Assembly (NCBI RefSeq): GCF_000830885.1
Contig: NZ_CP006951.1
Coordinates: forward strand, 992,001 to 1,056,000
Reading direction: 5' to 3'
DNA length: 64,000 nucleotides
Source of the DNA: Dehalococcoides mccartyi CG5
Lineage (GTDB): Bacteria; Chloroflexota; Dehalococcoidia; Dehalococcoidales; Dehalococcoidaceae
Shown here: in pieces, positions 1 through 64,000 of the stretch
Layout: each line of letters opens with the position of its first letter
How positions within the stretch are numbered: the first letter of the stretch is position 1
Position numbers and translations under genes: made by a program
The notes under the pieces: generated by a model
Told to the model about the DNA's origin: nothing
Seen by the model: the letters and a program-made list of their open reading frames with translations, nothing else
The model's database searches: none

Positions 1-19
1 GTTAAATGAAGGACTTTGG

Positions 20-165
20 TCTATTAGAGGCAACAAACCGATAAGGTTCAATATATTCTCCAAACACATTTAGGGGCTTACCGTTAGAGGTAGCCCCGTT
101 TGGAAATTGTATCACCGAAAGCACCCGCCCTCAAGTCAGGTGCAATATATACGGGGTAATCCTTG
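20..165 (+). ncRNA. structured intergenic element, possibly the 3' part of a 6S-like RNA
   Basis: The stretch before proB folds well. CCAAAC (59-64) pairs with GTTTGG (97-102) and encloses GGGGCT-ACC/GGT-AGCCCC, and GCAC near 120 pairs with GTGC near 140. The string AAAGCACCCGCC followed by AGGTGC resembles the 3' half of many 6S RNAs, which carry GCACCCACC...AGG. The 5' part would lie outside the window, and no terminator follows it. Family assignment is a guess; the hairpins are directly visible. Confidence 0.25.
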
Positions 166-191
166 TTCTGGCTTAACTTGCTTGCTATAAT
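163..191 (+). promoter_or_regulatory. proB promoter (leaderless)
   Basis: TTGTTC (163-168), a 17-base spacer and TATAAT (186-191). The ATG of proB is at 201, 9 bases after the -10 box, so the transcript should begin within about 0-4 bases of the start codon. No Shine-Dalgarno sequence is present. Confidence 0.7.
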
Positions 192-200
192 GACTTATTT

Positions 201-1322
201 ATGAACGAAAATTGTTATAAACGGGTTGTAATAAAGTTGGGCACCAGTCTGCTCACCGGCGGCACAGGCAAGCTTGACCATGAGCGCATGGCTGACCTGT
301 GCCGACAGATAGCCGAACTGACCCGCCTGGGTACTGAGATAGTTATAGTTTCTTCGGGGGCTATTGCCGCCGGACGCTCTAAAATGGGTATCCGCCACAT
401 TCCGAAAGATGTTCCTTTTAAACAAGTGCTGGCCGCCATAGGCCAGAGCCAGCTTATGAATTATTATGACCAGTTATTCAGTCCTCACGGGCTGACGGTT
501 GCCCAAGGTCTGCTGACCAAAAGTGACCTGTCTGACCGTTCGGGTTACCTCAACGCCCGAAATACCCTGCTGGCTTTGATGGAACTGGGAATTATAACCA
601 TTGTCAATGAAAATGACGTGGTAGCAATAGATGAAATCCAGCAAGCCAAATTTGGGGATAATGACAATCTGTCGGCCATGGTAGCCAACCTGATAGAGGC
701 TGATTTACTGCTGATACTGACCAATATCCGCGGGCTTTACACCTCAGACCCTACTCTCCACCCTGAAGCTACCTTGATAACCGAGGTCAAAGAGATTACC
801 GAAGAACTGGAGCAACTGGCCGCCGGCAGCTCAAACAAGCTGGGTACAGGCGGAATGGTAACCAAACTGGAAGCCGCCAGACTGGCCACATCTTCAGGGG
901 TAACCGCCATTATTGCAGACGGGCATATACCGGATATTATTCTCAAACTGGCGAATGGTGAAAATGAAGGTACCCGTTTTATACCTTCACTGCACAAGCC
1001 GGATAGCCGCCAGCGCTGGATGATGAGCGGGCTTTGCACCCGCGGCAGCATCTGTGTAGATGACGGGGCAGCCAAAGCACTAAGAGAAAACCAGAAAAGC
1101 CTGCTGGCTGCCGGAGTGCAACAGGCCGAAGGCAAATTCGGGCGGGGTGATATTGTAAAGCTTACCGACAGCCACGGAAAACGGCTGGGTTATGGCATAA
1201 CCAATTACTCTTCAGATGATATTTCCAAAATAAAAGGCCTTCACTCACAGGAACTAAACGCCGTTTTAGGGGGCAACCAAGGCCCTGAAGTAATACACCG
1301 CAATAATCTGGTGGTAATTTAA
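201..1322 (+). CDS. proB: glutamate 5-kinase (ProB)
   Basis: Cytosolic enzyme that phosphorylates glutamate on the gamma carboxyl with ATP, the first step of proline synthesis. The 373 residues match the long bacterial form: an amino-acid kinase domain (about 8-255, with KLGTS near residue 12 and GDNDNLSA in the nucleotide/substrate region) followed by a PUA domain (about 280-360). The partner gene proA lies 3.8 kb downstream on the same strand, separated by genes of the opposite strand, so the two are not one operon. The promoter ends 9 bases before the ATG and there is no ribosome site, so translation is probably leaderless. Proline feedback is usual for the family but cannot be read from the sequence. 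Confidence 0.97.
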
Positions 1323-1334
1323 CGGAGGTAGGTC

Positions 1335-1601
1335 ATGGCACTGGGCAATATATACCAGGGAGACCAGTTGATAGGAGAGGTAGAATATACCTTTCAGGAT
1401 AATTCTGATTCCCGCTGGTGGGGAGAACTGGTCTTCACTGAATACCACAAAGTAGCTGACGGTGGTGGTTACTCTATCCGCACCGAGGATGGAAAACAAG
1501 GGCGCTGCACCCTTAAAAAGAAGCTGAACAAGGCCGTTTACGGCATGCCCTCACGCCATTTCTATCTCTTTCAGGGCATGAGCCTGCTTAAAACCCAGTG
1601 A
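1335..1601 (+). CDS. small unknown protein, paralogue A of a tandem pair
   Basis: An 88-residue cytosolic protein of unknown function, 12 bases after proB and preceded by ACGGAGGTAGGTC, a good ribosome site. It shares with the next gene the motif S-x-WWGE-[LI] (around residue 27) and an EDGK-[QR]-G stretch further on, so the two are diverged copies of one domain. The fold looks mostly beta. Nothing in it points to catalysis. It is probably co-transcribed with proB, but a link to proline synthesis is not shown. Confidence 0.7.
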   Translation: MALGNIYQGDQLIGEVEYTFQDNSDSRWWGELVFTEYHKVADGGGYSIRTEDGKQGRCTLKKKLNKAVYGMPSRHFYLFQGMSLLKTQ

Positions 1602-1924
1602 GCATTAAATACACCAGCGGCTTGGGTCATATTTACCTTAAAGATGTGGACAAACCACTGGCAGATGTCCAGTATAACCTCATGGAAACCAACTCCAGCC
1701 AATATACATCCGCCAAGTGGTGGGGAGAGATAACCTCCTCTAAAGAGCTAAAACCGGCTGAATATATTTTTGAGGCTGAAGACGGGCGTAAAGGCAGCGT
1801 GGTAATCAGCCTGACTACCCCACCCGGACGCAAACTTCCCAAATACCGTTATCTGGTTAACGGGCGTGGTTCACTGGGAAACCTGCATAACAAACGCGGT
1901 CAAAAAAAGCCCGGCACGTTTTAG
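1598..1924 (+). CDS. small unknown protein, paralogue B of a tandem pair
   Basis: A 108-residue protein that starts at GTG inside the stop of the previous gene (GTGA, 4-base overlap), which suggests translational coupling. It repeats the layout of its neighbour: a beta-rich start, KWWGEI near residue 40 and EDGRKG near residue 65. The C-terminal tail is basic. The stop codon lies inside the terminator stem that closes the proB unit. Function unknown; the pair may form a heterodimer, which is inference. Confidence 0.68.
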   Translation: MSIKYTSGLGHIYLKDVDKPLADVQYNLMETNSSQYTSAKWWGEITSSKELKPAEYIFEAEDGRKGSVVISLTTPPGRKLPKYRYLVNGRGSLGNLHNKRGQKKPGTF

Positions 1925-1943
1925 AAACAGCACCGGGCTTTTT
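1904..1943. terminator. terminator of the proB unit
   Basis: AAAAAGCCCGG (1904-1914) pairs with CCGGGCTTTTT (1933-1943). It works in both directions and separates the proB unit from the convergent protease genes. Confidence 0.85.
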
Positions 1944-1963
1944 AATAACCAATTATTTATAAA

Positions 1964-3148
1964 CTAAAAGAAGTATGAGGATGACGGGCGGTCTTCAAGG
2001 AATATTGTTATAGTCCTCTCAACTCCACCCCTCTTTATCTGCAAAACTACCGTCTCACCTGATTCCATCCTCCAGAGAATTCTGAGCAGGTCTGAAAAAG
2101 AGGTGACTGCCTTTCCGTCAAACTGGTAAATAACGTCACCATCCCTCAAACCGGCAAGGTCTGCCGGGCTGCCGTGTTCAACATCCAACACCTCAACCCC
2201 GTTTGATTCGGTAGCACCGCTAAATCCCGGTATATCATCATAATAGTCATCAACATCTATCCCCAGATACGGATGACTGACGCTGCCGTCTGCTACCAAG
2301 CTTTCATAAATCTGCTCGGCGGTAGCCACATTTATAGCAAAACCCATATTTTGGGCATCTAAAATACCGGCACTATTTATACCGATAATTTCACCTGTGA
2401 GGTTTATCATAGGCCCGCCGGAATTGCCCGGATTTATAGCCGCATCTGTCTGGATTACGTCAAAATAAGGCGTTTCATCTATAAAAAACCAGTTCTCCAG
2501 ATTACTTACGATACCGGCAGTGACCGTCATACCGCCATCAGTGGGAGATATGCTTAACGGATAACCAAGAGCAACAACAGTATCACCCATTTTAAGGGTG
2601 CTTGGGTCACCGAAAGATGCCGCCTGCAGACCGTTTGCCTTTATTTTAACTACGGCCACATCCATAAAATCATCTATCCAGAAATCCTCAGCCGTATAAA
2701 CTTGTTTATTGGGCAAGATTACGGTCACATTGGTGGCGTTTTCCACCACATGGCGGTTAGTAAGTATATAGCCGCGGCTATCCATAATAGTCCCTGAACC
2801 GGAAACAGTACCTCTTTCACCGGTAGACCGGTCATAATAATCTACTTCTATGTACACCACCGACGCCATAACAGAGGCAATAGCATCCACTTGTGCCGTA
2901 GAAAGTTTTAAAAGCTCGCCGATTTGCCCATCCAAAGTAGCTAAATGCCCGTTTACTGCCGTCAGCTGGCTCTTAAGCGTATTTATATCCGTACCGGCTT
3001 GACTAAGCTGGCTTTGCAGAGACGAGATCTGCCCCTGGGCAGTCTGCAACTGGTCTTTCTGGTCAAGCAGGAGAATAGTGTTAAACGCACTTACCCCTAT
3101 CAGTACCAAACTGAGTAATACTCCTATCCATTTCTGGGCGGTAGTCAT
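1964..3148 (-). CDS. membrane-anchored HtrA/DegP-like serine protease with PDZ domain
   Basis: Probable envelope quality-control protease. The 394 residues begin with an uncleaved membrane anchor (about 8-28), then a heptad-like coiled coil (about 30-80) and a trypsin-like S1C domain. The triad is visible: His133 in LTNRHVVE, Asp163 in DFMDVAVV and Ser243 in PGNSGGP. One PDZ domain follows (about 290-385). The start has AGGAGG in front. The next gene upstream is a shorter relative without PDZ; the two lie head to tail on the same strand with an 89-base gap and may be co-transcribed. Substrates are unknown. Confidence 0.92.
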   Translation of the reverse strand: MTTAQKWIGVLLSLVLIGVSAFNTILLLDQKDQLQTAQGQISSLQSQLSQAGTDINTLKSQLTAVNGHLATLDGQIGELLKLSTAQVDAIASVMASVVYIEVDYYDRSTGERGTVSGSGTIMDSRGYILTNRHVVENATNVTVILPNKQVYTAEDFWIDDFMDVAVVKIKANGLQAASFGDPSTLKMGDTVVALGYPLSISPTDGGMTVTAGIVSNLENWFFIDETPYFDVIQTDAAINPGNSGGPMINLTGEIIGINSAGILDAQNMGFAINVATAEQIYESLVADGSVSHPYLGIDVDDYYDDIPGFSGATESNGVEVLDVEHGSPADLAGLRDGDVIYQFDGKAVTSFSDLLRILWRMESGETVVLQIKRGGVERTITIFLEDRPSSSYFF

Positions 3149-3237
3149 ACCTGCTCCTCCTTTAGATTATCTAATATATAATAATAGCTTCTTCGGGCAT
3201 ATTGGGAAAGGGATGTTCATTTATAAATTTTTCAGCC

Positions 3238-4080
3238 TTATATGTATAAAGCAAGAAAACTGATAATATCACTAACCGGTATTACCAGATTAATATCTTC
3301 TATGTCCTCACCATAGGGTACTATCCCGGCAGAGGGTATACCTATCATAAGTCCATCCATATTCACCATGCAACCGCCGGAGTTGCCGGGGTTTACGGCT
3401 GCATCTGTCTGAACATACAGATAACCTTCATAGGTACGCATAGCCGAAACAATACCTTTGGTAAAAGTAGCCGGACCAGCCAAATCAGTCCCTAAAGGGA
3501 ACCCGGCCGCCACCACGTCCATACCCACTTTGATATCAGCCATAGTGGCCAAAGTAACAGTAGGAAATTCCTGGCCGCTAGTAGCACTCATAAGCAGCAA
3601 AGCCACATCCCGGCCCGTATCACTGCCTACCACACTGGCCGAATATATAGCACCGCTCATCAGGGTTACCCTGATAGTGGTTGCCCCTTCAATAACATGG
3701 TAATTGGTCAGTATATAACCCCGTTTATCAATAATAGTGCCGGAGCCGGAGGCAGAAAAGTTCCGGCCGCTTACATCTACCCGCACTATAGCCGGTTCAA
3801 TCAGACTGACCACATCCGAAACCGCACAAGCATGACAGGTAAGGTCTGTATTTACCTGCTGAAGCTGGCTTTGGACAGTTGAAAGGTCTTGCTGCAGGCC
3901 GGCAATATCGCCGCCAAGGCCACTAAGTGAAGCCAAACTTTGGGTTAAAGAATCTATCTTGGTTTCAGCCTGACTAAGCTGGTCAGATTTCTGAAAAAGC
4001 ATAGCGGTATTAAATCCGGTAACCACCACCAGAAGTGCAATAACAGCTATACTTATCCAGCGGGATTTGACTCCTTCCAT
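3238..4080 (-). CDS. membrane-anchored trypsin-like serine protease without PDZ
   Basis: A 280-residue relative of the neighbouring HtrA-like protein. It has an N-terminal membrane anchor (about 10-28), a coiled coil (about 32-80), then an S1C protease domain with His128 (LTNYHVIE), Asp158 (TGRDVALL) and Ser234 (PGNSGGC). The chain ends right after the protease domain, so there is no PDZ. A CHAC pair (residues 82-85) between coiled coil and protease may form a disulfide or bind metal; it is absent in the neighbour. The start has GGAGGAG in front. It looks like an ancient tandem duplicate specialised by loss or gain of PDZ. Confidence 0.9.
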   Translation of the reverse strand: MEGVKSRWISIAVIALLVVVTGFNTAMLFQKSDQLSQAETKIDSLTQSLASLSGLGGDIAGLQQDLSTVQSQLQQVNTDLTCHACAVSDVVSLIEPAIVRVDVSGRNFSASGSGTIIDKRGYILTNYHVIEGATTIRVTLMSGAIYSASVVGSDTGRDVALLLMSATSGQEFPTVTLATMADIKVGMDVVAAGFPLGTDLAGPATFTKGIVSAMRTYEGYLYVQTDAAVNPGNSGGCMVNMDGLMIGIPSAGIVPYGEDIEDINLVIPVSDIISFLALYI

Positions 4081-4270
4081 GGCTCTCCTCCGTAATATTC
4101 AATTCGGTCTTCAATATCTTTATCATAACTCTTTCAAAACCTAAAATGGGAAAATCAAAAAATTATTTACCCTGCTGGTATTTAGTATCCTTTCCCATCC
4201 AATCCTTGAAACCGGAAAGGGCTGAAGAATATTCTTCAGCCCTTTGTTTGTACCGCATATCCCGGTTGCA

Positions 4271-5023
4271 TCAAGTAGACTTTTTAAAATACACCCCGGC
4301 CGCATCCGCAATAAAAGCGGCCAGTTCAGGATGAATCTTGTCAAAAAATGCCTTGAATTCCGGGTCATCACGGTAGCTTCTGGCTAGACCCAGCAAACCT
4401 TCATCTGTGTAATGAGCAAAGTTTCCCAGCCATATCCGCCATTTGTTTATCAGTTCTTGTGACTCCCGGTGGGCAGGGCCGTTAGGTATATTTTTAGCCA
4501 TCTTCTCAAATATGGTTTGCCCTTGGGCCTGAAGCTCTGCCATTTTGGTTTTGCCCATTTTTACTACCATCTCTTCTGAACGCCTAACTGTTTCTTCTCC
4601 ATACCTGCGGCGGGCTTCACTGCGGTAGTAATCAATCTTCTCCTGCGAAAGCCCCTGATAATATTCGTTTATTTCCATCTCTATTTTCCCTTCCAGACTG
4701 GATATAGTTTTTTGAATGGTCTTCTGCAAATCTTCCAGCTGTTTTCCCTTATCCTGTAGCAAACCGCTCTGCCGGCGCAGGTTTTCAAGAAGGCTTGTAC
4801 CCGGTTCATCAACCAGCAGTTTTATGCCTTCCAGCGAAAACCCCAGCTCACGGTAAAATAATACCTGCTGAAGACGCAAAGCCTCTTCCCTGCCATACAG
4901 CCTGTATCCGGCGGCAGTATAACTGTGGGGTTTCAGTAAACCGTTAACATCATAAAAATGCAGAGTGCGTATACTCACCCCTGCCATTTTGGAGAGTTCA
5001 CCAACTGTGTGTAGTTTTTCCAT
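4271..5023 (-). CDS. MerR-family regulator with TipAS-like effector domain
   Basis: A 250-residue transcription activator. A winged-helix MerR DNA-binding domain (about 1-70, with the HTVGELSKMAGVSIRTL start) is followed by a dimerisation coiled coil (about 75-115) and a C-terminal domain like TipAS, which in other members binds thiopeptide or other ligands. An in-frame ATG exists 18 bases upstream (5041), but it lies inside the palindromic operator and before the predicted transcription start, so 5023 is chosen. The mRNA would begin at or within a base or two of this ATG. The regulator sits under a classical MerR promoter and is probably autoregulated. Target genes other than itself are not evident. 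Confidence 0.88.
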   Translation of the reverse strand: MEKLHTVGELSKMAGVSIRTLHFYDVNGLLKPHSYTAAGYRLYGREEALRLQQVLFYRELGFSLEGIKLLVDEPGTSLLENLRRQSGLLQDKGKQLEDLQKTIQKTISSLEGKIEMEINEYYQGLSQEKIDYYRSEARRRYGEETVRRSEEMVVKMGKTKMAELQAQGQTIFEKMAKNIPNGPAHRESQELINKWRIWLGNFAHYTDEGLLGLARSYRDDPEFKAFFDKIHPELAAFIADAAGVYFKKST

Positions 5024-5029
5024 AACACC

Positions 5030-5060
5030 ATGATAAACCATTACCTTAGGTAATGGTCAA
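5030..5060 (-). promoter_or_regulatory. MerR-type promoter with 21-bp palindromic operator
   Basis: On the minus strand TTGACC (5060-5055) and TATCAT (5035-5030) are 19 bases apart, the over-long spacing typical of MerR-controlled promoters. A perfect palindrome, ACCATTACCT-T-AGGTAATGGT (5037-5057), fills the spacer. The predicted start of transcription coincides with the ATG at 5023. Confidence 0.85.
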
Positions 5061-5144
5061 GAGGGTCAAACAATAATTTTGATCTTGCCATTTCTAAGCT
5101 TAAAGTTTAATATTTGTGTATTACCATGGCTTAAAGGAGAAATG

Positions 5145-6419
5145 ATGGAAAAAGCACTGCTGGAAATAGAAGAAAAAGCCCGTTTAGCCAGAGCCGCTTC
5201 CCGCCCTTTAAGCTATGCTTCATCTGCCCAAAAAGACGCCGCCCTTAAAAATATTGCCCGTTGCCTGCTGGATAACGGGCCTGCCATACTGGAAGCCAAT
5301 TTGAAAGACCAGAACGAAGCCAAAGCTTCAGGTATGCTCCCCGCCATGCTTGACCGCCTGATTATAGACCAGAGCCGTCTGGAGGGAATTGCCAAAGATA
5401 CATTCGCTATCGCCGCCCTGCCAGACCCGGTGGGTGAAATATTTGATATGAACACCATGCCCAACGGGCTGATTATCGGTAAAAAACGGGTACCGCTGGG
5501 CGTGATTGCGGCTATTTACGAAAGCCGCCCCAACGTTACAGTGGATATTGCCAGTTTGTGCCTGAAAGCCGGAAATGCGGTTATTCTGCGAGGCGGCAAG
5601 GAAACTATCCATTCAAATACCATTCTGGCTAAGCTTATCCGACAGGCGGTTGAACAGGCAGGATTACCCAAAGAAGCTGTCCAGTTTATAGAAAATACTG
5701 ACCGTAATCTGGTAAACCACCTGCTCAAGCTTTCAGATCAGATAGATTTGGTGATACCCAGAGGCGGAGCCGGACTTATTAGTTATGTTAAACAAAACTC
5801 TTTTATACCGGTGGTTGCCGGCGGCATAGGGGTAGTGCATGTTTATGTAGATGCCGATGCCAAAGTAACTGATGCGGTAAATATAGCTTACAACTCCAAA
5901 GTACAGCGTCCCACCGTCTGCAACGCCATGGACACCCTGCTGGTGCACAAAGATATAGCACCTGTTTTCCTGCCTGCCGTCGCCGCCGAATGGAGCAAGG
6001 CCGGAGTGGAAATACGGGCAGATGAGGCCGCCTTGAAAATACTGGAAAACACCTTCGGTTGTAAGCTCATACCCGCCACCCCGGATGACTGGGGCAAGGA
6101 ATTTCTGGCACTGATTGCGGCGGTGAAAGTGGTAGACAGTCTGGATGAAGCCCTTTCCCATATTGCCAGATACGGCTCAGGGCATACGGAAAGCATAGTT
6201 ACCCAGAACTATACTTCTTCACAGCGTTTCCTTAACGAAGTAGATGCGGCCGCAGTTATGGTAAATGCCTCCACCCGCTTTACAGATGGCTCGCAATTCG
6301 GGCTGGGAGCGGAACTGGGTATAAGCACCCAAAAGATGCATGCCCGCGGCCCGATGGGGCTTAAAGAGATAACCAGCTACAAATGGATAGTCTACGGTAG
6401 CGGGCAGATAAGGGGATAG
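5145..6419 (+). CDS. proA: gamma-glutamyl phosphate reductase (ProA)
   Basis: Reduces gamma-glutamyl phosphate with NADPH to the semialdehyde, the second step of proline synthesis, acting on the unstable product of ProB. The 424 residues match the family. The catalytic Cys is at about 259 in RPTVCNAMDTL, and the substrate/cofactor motifs (YESRPNVTVD, ILRGGKE) are intact. Two adjacent ATGs occur (5142 and 5145); AAGGAGA ending at 5140 is better spaced for the second. It faces the MerR gene divergently but is read on its own. Confidence 0.96.
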   Translation: MEKALLEIEEKARLARAASRPLSYASSAQKDAALKNIARCLLDNGPAILEANLKDQNEAKASGMLPAMLDRLIIDQSRLEGIAKDTFAIAALPDPVGEIFDMNTMPNGLIIGKKRVPLGVIAAIYESRPNVTVDIASLCLKAGNAVILRGGKETIHSNTILAKLIRQAVEQAGLPKEAVQFIENTDRNLVNHLLKLSDQIDLVIPRGGAGLISYVKQNSFIPVVAGGIGVVHVYVDADAKVTDAVNIAYNSKVQRPTVCNAMDTLLVHKDIAPVFLPAVAAEWSKAGVEIRADEAALKILENTFGCKLIPATPDDWGKEFLALIAAVKVVDSLDEALSHIARYGSGHTESIVTQNYTSSQRFLNEVDAAAVMVNASTRFTDGSQFGLGAELGISTQKMHARGPMGLKEITSYKWIVYGSGQIRG

Positions 6420-6455
6420 GATACCTTTATGTATCTATTCCCCGAATATAGTTTA

Positions 6456-6476
6456 AGGGGGGCGTAAAGCCCCCCT
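6456..6476. terminator. terminator between proA and rph
   Basis: AGGGGGGC (6456-6463), loop GTAAA, GCCCCCCT (6469-6476), then CTTTAAT. It lies between convergent genes and probably serves both. Confidence 0.8.
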
Positions 6477-6500
6477 CTTTAATATCTGCTATTTAATCGG

Positions 6501-7226
6501 CTAAAGCTGAGGCTGGGTAATACCCTTCTGAATATCAAAAAGCTGTCTGATACCGGCTTCGCCCAGTTTGAGTACCTGATCAAGGGTATCACGGGAGAAG
6601 GCCTTGCCTTCAGCCGTACCCTGTATTTCCACAAACTCACCCCGGTCATTCATGACCAGATTAAAATCCACTTCAGCCTGAAAATCTTCGTCATAACAGG
6701 GGTCAAGCACAATATTGCCTTTAAAAATACTGACACTGACCGCCGCTACCTGAGAAGTAAAGGGCATTTTGGAAAGAATACCCATATCTACCATTTTTTT
6801 AAACGCCAGATACAGGGCTATATAAGAACCGGTTATGGAAGCGGTGCGGGTGCCGGCATCTGCCTGAATAACGTCACAGTCTACAATAAAAGACCTCTCG
6901 CCCAAAGCCGCCATATCTACACAGGAACGCAGGGAGCGGCCTATAAGGCGCTGTATTTCCTGACTCCTGCCGGATATCTTGCCTGCAGACGAATCTCTTT
7001 GGGTACGGGTAACCGTGGAACGGGGCAACATGGAATATTCAGCCGTGACCCAGCCTGTACCGCTATTACGCAAAAACTGGGGAACTCTGTCTTCCATACT
7101 GACCGAACAGATTACCCTTGTCTTACCCTGCTCTATCAAAACCGAACCCTCGGCAAAGCTCTGGAAACCGGGTGTAATTGTTATCGGCCTTAGCTGGTTA
7201 AAGTTGCGGCCATCACCTCTTTGCAT
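6501..7226 (-). CDS. rph: ribonuclease PH
   Basis: Phosphorolytic 3'-5' exoribonuclease that trims tRNA 3' ends. From the ATG at 7226 the protein has 241 residues and begins MQRGDGRNFNQLRPI, the expected family start. An ATG five codons upstream (7241) has no ribosome site, while GGAG stands 9 bases before 7226. The RNase PH core is complete: the TRTQRDSSAGKISGRSQEI-type phosphate-binding region and the DVIQADAGTRTASI segment. It is followed on the same strand by nothing related. It forms a hexameric ring in known members. Confidence 0.95.
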   Translation of the reverse strand: MQRGDGRNFNQLRPITITPGFQSFAEGSVLIEQGKTRVICSVSMEDRVPQFLRNSGTGWVTAEYSMLPRSTVTRTQRDSSAGKISGRSQEIQRLIGRSLRSCVDMAALGERSFIVDCDVIQADAGTRTASITGSYIALYLAFKKMVDMGILSKMPFTSQVAAVSVSIFKGNIVLDPCYDEDFQAEVDFNLVMNDRGEFVEIQGTAEGKAFSRDTLDQVLKLGEAGIRQLFDIQKGITQPQL

Positions 7227-7306
7227 GAACACTGACTCCATTTCTAAACTAGTTTATATCCGCCAGTATAACACCCTGCAGTAAAACGGAACAACGCACC
7301 CTTTTA

Positions 7307-7717
7307 TCAGCTCAGGCTTTCAAAGGCCTCTTTAAGCAGGGGAACGGTGGAAAGTGAAGCTATTTCAGCTGGAAAAACCCAGCAAAAACTTACATGCTCC
7401 CAATCCATTTGGGGTTGTCTGTTTACCTTTAAATGAAACAGGAACGGGTGTATCTGCCAGCAGATACCCAGTACGGTATCATGGTATTCAAATACCTGTC
7501 CTTCTTTAAGAAGTACCAAATCTTCGGGTTCATAGCCTGTTTCTTCGGTGATTTCGGTATAGACCTGTTCCAGCGGTGCTGTATCCATGTGGCCGGATAT
7601 AGCCGCCCAGCAACCGCGGTAACTGCCCACTCTCTGGCTGCGTTTAAATAAAAGCACCTTGCCGCCTTTTATCAAAAAAGCAGTCACTACCGGCTGGGTA
7701 CAGGACTGGTTATCCAC
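7307..7717 (-). CDS. NUDIX hydrolase
   Basis: A 136-residue hydrolase of nucleoside-diphosphate-linked compounds. The NUDIX helix is recognisable as EITEETGYE, with the metal-binding glutamates kept, but the box is atypical: the usual Arg of REUxEE is Thr, and the spacing from the first Gly is two residues short. The start overlaps the end of the CinA-like gene by 8 bases, so the two are coupled. A role in cleaning damaged nucleotides or NAD-related compounds would fit the CinA partner, but the substrate cannot be told from sequence. Confidence 0.85.
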   Translation of the reverse strand: MDNQSCTQPVVTAFLIKGGKVLLFKRSQRVGSYRGCWAAISGHMDTAPLEQVYTEITEETGYEPEDLVLLKEGQVFEYHDTVLGICWQIHPFLFHLKVNRQPQMDWEHVSFCWVFPAEIASLSTVPLLKEAFESLS

Positions 7718-8219
7718 CGGACATGTCTTTCAAATATCCCCTCAGCATATCCAGAGCAGCCACAGCTGCCTGATATTTTATCTCTTCACGGCTGCCTGTA
7801 AAATGGTGTTCAAATGCCCTGACACCCTTCAGTGTGGACAGCCCCAGATAAAAAAGCCCCACCGGCTTGCAAGGGGTTTCACCCCCAGGCCCGGCAATCC
7901 CCGTATCAGACAAGCAGATATCTGTTCCAAGTAACTGCCTCCCCCCCAGAGCCATCTGACAGGCGGTTTCCGGGCTGACCGCACCCTGTTCTGAAAGCGT
8001 CCGGGCAGACACCCCCAGCAAACTTTGCTTAATACCATTGGAGTAGCTGGTAACCGAACCCGGAAAATAGGCTGAACAACCGGGTATATTGGTAATTGCG
8101 TTTGAAACAAGCCCTCCGGTAGCAGATTCCACCACTCCCAAACTGAGTTTATGCTTGATAAGCAGCAGCCCTATTTCCCCTGCCAGATCAGTTAGTTTAT
8201 AATCTAGGTTATTAATCAT
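7710..8219 (-). CDS. CinA C-terminal-type protein (probable NMN deamidase, PncC-like)
   Basis: A 169-residue stand-alone CinA C-terminal domain. Characterised relatives (PncC) remove the amide of nicotinamide mononucleotide to recycle NAD. The family motifs VVESATGGLVSNAIT and DTGIAGPGG are intact. The gene lies 29 bases from the divergent DUF167 gene, so both promoters must share that gap; a TATAAT just before the ATG is visible on this strand. Downstream, the NUDIX gene overlaps it by 8 bases. Confidence 0.9.
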   Translation of the reverse strand: MINNLDYKLTDLAGEIGLLLIKHKLSLGVVESATGGLVSNAITNIPGCSAYFPGSVTSYSNGIKQSLLGVSARTLSEQGAVSPETACQMALGGRQLLGTDICLSDTGIAGPGGETPCKPVGLFYLGLSTLKGVRAFEHHFTGSREEIKYQAAVAALDMLRGYLKDMSGG

Positions 8220-8248
8220 AGTATTATATTACCTTTAGAAGGTTTAAT

Positions 8249-8542
8249 ATGCCACCAAAGGAAAGCCCGTTTAAAGTAAATCTTAAAATAATCCCTTCTG
8301 CCCGAAAAAATGAACTGGCAGGTTATGAGAATGGTCTACTCAAACTAAAGATAGCCGCTCAGCCGGAGAAAGGCAAGGCTAACAAGGAGCTGATAGACTA
8401 CTTAAGTGACCTGCTTGATACCCCTAAAGCCGAAATAGAAATATGCCACGGGCATACCGGGCGGAATAAAGTACTGGCGTTTTTTACACTTAGTCAGGCG
8501 GATTTTGAGGCAAAGATTTCGGCGGCTTTGCACGGGTCTTAG
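8249..8542 (+). CDS. DUF167 (YggU-like) family protein
   Basis: A 97-residue protein of the YggU/DUF167 family, a small alpha/beta fold conserved across life without an agreed function. The family signature KVxAxPEKGKANKEL-type segment (here AAQPEKGKANKEL) and the C-terminal GHTGRNKVLAF are present. AGAAGG lies 7 bases before the ATG. Its last 53 bases overlap the 3' end of the convergent histidine kinase gene, a sign of strong compaction. Confidence 0.88.
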   Translation: MPPKESPFKVNLKIIPSARKNELAGYENGLLKLKIAAQPEKGKANKELIDYLSDLLDTPKAEIEICHGHTGRNKVLAFFTLSQADFEAKISAALHGS

Positions 8543-9674
8543 CATTCACCTTAACCACCACCACCTTGGAAGGTTTCCTTTGGGGTATTTTGCTGTTTTT
8601 CACAGGCAAATCTATTATAAATCTGGTTCCCTGCCCCAGCTTACTTTCCAACTGAACTTTGCCGTCATGTTCCATAATGATACCGTAACACACGCTCAGT
8701 CCCAATCCCGTACCCCGGCTATCTTCCTTAGTGGTAAAAAAGGGGTCAAATACCCTTTCGGCAATCTCAGGTGAAATACCCGGACCATTATCTTCTATTA
8801 TCATGCGGATAAAATTGCCCATATCTTCAGTTTTAATAAGCAACCTGCCCCGCCCGTGAGCCTGATACATGGCTTGTTCGGCATTAAGAATCATATTTAT
8901 CAGCACCTGCTGTATCTTGTAGAAATCCATCAGGGTAGCCGGCAGATTTTCTGCCAGCTCCAGTTCCACCACAATATTTTGAATAACCAGCTCGTACTCA
9001 CGCAGCTCTATAGATTTGCGGATAACGTCATTAAGCCCGCACAGTTTCTTTTCCTGTTCGTAACTGCGGGCAAATGTTCGCAGGTTATTTACTACCTTGG
9101 CTGCCCGCAAAGCTTCTGTATGTATACGTTCAATATCCCGGTGTTGTTCTTCACTGGTGCATTTTCGGGCCAGCCTTTCCGAAAAGCCCAGTATACTGGT
9201 CAGAGGACTGTTTATTTCGTGGGCAACACCGGCTGTCAGCGCACCTACCGAAGCCAAGCGGCTGGAAAGATTAAGGTCTTTTTCCAATCTCCGCTGATTC
9301 TCTTCTGCTTTTTTGCGTTCAGAAATATCCCGAATGGTTGTAAATACTATATTTCTGCCATCCAGTTGAAATAGATGATAATGTATTTCTATAGGGACAG
9401 ATATATTATCTTTGGTTTTGTGTAAACACTCACTCAATAGATAACGGCTTTCCCGCAGCTCCAACCATAAGGTCTGATTAATATTGAAACCTTCAAAATT
9501 AACATCAACAGTCACTAAGTCCAGAAATTCTTCATGGGTATAGCCGATATAACGGCACATCTGCTCATTGGCTTCCATGAATTTTACCGGCTTTCCCTCC
9601 GGAGAGACTTCATAGACCGCCACTGCATCCAGCATATTATCTAAAAATAAATGAAAAAGTTCTTCTTTTTCCAT
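8490..9674 (-). CDS. PAS-domain histidine kinase
   Basis: A 394-residue soluble sensor kinase without membrane segments. A PAS domain (about 5-120) precedes the dimerisation/phosphoacceptor helix with His152 (GVAHEINSPL). The ATP-binding domain follows, with N-box Asn264 (NAEQAM), DNGPGI (295-300) and GTGLGLSV (321-328). A Lys/Arg/Pro-rich tail (about 360-394) closes the protein. Its ATG overlaps the stop of the upstream PAS-like gene by one base (TGATG). The regulator at 10551 is the likely partner. The signal is unknown and presumably cytoplasmic. Confidence 0.93.
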   Translation of the reverse strand: MEKEELFHLFLDNMLDAVAVYEVSPEGKPVKFMEANEQMCRYIGYTHEEFLDLVTVDVNFEGFNINQTLWLELRESRYLLSECLHKTKDNISVPIEIHYHLFQLDGRNIVFTTIRDISERKKAEENQRRLEKDLNLSSRLASVGALTAGVAHEINSPLTSILGFSERLARKCTSEEQHRDIERIHTEALRAAKVVNNLRTFARSYEQEKKLCGLNDVIRKSIELREYELVIQNIVVELELAENLPATLMDFYKIQQVLINMILNAEQAMYQAHGRGRLLIKTEDMGNFIRMIIEDNGPGISPEIAERVFDPFFTTKEDSRGTGLGLSVCYGIIMEHDGKVQLESKLGQGTRFIIDLPVKNSKIPQRKPSKVVVVKVNAKTRAKPPKSLPQNPPD

Positions 9675-10402
9675 CAGTTATTTCCAAATCTGTTATATCC
9701 AGATACACCCCGCAGGGTGCTTTGAATATAAACTGTACCCTGCAAGAATATTCTATGTTGAGCAATTTTCAGTGTCAGGAGACCACCTTCGCAAGTGACA
9801 AATTCCCCCTCTGCCAAATCATAAGAATCTGCCTTTGCAGTATCAAAATACCGGCGGCAAATTTCTGCCTGCCAATCTTCAGGGAAAACTTCCCTATTCT
9901 GTTTGTTATTGACTCTTAGCCCAATCGGTCCTATCGGATTAAATAACTCTGCATTGCACTCGGTTGTCACCCTTTTTTCAGGGCAGATAAATATGCCGCC
10001 AACTGTAATTTTATGGAGGATTATTTGGTATTCGCGGTAATCGCCCCGAACAGTGCTGGTTTGGCTTTCAGGAAAGGTAATACCGGCAGGATATATCACT
10101 GCATTATCTATAACGGGCATGCCTGTTATAGATGTCTGTCCTTTTATATTTACCAGCCTATACTTGCAGGTACCGGATAACACCTGTATACCAAAGCACT
10201 CAGGCTCATTCAGGTATTCGTGCCCTGAGCATTTTGGCAATTCTTCATTTTTATTGTTAACCCGCAGGACATATCCTCTGGGATTTATACAAGCAATAGA
10301 AATACCGGCATTCCCCAATATTGCCAAGTACCCATTCCGTGTCATCCGGGATTCCGGACTGATATTATTTATCATATCAACACCCGAATTCACTGCTTCC
10401 AC
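9674..10402 (-). CDS. PAS-like, Cys-rich protein coupled to the histidine kinase
   Basis: A 242-residue protein I do not recognise as a named family. Residues about 25-50 (ending in PRGYVLRVNN) resemble the start of a PAS domain. Eight cysteines are spread over the chain (for example in PKCSGHE, PECFG, TECNAEL), which could hold a metal or act as redox sensors. The stop overlaps the ATG of the kinase by one base, so it is very likely a sensory partner of that kinase. The GTG start lacks a ribosome site; in-frame ATGs at codons 10 and 20 are alternatives. No transmembrane segments are visible. Confidence 0.65.
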   Translation of the reverse strand: MEAVNSGVDMINNISPESRMTRNGYLAILGNAGISIACINPRGYVLRVNNKNEELPKCSGHEYLNEPECFGIQVLSGTCKYRLVNIKGQTSITGMPVIDNAVIYPAGITFPESQTSTVRGDYREYQIILHKITVGGIFICPEKRVTTECNAELFNPIGPIGLRVNNKQNREVFPEDWQAEICRRYFDTAKADSYDLAEGEFVTCEGGLLTLKIAQHRIFLQGTVYIQSTLRGVSGYNRFGNN

Positions 10403-10500
10403 CTGATTTTTTTCGGATATATTCTTCCCCGCTATTCAAATTATTACATCCATTATTATACATGTTTAAAAATGCCTAATAAAGTACAGGATTGAAAATA

Positions 10501-10527
10501 AAAAGACCAACCTGAGGTTGGTCTTTT
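10501..10527. terminator. terminator after the HTH-receiver gene
   Basis: AAAAGACCAACC (10501-10512), loop TGA, GGTTGGTCTTTT (10516-10527). It lies between the regulator gene and the downstream PAS-like gene on the minus strand, so the regulator is at least partly a separate unit. Confidence 0.85.
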
Positions 10528-10550
10528 TTCAGAGAGATAAAGTTAAATAA

Positions 10551-11093
10551 CTAGGCTTCAGGGGAAATGCGCAGGAAATTCTTGGTAGCGTTTATGATAT
10601 CCATCTCACCAAAGGGTTTGTTCATAACGCCGAAAGGCCCTTGAGCCAGCACTTTTGCCATAGTATCGCTGTCCGGATAACCGGTTATGATGGTAACAGG
10701 AAGCTTCGGTTTGATTGCCCGAATTTTCTGATAAAGTTCTGCCCCGTTCAAGCCGGGCATTTTGAGGTCAAGAAACACCAGGTCAAAATCTTTGCTTTGA
10801 AGCTGTTCCAAGGCTTCCTCTCCGTTTTTAGCCATACTGACTACATGACCCTGCTCTTCCAAGGTTTCTTTGAAAAGGCTGCGCACGGTGATTTCATCAT
10901 CAATCACCAATACACTTGCTCTCACGCCCACAGCACTTTTGCGTAACCACTCGTCAATAGATGACTTGTCAAAACGCCAGCTATGGCTGACCTTCAGTGC
11001 AGGGATGGCATTACGCTGGAGAAGACGATAAATTGTTTTCTGGGTAACTCTGAGATATTCGGCTACTTCGCGAACAGTCATTAAATCAGCCAT
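10551..11093 (-). CDS. response regulator with N-terminal excisionase-type HTH and C-terminal receiver
   Basis: A 180-residue regulator with inverted domain order. A helix-turn-helix of the excisionase/MerR-like kind (about 3-52, MTVREVAEYLRVTQKTIY) comes first, then a CheY-like receiver (about 60-178) with the acidic pair in VIDDE, phosphoacceptor Asp109 in VFLDLKMPG and Lys159 in NKPFG. Most response regulators have the receiver first. AGGAG precedes the ATG. The histidine kinase 0.9 kb downstream is the natural partner. A tandem repeat over the -35 box may be its own binding site. Confidence 0.9.
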   Translation of the reverse strand: MADLMTVREVAEYLRVTQKTIYRLLQRNAIPALKVSHSWRFDKSSIDEWLRKSAVGVRASVLVIDDEITVRSLFKETLEEQGHVVSMAKNGEEALEQLQSKDFDLVFLDLKMPGLNGAELYQKIRAIKPKLPVTIITGYPDSDTMAKVLAQGPFGVMNKPFGEMDIINATKNFLRISPEA

Positions 11094-11468
11094 GATATTC
11101 TCCTAATCCTATATAACAATATATTTAAACTCTTATAAGATACCTTTTATATTATAGCAATTCACTATACAAAGGACAAATAGGGACAAAATCTTGAACA
11201 AATTATATATACTATATAATAACCTAGTTACTACATCAATCAGGTCTATCTACACCTGACAAACGCACAAAACCACAAAATATATATTTCGTTGTCAGCT
11301 TTGAAGGGTCTGTTTAAATATTTACAGGCATATATCCGTTATCAGATTAAAGCTGGCTTTACGTTTTTTAACGTCTTTGTGTTATTATTGTAGCATAGCA
11401 AGGTATTGTAAAATAATACCCATCTTAGATACAAGTTAAATGCACTGCGGGGATAGGGTTTAAATACA
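11094..11468. other. 375-base AT-rich intergenic region
   Basis: Besides the promoter of the regulator, it holds an inverted repeat TCAGGT (11240-11245)/ACCTGA (11254-11259) with an 8-base spacer that could be an operator. I see no open frame with a ribosome site and no RNA-like structure of note. Confidence 0.5.
11151..11190 (-). promoter_or_regulatory. promoter of the HTH-receiver gene with tandem TTTGTCC repeat
   Basis: On the minus strand TTGTCC (11179-11174), 17 bases, TATAAT (11156-11151). The -35 box lies in the second of two TTTGTCC copies repeated with a 10-base period, which places both on one face of the helix. Autoregulation by the HTH domain is inferred. Confidence 0.6.
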
Positions 11469-12578
11469 GTGATTCGCAATATTACGATAAGCCAAACTAC
11501 TAAAACCATCTTCCGATGGGGAATGGTACTGGCAAGTATTGCTTTGCTCGGGTTGCCGATGATAATCAGCGCAGCCATAGTGCCTTATGTAGATTCAAAT
11601 CTGGTAGCCAAATATCAAATAGGCAATACACAAGGGCAAATAACCTGCTACCAAGCGGGTAAAGACCCTGAGGTCCTTGGACTTTCAATTTGGTACCCTA
11701 CCAGCGGCGAGGGCAACTTCTCTTTTGACGGGTTCACCGGTACACTGGCAGATTTGAGTGGCGGGCCGTATCCGCTGGTTATTTTTAATCACGGACTGAA
11801 TGCCAATTATATTGACCCGCTTTACCTTAAAGAAAGCCTGGTGGGACAAGGCTATGTAGTGGCTTCAATCCATTTTAACGATATGCCTTCAATAAGTTTT
11901 TCGGATTATCTTTCCACTACCCCCCGGACAGACTGGGATAACCGTACTGATAACCTGTTTTCAGCAGTAGATTACTTTTTCCGTGACAATTACCTGAACT
12001 ATCTGGAAAGTTTCCGCATAAATCAGTCACGGCTTAGTCTGGATTACGTACTGAATCTAAACGAAAACCCTGCTTCACCTTTTTACGGGCTGATAGATGT
12101 AAATAAGATTGGCATGGCGGGACATTCACTGGGAGGACTGACTACGCTGGCGCTTAGCGGTGCCCATCCTGACCCGGCTATAGCTGACCCGCGAATAAAA
12201 GCTATAATCCTTCTAGCTACGCCGGCCTATCCCTTCGAAAATAATCTGGGCAACATAAATATACCCGTAATGGTTATGCGGGGGGTTTATGACCTGATGA
12301 TAACCAGTGCCGAAGATAATCTTTGGGTAACGGCCGAGGGGCTTAAACCGCCTGAATTTTTTCTGGTAGTCAGCCAATCCCACCACTTTACCTTCAGCCA
12401 ATCACCTTACAGCATCTCTGACCCGTCGCCTCACATAAACCATGATGCGCGGCTTGAAGTTATCATGCTTTACAGTCTGGCATTTATGGACTACTACCTG
12501 AAGAATGATGCAAATGCCCTGAAGGTTCTGGAACAGCAAGACCCCATGCTGGCTCAATACTACTACGAACTGGGCTAA
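11469..12578 (+). CDS. exported alpha/beta hydrolase (PAF-acetylhydrolase/dienelactone hydrolase-like)
   Basis: A 369-residue hydrolase with a signal or anchor segment (about 14-38). The alpha/beta fold shows the oxyanion region VIFNHGLN, the nucleophile elbow GHSLGG (around residue 220) and a late His (SHHFTF or HINHD). Probable substrate: an ester or acyl compound outside the cytoplasm. The start is GTG with a weak upstream signal. The reading frame after the TAA continues for 14 sense codons (KLYPLLTEEDFEDK) to a second TAA directly before the terminator, so this copy may have lost its natural C-terminus through a nonsense change. Confidence 0.85.
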   Translation: MIRNITISQTTKTIFRWGMVLASIALLGLPMIISAAIVPYVDSNLVAKYQIGNTQGQITCYQAGKDPEVLGLSIWYPTSGEGNFSFDGFTGTLADLSGGPYPLVIFNHGLNANYIDPLYLKESLVGQGYVVASIHFNDMPSISFSDYLSTTPRTDWDNRTDNLFSAVDYFFRDNYLNYLESFRINQSRLSLDYVLNLNENPASPFYGLIDVNKIGMAGHSLGGLTTLALSGAHPDPAIADPRIKAIILLATPAYPFENNLGNINIPVMVMRGVYDLMITSAEDNLWVTAEGLKPPEFFLVVSQSHHFTFSQSPYSISDPSPHINHDARLEVIMLYSLAFMDYYLKNDANALKVLEQQDPMLAQYYYELG

Positions 12579-12623
12579 AAACTTTACCCGTTGCTGACCG
12601 AAGAAGATTTTGAAGACAAATAA

Positions 12624-12651
12624 AAAGCCCTGCCTTTGCAAGCAGGGCTTT
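12624..12651. terminator. terminator between hydrolase and zinc-ribbon genes
   Basis: AAAGCCCTGC (12624-12633) pairs with GCAGGGCTTT (12642-12651). It lies between two convergent genes and can serve both. Confidence 0.85.
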
Positions 12652-12673
12652 ATTTAGTTTCTTAAACTAGGGA

Positions 12674-12994
12674 CTATCTGCCGCCCTTTACGCGATTGTA
12701 GCAATTGCTGCAATACACGGGACGACCCTGTCGGGGTTCGAAGGGGACCTCGGTGTCCTGACCGCACTGTGCACAGACAGCCTGGAACATCTGGCGAGCG
12801 GGACCTCTGCTCATACCCCCGCCGAAACCGCCGGTCGAACCGCCTCTTTCAGCCTTGCGAGCCTGACGGCAGCTAACGCAGCGCTTGGGATCATTGGTAT
12901 AGCCGCGGGAAGCATAAAGCTCCTGCTCTGAACCAGTGAAGGTAAATGAAGCGCCACAATCAGCACACTGGATTTCTTTATCCTGGTAAGCCAA
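12674..12994 (-). CDS. small double zinc-ribbon protein
   Basis: A 106-residue protein with two treble-clef or zinc-ribbon units: CADC ... RCVSC in the first half and CAQC ... YCSNC in the second, joined by a Gly/Arg-rich linker. The start is TTG at 12994, with AGGAGG nine bases before it. The resulting N-terminus (AYQDKEIQCADCG) matches how this family usually begins, while a further-upstream ATG lacks such a site. Related proteins are annotated as zinc-binding and sometimes as cold-shock-associated. A nucleic-acid-binding role is plausible but not shown. Confidence 0.82.
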   Translation of the reverse strand: MAYQDKEIQCADCGASFTFTGSEQELYASRGYTNDPKRCVSCRQARKAERGGSTGGFGGGMSRGPARQMFQAVCAQCGQDTEVPFEPRQGRPVYCSNCYNRVKGGR

Positions 12995-13356
12995 TTTGGA
13001 TGACCTCCTCTCTGAAAATAGTTGGCTAGATTTGCGGTCATCCAAAGTGAAGGGTTAACCGATGAGACAACCTGTGTTCTAAACCACCAGAAGTAATTAT
13101 ACAATTGTGCATTACTATTTACAAATGCCAATTCGCCTTTTTTGCCATATTTTCCTAAAAAGAGTAAAATATTTTTTTAGATAGTGAATAAAAAAGTAGT
13201 AAAGACAAACTTGAACAACATTTTTACCCATATTCCCTACGGCTTGCGCCAGCGTTACCGACTGGTCTCTTCCGTTTAGTTCCCGCTTTTTCATTTTTTT
13301 GTGATTTGCAGGGCGAAGTGTGCCCTTGTATCCAGGCTATTTTCAGGAGAAAGATT
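12995..13356. other. 362-base divergent intergenic region with zinc-ribbon promoter
   Basis: On the minus strand TTGTAA (13124-13119), 17 bases and TATAAT (13101-13096) give the zinc-ribbon gene a roughly 95-base leader. The + strand part before typA is AT-rich with no clear -10 box. No extra gene is seen. Confidence 0.6.
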
Positions 13357-15186
13357 TTGGAAAACTACCAGAGAACCGACATTCGTAATATTGCTATTAT
13401 TGCCCACGTAGACCACGGCAAAACCAGCCTGGTAGACGTGATGCTTAAACAAAGCCGCATTTTCCGTGAGAACCAGCATGTGGGCGAACTGATTATGGAC
13501 CGCAACACTCTGGAACGGGAAAAAGGCATTACTATTCTGGCTAAAAACACGGCTATCACCTACCGCGGAGTAAAAATAAATATTATAGATACTCCCGGAC
13601 ATGCTGACTTTTCGGGTGAAGTTGAGCGGGTGCTGAATATGGCTGACGGCTGTCTTTTGGTGATTGACAGCATTGACGGCCCCATGCCCCAAACCCGTTT
13701 TGTACTTAAGGAAGCCATGCAGAAAAAACTGAAGCCTATCGTAGTTATAAACAAGATTGACCGCGAAAATTCACGCCCCGAAGTAGTGCTTGGACTGGTA
13801 CAGGACTTGTTTCTGGAACTGGCCACTACTGAAGAACAGCTGGATTTCCCGGTGGTTTATACCTCTGCCCGCGAGGGTTATGCCGTTAACACCCCCGGCA
13901 CCAAGAATACTGATTTGGTACCCCTGTTTGAGTGCATACTTTCCAAAATCCCCCCGCCCAGCATTGCCCAGGGTGAATTCCAGATGCTGATTTCCAACCT
14001 GGATTATGATACCCATAAAGGCAGGATAGCTATCGGACGCATTCAACGGGGCAAAATATGCTCCCGTGACCGGATAGTTAATATAGACTCCCAAAATAAG
14101 GCTCATTCTTTTGAAGTAGGTCAGGTATTTACCTTTATGGGACTTGGCAAGCAGGAAGTTGAATGTGCCGAGGCGGGTGAAATTGTGGCCATTACCGGTC
14201 TGGAAAATGCATCTATAGGTGATACCGTTACCAGCCCGCTCCAGCCTGAAGCCCTGCCCCGTATTGAGATAGGTGAACCCACAGTCAGAATGACTTTCGG
14301 GGTAAATACCTCCCCTTTCGGCGGGCGGGACGGCAAATTCTGTACTTCACGCCAGCTTCGGGAAAGACTTTACCGTGAGCTTGAGACTAATATCGGACTG
14401 AGAGTGGAAGAAACCGATTCCCCGGACTCGTTTTTGATTTCCGGACGGGGTGAACTGCATCTGTCCATACTGGTAGAAACCATGCGCCGTGAAGGATATG
14501 AATTTGAAATATCCAAACCGGAGGCCATTACCAAGACTATTGACGGCAAAATCTATGAACCGGTGGAAGCTTTGACTATAGATGTCCGCGAGGATTTTGT
14601 AGGTGAGGTTACCGAACTTCTGGGTAAGCGGCAGGCACGCATGACTGACATGCATAATGACGGCGAAGGAAACGTAAGGCTGGAATACAATATCCCCACC
14701 CGCGGTCTTATCGGCTTCCGCAACTCGTTCCTGACGGCTACCAGAGGCACAGGCGTACTTAACAGCCAGTTTCTGGAGTTTCAACCCTGGTGCGGCGAAA
14801 TAGAACAAAGCCGAACCGGCGCACTTGTAGCGGCTGAAGCAGGATTATCCTGCACTTACGGCCTGAGCAATTCGCAGGAACGGGGTATAATAATGATAGA
14901 TGCCAATATACCCGTTTATGAAGGCATGATTGTCGGACTGCATGCCAGAGGCCTTGACTTGGCTGTGAATGTCTGCAAGCAGAAGAAAATGACCAATATC
15001 CGTTCCTCAACCTCGGATATTGCCATCAAACTGGTGCCACCCCTCAAACTTAGCCTTGAGCAATCTATGGATTTCATCGCTGATGACGAACTGGTTGAGA
15101 TAACCCCCAAGGGTATCCGCCTGCGCAAGAAGATACTCAATACCGACCTGCGGCTTCGGGCACGCAAACGCACTGACAACAATTAA
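13357..15186 (+). CDS. typA: ribosome-associated GTPase TypA/BipA
   Basis: Translational GTPase that binds the ribosome and helps 50S assembly and stress or cold adaptation. From the TTG at 13357 (AGGAGA six bases upstream) the protein has 609 residues, the usual length. GTPase motifs are intact: AHVDHGKT, DTPGHADF and NKID. EF-G-like domains II, III and V and the TypA-specific C-terminal domain follow. An upstream in-frame ATG at 13306 would add 17 residues with no family support. It stands alone with its own terminator. Confidence 0.95.
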   Translation: MENYQRTDIRNIAIIAHVDHGKTSLVDVMLKQSRIFRENQHVGELIMDRNTLEREKGITILAKNTAITYRGVKINIIDTPGHADFSGEVERVLNMADGCLLVIDSIDGPMPQTRFVLKEAMQKKLKPIVVINKIDRENSRPEVVLGLVQDLFLELATTEEQLDFPVVYTSAREGYAVNTPGTKNTDLVPLFECILSKIPPPSIAQGEFQMLISNLDYDTHKGRIAIGRIQRGKICSRDRIVNIDSQNKAHSFEVGQVFTFMGLGKQEVECAEAGEIVAITGLENASIGDTVTSPLQPEALPRIEIGEPTVRMTFGVNTSPFGGRDGKFCTSRQLRERLYRELETNIGLRVEETDSPDSFLISGRGELHLSILVETMRREGYEFEISKPEAITKTIDGKIYEPVEALTIDVREDFVGEVTELLGKRQARMTDMHNDGEGNVRLEYNIPTRGLIGFRNSFLTATRGTGVLNSQFLEFQPWCGEIEQSRTGALVAAEAGLSCTYGLSNSQERGIIMIDANIPVYEGMIVGLHARGLDLAVNVCKQKKMTNIRSSTSDIAIKLVPPLKLSLEQSMDFIADDELVEITPKGIRLRKKILNTDLRLRARKRTDNN

Positions 15187-15209
15187 ACAGAATTCTGCCG
15201 GATGTTATC

Positions 15210-15237
15210 AAGGAGGCAATTTAAAAATTGCCTCCTT
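15210..15237 (+). terminator. typA terminator
   Basis: AAGGAGGCAATT (15210-15221), loop TAAA, AATTGCCTCCTT (15226-15237), then a T run. Confidence 0.88.
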
Positions 15238-15316
15238 TTTTATAGCGGGATTAAATCTACACAGTATATTTGGCCGTTCCATATAATCCGGCTGGTTTTC
15301 TTTTATCTCCTAAAAC

Positions 15317-15344
15317 CAGCCGCCCCTCTTTCGAGAGGCGGCTG
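15317..15344 (-). terminator. hairpin downstream of the MFS transporter gene
   Basis: CAGCCGCC (15317-15324) pairs with GGCGGCTG (15337-15344), with an inner CTC/GAG pair. On the minus strand it is followed by GGTTTTAGG, a weak T tract. Likely terminator of the transporter gene. Confidence 0.65.
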
Positions 15345-15403
15345 TCATTTACCCGGCTTATACTGTCAAATCTTAGAGAGTACTAACTACTTCTTGGAAG
15401 GTG

Positions 15404-16810
15404 TTATCTATCCAGTGCCCGTTTATCAGCCTCGTGTTTAACCGAGATTGAAGTGGAAGCGTCAGATATATCCACCTTGTTGGTCTCCTTAATAAGCAGG
15501 AAACCCACTACCAAACAGATGCCTGCAATAGCCATAGGCCACCACAGTCCGGCGAAGTCATTGCCTGTGGCATTGATAAGTATCAAGCCTATCATAGGCA
15601 CTAAACCACCGAAGACACCGTTACCTATATGGTAAGGGAGAGACATGGATGTGTAACGTATCTTGGTGGGGAATAACTCCACCAGGAAGGCGGCAATAGG
15701 CCCGTAGACCATGGTTACATAAATCACCTGGATAAATACCAAGAGACCCAGTATAACAGGGTTGTAGCCTATATAAGCAAACAGGAAGTGCTGTCCGGGG
15801 TCAGTAGGCGCAAATGCCGCCATCAGACCATAAATCGGATAGTAAGTCAGCACTGCCAGCAGCATACCGGAAAGCATTACCTTTTTTCGTCCTATTCGGT
15901 CTGAAAGAGACCCGAAGAAGACAAAGAAAGGCATTGACAGTAGCAAAGCTGCACCGACTATAAGATTAGAATCAATTAGCGGGGTGTTAAAGATTTTTTG
16001 GAGATAGAACAGGGCATAGAACTGACCTGTGTACCAGACCACACCCTGACCCATGGTAGCCCCGAACAGGGCTATTAAAACCCAGCGCAGGTTATAAGGA
16101 TTGGCAAAACTTTCCTTGAGCGGGTTTTTTGAAACAGCCTTGGTATCCTTGAGTTGCTGGAACAGAGGTGATTCCTTTAAGGCTCTGCGTATCCAGAGTG
16201 ACAGGATTACCAGCAATATGGAAGCCATGAAAGGCAGACGCCAGCCCCATTCGTTGAAGTCTGCTTCTCCCAGACTTATACGGGTGATTAAGATGACACC
16301 CAGAGAAATAAGCAAACCAAAGGTTGCTGTAGTCTGAATCCAGCTGGTATAGAAACCGCGTTTCCCCTGAGGAGCATGCTCAGCCACAAATGTAGCCGCG
16401 CCGCCGTACTGGCCACCCAAAGCCAGACCCTGAAGAATACGCATTGTTATAAGGATAATGCCGGCCCAGGCGCCCAGCACGTCCTGGGTGGGTAACAAAC
16501 CGATGAGGAAGGTGCATGAGCCCATGATGGTAATAGTAATAAGATAAGTAAATTTGCGGCCAACCAGATCACCTATCCGGCCGAAAACTATAGCGCCGAA
16601 CGGGCGAACCAGAAAACCGACGGCAAACGTGCCCAGCCAAGCGATAATATCGCCAATGGGAGTGCCGGTATTATAGAACTTGCTGGCTAGAGTAGTAGCC
16701 AAAGCACCGAAGATGTAAAAGTCGTACCATTCTATAACCGTCCCGGCAGAGGAGGCAAATATTACCTTCCATATGCCTTTGGGAGTGGGGGGGCTAGATG
16801 TTTGCATCAT
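15404..16810 (-). CDS. MFS transporter of the metabolite:H+ symporter (MHS) type
   Basis: A 468-residue inner-membrane protein with about 12 transmembrane segments. The family signature is seen at the start (GTVIEWYDFYIFG), followed by VRPFGAIVFGRIGDLVGRK and the RILQGLALGGQYGGA loop. MHS members carry organic acids, osmolytes or aromatic acids with protons; the substrate here is unknown. The ribosome site GGAGGGACAT precedes the ATG. The stress-protein gene uspA lies just upstream on the same strand (67-base gap), so both may share a transcript. Confidence 0.92.
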   Translation of the reverse strand: MMQTSSPPTPKGIWKVIFASSAGTVIEWYDFYIFGALATTLASKFYNTGTPIGDIIAWLGTFAVGFLVRPFGAIVFGRIGDLVGRKFTYLITITIMGSCTFLIGLLPTQDVLGAWAGIILITMRILQGLALGGQYGGAATFVAEHAPQGKRGFYTSWIQTTATFGLLISLGVILITRISLGEADFNEWGWRLPFMASILLVILSLWIRRALKESPLFQQLKDTKAVSKNPLKESFANPYNLRWVLIALFGATMGQGVVWYTGQFYALFYLQKIFNTPLIDSNLIVGAALLLSMPFFVFFGSLSDRIGRKKVMLSGMLLAVLTYYPIYGLMAAFAPTDPGQHFLFAYIGYNPVILGLLVFIQVIYVTMVYGPIAAFLVELFPTKIRYTSMSLPYHIGNGVFGGLVPMIGLILINATGNDFAGLWWPMAIAGICLVVGFLLIKETNKVDISDASTSISVKHEADKRALDR

Positions 16811-16877
16811 ATGTCCCTCCTAATAGCTCTTATAATTTATTTGTTAACTCTGTGCTTCACCGCTTAATATATTTGAA

Positions 16878-17315
16878 TTATTCGTTTGAGCGGATAAGCA
16901 TAATGGGAATATGGGAATGACGGACAACCCGTTCGGCTACGCTTCCCAGTAACCAGCGGGCAGCACCACTCCGTCCATGTGTGGACATAGCAATTACGTC
17001 CACCTTCTCTTCCTCTGCAACACTTAGTATGACTTCAGCCGCTCCGCCTTCCCTTAGCAGAACCCTGACATCATACCCTTCGCCTTTGAGTTTGTTTTCG
17101 ACACGAACCATATATTCTTTGCCGGAGTCTACTTGTTCGTTTACCGAAATAGCGGCAATGGCAGGGTCTGAAAATGCAAATTCAACCGCAGGGTTAGACA
17201 CCACATTTAAAAGCAGGATCTGGCTACCCTCTGAAAAGGCTAAAGCCTTGGCATGAGGTAATACTCCTTCAGCAGCCTTTGAACCGTCTAACGGAACCAG
17301 GATTTTCTTGTACAT
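16878..17315 (-). CDS. universal stress protein (UspA family)
   Basis: A 145-residue single Usp domain of the ATP-binding type. It begins MYKKILVPLDGSKAAE and ends with the nucleotide motif STHGRSGAARWLLGSVAERV, close to the classical G-2x-G-9x-G-[ST] pattern, then PIMLIR. Role: stress resistance or small-molecule sensing. CAGGAGG precedes the ATG. A long leader with a short uORF and hairpins lies upstream, suggesting regulation after initiation. The MFS transporter gene follows and is perhaps co-expressed. Confidence 0.92.
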   Translation of the reverse strand: MYKKILVPLDGSKAAEGVLPHAKALAFSEGSQILLLNVVSNPAVEFAFSDPAIAAISVNEQVDSGKEYMVRVENKLKGEGYDVRVLLREGGAAEVILSVAEEEKVDVIAMSTHGRSGAARWLLGSVAERVVRHSHIPIMLIRSNE

Positions 17316-17825
17316 TCATTACCTCCTGATAATTACTGGTCTTACATGTGCCTAATGGAAAAGACCTGCTTTTAGCGGTTTCTAAGCCTGATTGGATTTA
17401 ACATACCCCTTGCCGTTTATATCCGTTTAAACCATAAAACGAGAGAAAACTACTCCCCTTCTATTTGTCGGAAATCTTCGGCAAACCAGAAATACAATAC
17501 CAATCAGTCAAGTGCTGTGATTACAGCAGTCAGAGGTACCCTGCGCGTACTAAAAAATTATCAGTACCCGCAGAATAGAATAAAAGAAAAGTTGCTCATG
17601 CTTTCCGACCTCCTTAAGATTTACTCAGACAGTTAAAGGATAACTATGCCGGGGTAAATTCGGGAACCTTCTCCTATTGGAGAACTAGGGAAGCAGAGAA
17701 ATAAGAAGTGTCAACAGAATAACCTAATTCAATAAATAATGTCAAATTTAGCCCCTCAAAAGGCTCAAATAAGCCATTTTATAGCTAATATATCTGTGAA
17801 GTTGTCACACAGGGAAGCTTACTGT
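17316..17825 (-). other. 510-base region holding the uspA leader
   Basis: On the minus strand TTGACA (17745-17740), a 17-base spacer and a weak TTATTC (17722-17717) could start a leader of roughly 390 bases that reaches uspA. It contains the hairpin TTCTCC/GGAGAA (17669-17684), a short ORF with a perfect ribosome site (17561-17599) and the inverted repeat CTGCG-GTACT/AGTAC-CGCAG (17541-17573). The rest shows nothing I recognise. Confidence 0.45.
17561..17599 (-). CDS. candidate 12-residue leader peptide upstream of uspA
   Basis: AAGGAGGT (17615-17608) stands exactly 8 bases before an ATG that opens the 12-codon frame MSNFSFILFCGY, ending at TGA. Three of the twelve residues are Phe. The last codons run into the left arm of an 11-base inverted repeat (17541-17573, one mismatch), the arrangement expected when a translating ribosome controls RNA folding. 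It is too short for homology tests and may be fortuitous. Confidence 0.35.
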   Translation of the reverse strand: MSNFSFILFCGY

Positions 17826-18473
17826 CTATAAAAAGGCGGTTTCTTCAGGGGCTTTTTTAGCCACAAAACTCTCGGGGGCAACAATGCCGCTTGAGATAAG
17901 CATTTTTATAGCCACTTCTACCGGTATATCCGTACGCATCAGCTTTTCGTCAGGAACCAGTTCCAGATAACCGCTGGTGGGATTGGGGACATTAGGTATA
18001 AATACCAGATTGTATTCCTGCCCGTCTTCTTTGTTTACAACCCTATTGGTTATAAAACCCATAGCTTTTAGACCCGGCTTGGGAAACTCCAGTATAACTA
18101 CCTCGCGAAAAGATGCTTTTTTCAGGCCGGACACACTCTCAAGTACCTGTTTAACCCCTTTTTGAATTTGCCCGAAGATGGGCAGGCGATAGGCTAAATT
18201 TTCGAAAGTCTTTACCACCCGATGCCCCAGATAATTACTGAGAATAATGCCAACTATGAGTACCAGTAGAATAGTGAAAGCCACCCCCAGCCCCACAATC
18301 TCTTGGCCAAATATACCGGATACTACGGGCTGGAGAATATTATCAATGGACTGAAACAGCCAAATGAGCACCAGTATTGAAGCGCCTACCGGCACTACAA
18401 TAAGAATACCGGCTAAAAACCTGCTCCGCAGATATTTGAGAATACTGGTCCAAATATTTTGGTTTTCAGGCAT
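17826..18473 (-). CDS. DUF502 family membrane protein
   Basis: A 215-residue inner-membrane protein with two N-terminal transmembrane helices (about 18-42 and 58-80) and a C-terminal soluble domain holding the family hallmarks VVILEFPKPG, GFITN and FIPNVPNPTSGYLELVP. Function is unknown; plant and bacterial members are thought to act at the membrane. GGAGAG precedes the ATG. Two hairpins separate it from the FAS1 gene upstream. Confidence 0.9.
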   Translation of the reverse strand: MPENQNIWTSILKYLRSRFLAGILIVVPVGASILVLIWLFQSIDNILQPVVSGIFGQEIVGLGVAFTILLVLIVGIILSNYLGHRVVKTFENLAYRLPIFGQIQKGVKQVLESVSGLKKASFREVVILEFPKPGLKAMGFITNRVVNKEDGQEYNLVFIPNVPNPTSGYLELVPDEKLMRTDIPVEVAIKMLISSGIVAPESFVAKKAPEETAFL

Positions 18474-18544
18474 TTATTTCTCTCCGAAACAACTGACATA
18501 CAAACCGGATTATACCATTTAAAGCGAGCATGCCAGACAAACAA

Positions 18545-18615
18545 GGACGGCAGTCACCCCCTCCGGATTAACTGCCGTCCGTTCTACCTCAAACCGGGTT
18601 ACGTATGCACCCGGT
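18545..18615 (-). terminator. two hairpins downstream of the FAS1 gene
   Basis: ACCGGGT/ACCCGGT (18593-18615) and GGACGGCAGT/ACTGCCGTCC (18545-18580), the second followed on the minus strand by TTGTTTGT. Together they probably end the FAS1 transcript. Confidence 0.6.
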
Positions 18616-18633
18616 AAGGTCCGAACAACTATA

Positions 18634-19038
18634 TTATTTGGGCGGAAGTAACACTTTGTCAATAACATGTATCAAACCATTTGTGGCTTCCAAATTTTTG
18701 GTGATAACATGAGAGGTATTTAATGCCAGCATTTTGCCAGAAACCTGAATCTCCACCGGTTTATCCAGAGCGGTATTGGTGGAGTACAGTTTAGTCAGCT
18801 CTTCAACTGTATGGCGGCCAGGTATTAGGTGGTAAAGCAGTATAGATTTCAATTCAGATTCATTTTCCATCAGGTAATCCAGCATGCCGTCAGGCATTTT
18901 GGCAAAAGCGTCGTTATCCGGTGCCAGTATGGTAAAAGGCCCGCCCCGGAGGGTGCCTATAAGACCAGTTTGGGTAACTGCTTTGCACAAGATGGAAAGG
19001 TTTATATTTCCAAATGCGGTATCAACCAAATCCAGCAT
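18634..19038 (-). CDS. single FAS1 (fasciclin) domain protein without export signal
   Basis: A 134-residue protein that is almost exactly one FAS1 domain. The H1-like FTILAPDNDAFAKMP and the H2 box NGLIHVIDKVLLPP are clear. FAS1 domains usually mediate adhesion outside the cell, but no signal peptide or anchor is visible here, so this form looks cytoplasmic or leaves by another route. GGGAGGG precedes the ATG. Neighbours give no hint of its job. Confidence 0.88.
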   Translation of the reverse strand: MLDLVDTAFGNINLSILCKAVTQTGLIGTLRGGPFTILAPDNDAFAKMPDGMLDYLMENESELKSILLYHLIPGRHTVEELTKLYSTNTALDKPVEIQVSGKMLALNTSHVITKNLEATNGLIHVIDKVLLPPK

Positions 19039-19268
19039 AAATCCCTCCTTCCCTGCTATTTACTCCATTACTATCAGTTTAAATACCTTATCGCCAAAAA
19101 GTAAATACCTCCCTGACAGTTAATATATTTTTTATTATGTAAGTAATTTTCATTCAGAAAACACCTTGTTTGAAGGTACTTTACATCAACACTCAGCGGT
19201 CATAGCCTTTATTATTTGGAGCTAAAGTGAGAAAATATGGCGTTTAGAAAAAGACTGGAGTAAAGAAC

Positions 19269-19832
19269 TTGGATAACAAGACAAAACTGAAACTCTGCCT
19301 GCTGGCTAATGCGTCTGATGAATCAAACTTAAAATGGGCAAATTCCTTTGCCAGACGCGGTCATGAGGTGCATATATTCAGCTATGACCAAATAAAAGAC
19401 GGGATTGAACTGGCGAAAGGAATCAAGTTTCACCATCTGGTATTTCCGGTCAAATACCCATTTACTTACCTTACTTTTTTCCAAGCCCAGATTTCACTTA
19501 TGCTTCTTAAGCCGGATATCATTCATGCGATAAATATGTCCGACTACGGGATACTGGCCGGGCTGGTCTGCCGCATAGGCCGCTTAAATCCCATAACCCT
19601 GACAGCCGTAGGGAATGATATACTGCATGATTCCCATACCGCCCATGGCTGGGCCATAAAGCATGTGCTGCCGCTTTCAAAAGTGGTCACCTGTGATACT
19701 GATGAAATAGCTTTGGACATGGTGAAACTGGGTATGAAGGAAGACCATATCTTCCTGATGTCACGCAGCGGCGAACTGGATTTATCCCGCTTGGAAGCTA
19801 CCTACCTTGCCATGAGAAAAACCCGAAGCTGA
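19269..19832 (+). CDS. glycosyltransferase N-terminal (GT4-like) domain protein, short
   Basis: A 187-residue protein that resembles only the N-terminal Rossmann half of GT4-type glycosyltransferases (LCLLANASDESNLKWAN, RRGHEVHIFS, PDIIHAINMSDYG, LTAVGNDILHDS). The C-terminal nucleotide-sugar-binding half is missing: the frame ends at TGA 13 bases before a strong terminator and no remnant follows. The TTG start has GGAG eight bases upstream. It may be a truncated or repurposed enzyme, or may need a partner chain. Catalytic ability alone is doubtful. Confidence 0.7.
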   Translation: MDNKTKLKLCLLANASDESNLKWANSFARRGHEVHIFSYDQIKDGIELAKGIKFHHLVFPVKYPFTYLTFFQAQISLMLLKPDIIHAINMSDYGILAGLVCRIGRLNPITLTAVGNDILHDSHTAHGWAIKHVLPLSKVVTCDTDEIALDMVKLGMKEDHIFLMSRSGELDLSRLEATYLAMRKTRS

Positions 19833-19847
19833 TTCCTCTGCCTGCAA

Positions 19848-19876
19848 AAAGGGTGGCAGTAATACTGCCACCCTTT
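19848..19876. terminator. bidirectional terminator
   Basis: AAAGGGTGGCAGTA (19848-19861) pairs with TACTGCCACCCTTT (19863-19876). It lies between two convergent genes. Confidence 0.88.
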
Positions 19877-19896
19877 GCTAAATACCCTTTAGGGTG

Positions 19897-20244
19897 CTAT
19901 TTGACAGAATCTTTGAAATCAAGCCCAAGGTGAAAACCCTTGTTCTTTTCTTCGTAACCTTTGACACCCAGCAATTTTTCAAGCCAGAGCTTGGTTTCCA
20001 CATAAGTTTCCTGAGCAATTTCATGGCGGGGCTGGCTGAAGGTGCCGGTCGCTTTTTTCGCGGCATGCATTTCCTTCAGTTTGGCTTCGATCTGAGCCAG
20101 CCATTTAGATTTGTCAGGCGCAGTTTCCGGATTAAATTTTTCTCCGTTTTTCAGATGAAAAGCATCAATGTACATACCGGTTGCTACCTTTGAATAGTTT
20201 TCATTTAAAACGTAGCGAGTAGCTTCTCCCAATGTGAGTTCCAT
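19897..20244 (-). CDS. unknown 115-residue protein
   Basis: A small, charged, probably helical cytosolic protein (start MELTLGEATRYVLNENYSK). I do not recognise a family. AGGAGGATAA directly before the ATG and a strong terminator after the stop support it as a real gene. Its Lys/Glu-rich middle (residues about 45-75) may be a coiled helix. Neighbours are a short glycosyltransferase-like gene and a ferritin-like gene, on other transcripts. Confidence 0.7.
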   Translation of the reverse strand: MELTLGEATRYVLNENYSKVATGMYIDAFHLKNGEKFNPETAPDKSKWLAQIEAKLKEMHAAKKATGTFSQPRHEIAQETYVETKLWLEKLLGVKGYEEKNKGFHLGLDFKDSVK

Positions 20245-20439
20245 TTATCCTCCTAGAAATCTTTGTATTAAATAACAGCCGCCGGATGGCAACTCTATGA
20301 TACCGCAGAAAAAACATCTATAATCTAATAAAAGGGTCACCGCCTGGCAGTCAGTTACCGCCTTTTAAACGTTATATTATATGCCATATAATGCAATCTC
20401 TCAAGACATAAATAAAATATCGCCCAAAGGAATACTGCT

Positions 20440-20895
20440 ATGACTGATATAATACAACTTATGGCTAAGAATGAAACAATGATAGGCCAGCTTTACCGGC
20501 TGTATGCCAACCGCTTTCCGGAAGAAAAAACCTTCTTTCTTGGTATTGCCTCTGAAGAAGACAACCACCATGCCTGGATTGAAAATATATCCAAGCAAGC
20601 TACCGAACTACAATCCACGCTTAAATTAGACACCTTTACCCCTTCAGCCGTTAAGGCTTACCAAAACTACCTGATGCAGGAAATGCAACCGGAGAGAATA
20701 CGCCAGTTGAACCTTCATCAAGCACTCAGTATCAGCCTTTATATTGAAAAATCCCTGCTGGAAAAACATTTTCTGGAAATATTCAAAAACGGCGATCCAA
20801 AACTAGAATATGTAACCAATTCGCTGGTTACGGCCACACTTGAACATGCCCAACGGGTACAGGCCAAATTGAATGAAATCACTCAGAAGGATTAG
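20440..20895 (+). CDS. ferritin-like four-helix protein, possible di-iron
   Basis: A 151-residue all-helical protein. Two helix pairs each contain carboxylate/His patterns typical of ferritin-like or rubrerythrin-like bundles: an early Glu (NETMIGQLY), SEEDNHHAW, then IEKSLLEKHF and TLEHAQRV. These could bind two irons and act in oxidative or metal stress, which would suit an oxygen-sensitive anaerobe. No rubredoxin-type CxxC is present. AAAGGAA precedes the ATG. Assignment rests on pattern only. Confidence 0.55.
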   Translation: MTDIIQLMAKNETMIGQLYRLYANRFPEEKTFFLGIASEEDNHHAWIENISKQATELQSTLKLDTFTPSAVKAYQNYLMQEMQPERIRQLNLHQALSISLYIEKSLLEKHFLEIFKNGDPKLEYVTNSLVTATLEHAQRVQAKLNEITQKD

Positions 20896-21024
20896 CCCGT
20901 AAAATACTTATACCCGAAACTGTTTAGTCACCAGCCAAACTATGGTTCAACCCGAAAATATATATGCCGTTCCGATTAGAGGTTACTTAGCTGCAATTGA
21001 CCCAAAAATAAGTATTTACACTTA

Positions 21025-21055
21025 TTGTATATGCAAATGGATATTTGCCTATAAT
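21025..21055 (+). promoter_or_regulatory. promoter with inverted repeat before the YegP-like gene
   Basis: TTGTAT (21025-21030) and TATAAT (21050-21055) are 19 bases apart. The spacer holds the repeat GCAAAT-GGAT-ATTTGC (21033-21048), a plausible operator. Confidence 0.55.
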
Positions 21056-21086
21056 GGGTTAAATAAACAGCTCTGAGGAGGCATAT

Positions 21087-21275
21087 ATGGCGTCCAAATT
21101 TGAACTTTTCAAAGACAAAAAGGGCGAGTTCCGCTGGAGATTGGTAGCCAGCAACGGGCAAACAATTGCTGATTCGGGTGAAGGGTACACCACCCATGCC
21201 AATGCAATCAACGGTATTGAATCCGTTAAGAAAAATGCACCTGTGGCCGCGATTGTAGACCTTAGCCAGACATAA
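21087..21275 (+). CDS. YegP-like DUF1508 protein
   Basis: A 62-residue protein that is one DUF1508/YegP repeat: FELFKDKKGEFRWRLVASNGQTI, then GEGYTTHANAINGIESVKKNA. The fold is a small beta-alpha unit; some proteins carry two copies, this has one. Function unknown. GAGGAGG precedes the ATG and its own promoter and terminator flank it, so it is a single-gene unit. Confidence 0.9.
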   Translation: MASKFELFKDKKGEFRWRLVASNGQTIADSGEGYTTHANAINGIESVKKNAPVAAIVDLSQT

Positions 21276-21303
21276 ATCTCAGCCAAAACACCTTATAAAA
21301 AGC

Positions 21304-21329
21304 AAGTGGCGGGATATAACCCGCCACTT
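21304..21329. terminator. bidirectional terminator
   Basis: AAGTGGCGGG (21304-21313) pairs with CCCGCCACTT (21320-21329). It lies between convergent genes. Confidence 0.82.
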
Positions 21330-21368
21330 ATATTAATGTTGATATATTCTGCAAATCCGGGCAGAAAC

Positions 21369-22196
21369 TTAGAGACCGTTTTGCTGCAAAAACTCCCTAA
21401 GCAAGTTGTTAAACACAGCCGGTTTTTCCAGAGCCGGCAGATGCCCGGCCTGTTTTATTTCCTGAAAAGACGCCCGCGGAATTGACTTGCTAAAACGTTC
21501 TCCAATGGTATGCATATCAGGAACATCATGTTCCCCCACCAGCACCAGTGCAGGTATTTTTAGGCTCAGATAATCTTCGGATTGAGGGCGTTTAAGCCTC
21601 TGCTCCCGCTTGCCGCCAACTACCGCCAAATAGTTTTCTTCCAGCATTTTTTTACACAAACGATATAGTGTTTTGTCTATATCCGCACTTGTCCTGCCGG
21701 TACCCGCCAGCCAAATCTGGAGGTAAAGTTCTATAGCTTTAGATTTTTGACCAAGTGAAATCAGCTCATCCAACTGGCGGTCAAGGTCCAGAAATTTTTC
21801 GTCTGTATTGCGATACCCGCGCATGCAAGCGTCTACCAATACCAGTCCGGTAACCATATCCGGGTGGAGAAGAGCCAAATCCAGCGCATAAGTACCCCCC
21901 ACCGAGTTGCCCACCAGCACAACTTTGTCTATACGCAAAAGATGCAGCAACTCCAGCACGTCACGGTAATAGTTGAAAATATCATCGGTAATAACACTCT
22001 GCCCGTAACCGCGCATATCCGGTGCAATTACGTGATAGTCTTTGGCAAATTCGGTCAGCTGGTTATACCAGGAACGGCTGTCTGTAATGCCGGCATGCAT
22101 AAAGACCAGCACCGGGCCGGTACCTGCTTCCCTGTAGGATAAATCTACTCCCGGCAGGCGGGCAATTTGAGGTGCGAATTCGTTTTCAGCTGTCAT
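21369..22196 (-). CDS. alpha/beta hydrolase
   Basis: A 275-residue cytosolic hydrolase of the alpha/beta fold. The oxyanion stretch LVFMHAGITDSRSW, the nucleophile elbow VGNSVGGTY and the late His in KQAGHLPALEKP (with an Asp in VGEHDVPD) give a full catalytic set. Substrate unknown. The start at 22196 has AGGAGA eight bases upstream; a longer frame begins inside rarA but lacks support. Its first 11 bases overlap the end of rarA, so the two are co-translated. Confidence 0.88.
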   Translation of the reverse strand: MTAENEFAPQIARLPGVDLSYREAGTGPVLVFMHAGITDSRSWYNQLTEFAKDYHVIAPDMRGYGQSVITDDIFNYYRDVLELLHLLRIDKVVLVGNSVGGTYALDLALLHPDMVTGLVLVDACMRGYRNTDEKFLDLDRQLDELISLGQKSKAIELYLQIWLAGTGRTSADIDKTLYRLCKKMLEENYLAVVGGKREQRLKRPQSEDYLSLKIPALVLVGEHDVPDMHTIGERFSKSIPRASFQEIKQAGHLPALEKPAVFNNLLREFLQQNGL

Positions 22197-23559
22197 CTTG
22201 GTTTTCTCCTGTACTTGCTTCAGCTTTGGCATTCCCCCACCAGGCACGCAGCCTGTTTAATATATTCAGTTCATAACCTATTTTACCCGGAGTATAAAAA
22301 CGGTGGTCTTTGATAACTTCCGGCAGGTTCTGCTGTTTCACAAAGTGGTTCTGGTAATCATGGGCATATTTATAATCTTTGCCGTAACCCAAATCTTTCA
22401 TCAGACCTGTAGGAGCATTACGAAGGTGAAGGGGCACGTCAGCCTGAGGGTTACGGGCTATTTCCTTCTGAACGTTAGTATAGGCTACATATACCGAGTT
22501 GCTCTTTGGAGCACCTGCCAGATAAATAACCGCTTCAGCCAGTGCCAGTTTGCCTTCAGGCATACCCAGAAAATGAACTGCCTGCTGGGCGGCCATGGCT
22601 ATCACCAGCCCCTGCGGGTCAGCCAGACCCACATCTTCGGTAGCAAAACGGATTACCCTGCGGGCAATATACAGGGGGTCTTCTCCCACTTCCAGCATCC
22701 TGCCCAGCCAATATATAGCCGCATCCGGGTCAGAACCCCTCATGGTTTTATGCAGGGCTGAAATCAGGTCGTAGTGCTGTTCACCGCTTTTATCATAACG
22801 CAGACTTTTTTTCTGGGCGGCATCCTCAACCTGAGGCAAACCAACTACCCGCCAACCGTCTTTGTCCGGCAAAGTCGTCATAACCGCCAGTTCCAGTATA
22901 TTTAAAGCTATACGGGCATCACCCTGTGCAAAACTGCTTATATGCTTTTCTGCTTCCTCAAGCAATCTGGCATGGTAGTTGCCCAAACCATTTTCGCCTT
23001 CCAAAGACCGCTTCAAGATAACCGATATCTCTTTTTCGGAAAGAGAATTTAGAACATACACTTGGGCACGGGAGAGAAGAGCGGAATTTACCTCAAACGA
23101 AGGATTTTCGGTAGTAGCACCTATTAGCACCACTGTGCCATCTTCCACGTACGGTAAAATGGCATCCTGCTGAGACTTGTTGAAGCGGTGGATTTCATCT
23201 ATAAAGAGGATAGTCCGCCTGTGGTAAAGTTTCAGGCGTTCACGCGCTTCCTCTACTACCCGCCTCAAATCAGCCACTCCAGCAGAAACAGCGCTGAGAG
23301 CTGAAAAATGGGCATCCAGACTGTGGGCAATTATATTAGCCAGAGTAGTTTTGCCTGAACCCGGCGGTCCCCAAAAAATAAGCGAAGGTATTTTGTCACT
23401 CTCCAGCGAAAGTCTGAGGGCACGCCCTTCACCTATCAGGTGGCTTTGCCCGACAAATTCCGCTAAAGTTTCCGGACGCATTCTGGCAGCCAGCGGAGAC
23501 TGGCTTTTCTTTAGTTTTTCAGCCCCGGCATCAAAAAGATCCATAATTCTTTCCGGCAT
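22186..23559 (-). CDS. rarA: replication-associated recombination protein RarA (MgsA)
   Basis: AAA+ ATPase that acts at stalled replication forks. The 457 residues match the family. Walker A is GPPGSGKT (64-71), Walker B LFIDEIHR (Asp121-Glu122), with sensor motif GATTENPSF; the C-terminal tetramerisation domain includes [14 protein letters not shown]. The gene overlaps the membrane-protein gene upstream by 29 bases and the hydrolase downstream by 11 bases, forming a tight three-gene unit. Confidence 0.95.
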
Positions 23560-24079
23560 GTTTACTGGCTATCAAAAGCACCTCGTGCGGATATTTAGTG
23601 GATATAACCAGTTTGCGGTACTTGCTGTTTACCAGATTTATGGAAACAGTGGGTGTTTGGGGAATGATGCAAACCAGTATCCGCCCCTTTTTATCTCTGG
23701 TCATACGCACACCATAGCCGCCGTAAAAATCACGATTGCGTCCGTTTATTTCAGCAGATTCCACATCCAGCCAGGGGAAAAAACGCTTGAAATAACCGAA
23801 ACGTATAAATATGCCTTCGTCGGAAAGGCTGATAAACATTTTGCGCATATTGTAAACCAGCAGCGTGACACAAAACATAGTAATAGCCATAAGCATTACC
23901 AGCCAGTAAGGCACTCTATCTTCAGGAGTGGGCGGATTAATGGCAAAATACCCCAGCAGGGATACTACCGCCAAACCTACGGCCGCCTCTATAATAGCCA
24001 TAATCTCCATAACCTTGAAACGCAATTCTTCTGAATATATTTCACTGGCATAAAGAAGCCGGTTATCTACCTTTGACAT
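23531..24079 (-). CDS. unknown two-helix membrane protein, PH-like soluble part
   Basis: A 182-residue protein with two transmembrane helices (about 27-47 and 59-80) and a C-terminal domain of beta character with a closing helix. It resembles bacterial PH-like domain proteins, a weak match made by eye. Its 3' end overlaps rarA by 29 bases. ATAGGAGAC precedes the ATG. Function unknown. Confidence 0.72.
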   Translation of the reverse strand: MSKVDNRLLYASEIYSEELRFKVMEIMAIIEAAVGLAVVSLLGYFAINPPTPEDRVPYWLVMLMAITMFCVTLLVYNMRKMFISLSDEGIFIRFGYFKRFFPWLDVESAEINGRNRDFYGGYGVRMTRDKKGRILVCIIPQTPTVSINLVNSKYRKLVISTKYPHEVLLIASKHAGKNYGSF

Positions 24080-24092
24080 AAGTCTCCTATTA

Positions 24093-24368
24093 TCAGGGTA
24101 TCCAGATACTCTGGGCGGTGATTATATCTGCCATACCGGGCAGTACCAGCGGAGCGGCTGACTTGGTGTAAAAAGCCAGCCCCTTGAAACTGGTCAGATA
24201 CTGGTGGCCGGAAGCCGGCCACCCGGATTTGGCGGTAACTATAAGCGGGTCTTTTACCCGGTTAAGCAAGGCCAAAAACTCCTGTGGTTCAAGGCGGACT
24301 ATAACCCCTGAGGCTTTGGTGGCCTGAGCAATGGCCGCATATGCCCCGGCACCGTTTCCGTATGCCAT
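24093..24368 (-). CDS. unknown 91-residue protein
   Basis: A small soluble protein starting MAYGNGAGAYAAIAQATKASG, with central LEPQEFLALLNRVKDPLIV and a hydrophobic end. I recall similar unnamed proteins in several bacterial phyla but no function. GGAGG stands 11 bases before the ATG. It is 13 bases from the membrane-protein gene downstream and therefore likely heads the rarA unit. Confidence 0.7.
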   Translation of the reverse strand: MAYGNGAGAYAAIAQATKASGVIVRLEPQEFLALLNRVKDPLIVTAKSGWPASGHQYLTSFKGLAFYTKSAAPLVLPGMADIITAQSIWIP

Positions 24369-24488
24369 TTCAATCTGCCTCCAGTGTTTACTGCTAAATT
24401 CAAGAAAAAACTAAAAGAAATTGTACCATAAAGATAGGCCGATTTACCTGCCTGACCCATCCGTATACACACCTGTGTTGTAAAGCCG

Positions 24489-25805
24489 TCAGTGGTATCT
24501 TTTCACTTCAAAGCGATAAAGTTTTACCGGTGCATCAGCCGTTATGCCTGCCTTCTGGCGGCAGATGGATATCTGCTCTGACGGGGTGTCAACTCCCTCC
24601 AAATCAGGCAATAACAGCCCCCGCAGATGTCCGCTTTCCACTATTACCCCGTACTTTTTGGCATCCAGACTATTTGTATCTTCCACTGGCTGGGGCGGGG
24701 TGAGCACATCAACACTGTAACTGAGAAGCGGCAATTCCCACTCAGCCACGGGTTCAAAACGGGGGTCTCTAGCGGCAGAACTTACCGCGTTTGAGACAAT
24801 CTCATCTGCAATATTATCAAAATGAGCTTCGAAAGTACCTATGCACCCCCGAAGTTCACCCAGTTTCTTGAGGGAAACAAATACACCGGCTTCTCCGGAA
24901 AGTTCAGCGGATATTTCGGCTGAAGGGGTAATAACCTTTTTCTCTCTGACAAAAGTCTCCACCGCCGCTCTGGCCAGTGCTACCTGGGGGGATTCTTCAG
25001 TTTGCTCAACAACCAGCCCGGCATACCCCACTACCTGGTCCAGATGATGGGTGACATCACCGCTGGTCTGGTAAGCCACCACTCTGGCCCGCTTAGCCCC
25101 CATTTCCTTTACGGCCGTAAGCATGGCCGCTACCGGGGCATAACCGCACATAGTTATGTGGTTTTGCTGTATCCTTTCCAGCATTTCAGCGGCATCCAGC
25201 TTGATAATAGCATCCAGCGCCAAACTGTCTTTCAGGTGGGCATCTGACTGAGACTCATAATGGGTCATATCTGAAGATGCAATTATTATAGCTTCACGCC
25301 CGGTTTCCCTGAGGGCACTGGCAATGCCATACCCTATATCCGCCAGCGTTTCAGACTTGCCGAAGGAAACAGTAATAGGCACAATCTTGATATCAGGCTT
25401 GAAATACTGGAGCATAGGTATCTGTACCTCTATGGAATGTTCATACTGGTGGGCGGACGGGTCGGCCTTTATATGGCGGCAGTATTTCATAATGGAGTGT
25501 GCCAGCGGAGAGTCTATTTCCACCTCTCCCATGGGGGTCTGCCAAATGCCTGAAGCCATAATGGCATATTCCGCCCCTATGCCCGTATGGCTGGGGCCAA
25601 GTATGATAGCGGTTTCAGGCAGGTCTAAACGGGAGCCTACCGCCATGGCGACTCCCCCTGAATACGGATAGCCGGCATGGGGCATAACCGCACCCAAATA
25701 CCGTTCCTTAGCAATCCCTTTCACTTCCATAGGGGTTATAACCGAACGGATTTTTTCTTTGCTGGCCGGATAATAACGTCCTGCCGCAGACGCTTGTCTT
25801 AACAT
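24489..25805 (-). CDS. Memo-AMMECR1 fusion of the AmmeMemoRadiSam system
   Basis: A 438-residue fusion. Residues about 1-265 are a Memo-like domain related to metal-dependent dioxygenases (MPHAGYPYSGG, ILGPSHTGIG, SSDMTHYES with likely metal His residues). Residues about 270-438 are an AMMECR1 domain with its hallmark LRGCIGTFE. In many genomes these are separate genes beside a radical SAM enzyme. Here the radical SAM gene overlaps the ATG by one base (TAATG), so the set is complete and co-translated. The reaction of the system is unknown. Confidence 0.93.
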   Translation of the reverse strand: MLRQASAAGRYYPASKEKIRSVITPMEVKGIAKERYLGAVMPHAGYPYSGGVAMAVGSRLDLPETAIILGPSHTGIGAEYAIMASGIWQTPMGEVEIDSPLAHSIMKYCRHIKADPSAHQYEHSIEVQIPMLQYFKPDIKIVPITVSFGKSETLADIGYGIASALRETGREAIIIASSDMTHYESQSDAHLKDSLALDAIIKLDAAEMLERIQQNHITMCGYAPVAAMLTAVKEMGAKRARVVAYQTSGDVTHHLDQVVGYAGLVVEQTEESPQVALARAAVETFVREKKVITPSAEISAELSGEAGVFVSLKKLGELRGCIGTFEAHFDNIADEIVSNAVSSAARDPRFEPVAEWELPLLSYSVDVLTPPQPVEDTNSLDAKKYGVIVESGHLRGLLLPDLEGVDTPSEQISICRQKAGITADAPVKLYRFEVKRYH

Positions 25806-26842
25806 TATTCACCTTCCGTCGGGGAGGAAAGCCGGATATAAAGCTTTGACCGGCAGTGCCGGCAATGATCATTATCCAATCCGCATATTTCAGTATCATA
25901 ACCATGGCGGCGGATAAGTACCTGCCCGCATTTGGGGCAGCAGGTAGTCTCGCTTTTGTGTCCGGGCACATTCCCCATATATACATATTTCAGCCCTTCC
26001 CCCTGACCTATTTCCACTGCTTTTTCCAGTGTCTCAAAAGGCGTTGGAGGAACATCCAGCATATCCCGGCAGGGATAAAAACGGGTGACGTGCCAGGGAG
26101 TAAGCTCTCCCAGACGGGTTTTTATCCAGCGGGCTATCCCGGTAAGCTGTTCAGGGTCATCATTATAGGTGGGAATAATATTTGTTACCACTTCCACGTG
26201 CATGCCCCACTGGGACTTGGCCCTTTCGGTGGTAGCCAGTATCTTTTCCCAATGCTGGATTTTGGATAGCTTTTTATAGGTATCCGCCTTGAAACCCTTT
26301 ATATCCACCCTGAAAGCGTCCATATACGGGCCAATAGTATCCAGCGCATCCGCGGTCATATAACCATTGGTTACATATACCGTATAAAGCCCGTTATTTT
26401 TGGCTAAACGGGCACAATCCAGCGTATATTCAAACCAAACCGTAGGTTCATTATAAGTAAAGGCGATACCCTGGCAGTGGTGTTCTCTGGCCATGCTTAC
26501 AGCCTGTTCGGGCAGAAGGGTTCGGGAGCTGAACAGTCTTTCGTAAGTATCAGGACAGGCAATCTCCCAGTTTTGGCAACCGGTACAATGAAAGTTGCAT
26601 CCCCAGCTGCCCAGTGAAAATACCTGACTGCCGGGATAGAAATGATAAAGCGGTTTTTTCTCTATGGGATCTACCGCCACCGAGGAGGTACGCCCGTAAT
26701 TCAGACTAAAAAGAGAACCGTTTATATTTTGATAAACCTGACAAACACCCAAGTGATTGGGATTTATACGGCAATTCCACTGGCAGGTATGACAGCGGAT
26801 TACTCCGTTTGGCATCTTTTGGTAGAGCAGAGCTTCGTGCAT
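25805..26842 (-). CDS. radical SAM enzyme of the AmmeMemoRadiSam system
   Basis: A 345-residue PflA-like radical SAM protein. The [4Fe-4S]/SAM motif CNFHCTGC (Cys82, Cys86, Cys89) sits inside a TIM-barrel region. Extra cysteines at the N-terminus (17, 20, 24, 34) and two CxxC pairs near the C-terminus suggest additional metal or cluster sites. GAGGATCAATT precedes the ATG. Product and target unknown; coupling to the Memo-AMMECR1 fusion suggests they modify the same small molecule or protein. Confidence 0.92.
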   Translation of the reverse strand: MHEALLYQKMPNGVIRCHTCQWNCRINPNHLGVCQVYQNINGSLFSLNYGRTSSVAVDPIEKKPLYHFYPGSQVFSLGSWGCNFHCTGCQNWEIACPDTYERLFSSRTLLPEQAVSMAREHHCQGIAFTYNEPTVWFEYTLDCARLAKNNGLYTVYVTNGYMTADALDTIGPYMDAFRVDIKGFKADTYKKLSKIQHWEKILATTERAKSQWGMHVEVVTNIIPTYNDDPEQLTGIARWIKTRLGELTPWHVTRFYPCRDMLDVPPTPFETLEKAVEIGQGEGLKYVYMGNVPGHKSETTCCPKCGQVLIRRHGYDTEICGLDNDHCRHCRSKLYIRLSSPTEGE

Positions 26843-26915
26843 AATTGATCCTCGGGTAGATTATAACACCCCACCCTGAGAAAAAATACAGCTTTAAGGT
26901 TAGCCTGAACAAGAG

Positions 26916-27824
26916 TTAACTGAAAAGGTTCATGACCGCAATGCCGCTCACAGTTAAAATCACCCCGCCTATCTGAAGTATCCGCAGCCTTCTACCCGCA
27001 GGCCATTCCAGCAGAAAACCCGGTATCAGGCGTACCAATAGGAAGGCGTACACTAGCACAAACAAGGGGCGGGCACTGGAAATAGCCGACACCAACGAAA
27101 TAGGGCCATGCTGGATAGACCAGAGCAGAAGCAGCATACCCCCAAACAGAACAAGCTCATCCAATATTATCAGTAAGTAACAGAGTATCGGCTTTGTAAT
27201 CCCTTTAAGTTCGGTAAAAACACTCCTGCGGAAAGATACCGCCAGCAGAACAATGGCTAAACATATACTGCTCACCCAGTAACCGTTCCAGAAGGTAATC
27301 ACATCCAGCACGTGTTTATTGATAATGTCAGACCCGGATATAAGCAACCCGGCCAATATGAGCAAACCCGTAGTTTTGCCAAGGAAGAACGACCCGCCAC
27401 TGCCGTTTCTTCGGGCGGAAACCAGTATTATACCCCCCACTACCGCCAATATGGCCAGCCACCTAAGTAAACCTATGCTTTCTCCCAGCAAAGGCACTGC
27501 CATAAGGCTTACAAAAATGGGGTAAGAATAATATATGGGTATCACCCGCGAAACTTCTTCAGTCTTCAAAGCAAACAGCATTATGTAAACAGAACAAGCC
27601 CGCAGAGCACCGGCCGCAAAAGCCAGCGCGATAATATCAGGGGGAGTACCTTCGGCAAAAGGGAACATGAAAGACAGCGGGATGTTGTAGCTCATCATCA
27701 GAAGCCCTACCGGCAGGATAAAGGCTTTTAGACTGGGAAATCTTTTTTGGAGAAGATGCCCGTCCAGAATATTCACCATGCTCAAAAGAGCAGTGGCCAG
27801 TAGAGCTGCAAAAAACCAAGACAT
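26916..27824 (-). CDS. EamA/DMT-family transporter
   Basis: A 302-residue inner-membrane protein with about ten transmembrane helices in two EamA-type halves. Members export or import amino acids, nucleotides or other small metabolites; the substrate cannot be told. A TATAGT box lies about 20 bases before the ATG and no clear ribosome site is seen, so its leader is short. It stands alone between the radical SAM unit and the initiator tRNA. Confidence 0.88.
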   Translation of the reverse strand: MSWFFAALLATALLSMVNILDGHLLQKRFPSLKAFILPVGLLMMSYNIPLSFMFPFAEGTPPDIIALAFAAGALRACSVYIMLFALKTEEVSRVIPIYYSYPIFVSLMAVPLLGESIGLLRWLAILAVVGGIILVSARRNGSGGSFFLGKTTGLLILAGLLISGSDIINKHVLDVITFWNGYWVSSICLAIVLLAVSFRRSVFTELKGITKPILCYLLIILDELVLFGGMLLLLWSIQHGPISLVSAISSARPLFVLVYAFLLVRLIPGFLLEWPAGRRLRILQIGGVILTVSGIAVMNLFS

Positions 27825-28002
27825 ATCTAAACGTCTTAGTCTACACTATACCTGTATTTTTTTAAATGCCTCAAAACCCATCACTATATAATCCCTAACC
27901 AAGCTATCCGCCGTCAAATAATTCAGCAATTTCCCCAAGCCCGCCCATACTTTTCCGGTGGCTGTCAGACCGGCTAAACTGAGGTGATACCCTTTATTGC
28001 GT

Positions 28003-28031
28003 TTGACTTTGCGGAGTATTGTTACTATACT
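28003..28031 (+). promoter_or_regulatory. initiator tRNA promoter
   Basis: TTGACT (28003-28008), 17 bases, TATACT (28026-28031), 15 bases before the mature tRNA. A near-consensus strong promoter. Confidence 0.85.
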
Positions 28032-28046
28032 ATCTGAGCATATTGA

Positions 28047-28121
28047 CGCGGGGTGGAGCAGTGGTAGCTCGTCGGGCTCATAACCCGAAGGCCATAGGTT
28101 CGAATCCTATCCCCGCTACCA
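28047..28121 (+). tRNA. initiator tRNA-fMet (anticodon CAT)
   Basis: Complete cloverleaf with encoded CCA. The anticodon arm TCGGG-CTCATAA-CCCGA has the three consecutive G:C pairs that mark bacterial initiators, and position 1:72 is a C-T mismatch rather than a base pair, the other initiator hallmark. It therefore starts translation and does not read internal AUG. Confidence 0.96.
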
Positions 28122-28132
28122 ATTCTAAAGCT

Positions 28133-28167
28133 AAAAAGCCTTCCGAAAGAATACCGGGGGGCTTTTT
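28133..28167 (+). terminator. tRNA terminator
   Basis: AAAAAGCCTTCCG (28133-28145) pairs, with two G-T wobbles, with CGGGGGGCTTTTT (28155-28167). Confidence 0.8.
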
Positions 28168-28183
28168 CTATGGGAGGAGAGAA

Positions 28184-28408
28184 ATGCTTAAAATAAGCGG
28201 AACCAAAAAAGAAGTGGCATACCTTACCATAAACTACAAAGACGGCACCAGAGAAACCCTGGATGACTATGCACTGGTGGGACTAAGCGGCGAAACCTGG
28301 TTTAGCCTGCTCCATGCCGAACTGTCTGAAGATGATATGGTGGAACTGAATAACCACATAGCTGACCTTACCTATAAAATAAGGGATTTTCTGGACAAGA
28401 AAAAGTAA
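28184..28408 (+). CDS. unknown 74-residue protein
   Basis: A small soluble protein (MLKISGTKKEVAYLTINYKDG...) with an early beta hairpin and a C-terminal helix. GGGAGGAG lies seven bases before the ATG. A longer frame starting inside the tRNA was rejected. The gene sits behind the tRNA terminator, so it depends on read-through or a weak own promoter. Function unknown. Confidence 0.72.
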   Translation: MLKISGTKKEVAYLTINYKDGTRETLDDYALVGLSGETWFSLLHAELSEDDMVELNNHIADLTYKIRDFLDKKK

Positions 28409-28452
28409 GCTTTCAACTCAAATATCCCCCGAAATACTCCTCTTTAAACAAT

Positions 28453-28477
28453 AAAGCCCGCCTTAAAAGCGGGCTTT
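28453..28477. terminator. bidirectional terminator
   Basis: AAAGCCCGC (28453-28461) pairs with GCGGGCTTT (28469-28477), between convergent genes. Confidence 0.85.
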
Positions 28478-28499
28478 TCTTGATTAGGGATATAGAACT

Positions 28500-28991
28500 T
28501 CAGCGTTTCATATTTACATATTGCAGGGGCACGTCAAAGTCCTGTTCACTAAGAAGACGCATTATCTCCTGCAGGTCATCTATCTGCTTGCCGGTTATGC
28601 GTATCTGTTCGCCCTGAATGGCAGAGTCCAGCTTAAGCTTGGTAGACTTGATGAACTTGGTTATTTTGGAAGCAGTCTCTTTGGTTAGACCGTCTTTTAT
28701 TTTGATTTCGGTTTTGGCGGCACCCAGTGAGACGGTATGAGAATCTGCAATATCCAGACACTTGCTGTCCAGCTTGAAGCGGACACACTGCTGAATCAGG
28801 GTTTCAATAACAGCCTTCAGCTTAAACTCATCTTCGGCAACTATCTCTATGGCCTTGTCTTTGCGGTTCAGTTCCAGTTCGTATTTGGAGTTTTTAAAAT
28901 CATAACGGTTGCCAAGGTCACGCTTGGCATTATTTACGGCGTTATCCATGGCTTGCATGTCTACCGTGCTTACCACATCTAGAGACGGCAT
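28500..28991 (-). CDS. YajQ-family nucleotide-binding protein
   Basis: A 163-residue member of the YajQ family (DUF520), with two ferredoxin-like halves. It starts MPSLDVVSTVDMQAMDNAVNN and carries RYDFKNSKYEL and the GEQIRITGKQIDDLQ end. Some members bind cyclic-di-GMP and act with transcription factors; others bind RNA or nucleotides. GGGGAGG precedes the ATG. No c-di-GMP enzyme is seen in this window. Confidence 0.93.
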   Translation of the reverse strand: MPSLDVVSTVDMQAMDNAVNNAKRDLGNRYDFKNSKYELELNRKDKAIEIVAEDEFKLKAVIETLIQQCVRFKLDSKCLDIADSHTVSLGAAKTEIKIKDGLTKETASKITKFIKSTKLKLDSAIQGEQIRITGKQIDDLQEIMRLLSEQDFDVPLQYVNMKR

Positions 28992-29150
28992 ATATCCTCC
29001 CCTTCCAGCTTGTCCTATATTACTTCATTTTAGCACGTACAAGATTAAAATTCTGCAAATAAAAGATACTGAAGATATTGTTATTTCAGGATATCAGGGT
29101 AATAATATGCCAATATACCCTTGCCGCTGATAGATAAGGAGTAAAAAACA

Positions 29151-29606
29151 TTGATACAAATTGAATACGCACTGGACAAAAAACACCTGCGTACTTATCT
29201 GATTGAAAAACTAAAAATCTGGGGCATAGTTGTTTTGAGTTTAGCGATAGTAGCTATTGGTATGAATATTTGGCAGGGAGAACCTCAATACACCGAAATT
29301 ATACTTGGTGCCTTGGTTTTCTTAATTATCTACATTTATGCCATATATATTTTTATGCTCAAAAGAGCAATGAAAAATTCCGGCGCTACTGAAAAAATGA
29401 TCTTTGAAGAAGATGGAATTCATCATACTTCCGCCACCGGTTCAGGGATAATAAACTGGACAGCCTTTAAAAAATGGAGAAAACAAAAACATTTTTATTA
29501 TTTAAAAATAAATGCCTTAATAACATTCCCTATCCCAGTGGATAGCATACCCGCTGAAAACCGCACTGAATTTGAAACCCTGCTCAGGCGGAAAATAGGC
29601 AAATAG
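29151..29606 (+). CDS. YcxB-like membrane protein
   Basis: A 151-residue protein with two transmembrane helices (about 23-43 and 52-72) and a C-terminal soluble part like YcxB (EEDGIHHTSATGSGIINW, then FPIPVDSIP). TTG start with AAGGAG nine bases upstream. Function unknown; such proteins often look like small bPH-fold relatives. Confidence 0.72.
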   Translation: MIQIEYALDKKHLRTYLIEKLKIWGIVVLSLAIVAIGMNIWQGEPQYTEIILGALVFLIIYIYAIYIFMLKRAMKNSGATEKMIFEEDGIHHTSATGSGIINWTAFKKWRKQKHFYYLKINALITFPIPVDSIPAENRTEFETLLRRKIGK

Positions 29607-29701
29607 AAGGGCTTGTCAAGAGTTTTTAAATATTTTTGTTGCCATATGGGTTTTGGGGTGGTTACAATAACCCTAAGACTAAGAATAAAGGCGGCAAAAC
29701 C

Positions 29702-30205
29702 ATGAAAACCAAAACCCTGAGCCTTATCCTGAGCCTGATATGCCTTTTCACTCTGATTACCGGATGTGACGGTATAGGACTGGAGGATATCCACCTGAAT
29801 CTGGGGGGTGATGATTCCAATACCGATGATACTACCCAAGAGATTAGATGCCAGCTGACACTTCAAACCAGAGTAGTCACAGTAACAGGGGCTTATGTTT
29901 ACCCTGTTATGGTTATATTCATGACAGATGTGCTGGATGCCGGCGGCAGCAATGTATATTTCCATGACCGCCAGATTAAGTATACAGACTCCAAGGGTTA
30001 TATCAGCTTCACCGCACCCTCATTCAACCTGCCACCGGACAGATATGCGATAATTACAGTCTATGTTCAACAGGGAGATGAAGAAGGCTTTACAGCAACT
30101 ACTGCGTCCATGTCATTCACATATGCTGAAATTTCCCAACATGGCACTTTGCGCAGCGGCGGCCTGATTACCTATGCCAAGTTCATGACAGTCATAAAGG
30201 GGTAA
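29702..30205 (+). CDS. small lipoprotein
   Basis: A 167-residue exported lipoprotein: charged start MKTKTLSL, hydrophobic core and lipobox LITGC, so Cys is about residue 21. An acidic linker (DDSNTDDTTQE) leads to a beta-rich domain, perhaps Ig- or carboxypeptidase-regulatory-like. A frame beginning 66 bases upstream was rejected since the signal peptide starts here. No close family recognised. Confidence 0.78.
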   Translation: MKTKTLSLILSLICLFTLITGCDGIGLEDIHLNLGGDDSNTDDTTQEIRCQLTLQTRVVTVTGAYVYPVMVIFMTDVLDAGGSNVYFHDRQIKYTDSKGYISFTAPSFNLPPDRYAIITVYVQQGDEEGFTATTASMSFTYAEISQHGTLRSGGLITYAKFMTVIKG

Positions 30206-30214
30206 CACCAGTCT

Positions 30215-30429
30215 AAAACAAAAAAAGAGGTCTTCACACCTCTTTAAAATATATGCTGGTCCTGCCGCTAGCCCGATTACGCTCAGGGCTCCGCCCACGG
30301 GAGGGGACCTGGATGATAATTAAGCCGTTCGGCGCCTCAACCGACAGCACCCTGATTTCCCCCGGCAGGACCAACCACGTATATCAATTTTTAAACTTTC
30401 AGGGGATTTAAGCTACCCTGAATCAAGAT
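30215..30429 (-). ncRNA. candidate structured non-coding RNA of unknown family
   Basis: A transcript of about 215 bases can be drawn on the minus strand, from a start near 30429 to a T run at 30220. Its core is closed by an 11-base perfect helix, TGGTCCTGCCG (plus-strand 30257-30267) with CGGCAGGACCA (30363-30373), extended by AT pairs. Inside, TCAGGG/CCCTGA, AGCCC/GGGCT and a CGG..GAGG/CCTC..CCG helix can form; the 5' leader adds TTCAGGG/CCCTGAA and TATCAAT/ATTGATA. It lacks the SRP tetraloop domain, tmRNA ends and RNase P motifs. Size and rod shape are 6S-like, but no match is claimed. Confidence 0.55.
30224..30245 (-). terminator. terminator of the candidate RNA
   Basis: AAAGAGGT (30224-30231) pairs with ACCTCTTT (30238-30245). 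On the minus strand seven T follow; on the plus strand the tail is TTTAAAA. The orientation therefore favours a minus-strand transcript. Confidence 0.8.
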
Positions 30430-30435
30430 TGATAA

Positions 30436-30464
30436 ATTATGACAGAATTATTCTGTTTTGGCAA
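30436..30464 (-). promoter_or_regulatory. promoter of the candidate RNA
   Basis: On the minus strand TTGCCA (30464-30459), 17 bases, CATAAT (30441-30436). An 8-base inverted repeat overlaps the -35 box. Confidence 0.55.
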
Positions 30465-30657
30465 TACTATTTATCGTTTTATTGCCAAGTCAAATTTTAT
30501 CTTGGCTTTTAAGGCCATCCATCCCAAATTCATATTAGCCCAAATGCGTTTCCGGCCTGTTGTCTTTTAGATTTTATCAGAACACCCCAGACAAACCGCC
30601 TTAATCCAATTGCCCACCCCCGCAGGTCAGGTATTAAGTTAAACCCCGAACAGATTT

Positions 30658-31389
30658 TTAATCTATATTATTGTCAGCAGCCAAGAAAGACTCCGGGTTA
30701 TTCAGGAAATCACGGTAGATGCGGTAGTACTGGGTATCGTAATACCCTATTGGGGAAACAGGTGCGGTATCAAACGTGTATATGGAAGCACCCGGACAGG
30801 CCAGCAGGATAGGCGAATGGCTGACAATAATAAACTGGTTATGGTCAGAACTTGACGCCTGACTCAGAAGTTTTAACAGCATGAGTTGGCTTTTGGGTGA
30901 CAGGGCAGTTTCGGGCTCGTCCATAAAATACAGACCCCTCACCTTGTAACGGGATTCAAAATATTTCATCAAAGACTGCCCATGGGAACGGTTGGTAAGG
31001 GAATCCCCTCCAAAGTATTTCAGAATATCCGGCGAAGCCGCCGCCCATTCATCCAGAAAACGGGTAAAGTCTTGAAAGGTGCGCGAATCAAAAAATGAGC
31101 CCTTAACCCCGCCCTGAGGCAAGCCAAGCTCCAGATAGTCTGACAAACAGTCTGCATAGGGGTTATTATCCAGTGTCAGGCGGCTGGTATCCTCCCAGAT
31201 ATGTACCCCGGCCTTGCGGCAGATAGCCCTGAGCAAAGTAGATTTGCCGCTGCCGTTTTCCCCGATGAAAAAGGTGACCGATTTGTCCAAAACTATCTGA
31301 GGGGTCTTATGCAATACGTCCAGATTAAAGGGGTAAACACCGGTATCCGGAAATCTGTCAGACCTGATTTTTACGTTATCCAGAAACAT
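30658..31389 (-). CDS. AAA/ABC-type ATPase (predicted, non-transport)
   Basis: A 243-residue cytosolic ATPase of the SMC/Rad50-like ABC fold. Walker A is GENGSGKST, a signature-like SHGQSL follows, Walker B is FMDEPETALSP and the switch His is in VSHSPILL. There is no membrane partner nearby, so it is a stand-alone predicted ATPase of the AAA_21/AAA_23 kind. Role unknown; some relatives serve as components of defence or repair systems, but no nuclease or toxin gene is adjacent. Confidence 0.88.
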   Translation of the reverse strand: MFLDNVKIRSDRFPDTGVYPFNLDVLHKTPQIVLDKSVTFFIGENGSGKSTLLRAICRKAGVHIWEDTSRLTLDNNPYADCLSDYLELGLPQGGVKGSFFDSRTFQDFTRFLDEWAAASPDILKYFGGDSLTNRSHGQSLMKYFESRYKVRGLYFMDEPETALSPKSQLMLLKLLSQASSSDHNQFIIVSHSPILLACPGASIYTFDTAPVSPIGYYDTQYYRIYRDFLNNPESFLAADNNID

Positions 31390-31535
31390 GGGCCAAGCCT
31401 CGTTTCCTTAAAATGATTTCTGCCATTGTATGACTGCGGGATAAAGCTGTCAACGTATAAGTCTCAAATAATACTGGACATACACATACGGAAAATGGTA
31501 TTAAATAGCATCTTCAAAGCTGAAACAGGTACGAA

Positions 31536-32084
31536 ATGAATACTAAGATAAAGATAGTTTTAATAAGCGGTTCACCCCGAAAGGGCAACACCGAATATAT
31601 ACTGGAAAGTTTATCCAAACTGCTTAAAAAAGCCGGGGCAGATACCTGTCTGATACTGCTCAGAAAGTGCAATATCTGCTTCTGTACGGGCTGTCTGGCC
31701 TGCGAAACACGCACGAAAAGCCAACAGGGTATCTGCAAACAGAAAGACGATATGCCCGAACTGCTGGAACAACTGAAACAGGCGGATACAATAGTACTGG
31801 GCACGCCGGTCTATTTTGAGATGCTTAGCGGGCTGACGAAAAACTTCATAGACCGCACCTGCCCCGTCTGGCCAAGCCTGCAAGGCAAAAAAATGGGCGG
31901 AGTAGCGGTGGCTGAGGAAGGCATAGGCCAAGCTCTGCTGAACCTGAAACAATACGCCGAGGTCTGCCATATGAAATACCTCGGCAGTTTGGAACTGCTG
32001 GCCAAAACACCTAAAGAAGCCAGCCGGAATACCTCGCTGCCGGAAAAGCTTACGGCTTTTACTGATTTGTTGCTTCAGGGCTGA
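31536..32084 (+). CDS. flavodoxin-fold NAD(P)H-dependent oxidoreductase with Cys cluster
   Basis: A 182-residue flavoprotein. The start ISGSPRKGNTE is the FMN phosphate loop of the NADPH-dependent FMN reductase/iron-sulfur flavoprotein family, and LGTPVYFEMLSG is the second flavin loop. A compact Cys motif, CNICFCTGCLAC with another Cys downstream, could hold an iron-sulfur cluster, as in archaeal Isf proteins. Likely role: electron transfer or detoxification of quinones or oxygen in an anaerobe. Its 3' end overlaps the convergent GNAT gene by 10 bases. Confidence 0.9.
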   Translation: MNTKIKIVLISGSPRKGNTEYILESLSKLLKKAGADTCLILLRKCNICFCTGCLACETRTKSQQGICKQKDDMPELLEQLKQADTIVLGTPVYFEMLSGLTKNFIDRTCPVWPSLQGKKMGGVAVAEEGIGQALLNLKQYAEVCHMKYLGSLELLAKTPKEASRNTSLPEKLTAFTDLLLQG

Positions 32085-32878
32085 AGCAGGAGCGTCCGGC
32101 TGTAAGCCATTTCAAAACCCGCCCGGCGGGCATTACGCTCTGATGAATTGCCCGGTGCAGATACAAATATCATTTGGCGGACACCCATTTTGCGGGCTAT
32201 TTTCATGCGGTGCTGGATAAGGGCAGTTTGAACCCCCCGGCGGCGGAAATCCGGCAAAGTGGCATCTCCCCCTAATTCAGCCATATGCCCCCGAACATAC
32301 AATACCCCACCCCCGGCCGGTTTGCCGTCCAGATAGGCCAGATAGGCCGAAGAATTACGGCTATGGTAATTTGGCTCGCAGATAGACTGCATGGACATCA
32401 AATCTGACTCTGCAGAGGAGAAACCGTGGCTAACCACCTCCAGCCAGGTAAGATAGTTATTTTTGTTTACCGGCCAGATAACTATACCCGGCGGCTCTTT
32501 TATCTCAAGTTGAAAACTGCTGACCTCATGTACCAGTACACTGTCAAACTGATAAACCGTGTACCCCCGCTTGCCCAGCATATAAACCATATTTTCTTCT
32601 ACCAGCGGGCATACATCCAGCATGGCTTTAAGACCATGTACGGCATAAAATTCCTCTATGCCAGGCAGGTCTTCCTCAAGCAGGGCTTCTTTCAACCCCA
32701 GACACATCACCCGGTTTACCGGTGATTCAGCCCCGTCATATATCAGAAATGCCCCTTTAAACTCCCTGACGCAACTGTCTGCATCAGGGTGCAAACGAAC
32801 TCTGGCCGCAACATAATCAACCCTTCGGTGAGCTTGAAGCTCTTCCAGAGAAGCCGCCAAAGATAAAGTCAGATTCAT
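32075..32878 (-). CDS. GNAT-family N-acetyltransferase
   Basis: A 267-residue acetyltransferase. The acetyl-CoA-binding stretch is RRRGVQTALIQHRM, preceded by MAELGGDATLPDF. The N-terminal half is longer than a minimal GNAT fold and may bind the substrate. Target unknown. The predicted promoter ends 9 bases before the ATG and there is no ribosome site, so it may be leaderless. Confidence 0.88.
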   Translation of the reverse strand: MNLTLSLAASLEELQAHRRVDYVAARVRLHPDADSCVREFKGAFLIYDGAESPVNRVMCLGLKEALLEEDLPGIEEFYAVHGLKAMLDVCPLVEENMVYMLGKRGYTVYQFDSVLVHEVSSFQLEIKEPPGIVIWPVNKNNYLTWLEVVSHGFSSAESDLMSMQSICEPNYHSRNSSAYLAYLDGKPAGGGVLYVRGHMAELGGDATLPDFRRRGVQTALIQHRMKIARKMGVRQMIFVSAPGNSSERNARRAGFEMAYSRTLLLQP

Positions 32879-32887
32879 ATACCTATT

Positions 32888-32916
32888 ACTTTACCCGTTC
32901 AGCCCTGTTTCCACAA
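32888..32916 (-). promoter_or_regulatory. GNAT gene promoter (probably leaderless)
   Basis: On the minus strand TTGTGG (32916-32911), 17 bases, TAAAGT (32893-32888), 9 bases, ATG at 32878. Confidence 0.5.
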
Positions 32917-33166
32917 TAATCAGGCAGAAATATTCCCGTTATTTCCCATAATCAGTTCGGGAGACGGATATATGAAGGTGCAACTCGGGATACTGCCAAT
33001 CTCACCCAAGCAGCGGCAGGCAGGGAAAGAAATCGTATTTAAGCACGACTATCTGCCCAAAAAACTCCTTGCCTTTCAGACAGGTGCCGGTTTGGACAGA
33101 AGCAAACCAAAGACAGCCAGTCACCCCTGCATATACAGATAACAAGAGAATCAGATTTAGAGCCTG

Positions 33167-33388
33167 TCAGGAAGCCTTTTTAGCCAGCGGCAATTCAGGA
33201 TTGTCTTCGGTAACGGCTGACTCCAGTTTGCGAAGTATGCCGAATAGTATTTTCTCCCTGGCGTGCAGGGCTTTTTTATAGGTATCTGTTTCGGTATGGA
33301 TTATCTCCACCCGAAGCTCACCGATATAGTTTTTAAGTATTCCTGCCAGCATCTCCCTTTCAGGCATGGTCAAATTTTTGGTCTTCAT
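33167..33388 (-). CDS. unknown 73-residue protein
   Basis: A small, mainly helical soluble protein (MKTKNLTMPEREMLAGILKN...). A perfect GGGAGGTGATTT-ATG start region argues that it is real despite its size. Intergenic regions of about 290 and 250 bases flank it, so it is its own unit. I recognise no family. Confidence 0.7.
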   Translation of the reverse strand: MKTKNLTMPEREMLAGILKNYIGELRVEIIHTETDTYKKALHAREKILFGILRKLESAVTEDNPELPLAKKAS

Positions 33389-33604
33389 AAATCACCTCCC
33401 GGTGGCAAATTCACCATTCATTGAGGAAGTGCCAACCTTCTTCAATATCCCATAGGGGCTTAAACCCCACAATTAGTATGCATACGTATTTACAGATAAA
33501 GAGTGTCTTAGTTTTGAGGGCAGATACTTAGACAAAGAGCGGATAGCCTTTGAAACAGAGAAATCTATTTCAGGTATCTGAAAGTATTTCAGTCAGGAAT
33601 TTAC

Positions 33605-33633
33605 TTGACCTGATTTTTTTAAAAGACTAGACT
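33605..33633 (+). promoter_or_regulatory. coaE promoter (leaderless)
   Basis: TTGACC (33605-33610), 17 bases, TAGACT (33628-33633), then 6 bases to the ATG at 33640. The expected transcription start is the A of ATG. Confidence 0.7.
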
Positions 33634-33639
33634 AATTCA

Positions 33640-34236
33640 ATGAAAATTGTAGGCATTACCGGTGGTATCGGCAGTGGCAAGACTACAGTTTGCCGTTATT
33701 TAAAAGAACTTGGGGTAAATATCATTGACGCCGACGAGATTGGCCACCGCGTACTGCAGAATAAGGGTATCCGTACCAAGATAACAGATGTATTCGGCAA
33801 CGAGGTAATGAACCCTGACGGAAATATCAACCGCAAGATACTGGGTGAGTTGGTTTTCGGTTATCCCGAAAGACTGGAACGCCTGAACAAAATTACCCAC
33901 CCCTTGATAGAACAAGCTATTTCTTCCCTGCTGGAAGAGTACCGCCAAAAAGGCATAAAATCAGTCGCCATTGAAGCCCCTTTACTGGTGGAAGCAGGCT
34001 GGCTAAAGCTGGTAAACGAAGTCTGGCTTATTACCGCCCCCAAAGAAAGCATCTTCAAGCGGCTGCATAGCCGCATGGGACTAAGCCGTGAACAGGCTAT
34101 AGCCCGAATTCAGTCACAAGCCACCGACAATGAACGCCTCAAATATGCCAGCGTTGTAGTAAACAACAACTGCCGTTTTGAAGACCTGAAAGCCTGCGTT
34201 CAGCTACTGGCTAAGGAACGGCTGGAGCTGGCTTAA
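33640..34236 (+). CDS. coaE: dephospho-CoA kinase
   Basis: Final step of coenzyme A synthesis: phosphorylates the 3'-OH of dephospho-CoA with ATP. The 198 residues match the family, with P-loop GGIGSGKTT (8-16), DADEIGH and HPLIEQ substrate segments, and [13 protein letters not shown]. No ribosome site is present; the promoter is 6 bases from the ATG, so the mRNA is likely leaderless. Its last 26 bases overlap the convergent epimerase-like gene. Confidence 0.95.
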
Positions 34237-35119
34237 GGTAATCAAGCCCTTCTGAAAGAGGTTTGGGGTCAAAGCCAAATTCTCTCTTTACAGCATCCTC
34301 AACAGTTATATTGTCTACTGACAGGGCTTTCAATTCCGGCATGGTAATAGGCGGGTTAGAACTTGCACGTTCCATCAGCCAAACCAGCGGACGCATTAAC
34401 CCCACAGGTACATGCAAACGGGGCTTTTTTATCCGCATAGCCTGCATCACGGCTGAAAGTACCTGATCATAGGTAAATATCTGAGGTCCGCCAATCTGTA
34501 CGCTCTGGTGTATTTTTTCACCCTCCAGCATTTTCAACAGGCAGCTAACTACGTCCTCCACCCAAATAGGCTGAAGGCGGGTTTTTCCGTTTCCGGCTAC
34601 CGGGGCAATAAACGGATAGGGTTTGAACGAACGAATAAGGGCATTTATAAATCCTGCCCCCGGCCCGAACATAACCGAAGGCTTTAAGATACTGTAACCC
34701 AGACCCGAATGCCTGACAGCTTCTTCAGCCAGATATTTGGAATGGAGATAAGTAAAACGGGGATCCGCACTGGCACCCAGTATACCCATATGAATAAATC
34801 TTTTTACCCCGTTTTCGGTAGCGGCCGCCAGTATATTTTTTGTGCCCTCTATATTTACCTCTGCAAAGGTGGCATTTTTATTTTCACGAAGTATTGCCAC
34901 CAGATGAATTATGGCAAAAACATCTTTCAGACTATCCATCAGCACCGGCAAGTCATTAACCGTACCATAAACAAACTCCACTCCGGGAGTTTTTACCCGG
35001 TTGGCCTCAGTTTCATTCATAACCAACAGACGAATTTTAAAGCCGTTTTCAGCCAGTCTGGGCAATAAATGCCTCCCCACAAACCCACTGCCTCCAGTGA
35101 CAAAAACCCTGTTAGTCAT
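34211..35119 (-). CDS. NAD(P)-dependent SDR/epimerase-like protein (complex I NDUFA9-like)
   Basis: A 302-residue extended short-chain dehydrogenase-type protein. The Rossmann motif is [17 protein letters not shown] near the start, with an HSKYLAEE segment in place of the classic YxxxK, as in atypical NAD-binding relatives such as NDUFA9 or sugar-nucleotide epimerase-like proteins. Start at 35119 has GGAGG in front; a longer upstream frame was rejected. Substrate unknown. Confidence 0.86.
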
Positions 35120-35308
35120 TTTGCCCCTCCTTCGCCTGATACTTTGAGTATAACTCCACACGCCAACAGAAATGTATAGGCCTTCAAAGAATATTTTGCT
35201 TATTTGGCGGTTTTAGGCTAAATTATAGGGGCAGATTTCGCAGAGGTTCTTGACAAGCATATCTAAACATATTATTTTTAGAAGGTTTTGTTTAAAAGCC
35301 TAGCGGCT

Positions 35309-35337
35309 TTGCGTTTTAATATATTCTAATGTATAAT
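35309..35337 (+). promoter_or_regulatory. rplU promoter
   Basis: TTGCGT (35309-35314), 17 bases, TATAAT (35332-35337), so RNA starts near 35344. The in-frame ATG at 35329 lies upstream of this start, inside the promoter. A second, weaker TTGACA lies near 35249. Confidence 0.75.
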
Positions 35338-35364
35338 ATTGCTTTGCTTTTGGGAGGTGTCAAC

Positions 35365-35748
35365 ATTTACGCCATAATTGAATCCGGTGGAAAACAATAC
35401 AAGGTAACGCCCGGTCAGCTGGTTGAAGTAGATTTACTTGATCTGGCTGAGGGTGACAGCATTGAACTGGACAAGGTTCTGATGCTTAATGACGGTGAGA
35501 CCGTTACTATAGGTTCCCCCACTATTTCGGGTGCCAAGGTAACAGCCACTGTTGCCGGCCATATCAAGGGTGACAAGGTCTTTGCTTACCGCTTCAAGGC
35601 CAAAACCCGTAACCACAAGAAAATGGGCCATCGCCAGCTGTACACTGTACTAACGATAGGAGAAATTCTGACCGGCGGGGCTGCCGAAAAGCCTGCCCGC
35701 AAGCCCAGAGCCAAGAAAACAAACGAGGTAACTACAGATGGCGCATAA
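35365..35748 (+). CDS. rplU: 50S ribosomal protein L21, predicted ATT start
   Basis: Large-subunit protein. From ATT at 35365 the product is 127 residues: (M)[13 protein letters not shown], exactly the family start, then the L21 core with [11 protein letters not shown], and an extra basic tail of about 25 residues ([10 protein letters not shown]). GGAGG (35353-35357) is 7 bases before the ATT. No ATG, GTG or TTG is available in frame between the ribosome site and the first conserved residue. The only upstream ATG overlaps the promoter. Overlaps rpmA by 11 bases. Confidence 0.9.
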
Positions 35749-35992
35749 AAAAGGTGCGGGTTCTACAAAGAACGGACGTGATAGCAAGCCCAAAATGCTG
35801 GGTGTTAAACGTTTTGCCGGTGAAAAAGTGAACTCCGGGACTATTATTGTCCGCCAGAGGGGCACTCATATTCACCCCGGTGAAAATGTGGGGCTGGGAC
35901 GTGACTATACCATCTTTGCCACTTGCGAAGGTGTGGTAAAGTTTGAGCCTACCACTAATGACAGGAGGAAAGTCAGCGTAGTTGCTGACTAA
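35738..35992 (+). CDS. rpmA: 50S ribosomal protein L27
   Basis: An 84-residue L27 that contributes near the peptidyl transferase centre. It starts [19 protein letters not shown] with no N-terminal cleavage extension of the Firmicutes kind, and ends in a standard core ([17 protein letters not shown]). The gene overlaps rplU by 11 bases, the usual rplU-rpmA pairing. Confidence 0.97.
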
Positions 35993-35998
35993 TGCCGT

Positions 35999-36205
35999 AT
36001 GAAGGAAAAAATACACCCTAAATATAATACCGCCACCAACGTAATTTGTGCCTGCGGCAACACTTTTACAGTGGGTTCTACCAAGGACAATATCAAGGTG
36101 GAACTTTGTGCCCAGTGCCACCCCTTCTACACCGGTGAGAAAAGAATGGTTGATACCGCCGGACGGGTGGAGAAATTCCGCCAGCGCTACGGCAGCAAAA
36201 CCTAA
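35999..36205 (+). CDS. rpmE: 50S ribosomal protein L31 (zinc-binding form)
   Basis: A 68-residue L31 of the C+ type: Cys in ICACGN and CAQCH would bind zinc, so this is the form used when zinc is sufficient. It follows rpmA by 6 bases with no clear ribosome site, so coupling to upstream translation is likely. A terminator follows at 36233. Confidence 0.95.
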
Positions 36206-36232
36206 GCAAGCACCAGTTAAAAAGGTAATAAT

Positions 36233-36263
36233 AAAAGGAGCGGTATTAAAAGCCGCTCCTTTT
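36233..36263 (+). terminator. terminator after rpmE
   Basis: AAAAGGAGCGG (36233-36243) pairs with CCGCTCCTTTT (36253-36263). It closes the ribosomal protein unit. Confidence 0.85.
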
Positions 36264-36284
36264 TGTTTATGACGGAGTGGAATA

Positions 36285-37208
36285 TTGGCAGATAAATTTT
36301 ATTACGGCGGACAGGCAGTACTTGAAGGGGTCATGATGCGCGGCCAGAAAAATCTGGTCACGGCTGTACGCAACCCCGACGGCGAAATAACTACCGAAAT
36401 CAGGCCGCTGCATTCGCTTTATACCAGCAAGTGGCGCAAAATGCCCATTATTCGGGGGGCAATTGTACTCATTGAAAGCATGGTTCTGGGTATTCAGAGC
36501 CTTATATATTCGGCAAACATAGCTCTTAAAGAAGAGGAAGAAGAACTTTCAGGCGGGCTTTTGTGGCTGATGCTGCTGGTATCACTGGGTTCCAGCGTAG
36601 CCCTTTTCTTTCTGGCCCCCCTGTTTATAACCAATCTGATGAGTTCCTTTCTGGAATCCGCCGTTTTGTTCAATCTGATTGAAGGTCTGGTAAGACTGAT
36701 AATATTTGTCATTTATATAAAGCTGGTTACCCTGACGCCGGATATTAAACGGGTTTTCGGCTACCACGGGGCGGAACATGCAACCATTAATGCCTTTGAA
36801 GCCGGCGTGCCGCTTGAGATAGAACGGGCAGCCGAAATACAATCTTACCCTACCGCTCACCTGCGGTGCGGTACCAGCTTTCTGCTGGCGGTGATGGTGA
36901 TAGCCATACTGGTATTCAGCCTGATAGGCAAGCCATCTTTTGCTGTTATGTTCGCTTCACGGATAATTCTGGTACCGGTGATTGCAGCTTTGAGTTATGA
37001 ATTCACCCGTTTCAGTGCCGGACACTGCCATAACCCGATAGTCCACTTTTTAATTAAACCCGGTCTGGCTTTGCAGTCACTCACCACCCGCCCGCCGGAT
37101 ATAAAACAAATCGAGGTTGCCATCACTGCCCTGAAAAAGACAGTAGAGATGGACAACCCCGATTATATTCCCCAAAAAGCCTGCCCCGAATGCGAAGCGG
37201 CTACTTAA
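36285..37208 (+). CDS. DUF1385 (YqhQ-like) membrane protein
   Basis: A 307-residue inner-membrane protein of the DUF1385 family, often found beside rpmE and prfA. It begins [19 protein letters not shown], has about four transmembrane helices (about 90-160 and 200-240) and the conserved [17 protein letters not shown] and [11 protein letters not shown] segments, with His/Glu residues that could bind metal. TTG start with GGAG upstream. Function unknown. Its last 8 bases overlap the convergent hisI. Confidence 0.93.
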
Positions 37209-37515
37209 GCTCTACAGTTTTGAAAAAGCAGCTGCGGTTGCCGGTGTGGCAGGTGGGTCCCATAGGTTCAGCCTTTACCAGCACGGCGTCATTGTCACAG
37301 TCAAGGTACATTTCTTTGACAATGAGCTTGTTGCCGGAGGTGGCGCCTTTGTTCCAGAGTTCCTGGCGGCTGCGGCTGTAAAACCAGACACTGCCGGTTT
37401 CCTGAGTGAGTTTAAAGGATTCGGTATTCATATAACCCAGCATCAGTACTGTGCCGTCCTTCACGTCCTGTACTATGGCGGCTATAAGACCCTTGTCGTC
37501 CAGTTTAAGTTCCAT
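37201..37515 (-). CDS. hisI: phosphoribosyl-AMP cyclohydrolase
   Basis: Third step of histidine synthesis, ring opening of phosphoribosyl-AMP. The 104 residues hold only the cyclohydrolase domain without a HisE fusion. Metal and zinc ligands are visible in [10 protein letters not shown] and CHTGNRSCF, and the substrate loop in [16 protein letters not shown]. hisA is nearby but in another unit. Confidence 0.96.
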
Positions 37516-37645
37516 TAGAATGCATTATCTCCCATTTTTATTTTTGCGTATAAAATGTTATTTTATCAGGAATTGAATTAAAGTGCATCTTGTAAGTGCT
37601 ATAAAACTTTGGGATAGGCTGCCATTAAAACACAGGGGGTACATT

Positions 37646-38104
37646 TTGGAGAAGTCGCTTTGCATCCGCAGGGTAACCAGTGAAGATATGAATACGCTTG
37701 CAGATTTTAACACAGCTATGGCGCTGGAAACTGAAAACAGGCTACTGGATAAGGATATTACCCTGAAAGGGGCAGCCGCACTTTTAGAAAACCCCGCCTA
37801 TGGCTTTTACCTGATGGCTGAATATAACGGAGAAGTTGCCGGTTCGCTGATGGTTACCTACGAATGGAGTGACTGGCGGAATAAACTCTACTGGTGGGTT
37901 CAGAGTGTATATATAAAGCCCGAATTCCGCCGCAAAGGCATCTTTCGGGCTATGTATGAAAGTCTGACAGAGCAAGCCAAAGAGGCAGGTAATGTCTGCG
38001 GACTGCGTTTATATGTGGAAAAAGAAAATAAACGCGCCCAGACCACCTATGCCGAATTGGGCATGACCCCAAGCCATTACCTGATGTACGAAACGGATTT
38101 ATAG
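37646..38104 (+). CDS. GNAT-family N-acetyltransferase
   Basis: A 152-residue single GNAT domain. The acetyl-CoA site is VYIKPEFRRKGIFRAMYESL, with the later LRLYVEKENKRAQTTYAELGM helix. Start chosen at TTG 37646 with AGGGGGT five bases upstream; a GTG 63 bases earlier (37583) lacks a ribosome site but cannot be excluded. Substrate unknown. Confidence 0.85.
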   Translation: MEKSLCIRRVTSEDMNTLADFNTAMALETENRLLDKDITLKGAAALLENPAYGFYLMAEYNGEVAGSLMVTYEWSDWRNKLYWWVQSVYIKPEFRRKGIFRAMYESLTEQAKEAGNVCGLRLYVEKENKRAQTTYAELGMTPSHYLMYETDL

Positions 38105-38110
38105 CCTGAG

Positions 38111-38824
38111 CTAGGACAGATCTTCAAATGCCCGCTTAAGATTCAGGTCACCGGTGTATATGGCCTTGCCCACAATAGCGCCTTCTGCACCTATATCTTT
38201 GAGAAGACGTAAGTGGCTCAGGCTGGAAACACCACCGGAGGCTATAACCGGTACATTGATAGCTGAAATAAGGTCACGTATAGCCGCAAAATTAGGTTCG
38301 CTTAGGGTGCCGTCACGGCTAATATCGGTATAAATAAAACGCCTGATACCCAGTTTTTTCATACTTCGGGCTAGTTCCAAAGCATCTATTTCTGTATTGG
38401 TGACCCAACCCCGGGTTGCCACTTTGCCGTTCCTTGCGTCTATACTTACGGCTACCGAATCAGCATATCTGGCACATATTTCTTTAACCAGTTCAGGGTT
38501 TTCCACTGCCGCCGTACCCAGTATTACCCGGTCAACCCCGGCTACAAGCAGTTTCTTTACCGTCTCCATACTGCGGATACCGCCGCCCACTTCCACCGGT
38601 ATAAGAGCGGAGTTGGCTATTTCTTTTATAAGCTCAAAGTTTACGCTTTGTCCATCAGCAGCACCATCTAAATCCACCACGTGCAGGCGGGGAGCACCCA
38701 GCGACTGCCAGCGCATGGCTGTACCCACCGGATCAGACGAATACACTGTCTCCTGAGCATAATCACCTTGAAAAAGGCGAACACACCTTCCGCCTAAAAT
38801 ATCTATTGCCGGAATTATCTCTAT
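38111..38824 (-). CDS. hisA: phosphoribosylformimino-AICAR-P isomerase (HisA), predicted ATA start
   Basis: Fourth step of histidine synthesis; a half-barrel-duplicated TIM barrel with catalytic Asp8-type residue in EIIPAIDILGG and the second Asp in FIYTDISRDGT. If translation begins at ATA 38824 the protein has 237 residues and the canonical (M)EIIPAID start. AGAGAGGTG (38838-38830) is placed correctly for it. No ATG, GTG or TTG exists in frame near it. A frame extended upstream would run into the DUF2769 gene. Confidence 0.9.
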   Translation of the reverse strand: MEIIPAIDILGGRCVRLFQGDYAQETVYSSDPVGTAMRWQSLGAPRLHVVDLDGAADGQSVNFELIKEIANSALIPVEVGGGIRSMETVKKLLVAGVDRVILGTAAVENPELVKEICARYADSVAVSIDARNGKVATRGWVTNTEIDALELARSMKKLGIRRFIYTDISRDGTLSEPNFAAIRDLISAINVPVIASGGVSSLSHLRLLKDIGAEGAIVGKAIYTGDLNLKRAFEDLS

Positions 38825-38850
38825 TTTGACACCTCTCTTGAAAATGCCGC

Positions 38851-39093
38851 TTAAATACGGGATAACGGTGCCGCCCCGCTGGCACAATAATATGTTTCCG
38901 CAAAACGGTTCAGCTTCCATACCCGGCACTTGGGGCAAAGGCAGCTTATCTTTTTAACCATATACGGGCTTTTAGCCCGCTCACAGTAGACCATCTTGTC
39001 TTTATGTCCCGGGTAACTGGGACATTTTTTACACCGGCAGAGATTACTGTTAAACCCCAGTATCAGTTTTTTAACCGGATTATTATTATCCAT
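38851..39093 (-). CDS. DUF2769-like Cys-rich protein
   Basis: An 80-residue protein dominated by cysteines: CRCKKCPSY near the start, then Cys residues in YCERA and CLCPKCRVW. This pattern fits the DUF2769 family of small metal- or cluster-binding proteins in anaerobes. GGGGGCTTGGC precedes the ATG. It lies 26 bases ahead of hisA on the same strand and may be co-transcribed. Function unknown. Confidence 0.82.
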   Translation of the reverse strand: MDNNNPVKKLILGFNSNLCRCKKCPSYPGHKDKMVYCERAKSPYMVKKISCLCPKCRVWKLNRFAETYYCASGAAPLSRI

Positions 39094-39172
39094 GCCAAGC
39101 CCCCTTTTCCTGAGACCTGCCTGAACCTGCCGCCATTATAACATCTTGGCGGATTTTAGCGAAAGAACGCAT

Positions 39173-39553
39173 CTATTTGGGTTTCACCCAAAGACGCATT
39201 TTATCCCGCCCGACTACCACCACTTCCCCTCCGCGGGGTATAGACACGCCAGAAGTGACCGCCTCCCAAAGCTCTCCATCCAGCCGTATCATACCCTTCG
39301 GGTTTACGCTTTCCACCACTACGGCACTGCTGCCGATAATAGTCTCCGACCCGGTACGGGGTTTCTGGTCCAGAGTAACCGTACCCACATGATAAAAATA
39401 TACTGATGAAACCAGCAGCACAGCTTCGGCAAGGAGTATAACCCAAAGCGGCAGTTGGAAATCTATCTGCGGCAGCAACCACAAACCCAAGAAGGCAATG
39501 CCAACTCCTTCTAACAGCGTAGTAAATACAGTCCAGACCAAGCGGATATTCAT
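39173..39553 (-). CDS. NfeD-like membrane protein
   Basis: A 126-residue protein with two transmembrane helices (about 8-28 and 33-55) and a C-terminal OB fold (about 65-122, GSSAVVVESVNPKGMIRLDGELWEA), the short NfeD arrangement without the protease domain. NfeD proteins partner with membrane stomatins or proteases; none is adjacent here. A TATAAT lies 5 bases before the ATG, so the leader is short or the start uncertain. Confidence 0.8.
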   Translation of the reverse strand: MNIRLVWTVFTTLLEGVGIAFLGLWLLPQIDFQLPLWVILLAEAVLLVSSVYFYHVGTVTLDQKPRTGSETIIGSSAVVVESVNPKGMIRLDGELWEAVTSGVSIPRGGEVVVVGRDKMRLWVKPK

Positions 39554-39661
39554 ACCCTATTATATCAACAACACCTTCCCCTTAATACAGCTAAAGGGGA
39601 CCTTTGTTGCCCGCATTTGGCGGCAGTGTTATAATCTGGGGACTTGTAAACGGGGGATATT

Positions 39662-39949
39662 ATGAAGCTAAATCGTGAAGACGTACTCCACATTGCCCGC
39701 TTGGCCAGACTGGGGCTTGAGGAAGACGAAATAAACCGCCTGAGCAAAGAGCTTTCAGCTTTGCTGGAGCATTTTGAGGTGTTACAGCAGGTGGATACCA
39801 CCGGTGTGGAACCCACCTCTCAGTCCACCCCGGTTAAAAGCGTACTTAAAGAAGATATTATAAAATCTTCATACGCCCGAGAAGACATACTTTCAAATGC
39901 CCCCAGACGTGAGGGTGATTACGTACGGATACGGGCGGTGATGGAATAA
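39662..39949 (+). CDS. gatC: Asp/Glu-tRNA amidotransferase subunit C
   Basis: A 95-residue GatC that holds GatA and GatB together in the enzyme converting mischarged Glu-tRNA(Gln) or Asp-tRNA(Asn). It starts MKLNREDVLHIARLARLGL and ends LREDIxxxSYAREDILSNAP-like with RREGDYVRIRAVME. GGGGGAT precedes the ATG; the stop overlaps gatA by one base (TAATG). Confidence 0.95.
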   Translation: MKLNREDVLHIARLARLGLEEDEINRLSKELSALLEHFEVLQQVDTTGVEPTSQSTPVKSVLKEDIIKSSYAREDILSNAPRREGDYVRIRAVME

Positions 39950-41409
39950 TGACGGATTTAGTTAAACTGACTATTGCCCAGTCCCACAAGTTGCTCAAAG
40001 ACCGCAAGATATCATCAGCCGAACTTACCAAAGCCCACCTTGAGCGGATTGAGAAACTTGAACCTGAAATAAAGGCCTTTATGACTGTTTGCCCGGAAAC
40101 CGCCCTGTCACAGGCTGAAGCGGCAGACAAAGCTATCAAACAGGGGGATATCCGCCCTCTTACGGGTATACCCATGGCCCTGAAAGACGTACTATGCACC
40201 AAGGGCATCCGGACTACCTGTTCATCTAAAATGCTGGAAAACTTTGTACCCCCTTATAACGCCCACGTGGTGGATAAACTGGCGAAAGAAGGGGCGGTTT
40301 TGCTGGGTAAAACCAACATGGATGAGTTTGCCATGGGTTCTTCCACTGAAAACTCGGCCTACTTTACCACCCGCAACCCATGGAATACCGATAAAGTCCC
40401 TGGCGGTTCTTCGGGCGGTTCGGCAGCCTGTGTGGCCGCTTCAGAAGCTGTATTTTCATTGGGTTCGGATACCGGCGGTTCTATCCGCCAGCCGGCCAGC
40501 TTCTGCAGTGTTACCGGGTATAAACCCAGCTATGGCATGGTAAGCCGCTACGGGCTGGTAGCCTTTGCCAGCTCACTTGACCAGATAGGGCCTTTTACCA
40601 AAGATGCAATGGATTGCGCTTTGGTAATGAATGCCATTGCCGGCTTTGACGACCGTGACTCCACCTCTGTCCCGCAAACTGTTCCTGATTTCAGCAGCGG
40701 CCTTGACGGGAATATAAAGGGGTTTAAGCTAGGTGTGCCCAAAGAATATTTCAGCCAGAATATGCGGCCGGATATCACCGAAAAGATAAATGACGCCCTG
40801 GGCGTACTTTCGGGTCTGGGTGCAAGCATAGACCGCGAGGTATCTCTGCCCCACACTCCATACGCACTGGCAGTTTATTACATACTGGCGCCCTCTGAAG
40901 CATCCGCCAATCTGTCACGCTATGACGGGGTAAAATACGGCTACTCTTACAATCAAACCGAAAACATGTGGGAAGCGATGGAAAAAACCCGTGCCAAAGG
41001 TTTCGGGCCTGAGGTGAAACGCCGCATTATGATAGGTACTTATGCTCTTTCTGCCGGCTATTATGACGCATGGTATGTCAAAGCCCAGAAGGTACGCACT
41101 TTGATAAGCCAGGAATTTAACAACGCCTTTGAAAAGTATGACGCCCTGATAACCCCAACCACCCCCAACCTACCCTTCAGTATCGGTGAAAAACTGAATG
41201 ACCCTTTTGAGATGTATATGTGTGACACCTGCACCATTCCCATAAATATTGCCGGCTTGCCCGCGGTAAGCATACCGGCTGGTTTCGTAGACGGTTTACC
41301 GGTTGGTTTACAAATTATAGGCAAGCCCTTTGCTGACCAGACTATCATGCGTATAGCTCATGCTTTCCAGTGCGCTACCACCTGGCACAAGGAAACGCCC
41401 CGGTTATAG
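39949..41409 (+). CDS. gatA: Asp/Glu-tRNA amidotransferase subunit A
   Basis: The glutaminase subunit, 486 residues, with the amidase signature. Catalytic Lys is in ALKDVLC, the Ser-cisSer pair in VPGGSSGGSAACVA and SDTGGSIRQPA. It releases ammonia from glutamine for transamidation in GatB. gatB does not follow here, so the complex is assembled from a distant locus. Confidence 0.97.
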   Translation: MTDLVKLTIAQSHKLLKDRKISSAELTKAHLERIEKLEPEIKAFMTVCPETALSQAEAADKAIKQGDIRPLTGIPMALKDVLCTKGIRTTCSSKMLENFVPPYNAHVVDKLAKEGAVLLGKTNMDEFAMGSSTENSAYFTTRNPWNTDKVPGGSSGGSAACVAASEAVFSLGSDTGGSIRQPASFCSVTGYKPSYGMVSRYGLVAFASSLDQIGPFTKDAMDCALVMNAIAGFDDRDSTSVPQTVPDFSSGLDGNIKGFKLGVPKEYFSQNMRPDITEKINDALGVLSGLGASIDREVSLPHTPYALAVYYILAPSEASANLSRYDGVKYGYSYNQTENMWEAMEKTRAKGFGPEVKRRIMIGTYALSAGYYDAWYVKAQKVRTLISQEFNNAFEKYDALITPTTPNLPFSIGEKLNDPFEMYMCDTCTIPINIAGLPAVSIPAGFVDGLPVGLQIIGKPFADQTIMRIAHAFQCATTWHKETPRL

Positions 41410-41425
41410 AGAGGTTGGAAAATCC

Positions 41426-41890
41426 ATGATTAAGCAACCAAGCGAGTGGTACCAAACCAGCAGTGATACTATTGCAAAACTGGAAGCAAGCCTTAGCCCA
41501 AAGGAAATTAAGAAGTACCGTCTGAAATGGCTTAAAACCGTCCTTTACCAGATGGATAGCTTCGGACAAAACTGCAAGGATTGCAGCATGTTCCGCCATG
41601 CCCTGACTGCCTGCCTGAAAACCCTGAGTAACAAACCCGTTACCCAGAATGATGAGGAATCTTATTTCAACACCTTGAACGGTGCGGTACTTCACCTGCA
41701 AAATAAACACAAGTTAACACCCCCGGGTGAAAACATAGGCATCTGGCTGGCTTTGGGCTTGGTCATAGGTGCGGGGTTGGGATTTGTGCTGAGTGATATG
41801 GCTGCCGGTATTGCCATAGGGATAATCACCGGGCTGGTCATAGGGGGTATTCTGGATATTGCCGCCCGCAAACAGGGACGCGGTATTTAG
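41426..41890 (+). CDS. unknown protein with C-terminal glycine-rich membrane segments
   Basis: A 154-residue protein: a helical, Cys-containing soluble part (residues about 1-95, with GQNCKDCSMF) followed by two Gly/Ala-rich transmembrane helices (about 105-145) of glycine-zipper type. The start at 41426 is in front of MIKQPSEWYQ; a longer frame inside gatA was rejected. It is 16 bases after gatA and shares its terminator. Function unknown. Confidence 0.75.
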   Translation: MIKQPSEWYQTSSDTIAKLEASLSPKEIKKYRLKWLKTVLYQMDSFGQNCKDCSMFRHALTACLKTLSNKPVTQNDEESYFNTLNGAVLHLQNKHKLTPPGENIGIWLALGLVIGAGLGFVLSDMAAGIAIGIITGLVIGGILDIAARKQGRGI

Positions 41891-41913
41891 AACCAGACTT
41901 CTCAAGATGAATA

Positions 41914-41942
41914 ATAAAGCGGCTGGTAAACAGCCGCTTTAT
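41914..41942 (+). terminator. terminator of the gatCA unit
   Basis: ATAAAGCGGCTG (41914-41925), GTAAA, CAGCCGCTTTAT (41931-41942). Confidence 0.85.
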
Positions 41943-41976
41943 GTTTATATACCAAATTCCATAATGTATAGCTACC

Positions 41977-42005
41977 TTGACATTTTGAATATGTAGTTTT
42001 ACAAT
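41977..42005 (+). promoter_or_regulatory. promoter of the DUF2178/XRE/ABC operon (leaderless)
   Basis: Consensus TTGACA (41977-41982), 17 bases, TACAAT (42000-42005), 8 bases, ATG at 42014. No ribosome site. Confidence 0.75.
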
Positions 42006-42013
42006 ACCAATCT

Positions 42014-42388
42014 ATGAGTATTAAAAATTTCCGCTATCTGGTCATTCTGCTGTCGGTAATAATGGGTATTGGCATAGGGTGGGCAACAGCCAGCGGCGCA
42101 TATCTCTTCGGGCTTCTGATAGTGCCTATCTTTATTGGGCTGAGTGTATTTCTAAAAAGCCAAGTACGGGGCGTATTGGCAGATGAACGCCAGTATCGCA
42201 TTCAAGAAAAGGCCGCCAGCTTCACTATCCGTATTTTCGGCCCGGTAGTAGGTATAGCACCCCTGATATACCTGATGATAAATGAAGATGCGGCATCTTC
42301 CCCCGAGTACTGGCTACTCGTGGGCATGGCATTATTTTTTATTTTGCTGTATGACCTGGCAAATCTTTACTACCGCAGTAAAATGTAG
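42014..42388 (+). CDS. DUF2178-like four-helix membrane protein
   Basis: A 124-residue membrane protein with four predicted helices and the loop DERQYRIQEKAA between the second and third, typical of DUF2178-type proteins that sit next to small XRE regulators. Probably leaderless. It heads a four-gene operon with the XRE gene (5-base gap) and an ABC transporter. Function unknown; perhaps a membrane sensor for the regulator. Confidence 0.8.
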   Translation: MSIKNFRYLVILLSVIMGIGIGWATASGAYLFGLLIVPIFIGLSVFLKSQVRGVLADERQYRIQEKAASFTIRIFGPVVGIAPLIYLMINEDAASSPEYWLLVGMALFFILLYDLANLYYRSKM

Positions 42389-42393
42389 ACAAC

Positions 42394-42603
42394 ATGCAAA
42401 ATAAACTTAAGGTTTTAAGAGCTATAAACAGCCTCACTCAGGAAGAACTGGCAGACAAACTGGGCATTACCCGCCAGACAGTTATTTCTATAGAACGGGG
42501 TAAGTATTCCCCTTCTCTGGAGCTGGCTTTCAAAATAGCCTCCCTTTTTAAAACACCTATAGAAGAAATATTTGTATATAACACTGAACAGGAAGGGCAA
42601 TGA
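42394..42603 (+). CDS. small XRE-family transcription regulator
   Basis: A 69-residue protein that is little more than one HTH_3 domain: LTQEELADKLGITRQTVISI is the classic helix-turn-helix, then ERGKYSPSLELAFKIA. It resembles YozG/YvaO-type regulators paired with DUF2178-like membrane proteins. Its stop overlaps the ABC gene start by 4 bases (ATGA). It likely controls its own operon. Confidence 0.92.
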   Translation: MQNKLKVLRAINSLTQEELADKLGITRQTVISIERGKYSPSLELAFKIASLFKTPIEEIFVYNTEQEGQ

Positions 42604-43520
42604 TAGAAGTAAACAACCTTAGCAAAGTCTTTAAGGGCAAAACGGTGCTGGATAATATCACATTCAGTGTCGCCCCGGGGGAAATATTCGGTTTTCTGGG
42701 CCCCAACGGTGCAGGGAAAACCACTACCATGAGAATCATTCTGGGGCTGTTAAACCCCTCTAGCGGTAAGGCAACTCTGAATGGCAAAAATCTGGCTAAA
42801 GATGATACCGCCCGAAGCAATGTAGGTGTCCTGCTGGAGGTAGACGGCATCTATGACCGCCTGAGTGCCTACGAAAACCTGCGGTATTTCGCGGATATTT
42901 ACCAGATACCCAACCGCGAAGCCCGCATAAATGAACTACTGGAATTTTTTAACCTGAGCGAACGCCGAAATGACCCAGCCGGCAAATTTTCCAAGGGCAT
43001 GAAGCGTAAACTGGCTCTGGCCAAGGCTATTATGCACAAACCGGAGGTGCTATTTCTGGATGAACCGGCTTCCGGCCTTGACCCTGAAGCCCAGAAAAGC
43101 TTCCGTGACCTTATCCTGTCCCTTTCCCGCGAGGGCAATATGACTATTTTCCTGAATTCGCACGATCTGGACGAAGTTCAGCGTATCTGCAATAAAGTAG
43201 CCATTATAAAGGGCGGTAAACTACTGGCTTGGGATAGCCTGACCAATCTGGACAGGAAAAACCGCCAACCCGGTATGGAACTTTCATTCAGTAACACTGC
43301 TGATATTGAGCAGGCTGAAAAACTGCTTGTTTCCGCCAAACTGGCGGTTGATATTCACCGCACACAGGAAGGACTGACCCTGACCCCGGCTGAAGGCGTA
43401 GATACCCCAAAGATAATCACCTATCTGTCCGGTCACAATATCCAGCTGGAAGAGGTACGTAAGCTAAAGCGATCTCTGGAAGAAATATATCTGGAGACTA
43501 TGAAACAGGAGACCAAGTAA
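42600..43520 (+). CDS. ABC transporter ATP-binding protein
   Basis: A 306-residue ATPase of the ABC-2 export type (NatA/DrrA-like). Walker [11 protein letters not shown], signature [15 protein letters not shown], Walker [14 protein letters not shown], switch His in LNSHDLDE, and an added C-terminal domain of about 80 residues usual for this group. It pairs with the permease that follows with a one-base overlap. Substrate unknown: antibiotics, lipids or sodium are typical of relatives. Confidence 0.95.
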
Positions 43521-44215
43521 TGAAAAATATACTGACCGTAGCTAAAAAAGAATTGCGGGATAACTTTAGCAACAAGGGCATGCTTATTCAGGCTCTCATC
43601 ATGCCGCTGCTGTTCGGTTTCCTTTATTCCAACAACCTATCCAGCCAAACAGGTCTGGGTTTATCCTTAAACGGAGTAGTCTTTTACCTGTCCATTATGA
43701 TAAGCGCCTTTATGTCTTATATGTTTCTCAGCCAGGCATTCGTGATGGAAAAATACACCCGCACTATTGAAAGCCTGATGTGCACCCCTCTCAGCCTGCG
43801 GGATATTCTGCTGGGAAAAGTACTGGGAGTAAGTGCTTCCACCTACCCGTTTGTCCTGCTGGCTGTTTTAATACCCATTGTCCGTACCGGCCTTGAAAAC
43901 GGGGAGTTTATACTGCCCTCGCTGGCGATATTTATTCAGGTACTGTTTGTAACCCCGCTGGTTATTTTGGGTTTTGTAAACCTGATGGGTTTTTTAAACC
44001 TGTACGTGGGGCTTAAAGAATACCGGATTTTAAACCTGATTGTGTTTGTACCAATGTTCGGGCTGATGGGCGCAGGTATTGGTCTTGCCAGCAATATTGA
44101 TGCTCAGTGGACTCTGGTAGGCATAGTAGCCGGAGTAGCTTTGCTGCTTTTGGGTATTTCCACTTACCTGACCCGCTTTCTCAGCCGTGAAAGAATAGTA
44201 ACCACCCTGCCCTAA
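43520..44215 (+). CDS. ABC-2 type permease
   Basis: A 231-residue membrane subunit with about six transmembrane helices, partner of the ATPase just upstream (TAATG overlap). The TIESLMCTPLSLRDILLGKV stretch after helix two is the coupling region typical of ABC-2 permeases. It ends the operon, and a terminator follows 20 bases on. Confidence 0.9.
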   Translation: MKNILTVAKKELRDNFSNKGMLIQALIMPLLFGFLYSNNLSSQTGLGLSLNGVVFYLSIMISAFMSYMFLSQAFVMEKYTRTIESLMCTPLSLRDILLGKVLGVSASTYPFVLLAVLIPIVRTGLENGEFILPSLAIFIQVLFVTPLVILGFVNLMGFLNLYVGLKEYRILNLIVFVPMFGLMGAGIGLASNIDAQWTLVGIVAGVALLLLGISTYLTRFLSRERIVTTLP

Positions 44216-44234
44216 AATAATATTACCGTCACCT

Positions 44235-44268
44235 AATGCCCCTCTGCCTATAAAAGCAAAGGGGCATT
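44235..44268 (+). terminator. terminator of the ABC operon
   Basis: AATGCCCCTCTGC (44235-44247) pairs, with one mismatch, with GCAAAGGGGCATT (44256-44268), followed by a T run. Confidence 0.82.
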
Positions 44269-44352
44269 TTTTTGACAGGAATAATCAACAGGAGTATTTT
44301 TTACATTTAAATATATCTGTTATAATAACCCTACCATAAACAGGAGAAAATA

Positions 44353-44835
44353 ATGCTTAGTGACATTTTGAAAATCCTGGAAAATGACTCCCGAATCACA
44401 CCTGACAGACTGGCCTGCATGACCGGCCTGCCCGAAGGGGAAATCAGCCGTGAAATAAAGCAGGCTGAAGCTGATAAAACTATCCTCAAATACAAAACCG
44501 TTATCAATTGGGAAAAACTGGGTGCCGAACAGGTTTTTGCCCTGATAGAGGTCAAGGTCAGCCCCCAGAGAGATGTGGGATTTGACGCTATTGCAGAGAG
44601 GATTTACCGCTATCCGGAGGTTCGCTCATGCTACCTGCTTTCAGGCACTTATGACCTGCTGGTAATGGTAGGCGGCAAGACCATGCAGTTGGTGGCCAAC
44701 TTCGTAGCCCAAAAACTGGCTCCTATCGAAGGCGTACAGGGAGCGGTTACCCATTTTCTGCTGAAGCGCTACAAAGAAGATGGCGAAATAATTGACGGCA
44801 ATGATGATATTAAACGTGAACCGGTAGTCCTTTAA
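44353..44835 (+). CDS. Lrp/AsnC-family regulator
   Basis: A 160-residue regulator: N-terminal winged HTH (about 1-55) and a C-terminal RAM ligand-binding domain (about 65-145, QVFALIEVKVSPQRDVG, YLLSGTYDLLVMVGG). Such proteins sense amino acids. It sits 22 bases before an aminotransferase gene and may regulate it in response to its substrate or product. AGGAGA precedes the ATG. Confidence 0.93.
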   Translation: MLSDILKILENDSRITPDRLACMTGLPEGEISREIKQAEADKTILKYKTVINWEKLGAEQVFALIEVKVSPQRDVGFDAIAERIYRYPEVRSCYLLSGTYDLLVMVGGKTMQLVANFVAQKLAPIEGVQGAVTHFLLKRYKEDGEIIDGNDDIKREPVVL

Positions 44836-44857
44836 TAAAGATTCAGAGGTTTATGCT

Positions 44858-46054
44858 ATGACATCACAGGTGGGAACGGACAAAGGTTTTATCTCTGACA
44901 GAGCCAAAGAGCTCAAGCCCTCCGGCATACGCAAATTCTTTGACCTGGCCGCCAAGATGGGTAGCGGAGCGATATCTCTGGGTGTGGGCGAACCTGACTT
45001 TACTACCCCCTGGCATATCCGCGAATCTGCCATTTATGCTCTGGAAAAGGGATATACCATGTATACCTCTAACGCCGGGCTTTTGGAACTCCGTCAGGAA
45101 ATATCCAAATACCTTTACCAGACCTATGGGCTGGAGTACAACCCTGAAACCGAGGTATTAATAACAGTGGGCTCAAGCGAGGCTCTGGACCTGGTTATGC
45201 GGGCTACCCTGAACCCCGGTGATGAAGTACTGATGACAGACCCAGCTTATGTAGCCTATCCTTCCTGCGTCTTTATGTCATACGGCAACCCGGTACAGAT
45301 ACCCACCTTTGAAGCTAATAATTTTGAGATAAGTGCGGCCGATATAGCCCCCAGAATTACCCCCAAGACCCGCTCTATTCTGCTGGGTTACCCTTCAAAT
45401 CCCACTGGGGCGGTTATGCCCAAGAATAAACTGGCGGAGATTGCCAAGCTGGCCTGTGACAAAAACCTGCTGGTGGTATCTGACGAGATATATGACAAGA
45501 TTATCTACTCCGGTTTTGAACATACCTGTTTTGCCACTCTGCCGGGTATGCGGGAACGCAGTGTTATTATAAACGGTTTTTCCAAGACCTATGCCATGAC
45601 CGGCTGGCGGATTGGTTATGCAGTAGGCCCGGCCGCTATTATTCAGGCCATGACCAAGATTCACCAGCACACCATGCTCTGCGCCCCTATTGCCGCCCAG
45701 AAAGCCGCCCTAGAGGCCTTGAGGAACGGTCAGGATGATGTCCGTCTGATGGTAGAGGAATATGACCGCAGACGCCGTTTTATAGTAAAAAATTTCAACG
45801 ATATGGGTTTGTCCTGTTTTGAGCCCAAAGGGGCTTTTTACACCTTCCCTTCAGTGCGAAAAACCGGACTGAGTTCGAACGAATTTGCTGAAAAACTGCT
45901 TATGGAAGAAAAAGTGGCAGCTGTACCCGGTACTGCCTTTGGTGAGAGCGGCGAAGGTTACCTCCGCTGTTGTTACGCTACCTCCCTGAAGGATATTGAA
46001 GAGGCCATGAAACGTTTCCGCCACTTTTTAAAACACAACTGCCCGCAGATGTAG
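44858..46054 (+). CDS. class I/II aminotransferase (PLP-dependent)
   Basis: A 398-residue aminotransferase close to the PatA/AspC group. The PLP lysine is in NGFSKTYAMTGWRIGY, with the substrate arginine in GEGYLRCCYATS and the substrate loop LGVGEPDFTTP. Likely exchanges amino groups between aspartate, alanine or aromatic amino acids and 2-oxoglutarate. Ribosome site AGAGG upstream. Paired with the Lrp-type gene in one unit. Confidence 0.93.
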   Translation: MTSQVGTDKGFISDRAKELKPSGIRKFFDLAAKMGSGAISLGVGEPDFTTPWHIRESAIYALEKGYTMYTSNAGLLELRQEISKYLYQTYGLEYNPETEVLITVGSSEALDLVMRATLNPGDEVLMTDPAYVAYPSCVFMSYGNPVQIPTFEANNFEISAADIAPRITPKTRSILLGYPSNPTGAVMPKNKLAEIAKLACDKNLLVVSDEIYDKIIYSGFEHTCFATLPGMRERSVIINGFSKTYAMTGWRIGYAVGPAAIIQAMTKIHQHTMLCAPIAAQKAALEALRNGQDDVRLMVEEYDRRRRFIVKNFNDMGLSCFEPKGAFYTFPSVRKTGLSSNEFAEKLLMEEKVAAVPGTAFGESGEGYLRCCYATSLKDIEEAMKRFRHFLKHNCPQM

Positions 46055-46079
46055 GCACTTCTTTCATTAGGCAAAACTA

Positions 46080-46103
46080 AAGCCCCGCTTTTCGGCGGGG
46101 CTT
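46080..46103. terminator. bidirectional terminator
   Basis: AAGCCCCGC (46080-46088) pairs with GCGGGGCTT (46095-46103), between convergent genes. Confidence 0.85.
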
Positions 46104-46133
46104 GTTTTATAAACTGATACCAAACGGTTTGGA

Positions 46134-47105
46134 TTAGCGGAGATTCATTTTCTCACGGACCTCGTCCAGCGTCTGGCGGGCGATGACTCCGGCTCTTTCC
46201 GCCCCGTCTGCCATTATGCGGTAAATCTCGTCCGGGTTTTTAGCCAGTTCGCTTCTTTTTGCCCGAATGGGACGCAGGTAAGCGTTGATAGCTTCGGCTA
46301 GAGCCCGTTTGCACTGGACACAGCCTATGCGGGCATTTTGGCAATCATCGGTAATCTGGGCAACCGCTTGCGGGCTGAAATAATTGTGCAATTTGTAAAC
46401 ATTGCAAATATTCGGGTGACCGGGGTCAGTCTTGTACTGGCGGGCAGGGTCAGTAACTGCACTCATTACTTTTTTGGCAGTTTCTTCCTCTGACAGAGCC
46501 AGTTCAATATGGTTGTTGAGGGACTTACTCATTTTATCCTTGCCGTCCAGACCAACCACAGTGGGGAAATTGGTCAGCCTTGCCTGAGGCTCGGGAAAGG
46601 TATCCCCGAACTTTTCATTGAAACGGCGGACTATTTCACGGGTAAGCTCCAAATGGGGCAGCTGGTCTACCCCCACCGGCACCACATCCGCCTTGTAAAG
46701 GGATATATCTGCCGCCTGAAGCACCGGATAACCCACCAGACCGTAGTTCACATTGTCAGGGTGCATTTTTACCTTTTCCTTAAAGGTGGGCACCCGAAGC
46801 AGCCAGCTTAAAGGGGTAATCATGCCGAACAGGGTGAAGAGTTCGTTTATTTCCGGTACCTGAGACTGGACAAAGAGAATGCACTTTTTAGGATCCAGCC
46901 CCGAAGCCAGCAAATCCAGCATCATCTCATATATATTTTCTTTCAAAGTGGCAGTTTCTTCCAGAGTGGTCAGGGCGTGAAGGTCTACCACGCAGTAAAT
47001 ACATTCGTAATCATCCTGCAAAGCTACATAGTTCTTAACCGCTCCAAGGTAGTTACCCAGATGGAGACGGCCTGTGGGACGGACACCGGAAAAAACCCGT
47101 TTCAT
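46134..47105 (-). CDS. trpS: tryptophanyl-tRNA synthetase
   Basis: Charges tRNA(Trp). A 323-residue class I synthetase with the HIGH-like motif in RPTGRLHLGNYLG and KMSKS in KDKMSKSLNN. The C-terminal domain ends normally. GGAGGAAC precedes the ATG. Confidence 0.97.
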   Translation of the reverse strand: MKRVFSGVRPTGRLHLGNYLGAVKNYVALQDDYECIYCVVDLHALTTLEETATLKENIYEMMLDLLASGLDPKKCILFVQSQVPEINELFTLFGMITPLSWLLRVPTFKEKVKMHPDNVNYGLVGYPVLQAADISLYKADVVPVGVDQLPHLELTREIVRRFNEKFGDTFPEPQARLTNFPTVVGLDGKDKMSKSLNNHIELALSEEETAKKVMSAVTDPARQYKTDPGHPNICNVYKLHNYFSPQAVAQITDDCQNARIGCVQCKRALAEAINAYLRPIRAKRSELAKNPDEIYRIMADGAERAGVIARQTLDEVREKMNLR

Positions 47106-47159
47106 TTGTTCCTCCTAAATAACAGGTGGATTGTAACATAAGCCAAAGCTAATTTAAAG

Positions 47160-48014
47160 CTAAGCTCCGGCTGAAAGCCTATCCAGATACGAACAAACTT
47201 CGGATATGGTGGTTTCATCAGTGGAAGCCCCGGAAGTAATGCCGATGCGGCTTACCCCCTTTAACCAGTCAGTTTGCAGTTCTGAAGCAGTCTCTATCAA
47301 ATGGGTGTTGGATACGGTTTTGCATAAATCCAGCAGGTGGCGGGTATTGGCACTGTTGTGCCCGCCGATAACCAGCATCAGATCTACCCGTCCCGCCAGT
47401 TCCAGAGCGGCCGACTGCCGGTCACGGATATCGTGGCAGAGGGTATCGGCTATACGAATTTCGGCATCTTTGACCAGAGCCTGATCTATAACATTTTTAA
47501 CAAAAGAAGTGAAACCGGTGGGTATCTGGGTAGTCTGAGAAAGTACGCCTATATAACGGGATAAATCCGGGATATCATCTAATCCCTGCGGGTTAAGGGT
47601 AGCCAGTCCGTTTCCACCCGCCCAACCCAGTATGCCCTTGACCTCCGGGTGGTTTACATCACCGTAAATTACAGTAAAAAACCCTGCATCATGAAAGCGT
47701 TTGGCGGCTACCTGAGCCCGTTTGACGAAAGGACAGGTGGTATCCACTATTTCCAGCCCTTTGGATTTTAGCTCAGCCAGAACCGCAGGTCCTACCCCGT
47801 GGGAGGAAATAGCTACAGTACAGCCGCTGATGTCATCTATATTTTTTACAACCCGTACACCCATACCGGAAAGGCGGTTTAAAACCTGCTGGTTATGCAC
47901 CAAAGCACCCAGAGTCTCCACCCCGCCCCGTTCGGAAGCCGTTTTTTCCAGTATGTTTATAGCGCGGCGTACGCCAAAACAAAACCCGATATTAGATGCA
48001 CATTCCACTTTCAT
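47160..48014 (-). CDS. ispH: 4-hydroxy-3-methylbut-2-enyl diphosphate reductase
   Basis: Last step of the non-mevalonate isoprenoid pathway. 284 residues with the three cluster cysteines Cys12 (GFCFGVRRA), Cys94 (DTTCPFVKRA) and Cys193 (DTLCHDIRDRQ) and conserved His residues. Promoter TTGTTT-17-TATAAT lies 11 bases before the ATG and no ribosome site is visible, so it is probably leaderless. It is divergent from the aldolase gene, with back-to-back promoters. Confidence 0.96.
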   Translation of the reverse strand: MKVECASNIGFCFGVRRAINILEKTASERGGVETLGALVHNQQVLNRLSGMGVRVVKNIDDISGCTVAISSHGVGPAVLAELKSKGLEIVDTTCPFVKRAQVAAKRFHDAGFFTVIYGDVNHPEVKGILGWAGGNGLATLNPQGLDDIPDLSRYIGVLSQTTQIPTGFTSFVKNVIDQALVKDAEIRIADTLCHDIRDRQSAALELAGRVDLMLVIGGHNSANTRHLLDLCKTVSNTHLIETASELQTDWLKGVSRIGITSGASTDETTISEVCSYLDRLSAGA

Positions 48015-48025
48015 AGCTAAAAGCC

Positions 48026-48090
48026 ATTATATCCCGTATATCCTGCCAAAACAAATACTTCTTGATTTAGCGGCTTTCTTGCTACATAAT
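48026..48090. promoter_or_regulatory. back-to-back leaderless promoters for ispH and the aldolase
   Basis: Minus strand: TTGTTT (48054-48049), 17 bases, TATAAT (48031-48026), 11 bases, ATG at 48014. Plus strand: TTGATT (48062-48067), 17 bases, CATAAT (48085-48090), 9 bases, ATG at 48100. The two -35 boxes are only 7 bases apart. Confidence 0.65.
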
Positions 48091-48099
48091 GGCTCTAAG

Positions 48100-49110
48100 A
48101 TGAGTATAAGCGCCGGCAAACTGCTTAATCTGACTGCTCTGGCCAGCCCCAGAGGCGTATTTGAGATTGCGGCTATGGACCACCGCGGCTCAATTAAAAA
48201 GCACCTCTGCCCCAAAAACACAGATGAAGAATGCTACCGCAATCTGGCTGATTTCAAACTCAGCCTTTGCCGTGCCTTTTCCGGTCAGGCCAGTGCAATA
48301 TTGCTTGACCCACTTTACGGACTGCCTGAGTGCCTGTCTCAAAATGCCCTTTTGCCCGGGTGTGGTTTGCTAGTCAGCCTGGAATCAAGCGGTTATGCGG
48401 GGGAAGCCGAATACCGCACTACCGAGCTTCTGGAAAACTGGGGGGTGACCAAGATAAAACTGCTGGGAGCTAACGCCGTTAAGCTCCTGCTGTACTACCG
48501 CCCGGATTTAAAAGATTTAGCCAAGAAACAACAGCTTCTGGTATCCAGAGTAGCTGATGAATGCCGCAAACTGGATATCCCCTTTGTGCTGGAACCTGTC
48601 ACCTACCCCATAGGGCAGGAACTGAAAAATGCCGAACTCTTCGCTAAAAATAAACCGGATCTGGTACTCTCAACCGTAGCGGATTTGGCCGGTCTGGGTA
48701 TAGATATACTGAAAGTGGAGTTCCCCGTTGATCTCCGCTTCAGCCTGACCGAAGACATGGCATTTCAATCTACCCGGAAATTGGATTCTCTCTGTCCCGT
48801 ACCCTGGGCTATACTCTCAGCCGGGGCAGATTTCAGCCTGTATGTGAGAGAATTGGAAATAGCCTGCCAGTGCGGAGCTTCCGGTTTTCTGGCCGGGAGG
48901 GCAGTCTGGCAGGAGGCTCTGGAGATAACCAATCCGGTAAACCGTCAGGATTTCATAAACCGTATAGCTGTTGAAAGATTTAAACGGCTGTGCCAGATAG
49001 CCGAAAACGGGGGGCAGCCATGGTATGAGAAGCTGGGGTTGAAAACAGGTAATTTTATAAATCCCAGCCAGCACTGGTATGCCGAATACCACCCGGGTGA
49101 AGACCTGTGA
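48100..49110 (+). CDS. tagatose-1,6-bisphosphate aldolase-like protein (LacD-type)
   Basis: A 336-residue class I aldolase of the LacD/DeoC-related family. EIAAMDHRGSIKKH near residue 22 is the N-terminal family motif and DILKVEFPVDL holds the candidate Schiff-base lysine. Start at 48100 has no ribosome site and sits 9 bases after the -10 box; a much longer in-frame extension antisense to ispH was rejected. The next gene is a PfkB kinase, the usual partner, joined by a 4-base overlap. Confidence 0.85.
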   Translation: MSISAGKLLNLTALASPRGVFEIAAMDHRGSIKKHLCPKNTDEECYRNLADFKLSLCRAFSGQASAILLDPLYGLPECLSQNALLPGCGLLVSLESSGYAGEAEYRTTELLENWGVTKIKLLGANAVKLLLYYRPDLKDLAKKQQLLVSRVADECRKLDIPFVLEPVTYPIGQELKNAELFAKNKPDLVLSTVADLAGLGIDILKVEFPVDLRFSLTEDMAFQSTRKLDSLCPVPWAILSAGADFSLYVRELEIACQCGASGFLAGRAVWQEALEITNPVNRQDFINRIAVERFKRLCQIAENGGQPWYEKLGLKTGNFINPSQHWYAEYHPGEDL

Positions 49111-50039
49111 TTGCCACGGTTACTTTAAACCCCTGCCTGGACAAGCATATAGATGTGCATGGTTTGGTACTATATGAAACCAACCGCTGGCATCGCATGT
49201 CCAAATATGCCGGCGGCAAAGGGATAGATGTTTCACGTGCCGTCTACGAAATGGGGTTTGATACAATTGCCTGCGGTTTGCTGGGGGGAGAGGAAGGGCG
49301 GGAAATTGAAACCCTGTTGACAGAGCAAGGGCTAAAATATCACTTTACCCCCATAAGCCAGCCTACCCGCAGTTGTTTTATAATTTACGATACCAAAACC
49401 CGCCGCCAGACTAATCTGAACGCCCCCGGTCCGCGAATAGCTCCGCCTGAACTAAAAATGTTTTATGCAGACCTGCTGAGGGAAAGTGCTGCTTCCAGCC
49501 TGATTGTTATGTCGGGAAGCGTGCCGCCGGGAGTGCCGTCAAGTGTCTATTTCACCCTTATCAGCCACGCCCGCAAACTGGGCAAACAAACCATACTGGA
49601 TACCGCCGGTAAATACCTGCGGGAAGGGCTGAAGGCTAAACCCTGTCTGGTCAAGCCCAACATCCGCGAAGCAGAGGAACTGTTGGGCAGAAAACTGGAG
49701 ACTGAGGCTGAAATAATACTGGCTGCCAAAGAAATAGTCCGGATGGGGGCAGGAATAGCGGTAATCTCCATGGGTAAAAAGGGGCTGATAGCCTGTGACG
49801 GAAAGCAAGTAATAAAGGCAAGTTCGGCTTATGTGCGGGTAAAAAGTACGGTGGGAGCAGGGGATTCAACCGTGGCCGGTTTTGCTATATCACTCCGCCG
49901 CGGAGACAGCCTGGAAGAAGCCTGCCGTTTGGGGGTAGCTATGGGCACAGCTGCCGTAATGACTCCCGGTACTGAACTCTGCCACCGTGAAGACGTTCAG
50001 TATTGGCTGCCCCGGATAAAAATCCGCCGTCTGGCTTAG
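49107..50039 (+). CDS. PfkB-family sugar kinase (1-phosphofructokinase/tagatose-6-phosphate kinase type)
   Basis: A 310-residue ribokinase-like enzyme of the LacC/FruK subgroup: MIATVTLNPCLDKHI start, KYAGGKGIDVSRA substrate loop and the catalytic STVGAGDSTVAGF. It phosphorylates a ketohexose phosphate at C1 or C6, making the bisphosphate that the upstream aldolase would split. GTG start in GTGA overlap with the aldolase gene, so translation is coupled. Confidence 0.88.
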   Translation: MIATVTLNPCLDKHIDVHGLVLYETNRWHRMSKYAGGKGIDVSRAVYEMGFDTIACGLLGGEEGREIETLLTEQGLKYHFTPISQPTRSCFIIYDTKTRRQTNLNAPGPRIAPPELKMFYADLLRESAASSLIVMSGSVPPGVPSSVYFTLISHARKLGKQTILDTAGKYLREGLKAKPCLVKPNIREAEELLGRKLETEAEIILAAKEIVRMGAGIAVISMGKKGLIACDGKQVIKASSAYVRVKSTVGAGDSTVAGFAISLRRGDSLEEACRLGVAMGTAAVMTPGTELCHREDVQYWLPRIKIRRLA

Positions 50040-50042
50040 CCT

Positions 50043-50909
50043 TCAGGGAATATACATGGCGTTTAATATCCGCTGGTAAGCCGCAATTGCATTGGCAACC
50101 ACCCAGGCCATATCCTCGCGTACATCATCGGAAGCTCTTTCCAGAGCCAGATTAAGGGCATTCTGATTAGCAATGGCTAAAAGGATAATGCCATTTTGGG
50201 TAGTATTGGCACTGCCGCCTGAATTTTCAGTTAACCCGAGGTTTTTATTGGGAGGTGCAGTGACTGGTGCAGTCAAGGCAGTATCATCTCTGTCTTGAGG
50301 GTTAGCCGCTGACATCACACTGTTTTCAAGCCCCACTAAACTTGCCATAACAGATAGAGCGGAATTGAGCTTGTCATTGGTTTGCCTTAACAGATTAACC
50401 TGATCCGTATCCGCCAGATAGATTATCTCGGCAACCCGTCTGTCGGCAATCTGGTTCATAGCGTTTATTTTACCCTCTTCGCCAAAGGAGAAATTCAGCC
50501 AGAGTTCTTCGGTTGCCAGTTTCACCCCGTATAGCGGGCTGTCAGGCATACTGCCGGAAGCAGCTACCGCAACCCCTCCGCCTGAAACAAAAAGGAACAT
50601 AAGGGCGCTGGCAAGCCCGGTTGCCCAGTTAAGCCGCCACCCGAAAAAGCCTTTTCTATGTTTGCTTTCTTTCAGAGCAGACATAAATTCATAGCGGGCT
50701 CTGGCCTTGAATACTGGCGAAGGAGTACATCTGCCGGCAACCCGTTCAATCCCGATAGCGGTTTTGAGCAAAGGAGCTAACTCTACCGCCTGATCAGGAT
50801 ACAGGCGAAGACAGCTTTCCAAATCCTGCCCGTTTATAAGAATACGGTCCAGACATTCGTTCAGGATGTTATTAAATTCAGGGCTATTTTTTACATTCAT
50901 TTCATTCAC
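50043..50909 (-). CDS. DUF5667-type membrane protein, likely anti-sigma factor
   Basis: A 288-residue single-pass membrane protein. An N-terminal cytosolic part (about 1-85) that can contact sigma is followed by a transmembrane helix (about 98-118) and an extracytoplasmic DUF5667-like region with MPDSPLYGVKLATEELWL. Its ATG overlaps the sigma gene by 4 bases (ATGA). The arrangement is typical of sigma/anti-sigma pairs, inferred from context. Confidence 0.8.
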   Translation of the reverse strand: MNEMNVKNSPEFNNILNECLDRILINGQDLESCLRLYPDQAVELAPLLKTAIGIERVAGRCTPSPVFKARARYEFMSALKESKHRKGFFGWRLNWATGLASALMFLFVSGGGVAVAASGSMPDSPLYGVKLATEELWLNFSFGEEGKINAMNQIADRRVAEIIYLADTDQVNLLRQTNDKLNSALSVMASLVGLENSVMSAANPQDRDDTALTAPVTAPPNKNLGLTENSGGSANTTQNGIILLAIANQNALNLALERASDDVREDMAWVVANAIAAYQRILNAMYIP

Positions 50910-51445
50910 GCTCCAGAGAGCATTCGGCGGAGTGAGGATACCGCACTGTGCTGCAGCGCCTTGACCGCACCCGGAGTTCTGTTCATTATTTTGGCCACCT
51001 CGGCGATAGGCAAATCCGAAGAAAACCGCAGGGAAATTACCTCCTGCTGGGCGGGGGTAAGTTTGGCAGATACCTTCACAAACTTCTCATAGTCTATATT
51101 TACTTCGGTAGTTTCCACCGGGTCATCGGCACAAGCCAGCGGGGCAACTATCTCTATATCCACCGTGGGCTGGCGGCTTTTCTTCCTCAGGTAGTCTACA
51201 ATCTGGTTATGGGCAATACGGTATAGCCAGGCAGAGAATGGTGTATTATCTTGCCATTTAAAGGAAGACATAGACCGGAGAGCGTTCATAAAGACCTGTT
51301 GGGTCAAATCCTCGGCCTCCATTTTGTTGCCAATCTTCAAAGCAATATAGCGATAAATTTTATCGAAATATTCCTCATATAGTCTGGCAAATGCCTGCTC
51401 ATCTTTTTGTCGAGCAAGCTCAACCAGGTGTCTTTCTGTTTGCAC
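50906..51445 (-). CDS. ECF-type RNA polymerase sigma factor
   Basis: A 179-residue sigma-70 relative with only regions 2 and 4. Region 2 (about 18-90: LYEEYFDKIYRYI, EAEDLTQQVFMNAL, AWLYRIAHNQIVDYLRKK) binds core and the -10; region 4 (about 120-175: LTPAQQEVISLRF, IAEVAKIMNRTPGAVKALQHSA) reads the -35. GTG start with GGGGAT nine bases upstream. A GC-rich hairpin ends a few bases before this site. Controlled by the co-translated DUF5667 protein. Confidence 0.93.
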   Translation of the reverse strand: MQTERHLVELARQKDEQAFARLYEEYFDKIYRYIALKIGNKMEAEDLTQQVFMNALRSMSSFKWQDNTPFSAWLYRIAHNQIVDYLRKKSRQPTVDIEIVAPLACADDPVETTEVNIDYEKFVKVSAKLTPAQQEVISLRFSSDLPIAEVAKIMNRTPGAVKALQHSAVSSLRRMLSGA

Positions 51446-51811
51446 CAGTAAGATCCCCTTCTTGGCCGGCCTCTATTTGAGGACTCCCGGCCGGTCAAAC
51501 CCGGTTATTTACCCGTGCACAAATTATAACGAAGCAGTTTTTAAAAAGATAGCAATCCGAAACAGTTAAAATCTTAAGCATCTTGCAAATATTTTTTTCC
51601 TGCAAACTTTCTCTGTCTTCAAACAAGGGGTTGAAATCCTTGTCTGTTTCCGTCATTATAGGAAATATACACCTTTTGGCTTCCCTAAGTTATCTTAACT
51701 TATATTACTATTTTCCTATACAGGTTAGTACATTCGGGGGATTGGATAGTAGAGTTTATATAATGTATAGTTCTGAATAGTTAGGTTAAGATACTTTAAG
51801 AAAGGACTGCC
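51446..51811. other. 366-base divergent region between sigma and pilus regulators
   Basis: It holds a GC-rich hairpin GGCCGG-CCTC/GAGG-CCGGCC (51464-51492) just before the sigma ribosome site, a TATAAT on the minus strand near 51520, and an inverted repeat ACAAGG/CCTTGT (51623-51643). On the plus strand TATAAT-like boxes near 51755 may drive the HTH gene. No extra gene seen. Confidence 0.5.
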
Positions 51812-52036
51812 ATGGCAAATCATGAAGATAATATAGTCTCCCCCATGCTGACCACCAGCGAAGTAGCCCATATGCTGAATGTGCATATAAATACTGTACG
51901 CCGCTGGAGCAATCAGATGGTACTTAAATCCTATCGGATTGGAGCCAGAGGTGACCGCCGTTTCCGTAAGGAAGACGTGGAACAATTTTTGGAACGGGCA
52001 GGCAAGACCAAACTCTTGAAAGAAACTCTAGGCTAA
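51812..52036 (+). CDS. excisionase-type HTH DNA-binding protein
   Basis: A 74-residue protein with one HTH_17/MerR-like domain: LTTSEVAHMLNVHINTVRRW, then SYRIGARGDRRFRKEDVEQFL, the wing. It resembles the HTH domain of the regulator at 10551. AAAGGAC precedes the ATG. It lies 15 bases before an atypical response regulator and upstream of the pilus operon, so it may control pilus expression. Confidence 0.88.
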   Translation: MANHEDNIVSPMLTTSEVAHMLNVHINTVRRWSNQMVLKSYRIGARGDRRFRKEDVEQFLERAGKTKLLKETLG

Positions 52037-52051
52037 AAGAAGGGGCAAGCG

Positions 52052-52729
52052 ATGGAAGACAACAGTAAAATCAGGGTAATGGTCATAGATGAGCAACCAT
52101 TTTTCAGAGCGGGTGTTGCCCAGGCCTTGTCCGACAATAATTTTGAGATATTGGCAACAGACACTCACAAAGACCCCCTGGAACAGGTTGAAACCAAGAT
52201 GCCTGATGTAGTTTTGCTGGGTTCAGACCTGACCGCTTACAGCGGGTTGGATTTGGGGCGGCGTATTGTGCGTACCTTCCCCAATACCAAGGTTATTATC
52301 CTTTCCCCAAACCCCAATGATACCGAACTGTTTGAATGCATAAGAACAGCGGCTGTAGCCTGTCTGAAAAAGAGCAGTACTGCTGAAGAGCTTATTGAAA
52401 CTATCCGCCGGGCAAACCGGGGTGAGTATCCTATCAATGAAAGCCTTATGGGTAGCCCTAGCCTGGCTAAACAGGTATTGGCCCAGTTTCAAGATGTCTC
52501 CATGCTGGGTAAAGATGCCTCTAGTTTTGTTGCCCCCTTGACCAATCGTGAAAAACAGATATTGACCTTGATTGCCAACGGCAATACCAACAAGCAAATT
52601 GCCAACAATCTGGAAATAAGCGAGCAAACCATAAAAAACCATGTCAGCGCCATTTTACGCAAATTAAATGCCAATGACAGGGCACATGCGGTTGTTGTAG
52701 CTATACGCTGTGGCCTGATAAATATATAA
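52052..52729 (+). CDS. NarL/LuxR-type response regulator lacking the usual phosphoacceptor Asp
   Basis: A 225-residue regulator with a receiver domain (about 7-125) and a LuxR-type HTH (about 160-222: LTNREKQILTLIANGNTNKQ). In the receiver the expected Asp after VVLL is Gly57 (VVLLGSDLT). The acidic pair (VIDEQ) and Lys106/107 remain, and Asp59 is two positions off. It may thus work without phosphorylation or bind another ligand. AGGGG precedes the ATG. No kinase is adjacent. Confidence 0.9.
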   Translation: MEDNSKIRVMVIDEQPFFRAGVAQALSDNNFEILATDTHKDPLEQVETKMPDVVLLGSDLTAYSGLDLGRRIVRTFPNTKVIILSPNPNDTELFECIRTAAVACLKKSSTAEELIETIRRANRGEYPINESLMGSPSLAKQVLAQFQDVSMLGKDASSFVAPLTNREKQILTLIANGNTNKQIANNLEISEQTIKNHVSAILRKLNANDRAHAVVVAIRCGLINI

Positions 52730-52821
52730 TATGGCTTATTTTTGACAAATAGTTGCACCTTTATATGTATTATGCGTAAGATGTTATAATTAAGTGAATA
52801 AAAGCCAATAAACTAGCTGAA

Positions 52822-55170
52822 ATGTGGTTGGGAATGTTACAAAACAAAGTGAAAGATACAGAACTTCGCAAACTGGTAAGCAAACGAGTGGCTGATTATT
52901 TGTCCAGCCACAATTACCAGGTGGAAAGTGATGTTAAAATAACCGGGCAATCCGGTATAGAGCATATCTTTGACATCGTAGCCCGCCGAAATGATGGATT
53001 TACCGCCAGAACTATGGCTGTTTGTATAATTCTGGGTTCAAACCAGGAGGAAGAAAGCAGCTCTATTTTCAACTTTGCCAACAAAGCCTTTGATACTGGC
53101 ATAAATGAACGTATCCTGATTGCCATACCCAAACTGACCCCGGAAACCCGCAATCTGGCTGAAAAACAGCGGATAAAAGTCTTTGACGAGGACCGTTTGG
53201 AAGATCTGTTGATTACCAGCACCAAGCGCCCCAACCGTCTGGAAGGCATGAACAACATCTCCTCTCGCGAAGACCTTATTAAGGCTCTGACCAATCTGGG
53301 CTACACCATAAGGGAGAATGCCCGTATCAAAGGGCGGTCAGGCATTTCCCATGTTTTTGATGTGGTGGCCAGTGATATTAACACCGAAAACTACACTTTA
53401 GGTATAGATATTTTAAAGAAGCAACCTGCTCTGGAACTTCAGGATGTGGCTCTCTTTGATGCCAAAGCCTTTGACTGCGGCATATCTGACAAAGTTATCG
53501 CTACCACAGCCAAAATAACACCTGATGCCCAGCAATTTGCTGATGCCCAAAAAGTTAAACTTATAAAACTTAACCCTATCCCTATCTCCACTGAAGAGAG
53601 TGCCGCTATAACTACTGCCGAAGAGGTTGTAAAAACTTCGGCTAAAACCGAATCCAAAAATGGCAAACCTGCTATAACCGACCTGCGTCAGTCACCACGC
53701 CCCGAAGCACTTAAACTTATCCCTGAGGTGCTTGCCCGGCGTTATACCGCTATACCTCTAAATATAGTGGGCAATACCCTTGAAATGGCTATGGCTGATC
53801 CGTCTGACATTCTGGCGTTGGAAGCTTTCTCCGCCCACTCCAAACGTCGTATCAAGCCAATACCGGCAGACGCCCGCGAGATACGCGAATCTATAGACTT
53901 TAACTACAAAGGCTACGGGGATATTGAAAAATATCTCTCCCGCATGTCTATTCCCAGTGAAATTACAGATGACCGTCTGGCTATTGATGCGGCTATTGAC
54001 GCACCTCTAGCCCAGGCCCTGAATCTTATTATTGAAGAAGCGGTGAAAGCCCGCTCATCAGACGTACACATTGAACCCAACGAAGACCGCCTGCGGGTGC
54101 GTTTCCGCATAGACGGCACTCTACAGGATATGATGTCCCTGCCTATCACCGCCCACCGGGCTATCATTTCCAGAATTAAAATTTTGGGTGACATGAACAT
54201 AGCAGACCATTTCCACGCTCTGGACGGTCAGTTTAGCGTAAATGCCGGCGGACGGGAGATAGATATCCGGGCGGCAACTGCCCCCACCGTCAATGGAGAA
54301 ATGTCTGTTTTGCGGTTGCTGGATAAGAGCCGGGCTACTATTGAACTTTCCCAGCTGGGCTTTTTACCCGAAAGCCTGGAAAAATACAACAAGATGCTCA
54401 AAGTACCCTATGGCATGATACTTATCAGCGGCCCTACCGGCGCTGGGAAAACCACTACCCTTTATGCATCTATAAATTCGCTGGACATCATGCGCCAGAA
54501 TATTATTACCATAGAAGACCCGGCAGAATACCGTTTTAAAGATATAAATCAGATACAAGTAAATGTGCAGGCCGGCATTACCTTTGCCAGCGGTCTGCGT
54601 TCTATACTGCGCCTTGACCCTGATGTGATACTGGTAGGCGAAATACGTGATTCGGAAACGGCCAATATAGCCGTTCAGGCAGCCCTTACCGGCCACCTTA
54701 TGCTTTCATCCATCCACGCCAATAATACTACCGGCGTTCTTTACCGCTTGATAGACCTTGGGGTAGAACCATTCCTTATTGCTTCAGCCGTGGTGGGGGT
54801 AGTAGCCCAGCGCATGGTCAGGCGGGTTTGCCCGTACTGCCAGCACACTATTGAGGTACCGGTTATTGAGCAGGTAGCCTATGAACGTGAAATTGGGGAA
54901 AAACGAACCAAATTTGTATATGGTAGCGGCTGTAAATCATGTGCCTTTACCGGCTATTTGGGACGGGTGGGCCTGTTTGAAATAATGTCTATAAGTGACG
55001 AGCTCAGACGGCTTATGCTGAGCGGAGCTTCGCCCTCAGAAATACACAATCAAGCTATCAAAGACGGCATGATTACCATGATGAAAGATGGTATGCTAAA
55101 GGTTAAAGATAATGTTACAACACCCTCCGAAGTACTCCGTAGTGCCTATTCACCGGAGGAGCAGTATTGA
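52822..55170 (+). CDS. type IV pilus assembly ATPase (PilB/GspE-like) with duplicated N-terminal domain
   Basis: Cytoplasmic motor for pilus extension, 782 residues. Residues about 300-390 are a GspE/MshE N domain; the ATPase follows with Walker A GPTGAGKT (537-544), Walker B DPDVILVGEIRD (about 599-610) and a zinc motif CPYC...CKSC near the end. Ahead of this lie two copies of a domain of about 100 residues (about 20-125 and 148-250), each with GxSGIxHxFD-[IV]-VA and AFD-x-GI. They look like a nuclease-type fold without an ExK active site. The start may be Met1 or Met5. Confidence 0.92.
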   Translation: MWLGMLQNKVKDTELRKLVSKRVADYLSSHNYQVESDVKITGQSGIEHIFDIVARRNDGFTARTMAVCIILGSNQEEESSSIFNFANKAFDTGINERILIAIPKLTPETRNLAEKQRIKVFDEDRLEDLLITSTKRPNRLEGMNNISSREDLIKALTNLGYTIRENARIKGRSGISHVFDVVASDINTENYTLGIDILKKQPALELQDVALFDAKAFDCGISDKVIATTAKITPDAQQFADAQKVKLIKLNPIPISTEESAAITTAEEVVKTSAKTESKNGKPAITDLRQSPRPEALKLIPEVLARRYTAIPLNIVGNTLEMAMADPSDILALEAFSAHSKRRIKPIPADAREIRESIDFNYKGYGDIEKYLSRMSIPSEITDDRLAIDAAIDAPLAQALNLIIEEAVKARSSDVHIEPNEDRLRVRFRIDGTLQDMMSLPITAHRAIISRIKILGDMNIADHFHALDGQFSVNAGGREIDIRAATAPTVNGEMSVLRLLDKSRATIELSQLGFLPESLEKYNKMLKVPYGMILISGPTGAGKTTTLYASINSLDIMRQNIITIEDPAEYRFKDINQIQVNVQAGITFASGLRSILRLDPDVILVGEIRDSETANIAVQAALTGHLMLSSIHANNTTGVLYRLIDLGVEPFLIASAVVGVVAQRMVRRVCPYCQHTIEVPVIEQVAYEREIGEKRTKFVYGSGCKSCAFTGYLGRVGLFEIMSISDELRRLMLSGASPSEIHNQAIKDGMITMMKDGMLKVKDNVTTPSEVLRSAYSPEEQY

Positions 55171-55179
55171 GGTGAATAA

Positions 55180-56385
55180 ATGGATTTTAATTACGTAGCT
55201 TATGGGCAGGATAAAAGGCTTGTAAAGGGGAAAATCCCGGCTACTTCTATGGAAGCAGCCCAGAGACTGCTGAGTCACAGCGGTTACCAGATTTTAAGCA
55301 TCAAACCCCTTACACCTTTTTTCAATACAGCCGGTTCGTTTAACTTCTCAAAGGTAAAACCCAGAGAAGTTATTCTGTTTTCCCGCCAGCTGGCTTTACT
55401 GCTGGAATCCGGCACGGATATTGTGACTTCTCTGGAACTTCTGCAGGAACAGACTACCAATAAACTTTTCCGTGAGATTATCGGCGAGATTGTAAATGAT
55501 ATCCGGGGAGGCAGTTCGCTCTCTCTAGCCATGAGCAAACACCCCAAGGCTTTCCCCCCTCTGTACCACAGGGTAATCGCTGCCGGCGAACAAGGAGGCA
55601 GCCTTGAAGTAGTGCTTCGGAATCTGGCTAGCTTTGTACAGCGAAACGTAGAAACTGAAAAGAAGGTTAAAAGCGCACTGACTTATCCCGGTGTAGTTGC
55701 CGTGGTAGGTATTCTGGTGCTGCTGCTTATGGTCACATTCGTATTGCCAGCTTTTACCAGTCTATACTCCCAGATGGGTACTGAACTGCCCACCCCAACC
55801 AGAATACTTATAGGCCTGAGTGACTTCTTTGAGTCATGGGGTCTATATGTGATTGGGATTTTCATAATAGCGGTAACCGCACTGGTGATTTATATGCGCA
55901 CACCCATGGGGCGATACCATAGAGACCGCATAGCTCTGAAACTGCCTGTGATCGGGCGGATTCTGCTCCTTTCAGAACTTTCACGCGCCTGCCAGACCAT
56001 GTCGTTGCTGTTTAAAGCCGGCCTCCCTTTGCCCGAGATTATGAACCAAACCACCGCCGCAGCTAACAACAAACTTATCAGCAATGCACTGGCAGATGTA
56101 CAGCATGACCTGATAAGGGGTGAGGGACTTTCCCGCCCCATGACTAAAAATCCCCTCTTTTTACCCATGATGGTTCAGATGGTAAGCGTGGGTGAGGAAA
56201 CCGGTAAACTGGACGACACCTTGGCTACCGTATCCGCCACTTATGATACTGAGACCGATGACCGCATAAGTGCGGCTATTGGCATGATACAGCCTGTTAT
56301 GACGATAGCTATCGGTCTGGTAGTAGGCTTTATTGCCGTTGCCCTGGTATCTTCCATGTACTCTTTGTACGGGCAAATAGGCTAA
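55180..56385 (+). CDS. type IV pilus inner-membrane protein (PilC/GspF-like)
   Basis: Platform protein of the pilus machine, 401 residues with two GspF domains (about 65-190 and 270-395) and three membrane helices (about 165-190, 218-240, 370-395). FSRQLALLLESG and the repeated TMSLLFKAGLPLPE-type motif are characteristic. GAGGTG precedes the ATG; it follows the ATPase gene by 9 bases. Confidence 0.95.
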   Translation: MDFNYVAYGQDKRLVKGKIPATSMEAAQRLLSHSGYQILSIKPLTPFFNTAGSFNFSKVKPREVILFSRQLALLLESGTDIVTSLELLQEQTTNKLFREIIGEIVNDIRGGSSLSLAMSKHPKAFPPLYHRVIAAGEQGGSLEVVLRNLASFVQRNVETEKKVKSALTYPGVVAVVGILVLLLMVTFVLPAFTSLYSQMGTELPTPTRILIGLSDFFESWGLYVIGIFIIAVTALVIYMRTPMGRYHRDRIALKLPVIGRILLLSELSRACQTMSLLFKAGLPLPEIMNQTTAAANNKLISNALADVQHDLIRGEGLSRPMTKNPLFLPMMVQMVSVGEETGKLDDTLATVSATYDTETDDRISAAIGMIQPVMTIAIGLVVGFIAVALVSSMYSLYGQIG

Positions 56386-56397
56386 GGATAAAATAAA

Positions 56398-56853
56398 ATG
56401 AGAAGAAAGCTGCTCAGGCGTCAGAAGGGATTTTCCCTGATTGAAGTGTTGATTGCCCTGGCTCTAATAGGCCTGATAGGCGTGGCTTTTCTGACTGCCC
56501 TTAATACGGCCGTAAAAGCGGTATCTATAGCTAACGTACGCACTACTTCTGAAAGTTACGCCAAGAGTACCATGGAGCAGCTGAAAAGCTTTTCATACCT
56601 TAAAGCTACAGATGGCTCAGTAGCGGATTATGTATTCCTAAGCCCGTCTGATACCACTTTCACTATCTGCACTTATAACCGTGATGGAAACCTGATACAA
56701 AACAAGATTTACGGTATACCCTGGGATGTAGTTACCAATACCCAGAGTATTACTGATAAAGGTATCCAGAAGATAACCATAGTAATACAGCACAATGAGG
56801 GTGGGGTAAACAAGATTATCTTTACCCTGATAGATTATGTGACAAAGAGATGA
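56398..56853 (+). CDS. prepilin-like protein (minor pilin, PilV/GspI type)
   Basis: A 151-residue protein with a class III signal: basic leader, then RQKG-FSLIEVLIALALI, with cleavage after Gly and Glu5 kept. One hydrophobic helix and a short C-terminal globular part follow. It is probably a minor pilin that primes or tips the fibre. It overlaps the next prepilin gene by 4 bases. Confidence 0.9.
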   Translation: MRRKLLRRQKGFSLIEVLIALALIGLIGVAFLTALNTAVKAVSIANVRTTSESYAKSTMEQLKSFSYLKATDGSVADYVFLSPSDTTFTICTYNRDGNLIQNKIYGIPWDVVTNTQSITDKGIQKITIVIQHNEGGVNKIIFTLIDYVTKR

Positions 56854-57404
56854 GAAGGTTCATTTTAAAATACAGCGGTAAGCAGGCTGGATTTACGCTG
56901 GTGGAAATGCTGGTTGCTCTGGCCATTACCGGACTTATCATGGCAGGGTTAACTACCAGTGTCTTCCAGTTGTTTACCGTCACTCAGCGAAGCAATGACC
57001 ACATGACCATTATCCGCCATCTGGACATTGTAAACAGCTGGCTTTCCAATGATATTCAGATGGCTAATATCCAACCTGAGTGGGATCCGAATACACATTC
57101 CCTGACTATAAACCAAACAAGAGCGCTTGCAGACCCTACAGACCCGGAGTCCAATGTAACTGATTACATCGTCACTTATACTTATAATCCCATTACAGGC
57201 ACGCTCACCAGAACCGAATTGCGGCTGTTTGACAATTCTACCCAAACAAGCCTCATAGCCGAGTATGTTAGTGGTATACTATTTGAAGATGAGCTGGCAC
57301 CAAATGAAATAAGCGGTGCCGTAGATATCAAAATAACCATAACCTTACATACCCAGACTGAAGACAGGCTTTTGCACATTAAACCAAGGATAAGCAGCAC
57401 ATAA
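56850..57404 (+). CDS. prepilin-like protein (minor pilin, PilW/GspJ type)
   Basis: A 184-residue prepilin with KQAG-FTLVEMLVALAITG, cleavage after Gly and Glu5 present, then a beta-rich globular domain. ATGA overlap with the previous gene. Likely a minor pilin of the initiation complex. Confidence 0.9.
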   Translation: MRRFILKYSGKQAGFTLVEMLVALAITGLIMAGLTTSVFQLFTVTQRSNDHMTIIRHLDIVNSWLSNDIQMANIQPEWDPNTHSLTINQTRALADPTDPESNVTDYIVTYTYNPITGTLTRTELRLFDNSTQTSLIAEYVSGILFEDELAPNEISGAVDIKITITLHTQTEDRLLHIKPRISST

Positions 57405-57434
57405 CTGGAATTGCTTGGTTGGGGAGGTGCGGAG

Positions 57435-58562
57435 ATGAGAAACTTAATAACTATAAGCAAGAGGCTTAGAAGCCAGCAGGGTCAAGCGCTGGTTATCGCC
57501 CTTATATTTCTGGCCATAGGAGCCCTAACCCTGCCCCCGCTGATGATGCTGATGGGTTCAGCCCTGGTACAGGGTACTACCTTTGAAAACCGGACTGCCA
57601 GCCTTTATGCCGCAGATGCCGGCGTTGAGCAAGCTATCTGGTATCTGGATCCGGCAAACAGCCCCTTGATATCCGGTGGTTTGCCCATGCATACAGGAGA
57701 AAGCCGAACTCTGCCCGGCATGTCCATAGACGGGCGGACTGTGAGCGTAACTTTAGCCTACCTTGCAGAGGATACCTACCAGATTATGTCCACCTCTGTC
57801 AGTTCCACTGAAACCATCAGCATAACTACAGTGGTAGGTGAAACCTTTAACAACTATACCGACATAATGACTCATGTCATTACCTCACAAGGGGACTACA
57901 CTATTCAAGGCGGCCAAGCCAGCGTAACCCCTGATACAGGCGATAACGCCCCCATAGCCAATTATGATGGTCCATGGCCGGGTGCAAATGAGTTATCTGC
58001 TTTTTATTATGTAAATACTACCCCATATGCTTCAGCCACCCTAAATGTGACAAACTATCCAACCGGCGTTCCCGAAATACTAAGACTGGGGACACTTGAT
58101 ATTGTGGCTACAGCGAATGCCGTCTATACGCTTGAAGGTGATATATACATCACGGGTGATACCCTTATCGGCATGACTGGTTCAAACTTCACTCTGGACT
58201 TAAACGGCCACTCTATATATGTGAAAAGCAATACAGCCGGAAACCAATATGCCCTTCGTATTGGAGGGAAATGCACCCTGATTGGATCAGGAAGCATCAT
58301 TGCCGAAGGTAACATAGAGTTTAAACCCAATCTGGCCACCAACCTGAGTGATTATGTATTTGTCCTTTCGGTAAACGGTAAAACCTATATGCAACCTAAT
58401 GGTAATTTTTACGGTACTCTGGCAGGCTCAACCGAAGTGTATCTCCAGAACGGCTCAGTTACCTATTCCAGCCCGTTTGATGAGTACGGAAACTACAAAA
58501 TAGATTTTCCCGGCAGCGGTCTCAGCCACTTCTGGGGGATAATAACCTGGAGCATTAGCTAA
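57435..58562 (+). CDS. PilX-like exoprotein A with N-terminal membrane helix
   Basis: A 375-residue protein whose start (QQGQALVIALIFLAIGA...PLMMLMGSALVQGTTFEN, then YAADAGVEQAI) is the PilX/prepilin-tip type N-terminus without a classical FTLIE cleavage site. The remainder is a large beta-rich extracellular part with Thr/Asn/Gly-rich strands. ATG at 57435 with GGAGGTG; an upstream in-frame start is less well placed. Probably part of the pilus tip complex, perhaps adhesive. Paralogue of the next gene. Confidence 0.8.
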   Translation: MRNLITISKRLRSQQGQALVIALIFLAIGALTLPPLMMLMGSALVQGTTFENRTASLYAADAGVEQAIWYLDPANSPLISGGLPMHTGESRTLPGMSIDGRTVSVTLAYLAEDTYQIMSTSVSSTETISITTVVGETFNNYTDIMTHVITSQGDYTIQGGQASVTPDTGDNAPIANYDGPWPGANELSAFYYVNTTPYASATLNVTNYPTGVPEILRLGTLDIVATANAVYTLEGDIYITGDTLIGMTGSNFTLDLNGHSIYVKSNTAGNQYALRIGGKCTLIGSGSIIAEGNIEFKPNLATNLSDYVFVLSVNGKTYMQPNGNFYGTLAGSTEVYLQNGSVTYSSPFDEYGNYKIDFPGSGLSHFWGIITWSIS

Positions 58563-58676
58563 TATATGCCCAAAAGTACTATCTGTTGGGTTGAATATGA
58601 CACCGCAGACCTGTTAGTATAGTGGGATATAGTCCATATTTAGCAAATTTGCGTGGGCAGCACCGGAGAATATAAC

Positions 58677-60284
58677 ATGATTGGTATAAAAAAGCTTATC
58701 AAGGGGGAAAAAGGGGCTTCACTGGCCATAGCCCTTATCTTTCTGGCAATAGGTGCTATTATGATTCCTCCCTTGCTGATGCTGATAGGTTCCGGACTTA
58801 AACAGGGGACCACCTTTGAAGACCGAACTGGCGCTATATACTCTTCGGATGCCGGAGTGGAATGGGTTATAAATATCCTTAAAACCGGCGGCGAAGGAGT
58901 AACTGACGCTTACGGGAATATCGGCCTGCCAAACGAGCAAGATTCCATTCGTATCTATAACCTGTCTGACCTGAATGGCAGTACAGTAGAGGTAACCCTG
59001 ACCTACCATGACGTAGGCAGTTATTATAACGTAATCTCAACAGCCAGCCTGAACGGCAAATCCATCACCACTCAGGCCACCTTAAAATATCAGCTAGGTG
59101 GAGGCAGTGTATTTGATAATGCCATTACCTCTCTTGACGGTGATGTAAAACTTACCGGCTCTTCCAGTGTAATTTCAGACCCCCGAAACCCTCCCGGGGC
59201 TATGGTATATTCCGGCGGGGAACTCATTTTGACTGGTTCATCCTTTATCGAAGGCAATGTTTATGCTGATGACGGTATTGACCTCGGCTGGTCAACCCCC
59301 ATAACCGGTGACGCCGTTACTCCGGCAGACATAAACCGACCCGGCAATATAAGCGGCACCGTAACAACCGGTGCTGCTCCCCAGTTGCCCAATGTGCTAA
59401 CTGATGCCGAGATAGCCGCCATTGTGACAGATATCCAAAACGAAACTGCCTTTGCGGCCTTCAGCCCCGGGGCAATTACCCGAAGCAGTGACTGGAATAT
59501 CAAGTATTATCCTGTACCCGCCTCAATTTATTATACTGCTGAACGTATCCAGCGGGATTTGAATATCAATACCGATACCCCTTTGACCTTTAAGTCCAGC
59601 GTATATATAGGACGAAACTTCAACCATAACAATTCCTCTACCGTAACCTTTGAAGGTCCGGTAGTCATACTGGGTGATCTCAAAGTAAACGGCAGTGGTC
59701 ATATCATCTTTAAAAACTCTGTCTGGGTAGGCGGAAATGTTGATCTGGGCGGCAGTGTAAACGTAGAGTTTGAAGGGAAAGTATATGTAGGCGGTGACTG
59801 TAAATGGGCATCGGGAGGCACAGTTCCGCTTGGTGATACCCTGTATGTTGCCGGTGATCTCAAAACAACCGGTAGCCGTGAAGTTGACCTTAGCGGCAGC
59901 ATATTTGTTGGCGGAGACCTGGATCTGGCCGGCAGTTCGCAAATAATTGGAGCTGAAACGGTGGTGGTACTGGGTGACATAGATCTGACAGGCAGTACCA
60001 AACTTACTGATGTAAATGAAATACCTTTTATTCTGTCTCCCACCGGTGATTTTGACATGAGCGGCTCGTCATGGGTTTCGGCCGTTGTATATGCGCCTCA
60101 GGCTGACGTCAGCCTGAACGGCGGTGTAAATCTGTATGGCGCGGTTGTAAGTAATAGCTTGACCATTACCGGCAGCTCTCAGATACAGTATCCTACTTCC
60201 CTTTCAACCCGAACTGATTTGCCCGGTGGTGGTGATTCCAATGCCACTCTGGATATACTCACATGGACTGTATTAGGCGGCTAA
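58677..60284 (+). CDS. PilX-like exoprotein B with beta-solenoid repeats
   Basis: A 535-residue paralogue of the previous gene (same ALxIALIFLAIGA, QGTTFExRT and DAGVE N-terminus). From about residue 280 to 510 it has imperfect repeats of about 20 residues (VYVGGD, VWVGGN, IFVGGD, VVLGDI, each followed by a Gly-Ser turn) that suggest a right-handed beta-solenoid, as in polymer-forming or bactofilin-like proteins. Start at 58677 with CCGGAGAA; a GTG upstream is in frame but weak. Confidence 0.8.
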   Translation: MIGIKKLIKGEKGASLAIALIFLAIGAIMIPPLLMLIGSGLKQGTTFEDRTGAIYSSDAGVEWVINILKTGGEGVTDAYGNIGLPNEQDSIRIYNLSDLNGSTVEVTLTYHDVGSYYNVISTASLNGKSITTQATLKYQLGGGSVFDNAITSLDGDVKLTGSSSVISDPRNPPGAMVYSGGELILTGSSFIEGNVYADDGIDLGWSTPITGDAVTPADINRPGNISGTVTTGAAPQLPNVLTDAEIAAIVTDIQNETAFAAFSPGAITRSSDWNIKYYPVPASIYYTAERIQRDLNINTDTPLTFKSSVYIGRNFNHNNSSTVTFEGPVVILGDLKVNGSGHIIFKNSVWVGGNVDLGGSVNVEFEGKVYVGGDCKWASGGTVPLGDTLYVAGDLKTTGSREVDLSGSIFVGGDLDLAGSSQIIGAETVVVLGDIDLTGSTKLTDVNEIPFILSPTGDFDMSGSSWVSAVVYAPQADVSLNGGVNLYGAVVSNSLTITGSSQIQYPTSLSTRTDLPGGGDSNATLDILTWTVLGG

Positions 60285-60293
60285 GGAGTATTT

Positions 60294-60869
60294 ATGAAAA
60301 TAAGTAAAACGTCGTGGGCACTGCTGGCATTCGGTTTAATTATCATTGCCGGAGCCAGTCTGTTTATCCTCTTCGAAAATGAGGATAGCCGCAAAACAGA
60401 CCTGGAGAACCGCATTGCTCTGGCAGAATTGTCTATACCCAAAGTAGCTGGAGATATTGCCACCTCTACCGAACAGGCAAACCAGCTGGCCGCCCAGCTA
60501 GAGGAAGCCCTAGGTAAACTTGCTCAGGCAAAAGGCCAGTTCCCGGAAATGATTCAATCTATAGAATATGCCAGCGTACTGGTACAACTAGCGGCTGAAT
60601 CCGGACTGGATGTACTTAGTTTCTCATCATCTGAAGCTACCAAACTGACACTGAATAAACTTGACTTCAAGATAACCGAATTCAAGATTGTAGTCAGGGG
60701 GGATATCCACCCTATCCTCAGTTTTATATCAGCTATAGACAAGGGTGAAGATTTTCTGACCGGCAGTATGGATGTTATAGACCTGACCTTTGATACCACC
60801 ACCGCCGATGATGCACTACCCAAACCTGCAATAACCATTACTCTTTTACTGATAAGTTACGAGGGTTAA
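60294..60869 (+). CDS. PilO-like pilus alignment protein
   Basis: A 191-residue bitopic protein: one membrane helix (about 8-28), a coiled coil (about 30-80, rich in Leu/Ala/Glu) and a ferredoxin-like C-terminal domain (about 85-190). This is the PilO layout. It lies directly before the PilM/PilN fusion. Sequence similarity is by architecture only. Confidence 0.75.
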   Translation: MKISKTSWALLAFGLIIIAGASLFILFENEDSRKTDLENRIALAELSIPKVAGDIATSTEQANQLAAQLEEALGKLAQAKGQFPEMIQSIEYASVLVQLAAESGLDVLSFSSSEATKLTLNKLDFKITEFKIVVRGDIHPILSFISAIDKGEDFLTGSMDVIDLTFDTTTADDALPKPAITITLLLISYEG

Positions 60870-60874
60870 ATAAT

Positions 60875-62332
60875 ATGGCTAAAACAACGACGCTATACAT
60901 AGAAGATGCCGAAATAAAGGTCCTTGTAAACAATGGTAAAAAGATAGAGAAATGGGCGAGCTCTCCTCTTGAAACCGGTCTGGTTATTGACGGATTAATT
61001 CAGGACGAAACCAAGGTATCTGAAGCAATAAAAACTCTGTTTAGCCGTGAGAAAATACCGGCAGGCAGAGTTGTGGCGGCTATGAGCGGTCTTAAATCTA
61101 TCTTCCGTATTATTACCTTGCCTGCCGTACCTAAAAACATACTGGACGAGGCTATTAAAAATGAAGCTAACCGGGTAATTCCCACCCCCATGGACCAGAA
61201 TTACCTGTCCTACCAGATATTGCCCTCCGCTCAGAGCGAAACCAAAGTATTTATCGTAGCCCACCCTAAAAATACTACTGATTCTGTAGTAAGAACGATA
61301 AACAAAGCCGGGCTAAGGCTGGAAGTGCTGGATATTGCCCCGCTGGCTCTTTGCCGTTGTGCCAATCTGGAAAAGGTTATTATTGTAAGCAACTGGCTGG
61401 ATAATGTGGATATTGCCATTATTATAGACCGCATTCCACAGGTTATCCGCAGTCTGTCACTCCCGATTGAAAGCCAGTCTCTAGCCGAGCGGATAAGCAC
61501 CATTGCCGAAGAATTGGCCAGAACCATAACTTTTTATAATTCCAGCCATGCAGAAAGCCTGCTGGATGAAAGCGTACCGGTATTAGTCTCCGGTGAGCTG
61601 GCAAAAGAACCGGATTCATGGCCTTTACTGCTAGACGAACTGAGCAATCAGATTTCCATCCTGCCCTCTCCCTTTGTTGCCAGCGAAGACTTTGACCCCA
61701 GTGTTTATATTGTAAATATGGGTATGGCAATTAGAGAACTGCCTGCCGGTACAGATAACCATAATTCGCTAATCAACTTTAATGCCATGCCGGGTTTTTA
61801 TAAACCCAAAGGCACTTCCCCGGCAGCTATCTTGGTTCCCACTGTAATAGTTCTGCTGGTGGGCGGCCTTGTTTGGGGCTGGTTTTATATTGATGATATG
61901 AAGCAAAAGAATAATACATTGGAACCGCAAGTACAGGTGCAGGAAACTGCTCTGATACAAAAACGGGCGGAACTCTCCGCTATTAATATCCAGCTTAGCA
62001 ACACCCAGAAATCACTGACCGGCATTGAACCGGTAGTAACAGTGCTAAATGATATGCTCTGGGATATGTACCAGGGACGGGAAACAATTACCGGCGACTA
62101 TAAAGCCATTTATAACCTGCATTCCAGCAATATCGGGCTTTCTACTGTCAATTTTGATGGTAAAAGCATTACCGTCACAGGTTACGGCCTGACCAAAACG
62201 GCTGTACTGGAATATGCCGGTATACTCCGGGGCAGCAACCGCTGGCTGGACGTAGTAGTGATTAATATGGAAAAAGTTCTACTGGATGACCAACTCACAT
62301 CCATATATAGTTTCGAATTCCTTTTGAAATAG
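60875..62332 (+). CDS. PilM-PilN fusion protein
   Basis: A 485-residue fusion. Residues about 1-300 look like PilM, an actin-like cytosolic protein (start TTTLYIEDAEIKVLV, VVAAMSGLKSIFRIITLP, EAIKNEANRVIP). A membrane helix (about 315-338) and a coiled coil plus ferredoxin-like domain (about 340-485) follow, the PilN layout. Usually PilM and PilN are separate and PilO comes after them; here PilO precedes. Together they link the inner-membrane platform to the fibre. Confidence 0.85.
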   Translation: MAKTTTLYIEDAEIKVLVNNGKKIEKWASSPLETGLVIDGLIQDETKVSEAIKTLFSREKIPAGRVVAAMSGLKSIFRIITLPAVPKNILDEAIKNEANRVIPTPMDQNYLSYQILPSAQSETKVFIVAHPKNTTDSVVRTINKAGLRLEVLDIAPLALCRCANLEKVIIVSNWLDNVDIAIIIDRIPQVIRSLSLPIESQSLAERISTIAEELARTITFYNSSHAESLLDESVPVLVSGELAKEPDSWPLLLDELSNQISILPSPFVASEDFDPSVYIVNMGMAIRELPAGTDNHNSLINFNAMPGFYKPKGTSPAAILVPTVIVLLVGGLVWGWFYIDDMKQKNNTLEPQVQVQETALIQKRAELSAINIQLSNTQKSLTGIEPVVTVLNDMLWDMYQGRETITGDYKAIYNLHSSNIGLSTVNFDGKSITVTGYGLTKTAVLEYAGILRGSNRWLDVVVINMEKVLLDDQLTSIYSFEFLLK

Positions 62333-62348
62333 AATAGTCTGGTAAAAT

Positions 62349-63464
62349 ATGGACGTTATAAAACTCATCTACGAAGCCGAAGAGAAAAAAGGATCAGACC
62401 TTCATCTGGTAGCCCAAAGCCCGCCGCTGGTTCGGGTAAGGGGCGACCTGGAGGCCTTGAATGGTTATGAACAACTTCAACCGGCAGATATCAAAACCGC
62501 TTTTGAGCAACTGACCACCCACGAAGAGCGCGAAACCTTTTACCAAGAGTGGGAGCTGGATTTCGGTTATTCACTGGACGGAGTGGGACGATTGCGGTGT
62601 AATGCCGCTATGCAAAGGGGGGCTATCAGTCTGGCTATCCGCCTCCTCCCGCCCAATATACCGACTATTAGTGAACTGGAACTACCGGATATATGCCAGA
62701 AACTGGTTACCAAACCCCGTGGCTTGGTGATAGTTACCGGCCCTACCGGCAGCGGCAAGAGCACTACTCTGGCGGCCATGATACAGCACCTGAACAACAC
62801 CGAGAGCAAACACGTGGTGACTATTGAAGACCCTATTGAATATGTTCACCCCTGTATAAAATGTGCCGTTACCCAGCGTCAGCTTGGTTCGGACACACTT
62901 TCCTTTGGGCATGCCCTGAAGCATGTACTCCGCCAAAACCCTGATGTGATAATGGTGGGAGAGATGCGTGACCTGGATACAGCCGCCGCTGTACTGACCA
63001 TTGCCGAAACAGGCCATCTGGTACTCTCCACCTCCCACGCACCCAGTGCCTACCAGGCACTGGAGCGGATTATAGACCTGTTCCCGCCCCATGAAAGGCA
63101 TCTGGCCCAGACCCGTTTGGCTTCGCTGATTGAGGGTGTGCTCTGCCAGACCCTGATACCCCGCTCAAACACCGATGGACGGATAGTGGCGGTGGAAATA
63201 ATGCTGGGAAGCCCGGCGGTCAGAAACCTTATCCGTGAGGGCAAGTTTTACCAGCTGCCGAATGTTATCCGCACCAGCCATGACGAGGGCATGATAACCA
63301 TGGATGAAGCTCTGGTGGAGCTGTACCGCCAGCAGGTAATCAGCCGTGAAAATCTGTTTAACTACTGTCAGGACGCGTCAGAAGTGGAAAAGCTGATAAG
63401 CAGCAGCCCCAGCAGCCAGAAGCGGAAAAAACTTATTGAAAGCAGCAAGAGCCTGCTCTTCTAG
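62349..63464 (+). CDS. pilus retraction ATPase (PilT/PilU-like)
   Basis: A 371-residue hexameric ATPase for pilus retraction or disassembly. Walker A GPTGSGKS (131-138), Asp box TIEDPIEYVH, Walker B NPDVIMVGEMRD and the His box with SHAPSAYQALERI. The short N-terminal PAS-like domain (about 1-100) is the PilT kind. Last gene of the + strand pilus unit, followed by a terminator. Confidence 0.94.
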   Translation: MDVIKLIYEAEEKKGSDLHLVAQSPPLVRVRGDLEALNGYEQLQPADIKTAFEQLTTHEERETFYQEWELDFGYSLDGVGRLRCNAAMQRGAISLAIRLLPPNIPTISELELPDICQKLVTKPRGLVIVTGPTGSGKSTTLAAMIQHLNNTESKHVVTIEDPIEYVHPCIKCAVTQRQLGSDTLSFGHALKHVLRQNPDVIMVGEMRDLDTAAAVLTIAETGHLVLSTSHAPSAYQALERIIDLFPPHERHLAQTRLASLIEGVLCQTLIPRSNTDGRIVAVEIMLGSPAVRNLIREGKFYQLPNVIRTSHDEGMITMDEALVELYRQQVISRENLFNYCQDASEVEKLISSSPSSQKRKKLIESSKSLLF

Positions 63465-63487
63465 AGGGCATTTTACCGAAATAAATT

Positions 63488-63517
63488 AAAGGGGCGGTTT
63501 AAATGAACCGCCCCTTT
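63488..63517 (+). terminator. terminator of the pilus operon
   Basis: AAAGGGGCGGTT (63488-63499) pairs with AACCGCCCCTTT (63506-63517), then T. Confidence 0.88.
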
Positions 63518-63545
63518 TGTTTACCCTTGCACTGCCGATAGATAT

Positions 63546-63577
63546 AATAAAGGTCTGCTTTAAAGCAGACCTTTATT
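63546..63577. terminator. 32-base perfect palindrome, terminator of the pilin gene
   Basis: AATAAAGGTCTGCTTT followed directly by its reverse complement. It lies between the convergent pilT-like and pilin genes and can end both; on the minus strand the tail is TATTAT. Confidence 0.82.
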
Positions 63578-63587
63578 AATTAGCTAA

Positions 63588-63947
63588 TTAAGTGACACTG
63601 GTTGCCTTGGCACCCTGCGTAACTACACCCTCAGCTGTCCATGTGTATGTATACGCCGATGAATTAATTACATAGGGACCAAGTATTGTAGTACCAGGAG
63701 TAATTTGGACTGCAGTAGTCACCGGTGTGATAGCAGTTCCGGGATTATCAGCCATGTAGGCTGTCATGGCCAGCTGAATATTGGCCAGTTCAGTTGCTGC
63801 AGCTTCCTCAGTACCGGAACCGATGAATTTAGCGACATTGGGAACTACTACGGCCGCCAAAACACCCAAGATGGCAACCACTACCAAAAGCTCAATCAGG
63901 GTGAAGCCTTTCTGGTGTTTGCGGAGTTTCCTCATGAAATTGTACAT
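63588..63947 (-). CDS. type IV major pilin (PilA-like prepilin)
   Basis: A 119-residue prepilin: short basic leader, KHQKG-FTLIELLVVVAIL with cleavage after Gly and Glu5, one helix, then a small globular part with no cysteines, so no disulfide-bonded D-loop. Start taken at ATG 63947, eight bases after AAAGGTGGTG; an in-frame GTG at 63962 is less likely. It is convergent to the pilus operon and has its own promoter outside the window, which allows much higher expression than the machinery genes. Confidence 0.92.
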   Translation of the reverse strand: MYNFMRKLRKHQKGFTLIELLVVVAILGVLAAVVVPNVAKFIGSGTEEAAATELANIQLAMTAYMADNPGTAITPVTTAVQITPGTTILGPYVINSSAYTYTWTAEGVVTQGAKATSVT

Positions 63948-64000
63948 TTGTTTGTTCACCACCTTTCGTTTTTCGTATTATGTTTTACCATGTTTTGTAA

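Follow-up and report, generated by a model that had tools for sequence, protein, structure and literature searches.

Riboswitches of the ZTP class (pfl, RF01750) are organized around a pseudoknot in which a helix-bounded internal loop pairs with a hairpin loop farther downstream. Free-standing riboswitch-type RNAs that act in trans are also known, namely EutX/Rli55 and SreA. Dehalococcoides and Dehalogenimonas detoxify chlorinated solvents, and little is known about how their respiratory operons are controlled. The rdhA motif (WRC-34-1) is presented as a weak riboswitch candidate of Dehalococcoides that lies immediately upstream of rdhA (PMC11109978).

The RNA family described here has a member in a 64,000-nucleotide stretch of the Dehalococcoides mccartyi CG5 genome (the window, to which coordinates refer unless a contig or locus is named). 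It has the pseudoknot arrangement of the ZTP riboswitch and, like it, is found in the leaders of transport and metabolic genes and in tandem copies, but it has an extra 13-bp closing helix, other conserved bases, and other target genes, and RF01750 went unmatched when the window and about 20 diverse relatives were scanned with Rfam. Its size class is that of 6S RNA (RF00013), and the window copy is likewise predicted to be free-standing, with its own promoter and terminator; 6S RNA, however, is a rod with a central bubble, whereas the new family is pseudoknotted and its members are mostly gene leaders. EutX/Rli55 and SreA offer a further parallel, in that the window copy is predicted from sequence to place a putative sensing core on a small RNA independent of a target gene. 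With the rdhA motif, the family shares its standing as a structured RNA candidate in Dehalococcoides and a link to reductive dehalogenases, but gene context sets the two apart: both Dehalococcoides copies of the new family lie elsewhere, neither of them upstream of rdhA (PMC11109978).

On the minus strand, the window copy forms a putative transcription unit. The initial annotation had proposed a TTGCCA-17-CATAAT promoter, and this held up well. The site at 30436 to 30464 (−35 TTGCCA at 30464-30459, 17-nt spacer, −10 CATAAT at 30441-30436) has 10 of 12 consensus matches, is the strongest of five promoter-like sites in the region (0.7 expected), and is kept in two sister species, that is, in three Dehalococcoides species; it is presumably active. 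Transcription would start at about 30429, and the 5′ part of the transcript (30377 to 30429) has a local hairpin predicted by folding. Next comes the 122-nt core (30255 to 30376), which matched our covariance model R1 at 125 bits (E = 6.4e-27), the core itself being among the sequences used to build that model. The T-tailed intrinsic terminator, also recognized at the outset, occupies 30214 to 30245, with an 8-bp stem at 30245-30224; a terminator scan found one site versus 0.7 expected, which is not significant alone, and the element is conserved in the three species.

The resulting transcript would be about 210 nt long. Promoter, core (119 of 120 positions identical), and terminator are all retained in the three Dehalococcoides species, whereas the 5′ flank is divergent and the sister species do not keep the hairpin predicted within the first 60 nt of the transcript. 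A promoter-to-terminator unit of about 215 bases, as originally described, is thus present, but the functional unit is the 122-nt core. Beyond the terminator, the minus strand holds no gene before the convergent plus-strand gene, which ends at 30205; the early remark that there is no downstream gene to regulate is right for this copy but wrong for the family, most members of which are gene leaders. Equipped with a promoter and a terminator of its own and lacking a target gene, the window copy is predicted to be, in Dehalococcoides, a free-standing small RNA with the family's core. The minus-strand folding energy was −83.6 kcal/mol (z = −3.55), and 0 of 200 shuffles were equally low. Owing to the palindromic helices, folding of the plus strand is likewise strong (z = −5.26); a plus-strand RNA was rejected, since the promoter, the terminator tail, and the gene orientation of relatives all fit the minus strand.

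In the minus-strand fold, helix P1 encloses P2, the 5′ strand of P3, the P4 hairpin, the 3′ strand of P2, and the P5 hairpin, in that order. P1 is a GC-rich, perfect closing helix of 13 bp (5′ strand, 30363 to 30375; 3′ strand, 30255 to 30267), all 13 pairs of which covary, with covariation in both alignments. It contains the 11 perfect pairs reported initially, but the AT pairs said to extend them are not conserved in the sister species. P2 joins GGGG (30359 to 30362) to CCCC (30303 to 30306) and covaries in both alignments. P3 pairs UCAGGG (30350 to 30355) with a covarying CCCUGA (30283 to 30288) and is a pseudoknot because its 3′ strand sits in the P5 loop; five of its six pairs covary in alignment A4. 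P4 (30324 to 30348) is a hairpin of variable length in which all eight counted pairs covary. P5 (30272 to 30301) is made up of CCCG/CGGG and two covarying inner pairs (30293-30294 with 30281-30282) that swap freely among C-G, G-C, G-U, and A-U/U-A. The conserved unpaired stretches are AAA after P2, UUAA after P4, and GUG opposite GUAAU in the internal loop of P5. Internal helices, as first claimed, are present, and P2, P4, and P5 are supported by covariation; the P3 pseudoknot had been missed. An HDV-like nested pseudoknot was rejected because P5 encloses the P3 strand.

R1 was built from 23 aligned copies (alignment A2), in which 93.9% of cells were paired, versus 82.3% in shuffles, and 29 of 37 pairs changed on both sides, versus 12.6 in shuffles. 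In 68 further matches, largely independent but aligned to R1, which favors P1, P2, P4, and P5, 91.8% of cells were paired (75.4% in shuffles), 34 of 37 pairs had double changes (26 in shuffles), and double-change cells numbered 386 (114 in shuffles). Covariation in P3 is an independent test because P3 is absent from the R1 search model; its variants include CCAGGG/CCCUGG, CUGAGG/CCUCAG, UCAGAG/CUCUGA, and UCAAGG/CCUUGA, among others. At the level of comparative sequence analysis, these changes demonstrate that the core is a real structured RNA whose fold is under selection.

Scanned with Rfam 15, the window and about 20 diverse relatives gave no gathering-score or credible subthreshold match over the core, and the only subthreshold match, to mir-186 on the plus strand (E = 3.5), was attributed to chance. 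The scan of the window returned one tRNA only and no tmRNA, RNase P, or known riboswitch, in agreement with the initial annotation, which could fit none of these. A cobalamin riboswitch, suggested by GGGAA...CCC words, was discarded after no model match was obtained. The likeness to a 6S-type rod has to be given up: RF00013 had no match in the whole genome at an E limit of 10, while control genomes did match, the fold is a compact pseudoknot of P1 to P5 rather than a long rod opened by a large central bubble, and gene leaders make up most of the copies. A literature search, whose coverage did not extend to supplements, found no paper on the core RNA. Two of the checks proposed with the original candidate thus strongly favor a new structured RNA, in that relatives with covariation exist and the Rfam scans gave no match over the core.

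A DNA search of 101 related genomes found conservation reaching past the genus only for 30255 to 30376, which recurs in 25 genomes, often in multiple copies. Of 156 Dehalococcoidales genomes searched with R1, 62 contain the RNA, with as many as 15 copies each among the matches listed. R1 also detected it in 27 of 393 genomes sampled from the class; 400 genomes sampled from the phylum gave no R1 match outside the class. A second covariance model from a more diverse set (R2) found it in 30 of the 393 class genomes and gave one marginal match outside the class (E = 6.6e-4, 1 of 400 genomes), which we take to be chance. Altogether, 146 distinct Dehalococcoidia copies were gathered. A pattern scan of 84,980 species genomes returned 49 stretches, with titles naming Dehalococcoidia, Dehalococcoidales, or Chloroflexota except for two metagenome bins, one titled Deltaproteobacteria and the other a Syntrophaceae contig. 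Two viral contigs contain the RNA in a recombination region (L226:5364-5480, minus strand; L227:1729-1850, plus strand), the latter copy being separated by 15 nt from a preceding RecT gene and by 21 nt from a following DUF5131 (radical-SAM-like) gene. A BLAST search of phage and plasmid records gave no match. As far as searched, the family is confined to the class Dehalococcoidia and to phages carrying the RNA. The Syntrophaceae contig (L212, filed as Syntrophaceae UBA7544) has the RNA ahead of a Dehalococcoidia-style solute-binding protein, suggesting either transfer or mis-binning.

Gene context was counted for the 112 distinct copies that have a gene no more than 800 nt away on each side. 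In co-directional gaps, on which the orientation test rests, 58 copies share the orientation of the genes and 4 oppose it (p = 2.6e-13, with related copies not fully independent). Divergent gaps (34 copies; median distance, 102 nt from the downstream and 360 nt from the upstream gene) are uninformative on orientation, and the 16 copies in convergent gaps occupy sites at which no 5′ leader would be expected. The RNA clearly lies in the transcribed direction of its neighbors, with most copies about 100 nt upstream of a co-directional gene that is typically the first of an operon. Some copies lie 2 to 40 nt after the preceding gene and are probably intercistronic.

The downstream genes encode family 5 solute-binding proteins (26), class II B12-dependent ribonucleotide reductases (10), peptide-type permeases (8), TRAP DctP proteins (8), molybdenum hydroxylase [2Fe-2S] subunits (6), and radical SAM proteins (5), with molybdate permease, ModA-type proteins, reductive dehalogenases, MttB, a corrinoid protein, and others occurring more rarely. 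ABC and TRAP transporters are thus among the targets, and no single pathway is common to all. One Dehalogenimonas locus (L062) has the order RNA, nrdJ, DUF2795 gene, reductive-dehalogenase-like gene, and gene for an 89-aa membrane protein; another (L061) has RNA, rdhA, RNA, nrdJ. In L118, a series of consecutive TRAP operons has four copies, each at an operon head or end, and tandem arrays of two or three copies, with the middle or outer copy degenerate, precede a single transporter gene at L080:2199-2706 (minus strand) and L117:524-805. We also observed that L061, L062, L064, L065, and other Dehalogenimonas loci have several class II B12-dependent ribonucleotide reductase paralogs per genome, which adjoin reductive dehalogenases and small DUF2795 proteins.

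Many copies have a strong Shine-Dalgarno sequence 1 to 20 nt behind P1, in some cases followed by a very short open reading frame (ORF), and terminators behind P1 are rare. Shine-Dalgarno matches of at least 8 nt within 24 nt behind P1 occurred in 12 of 145 copies, versus 0.3 in shuffles, an enrichment that is concentrated in few genomes and comes partly from related paralogs. The D. mccartyi CG5 genome has only two copies, 77% identical to each other. The second (G000:C1:856135-856254, equal to L099:2636-2755, minus strand) has a two-component response regulator on one side and, on the other, a micro-ORF (MSALGLWLILVALILSIG...) that three species conserve; this micro-ORF starts 22 nt farther on, encodes 26 to 28 aa with a single membrane span, and is followed by a terminator. 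Orthologs of this locus, taken as the L099 copy and the 110 nt that follow it, are found in L098 and L028. In the micro-ORF, 30 of 49 differences fall at third codon positions; it is probably an unannotated small protein. The Shine-Dalgarno sites and this micro-ORF favor translation control as the likely mode, without proving it.

The candidate RNA is genuine, and with its relatives it makes up a new RNA family of about 150 sampled members; its function we assign with moderate confidence. Because these copies usually stand just ahead of transport and energy-metabolism genes, the family is probably an unrecognized gene switch. We postulate, with a probability of about 0.5, that it is a riboswitch-like, pseudoknotted cis-regulatory class of which the Dehalococcoides window copy is a free-standing member. 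The core in a leader would fold around a ligand or signal and thereby alter expression of the next gene. Control at translation initiation appears likelier than attenuation, because ribosome-binding sites lie so close behind P1 in many copies and terminators are rare. The mix of target genes is so wide that what is sensed may be a cofactor or a general metabolic signal instead of a single substrate; molybdenum cofactor, cobamide, iron, and peptide each fit some targets and fail on others, and we claim none of them. The window small RNA, with the same sensing core, could perhaps act in trans as a decoy that captures the ligand or a protein partner. Against the leader reading stand the targets without a common pathway, the 16 copies in convergent gaps, the intercistronic copies, and the window copy without a cis target.

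More tentatively, we speculate that a new riboswitch class for a general signal or cofactor may, across Dehalococcoidia, place respiration (operons for reductive dehalogenases and B12-dependent ribonucleotide reductase), substrate uptake, and molybdenum-enzyme operons under joint control, being carried by phages and, in Dehalococcoides, acting in trans as a free-standing small RNA. A widespread RNA class heading rdh-associated, transport, and molybdo-enzyme operons would be a testable layer of control. Its pseudoknotted core, heavy covariation, and lack of an Rfam entry make it a strong candidate for a new riboswitch or ribozyme class, and the near-identical standalone copy raises the question of whether a riboswitch-type core can act in trans.

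The alternative that survives best, although we consider it rather unlikely, is that the core binds a Dehalococcoidia protein, such as a translational repressor or antiterminator, with the leaders as its targets and the standalone RNA titrating it, as CsrB-type RNAs titrate their protein. The conserved free-standing copy, the unrelated target genes, and the intercistronic positions would all suit such a role, but most protein sites are simpler than an RNA of about 120 nt that has a pseudoknot and many invariant unpaired bases, many Dehalococcoidales genomes lack the family, and no candidate protein was found. Improbable is a self-cleaving ribozyme that separates or processes transcripts between genes or in untranslated regions; its compact pseudoknotted core and conserved unpaired bases, the intercistronic copies, and the phage copy between recT and the DUF5131 gene could be so explained. 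The known self-cleaving ribozyme families in Rfam, however, gave no match in the window or about 20 diverse relatives, and sites upstream of metabolic operons are strongly preferred; tandem arrangement, or a promoter and terminator of its own as in the window copy, would be atypical. There is very little chance that the RNA is a trans-acting housekeeping small RNA such as 6S, with the leader copies secondary: the unit of about 210 nt with its own promoter and terminator and a near-identical core in three species resembles one, but the 6S model finds nothing in the genome, the fold is unlike the 6S rod, and up to 15 copies per genome, among the matches listed, lie upstream of genes. A dispersed repeat or mobile palindrome (REP/MITE type) without a regulatory role, which the many and sometimes locally duplicated copies of some genomes might suggest, can be practically dismissed given copies within a genome that are old and diverged (77% identity between the two here, versus 119 of 120 positions in the orthologous core), double substitutions in every helix, and the 58-to-4 orientation with genes.

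Two variations on the common plan may be mentioned for the family. At four loci (L127, L130, L131, and L118), near full-length complements of the 16S rRNA 3′ end (TAAGGAGGTGAT) come immediately after P1 and are followed by ORFs of 1 to 16 codons, well upstream of the main gene start. A subgroup of copies (L097, L096, L087, L152, and similar ones) has CUCUGCC / GGCAUCCC in P1, with a conserved mismatch region, and is possibly a subtype.

Follow-up and report, generated by a model that had tools for sequence, protein, structure and literature searches.

The hisA locus

The window analysed here is a stretch of 64,000 nucleotides from the 1.36 Mb single-contig genome of Dehalococcoides mccartyi CG5 (G000), and it contains hisA and its upstream neighbour on the minus strand, arranged as follows.

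38111..38824, minus strand: hisA coding sequence of 237 codons with start codon ATA; homologues align from residue 1 in most genomes of the order
38822..38824, minus strand: hisA start codon ATA; the aligned codon is ATA or ATC in most of the order, and the substitution pattern shifts at this codon
38830..38838, minus strand: hisA Shine-Dalgarno sequence AGAGAGGTG, 5 nt to the 5' side of the ATA and kept in both congeners (G001 and G002)
38851..39093, minus strand: DUF2769 gene upstream of hisA (PF10967, E 1.3e-10), in another frame and ending 26 nt short of the hisA start codon

The minus strand reads AGAGAGGTG-TCAAA-ATA-GAG-ATA-ATT, in which a GAGGTG is followed by five bases, a normal Shine-Dalgarno spacing, and then by the ATA of hisA; the gene ends with a TAG stop codon (38113-38111, minus). 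The product belongs to the HisA family by a full-length match to PF00977 (His_biosynth, E 3.5e-86), with residues 2-227 corresponding to profile positions 1-227 of 228. The original prediction was of a hisA gene with ATA in place of Met, a 237-residue product and a correctly placed Shine-Dalgarno sequence, and the window sequence and the profile match bear out each of these. It had also noted that there is no nearby in-frame ATG, GTG or TTG, and the closest canonical codon is indeed a TTG at codon -21, followed by ATG at -32, GTG at -35 and TTG at -38, though the frame stays open as far as a stop at -44. Other strains had been proposed as a check, with ATG a conceivable outcome, and the hisA start codon in both congeners is ATA; a sequencing error at this position is therefore very unlikely.

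The reading frame upstream of ATA

The open frame to the 5' side of the ATA runs inside the DUF2769 gene, as had been pointed out, and the question is whether HisA could initiate at the ordinary ATG at -32 or TTG at -21 within that gene and so carry an N-terminal extension. The frame is open for 44 codons in Dehalococcoides and all three congeners have the ATG at -32, such that the window genome alone does not force the hisA start, a point that counts against initiation at ATA. However, the TTG at -21 is missing from both congeners, and it is the ATA rather than the upstream codons that is preceded by a strong Shine-Dalgarno sequence. Comparison of G000 with G002 over the 237 codons beginning with the ATA identifies 72 synonymous and 15 nonsynonymous codon differences, and third positions hold 79 of the 97 base differences. 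When the hisA frame is extended upstream, codons -32 to -1 have three synonymous and five nonsynonymous differences with no third-position bias (5, 2 and 3 base differences by codon position), whereas the bias is evident when the DUF2769 region is read in its own frame (17 codons differ synonymously and 12 nonsynonymously, and third positions account for 21 of the 34 differences). Because the substitution pattern changes at the ATA, the coding pattern of hisA begins at or very near this codon. The upstream codons evolve in the DUF2769 frame, in accord with the earlier view that an extension is unlikely, and upstream initiation is furthermore impossible in 19 of the 31 hisA loci of the order that are described below. 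The substitution pattern and these forced loci both disfavour the extension, and we consider it very improbable.

hisA start codons in the Dehalococcoidales and their relatives

A HisA search of 41 genomes gave matches at threshold in 39, paralogues included. Thirty loci of the order from this search, together with one named Dehalococcoidia metagenome locus (L031), make up a set of 31 that leaves out three HisA-like matches without a locus, two of which have internal stops. At the aligned start, 17 of the 31 have ATA, 11 have ATC and three have ATG. In 19 of the 31 the frame from its upstream stop to the start has no ATG, GTG or TTG, and all 19 have an AUH codon (AUA, AUC or AUU), so that a non-canonical start is forced at these loci. 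A second set (L247-L276), which overlaps the first, contains 11 ATG, 11 ATA and eight ATC starts, and the non-canonical start is forced in 12 of its 30 loci.

A broader pattern scan found hisA in 105 of 156 genomes of the order, with ATA in 57, ATC in 26, ATT in one and ATG in 21, and the start is thus AUH in 84 of the 105; the pattern demands a start codon that begins with AT and an N-terminus of the usual kind, and does not cover GTG or TTG starts, and many of the 51 unmatched genomes are incomplete. By family, 24 of the 32 with matches have AUH starts only, seven have ATG only, and one has both. The 21 genomes with ATG show that the weak hisA start is not indispensable, a point against the reading favoured below. 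In the remainder of the class, 61 of the 64 best-scoring hisA loci of those found have a canonical codon near the aligned start, one has CTG with an ATG eight codons upstream, and two (L137 and L416) have ATC with no canonical codon; the latter are both of the sampled genes of family f39.

The hisA gene shares the features that mark infC as an AUH gene, with an AUH codon aligned to the initiator Met of its relatives, conservation of this codon across species, and a strong Shine-Dalgarno sequence at normal spacing. A leader free of usable canonical starts is present in the 19 forced loci, and in G000 the same conclusion is reached only through the substitution pattern. Conservation across the order, the forced loci and the substitution pattern all agree with the original assignment of the HisA start to the ATA.

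When AUH and canonical labels are placed on a tree of 70 HisA proteins they need five changes, compared with a mean of about 24 when labels are shuffled (none of 500 shuffles is as low), and ATA versus ATC needs at least six, although these are rough counts from a quick tree with many poorly supported inner branches. It appears from these patterns that AUA and AUC swap in hisA, while AUG, a single transition from AUA, would have been regained only a few times. The mean Shine-Dalgarno match is 5.03 for AUH hisA genes (n=31), compared with 3.91 for ATG hisA genes in the order (n=11) and 3.95 for ATG or GTG hisA genes in the class (n=20); the p value of ~7e-5 assumes independence and these sequences are related.

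The rplU start and the shared 10-mer

A second gene in the window, rplU, has a comparable start and lies on the plus strand immediately before rpmA.

35352..35359, plus strand: rplU Shine-Dalgarno sequence GGGAGGTG, 5 nt before the ATT
35365..35748, plus strand: rplU (bL21), start codon ATT; ATT in 30 of 30 loci of the order
35738..35992, plus strand: rpmA, start codon ATG; the matched control, directly downstream of rplU

One genome of the order outside the 30-locus set (G268) has ATG at the rplU start. Among 27 loci of the class the codon is ATT in 20, ATC in four, and ATA, ATG and GTA in one each (the GTA with an ATG one codon upstream), giving an AUH start in 25 of 27, and in a scan of 301 genomes of the phylum (71 with a match) every match outside the class has ATG. 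The adjoining rpmA starts with ATG or GTG in all 56 loci found (57 searched). We also note a TTG five codons upstream of rplU in Dehalococcoides that is missing from most relatives, and, by eye, a TTGCGT and a TATAAT separated by a 17-base spacer (35309-35337, plus) just to the 5' side of rplU, implying a very short 5' leader.

It had been observed previously that the hisA ATA and the rplU ATT are preceded by identical sequence, and the 10-mer GAGGTGTCAA does occur exactly twice in the window, at these two places and nowhere else, with a chance expectation of 0.12. A search before ATT or ATA starts had been proposed, and another 400 kb of this genome contains three copies, none of which precedes such a start; moreover, the 10-mer is lost outside the genus. 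As a signal it is rejected, being neither kept outside the genus nor specific to AUH starts, and as far as these comparisons go its presence at both hisA and rplU is a within-genus coincidence. The suggestion of a rare-start rule common to the two genes holds in the form of a strong Shine-Dalgarno sequence combined with an AUH codon, and fails in the form of an identical 10-mer.

Other genes with non-canonical starts

We scanned for odd starts at three levels. The single-genome scan covered 464 kb of G000 with 410 ORFs accepted as genes, with incomplete detection, and gave ten rows of which infC and rplU were the strongest; a porG-like gene and hflX were taken further, and the others were by eye ordinary or were left. 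It missed hisA because the frame upstream of that gene is open. The same-genus scan flagged 50 of 297 genes, almost all of which have, by eye, an ATG, GTG or TTG a few codons further in; what remained was infC, purD and hflX, and a few rows with shifted alignments were set aside. The order-level scan (G000 against G003 and G026) flagged 26 of 212 genes, most with a canonical start a few codons on by eye, and left infC, purD, rplU in G026, the porG-like gene, and a ruvB-like gene in G026.

The infC gene (G000 C1:562167, minus; L149/L212) starts with ATA, as do 28 of 30 loci of the order by aligned position. In purD (L155:36-1310, plus; G000 C1:680036) the start codon in 30 loci of the order is CTG in 20, ATG in five, TTG in four and ATC in one, and a non-canonical start is forced in 20 of the 30. 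In 17 of 30 loci of the order the stretch before the conserved block of hflX (L148:8049-9245, plus; G000 C1:548049) lacks a canonical codon, and an AUC or AUU lies right after a GGAGG Shine-Dalgarno sequence in the loci inspected by eye; hflX seems to start with ATC or ATT, the exact position being less certain. From their sequences, infC (AUA), purD (CUG) and hflX (AUC or AUU) appear to behave like hisA and rplU, while the neighbouring rpmA does not. The porG-like gene, which encodes a POR domain (PF01558; L147:17709, plus; G000 C1:537709), has an ATA nine bases after a GGAGG, with ATC in G003, and is a candidate AUH start, though in G000 there is an ATG two codons further on. The ruvB-like gene at G026:C1:792788 has an ATA after AAGGAGG in G026 and an ATG in G000.

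Initiation machinery

The window also encodes an initiator tRNA, the features of which were judged against the rules for Escherichia coli.

28047..28121, plus strand: initiator tRNA-fMet (CAU), with an anticodon stem containing three G-C pairs and no pairing between positions 1 and 72, by eye

A complete and ordinary-looking IF3 is encoded elsewhere in the source genome, and we saw nothing unusual in either the tRNA of the window or the IF3 of the genome. In G026, a single contig that is ~95% complete, there is no match to the IF3 C-domain, and a stretch of N is present that may correspond to a gap. A search for structured RNA near hisA and rplU gave only one Rfam match, far under the cut-off (E 0.33).

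Interpretation of the hisA start

We propose with good confidence that translation of HisA begins at a non-canonical AUH codon, AUA in this genome, where fMet-tRNA initiates despite a mismatch that is rescued by the Shine-Dalgarno sequence and where output would be low and IF3-sensitive. The codon, its conservation, the forced loci and the stronger Shine-Dalgarno sequences are observed, and from these we infer fMet as the first residue, and attenuation and IF3 sensitivity as consequences. The ordinary initiator fMet-tRNA (CAU) would pair with the AU of the codon with its third-base mismatch tolerated, the strong Shine-Dalgarno sequence five bases to the 5' side would keep the 30S subunit positioned, and the HisA N-terminus would be (f)Met-Glu-Ile-Ile-Pro-Ala-Ile-Asp. 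IF3 is known to discriminate against AUH codons, and the E. coli infC gene is autoregulated through its AUU start. By disfavouring AUH, IF3 may similarly keep HisA low and responsive to the balance between free IF3 and ribosomes.

The hisA gene resembles E. coli infC, where AUU, AUA or AUC is likewise used with a strong Shine-Dalgarno sequence under IF3 autoregulation, but HisA is a metabolic enzyme with no known feedback on initiation. In E. coli pcnB an AUU start holds a single gene low, whereas for hisA it is conservation across the order and codon interchange that have been measured. PMC13009471, in which IF3 modulation and autoregulation are mentioned, describes AUA and AUU starts with extended Shine-Dalgarno sequences in Staphylococcus aureus infC, ccpN (AUA) and cvfC1 (AUU), with reporters giving ~10-30% of the AUG output; ccpN and cvfC1 are similarly conserved AUH genes outside infC. 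Other genes and another phylum are involved there, and the evidence in that case is from ribosome profiling and reporters, as opposed to comparative genomics alone for hisA. Because the anatomy of hisA is the same as in these staphylococcal cases, initiation at the AUA by fMet-tRNA is very likely, and an attenuated, IF3-sensitive output is likely, if less strongly so. The rplU gene encodes a ribosomal protein needed in quantity, and this is a poor fit to an AUH codon simply meaning low output.

If the start is weak, it may nonetheless be so without regulatory meaning, having drifted neutrally under relaxed selection on initiation in slow growers. The interchange of AUA and AUC with its six or more changes, the presence of ATG hisA in eight of the 32 families, and the CUG and AUH starts of unrelated genes are all compatible with this. 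Drift sits poorly, however, with 24 of 32 families having AUH only when AUG is one transition from AUA, with an rpmA that stays ATG or GTG next to rplU, and with the same few genes being affected rather than random ones; we regard it as a lesser but appreciable possibility. A further explanation is that the initiation machinery of the lineage is altered and AUH has become a generally good start codon, given that conserved AUH or CUG starts are present in five or more gene families within roughly a third of the genome. This is quite unlikely, as the comparison of 212 G000 genes with G003 and G026 finds an ATG, GTG or TTG at the conserved N-terminus of nearly all, and the initiator tRNA and IF3 look ordinary. 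We prefer the reading of hisA as a long-kept AUH start that is probably deliberately weak.

Implications

The hisA start is a real and deeply conserved non-AUG start, of a type already known from conserved AUH genes such as infC, and several housekeeping genes in these genomes are alike. We found no report of AUH starts for hisA or rplU among the open-access papers searched. Such starts are very rare, and just one switch to AUU is recorded among 61,358 reconstructed ancestral AUG starts (PMC5622118); yet several housekeeping genes keep AUH or CUG in most members of the order, and rplU does so in most of the class members sampled. In this group, gene finders that are limited to ATG, GTG and TTG will give these proteins a wrong start or cut them short. 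A more speculative and, in our view, doubtful extension is that infC, rplU, hisA, hflX, purD and perhaps others form a start-codon regulon in the Dehalococcoidia, with IF3, through its level or its activity, tuning the set in a coordinated way. If so, IF3 would co-tune ribosome assembly, ribosome rescue, and purine and histidine synthesis, through starts conserved across the order and, for rplU, across much of the class. The lineage allows one to ask whether weak starts serve regulation outside infC.
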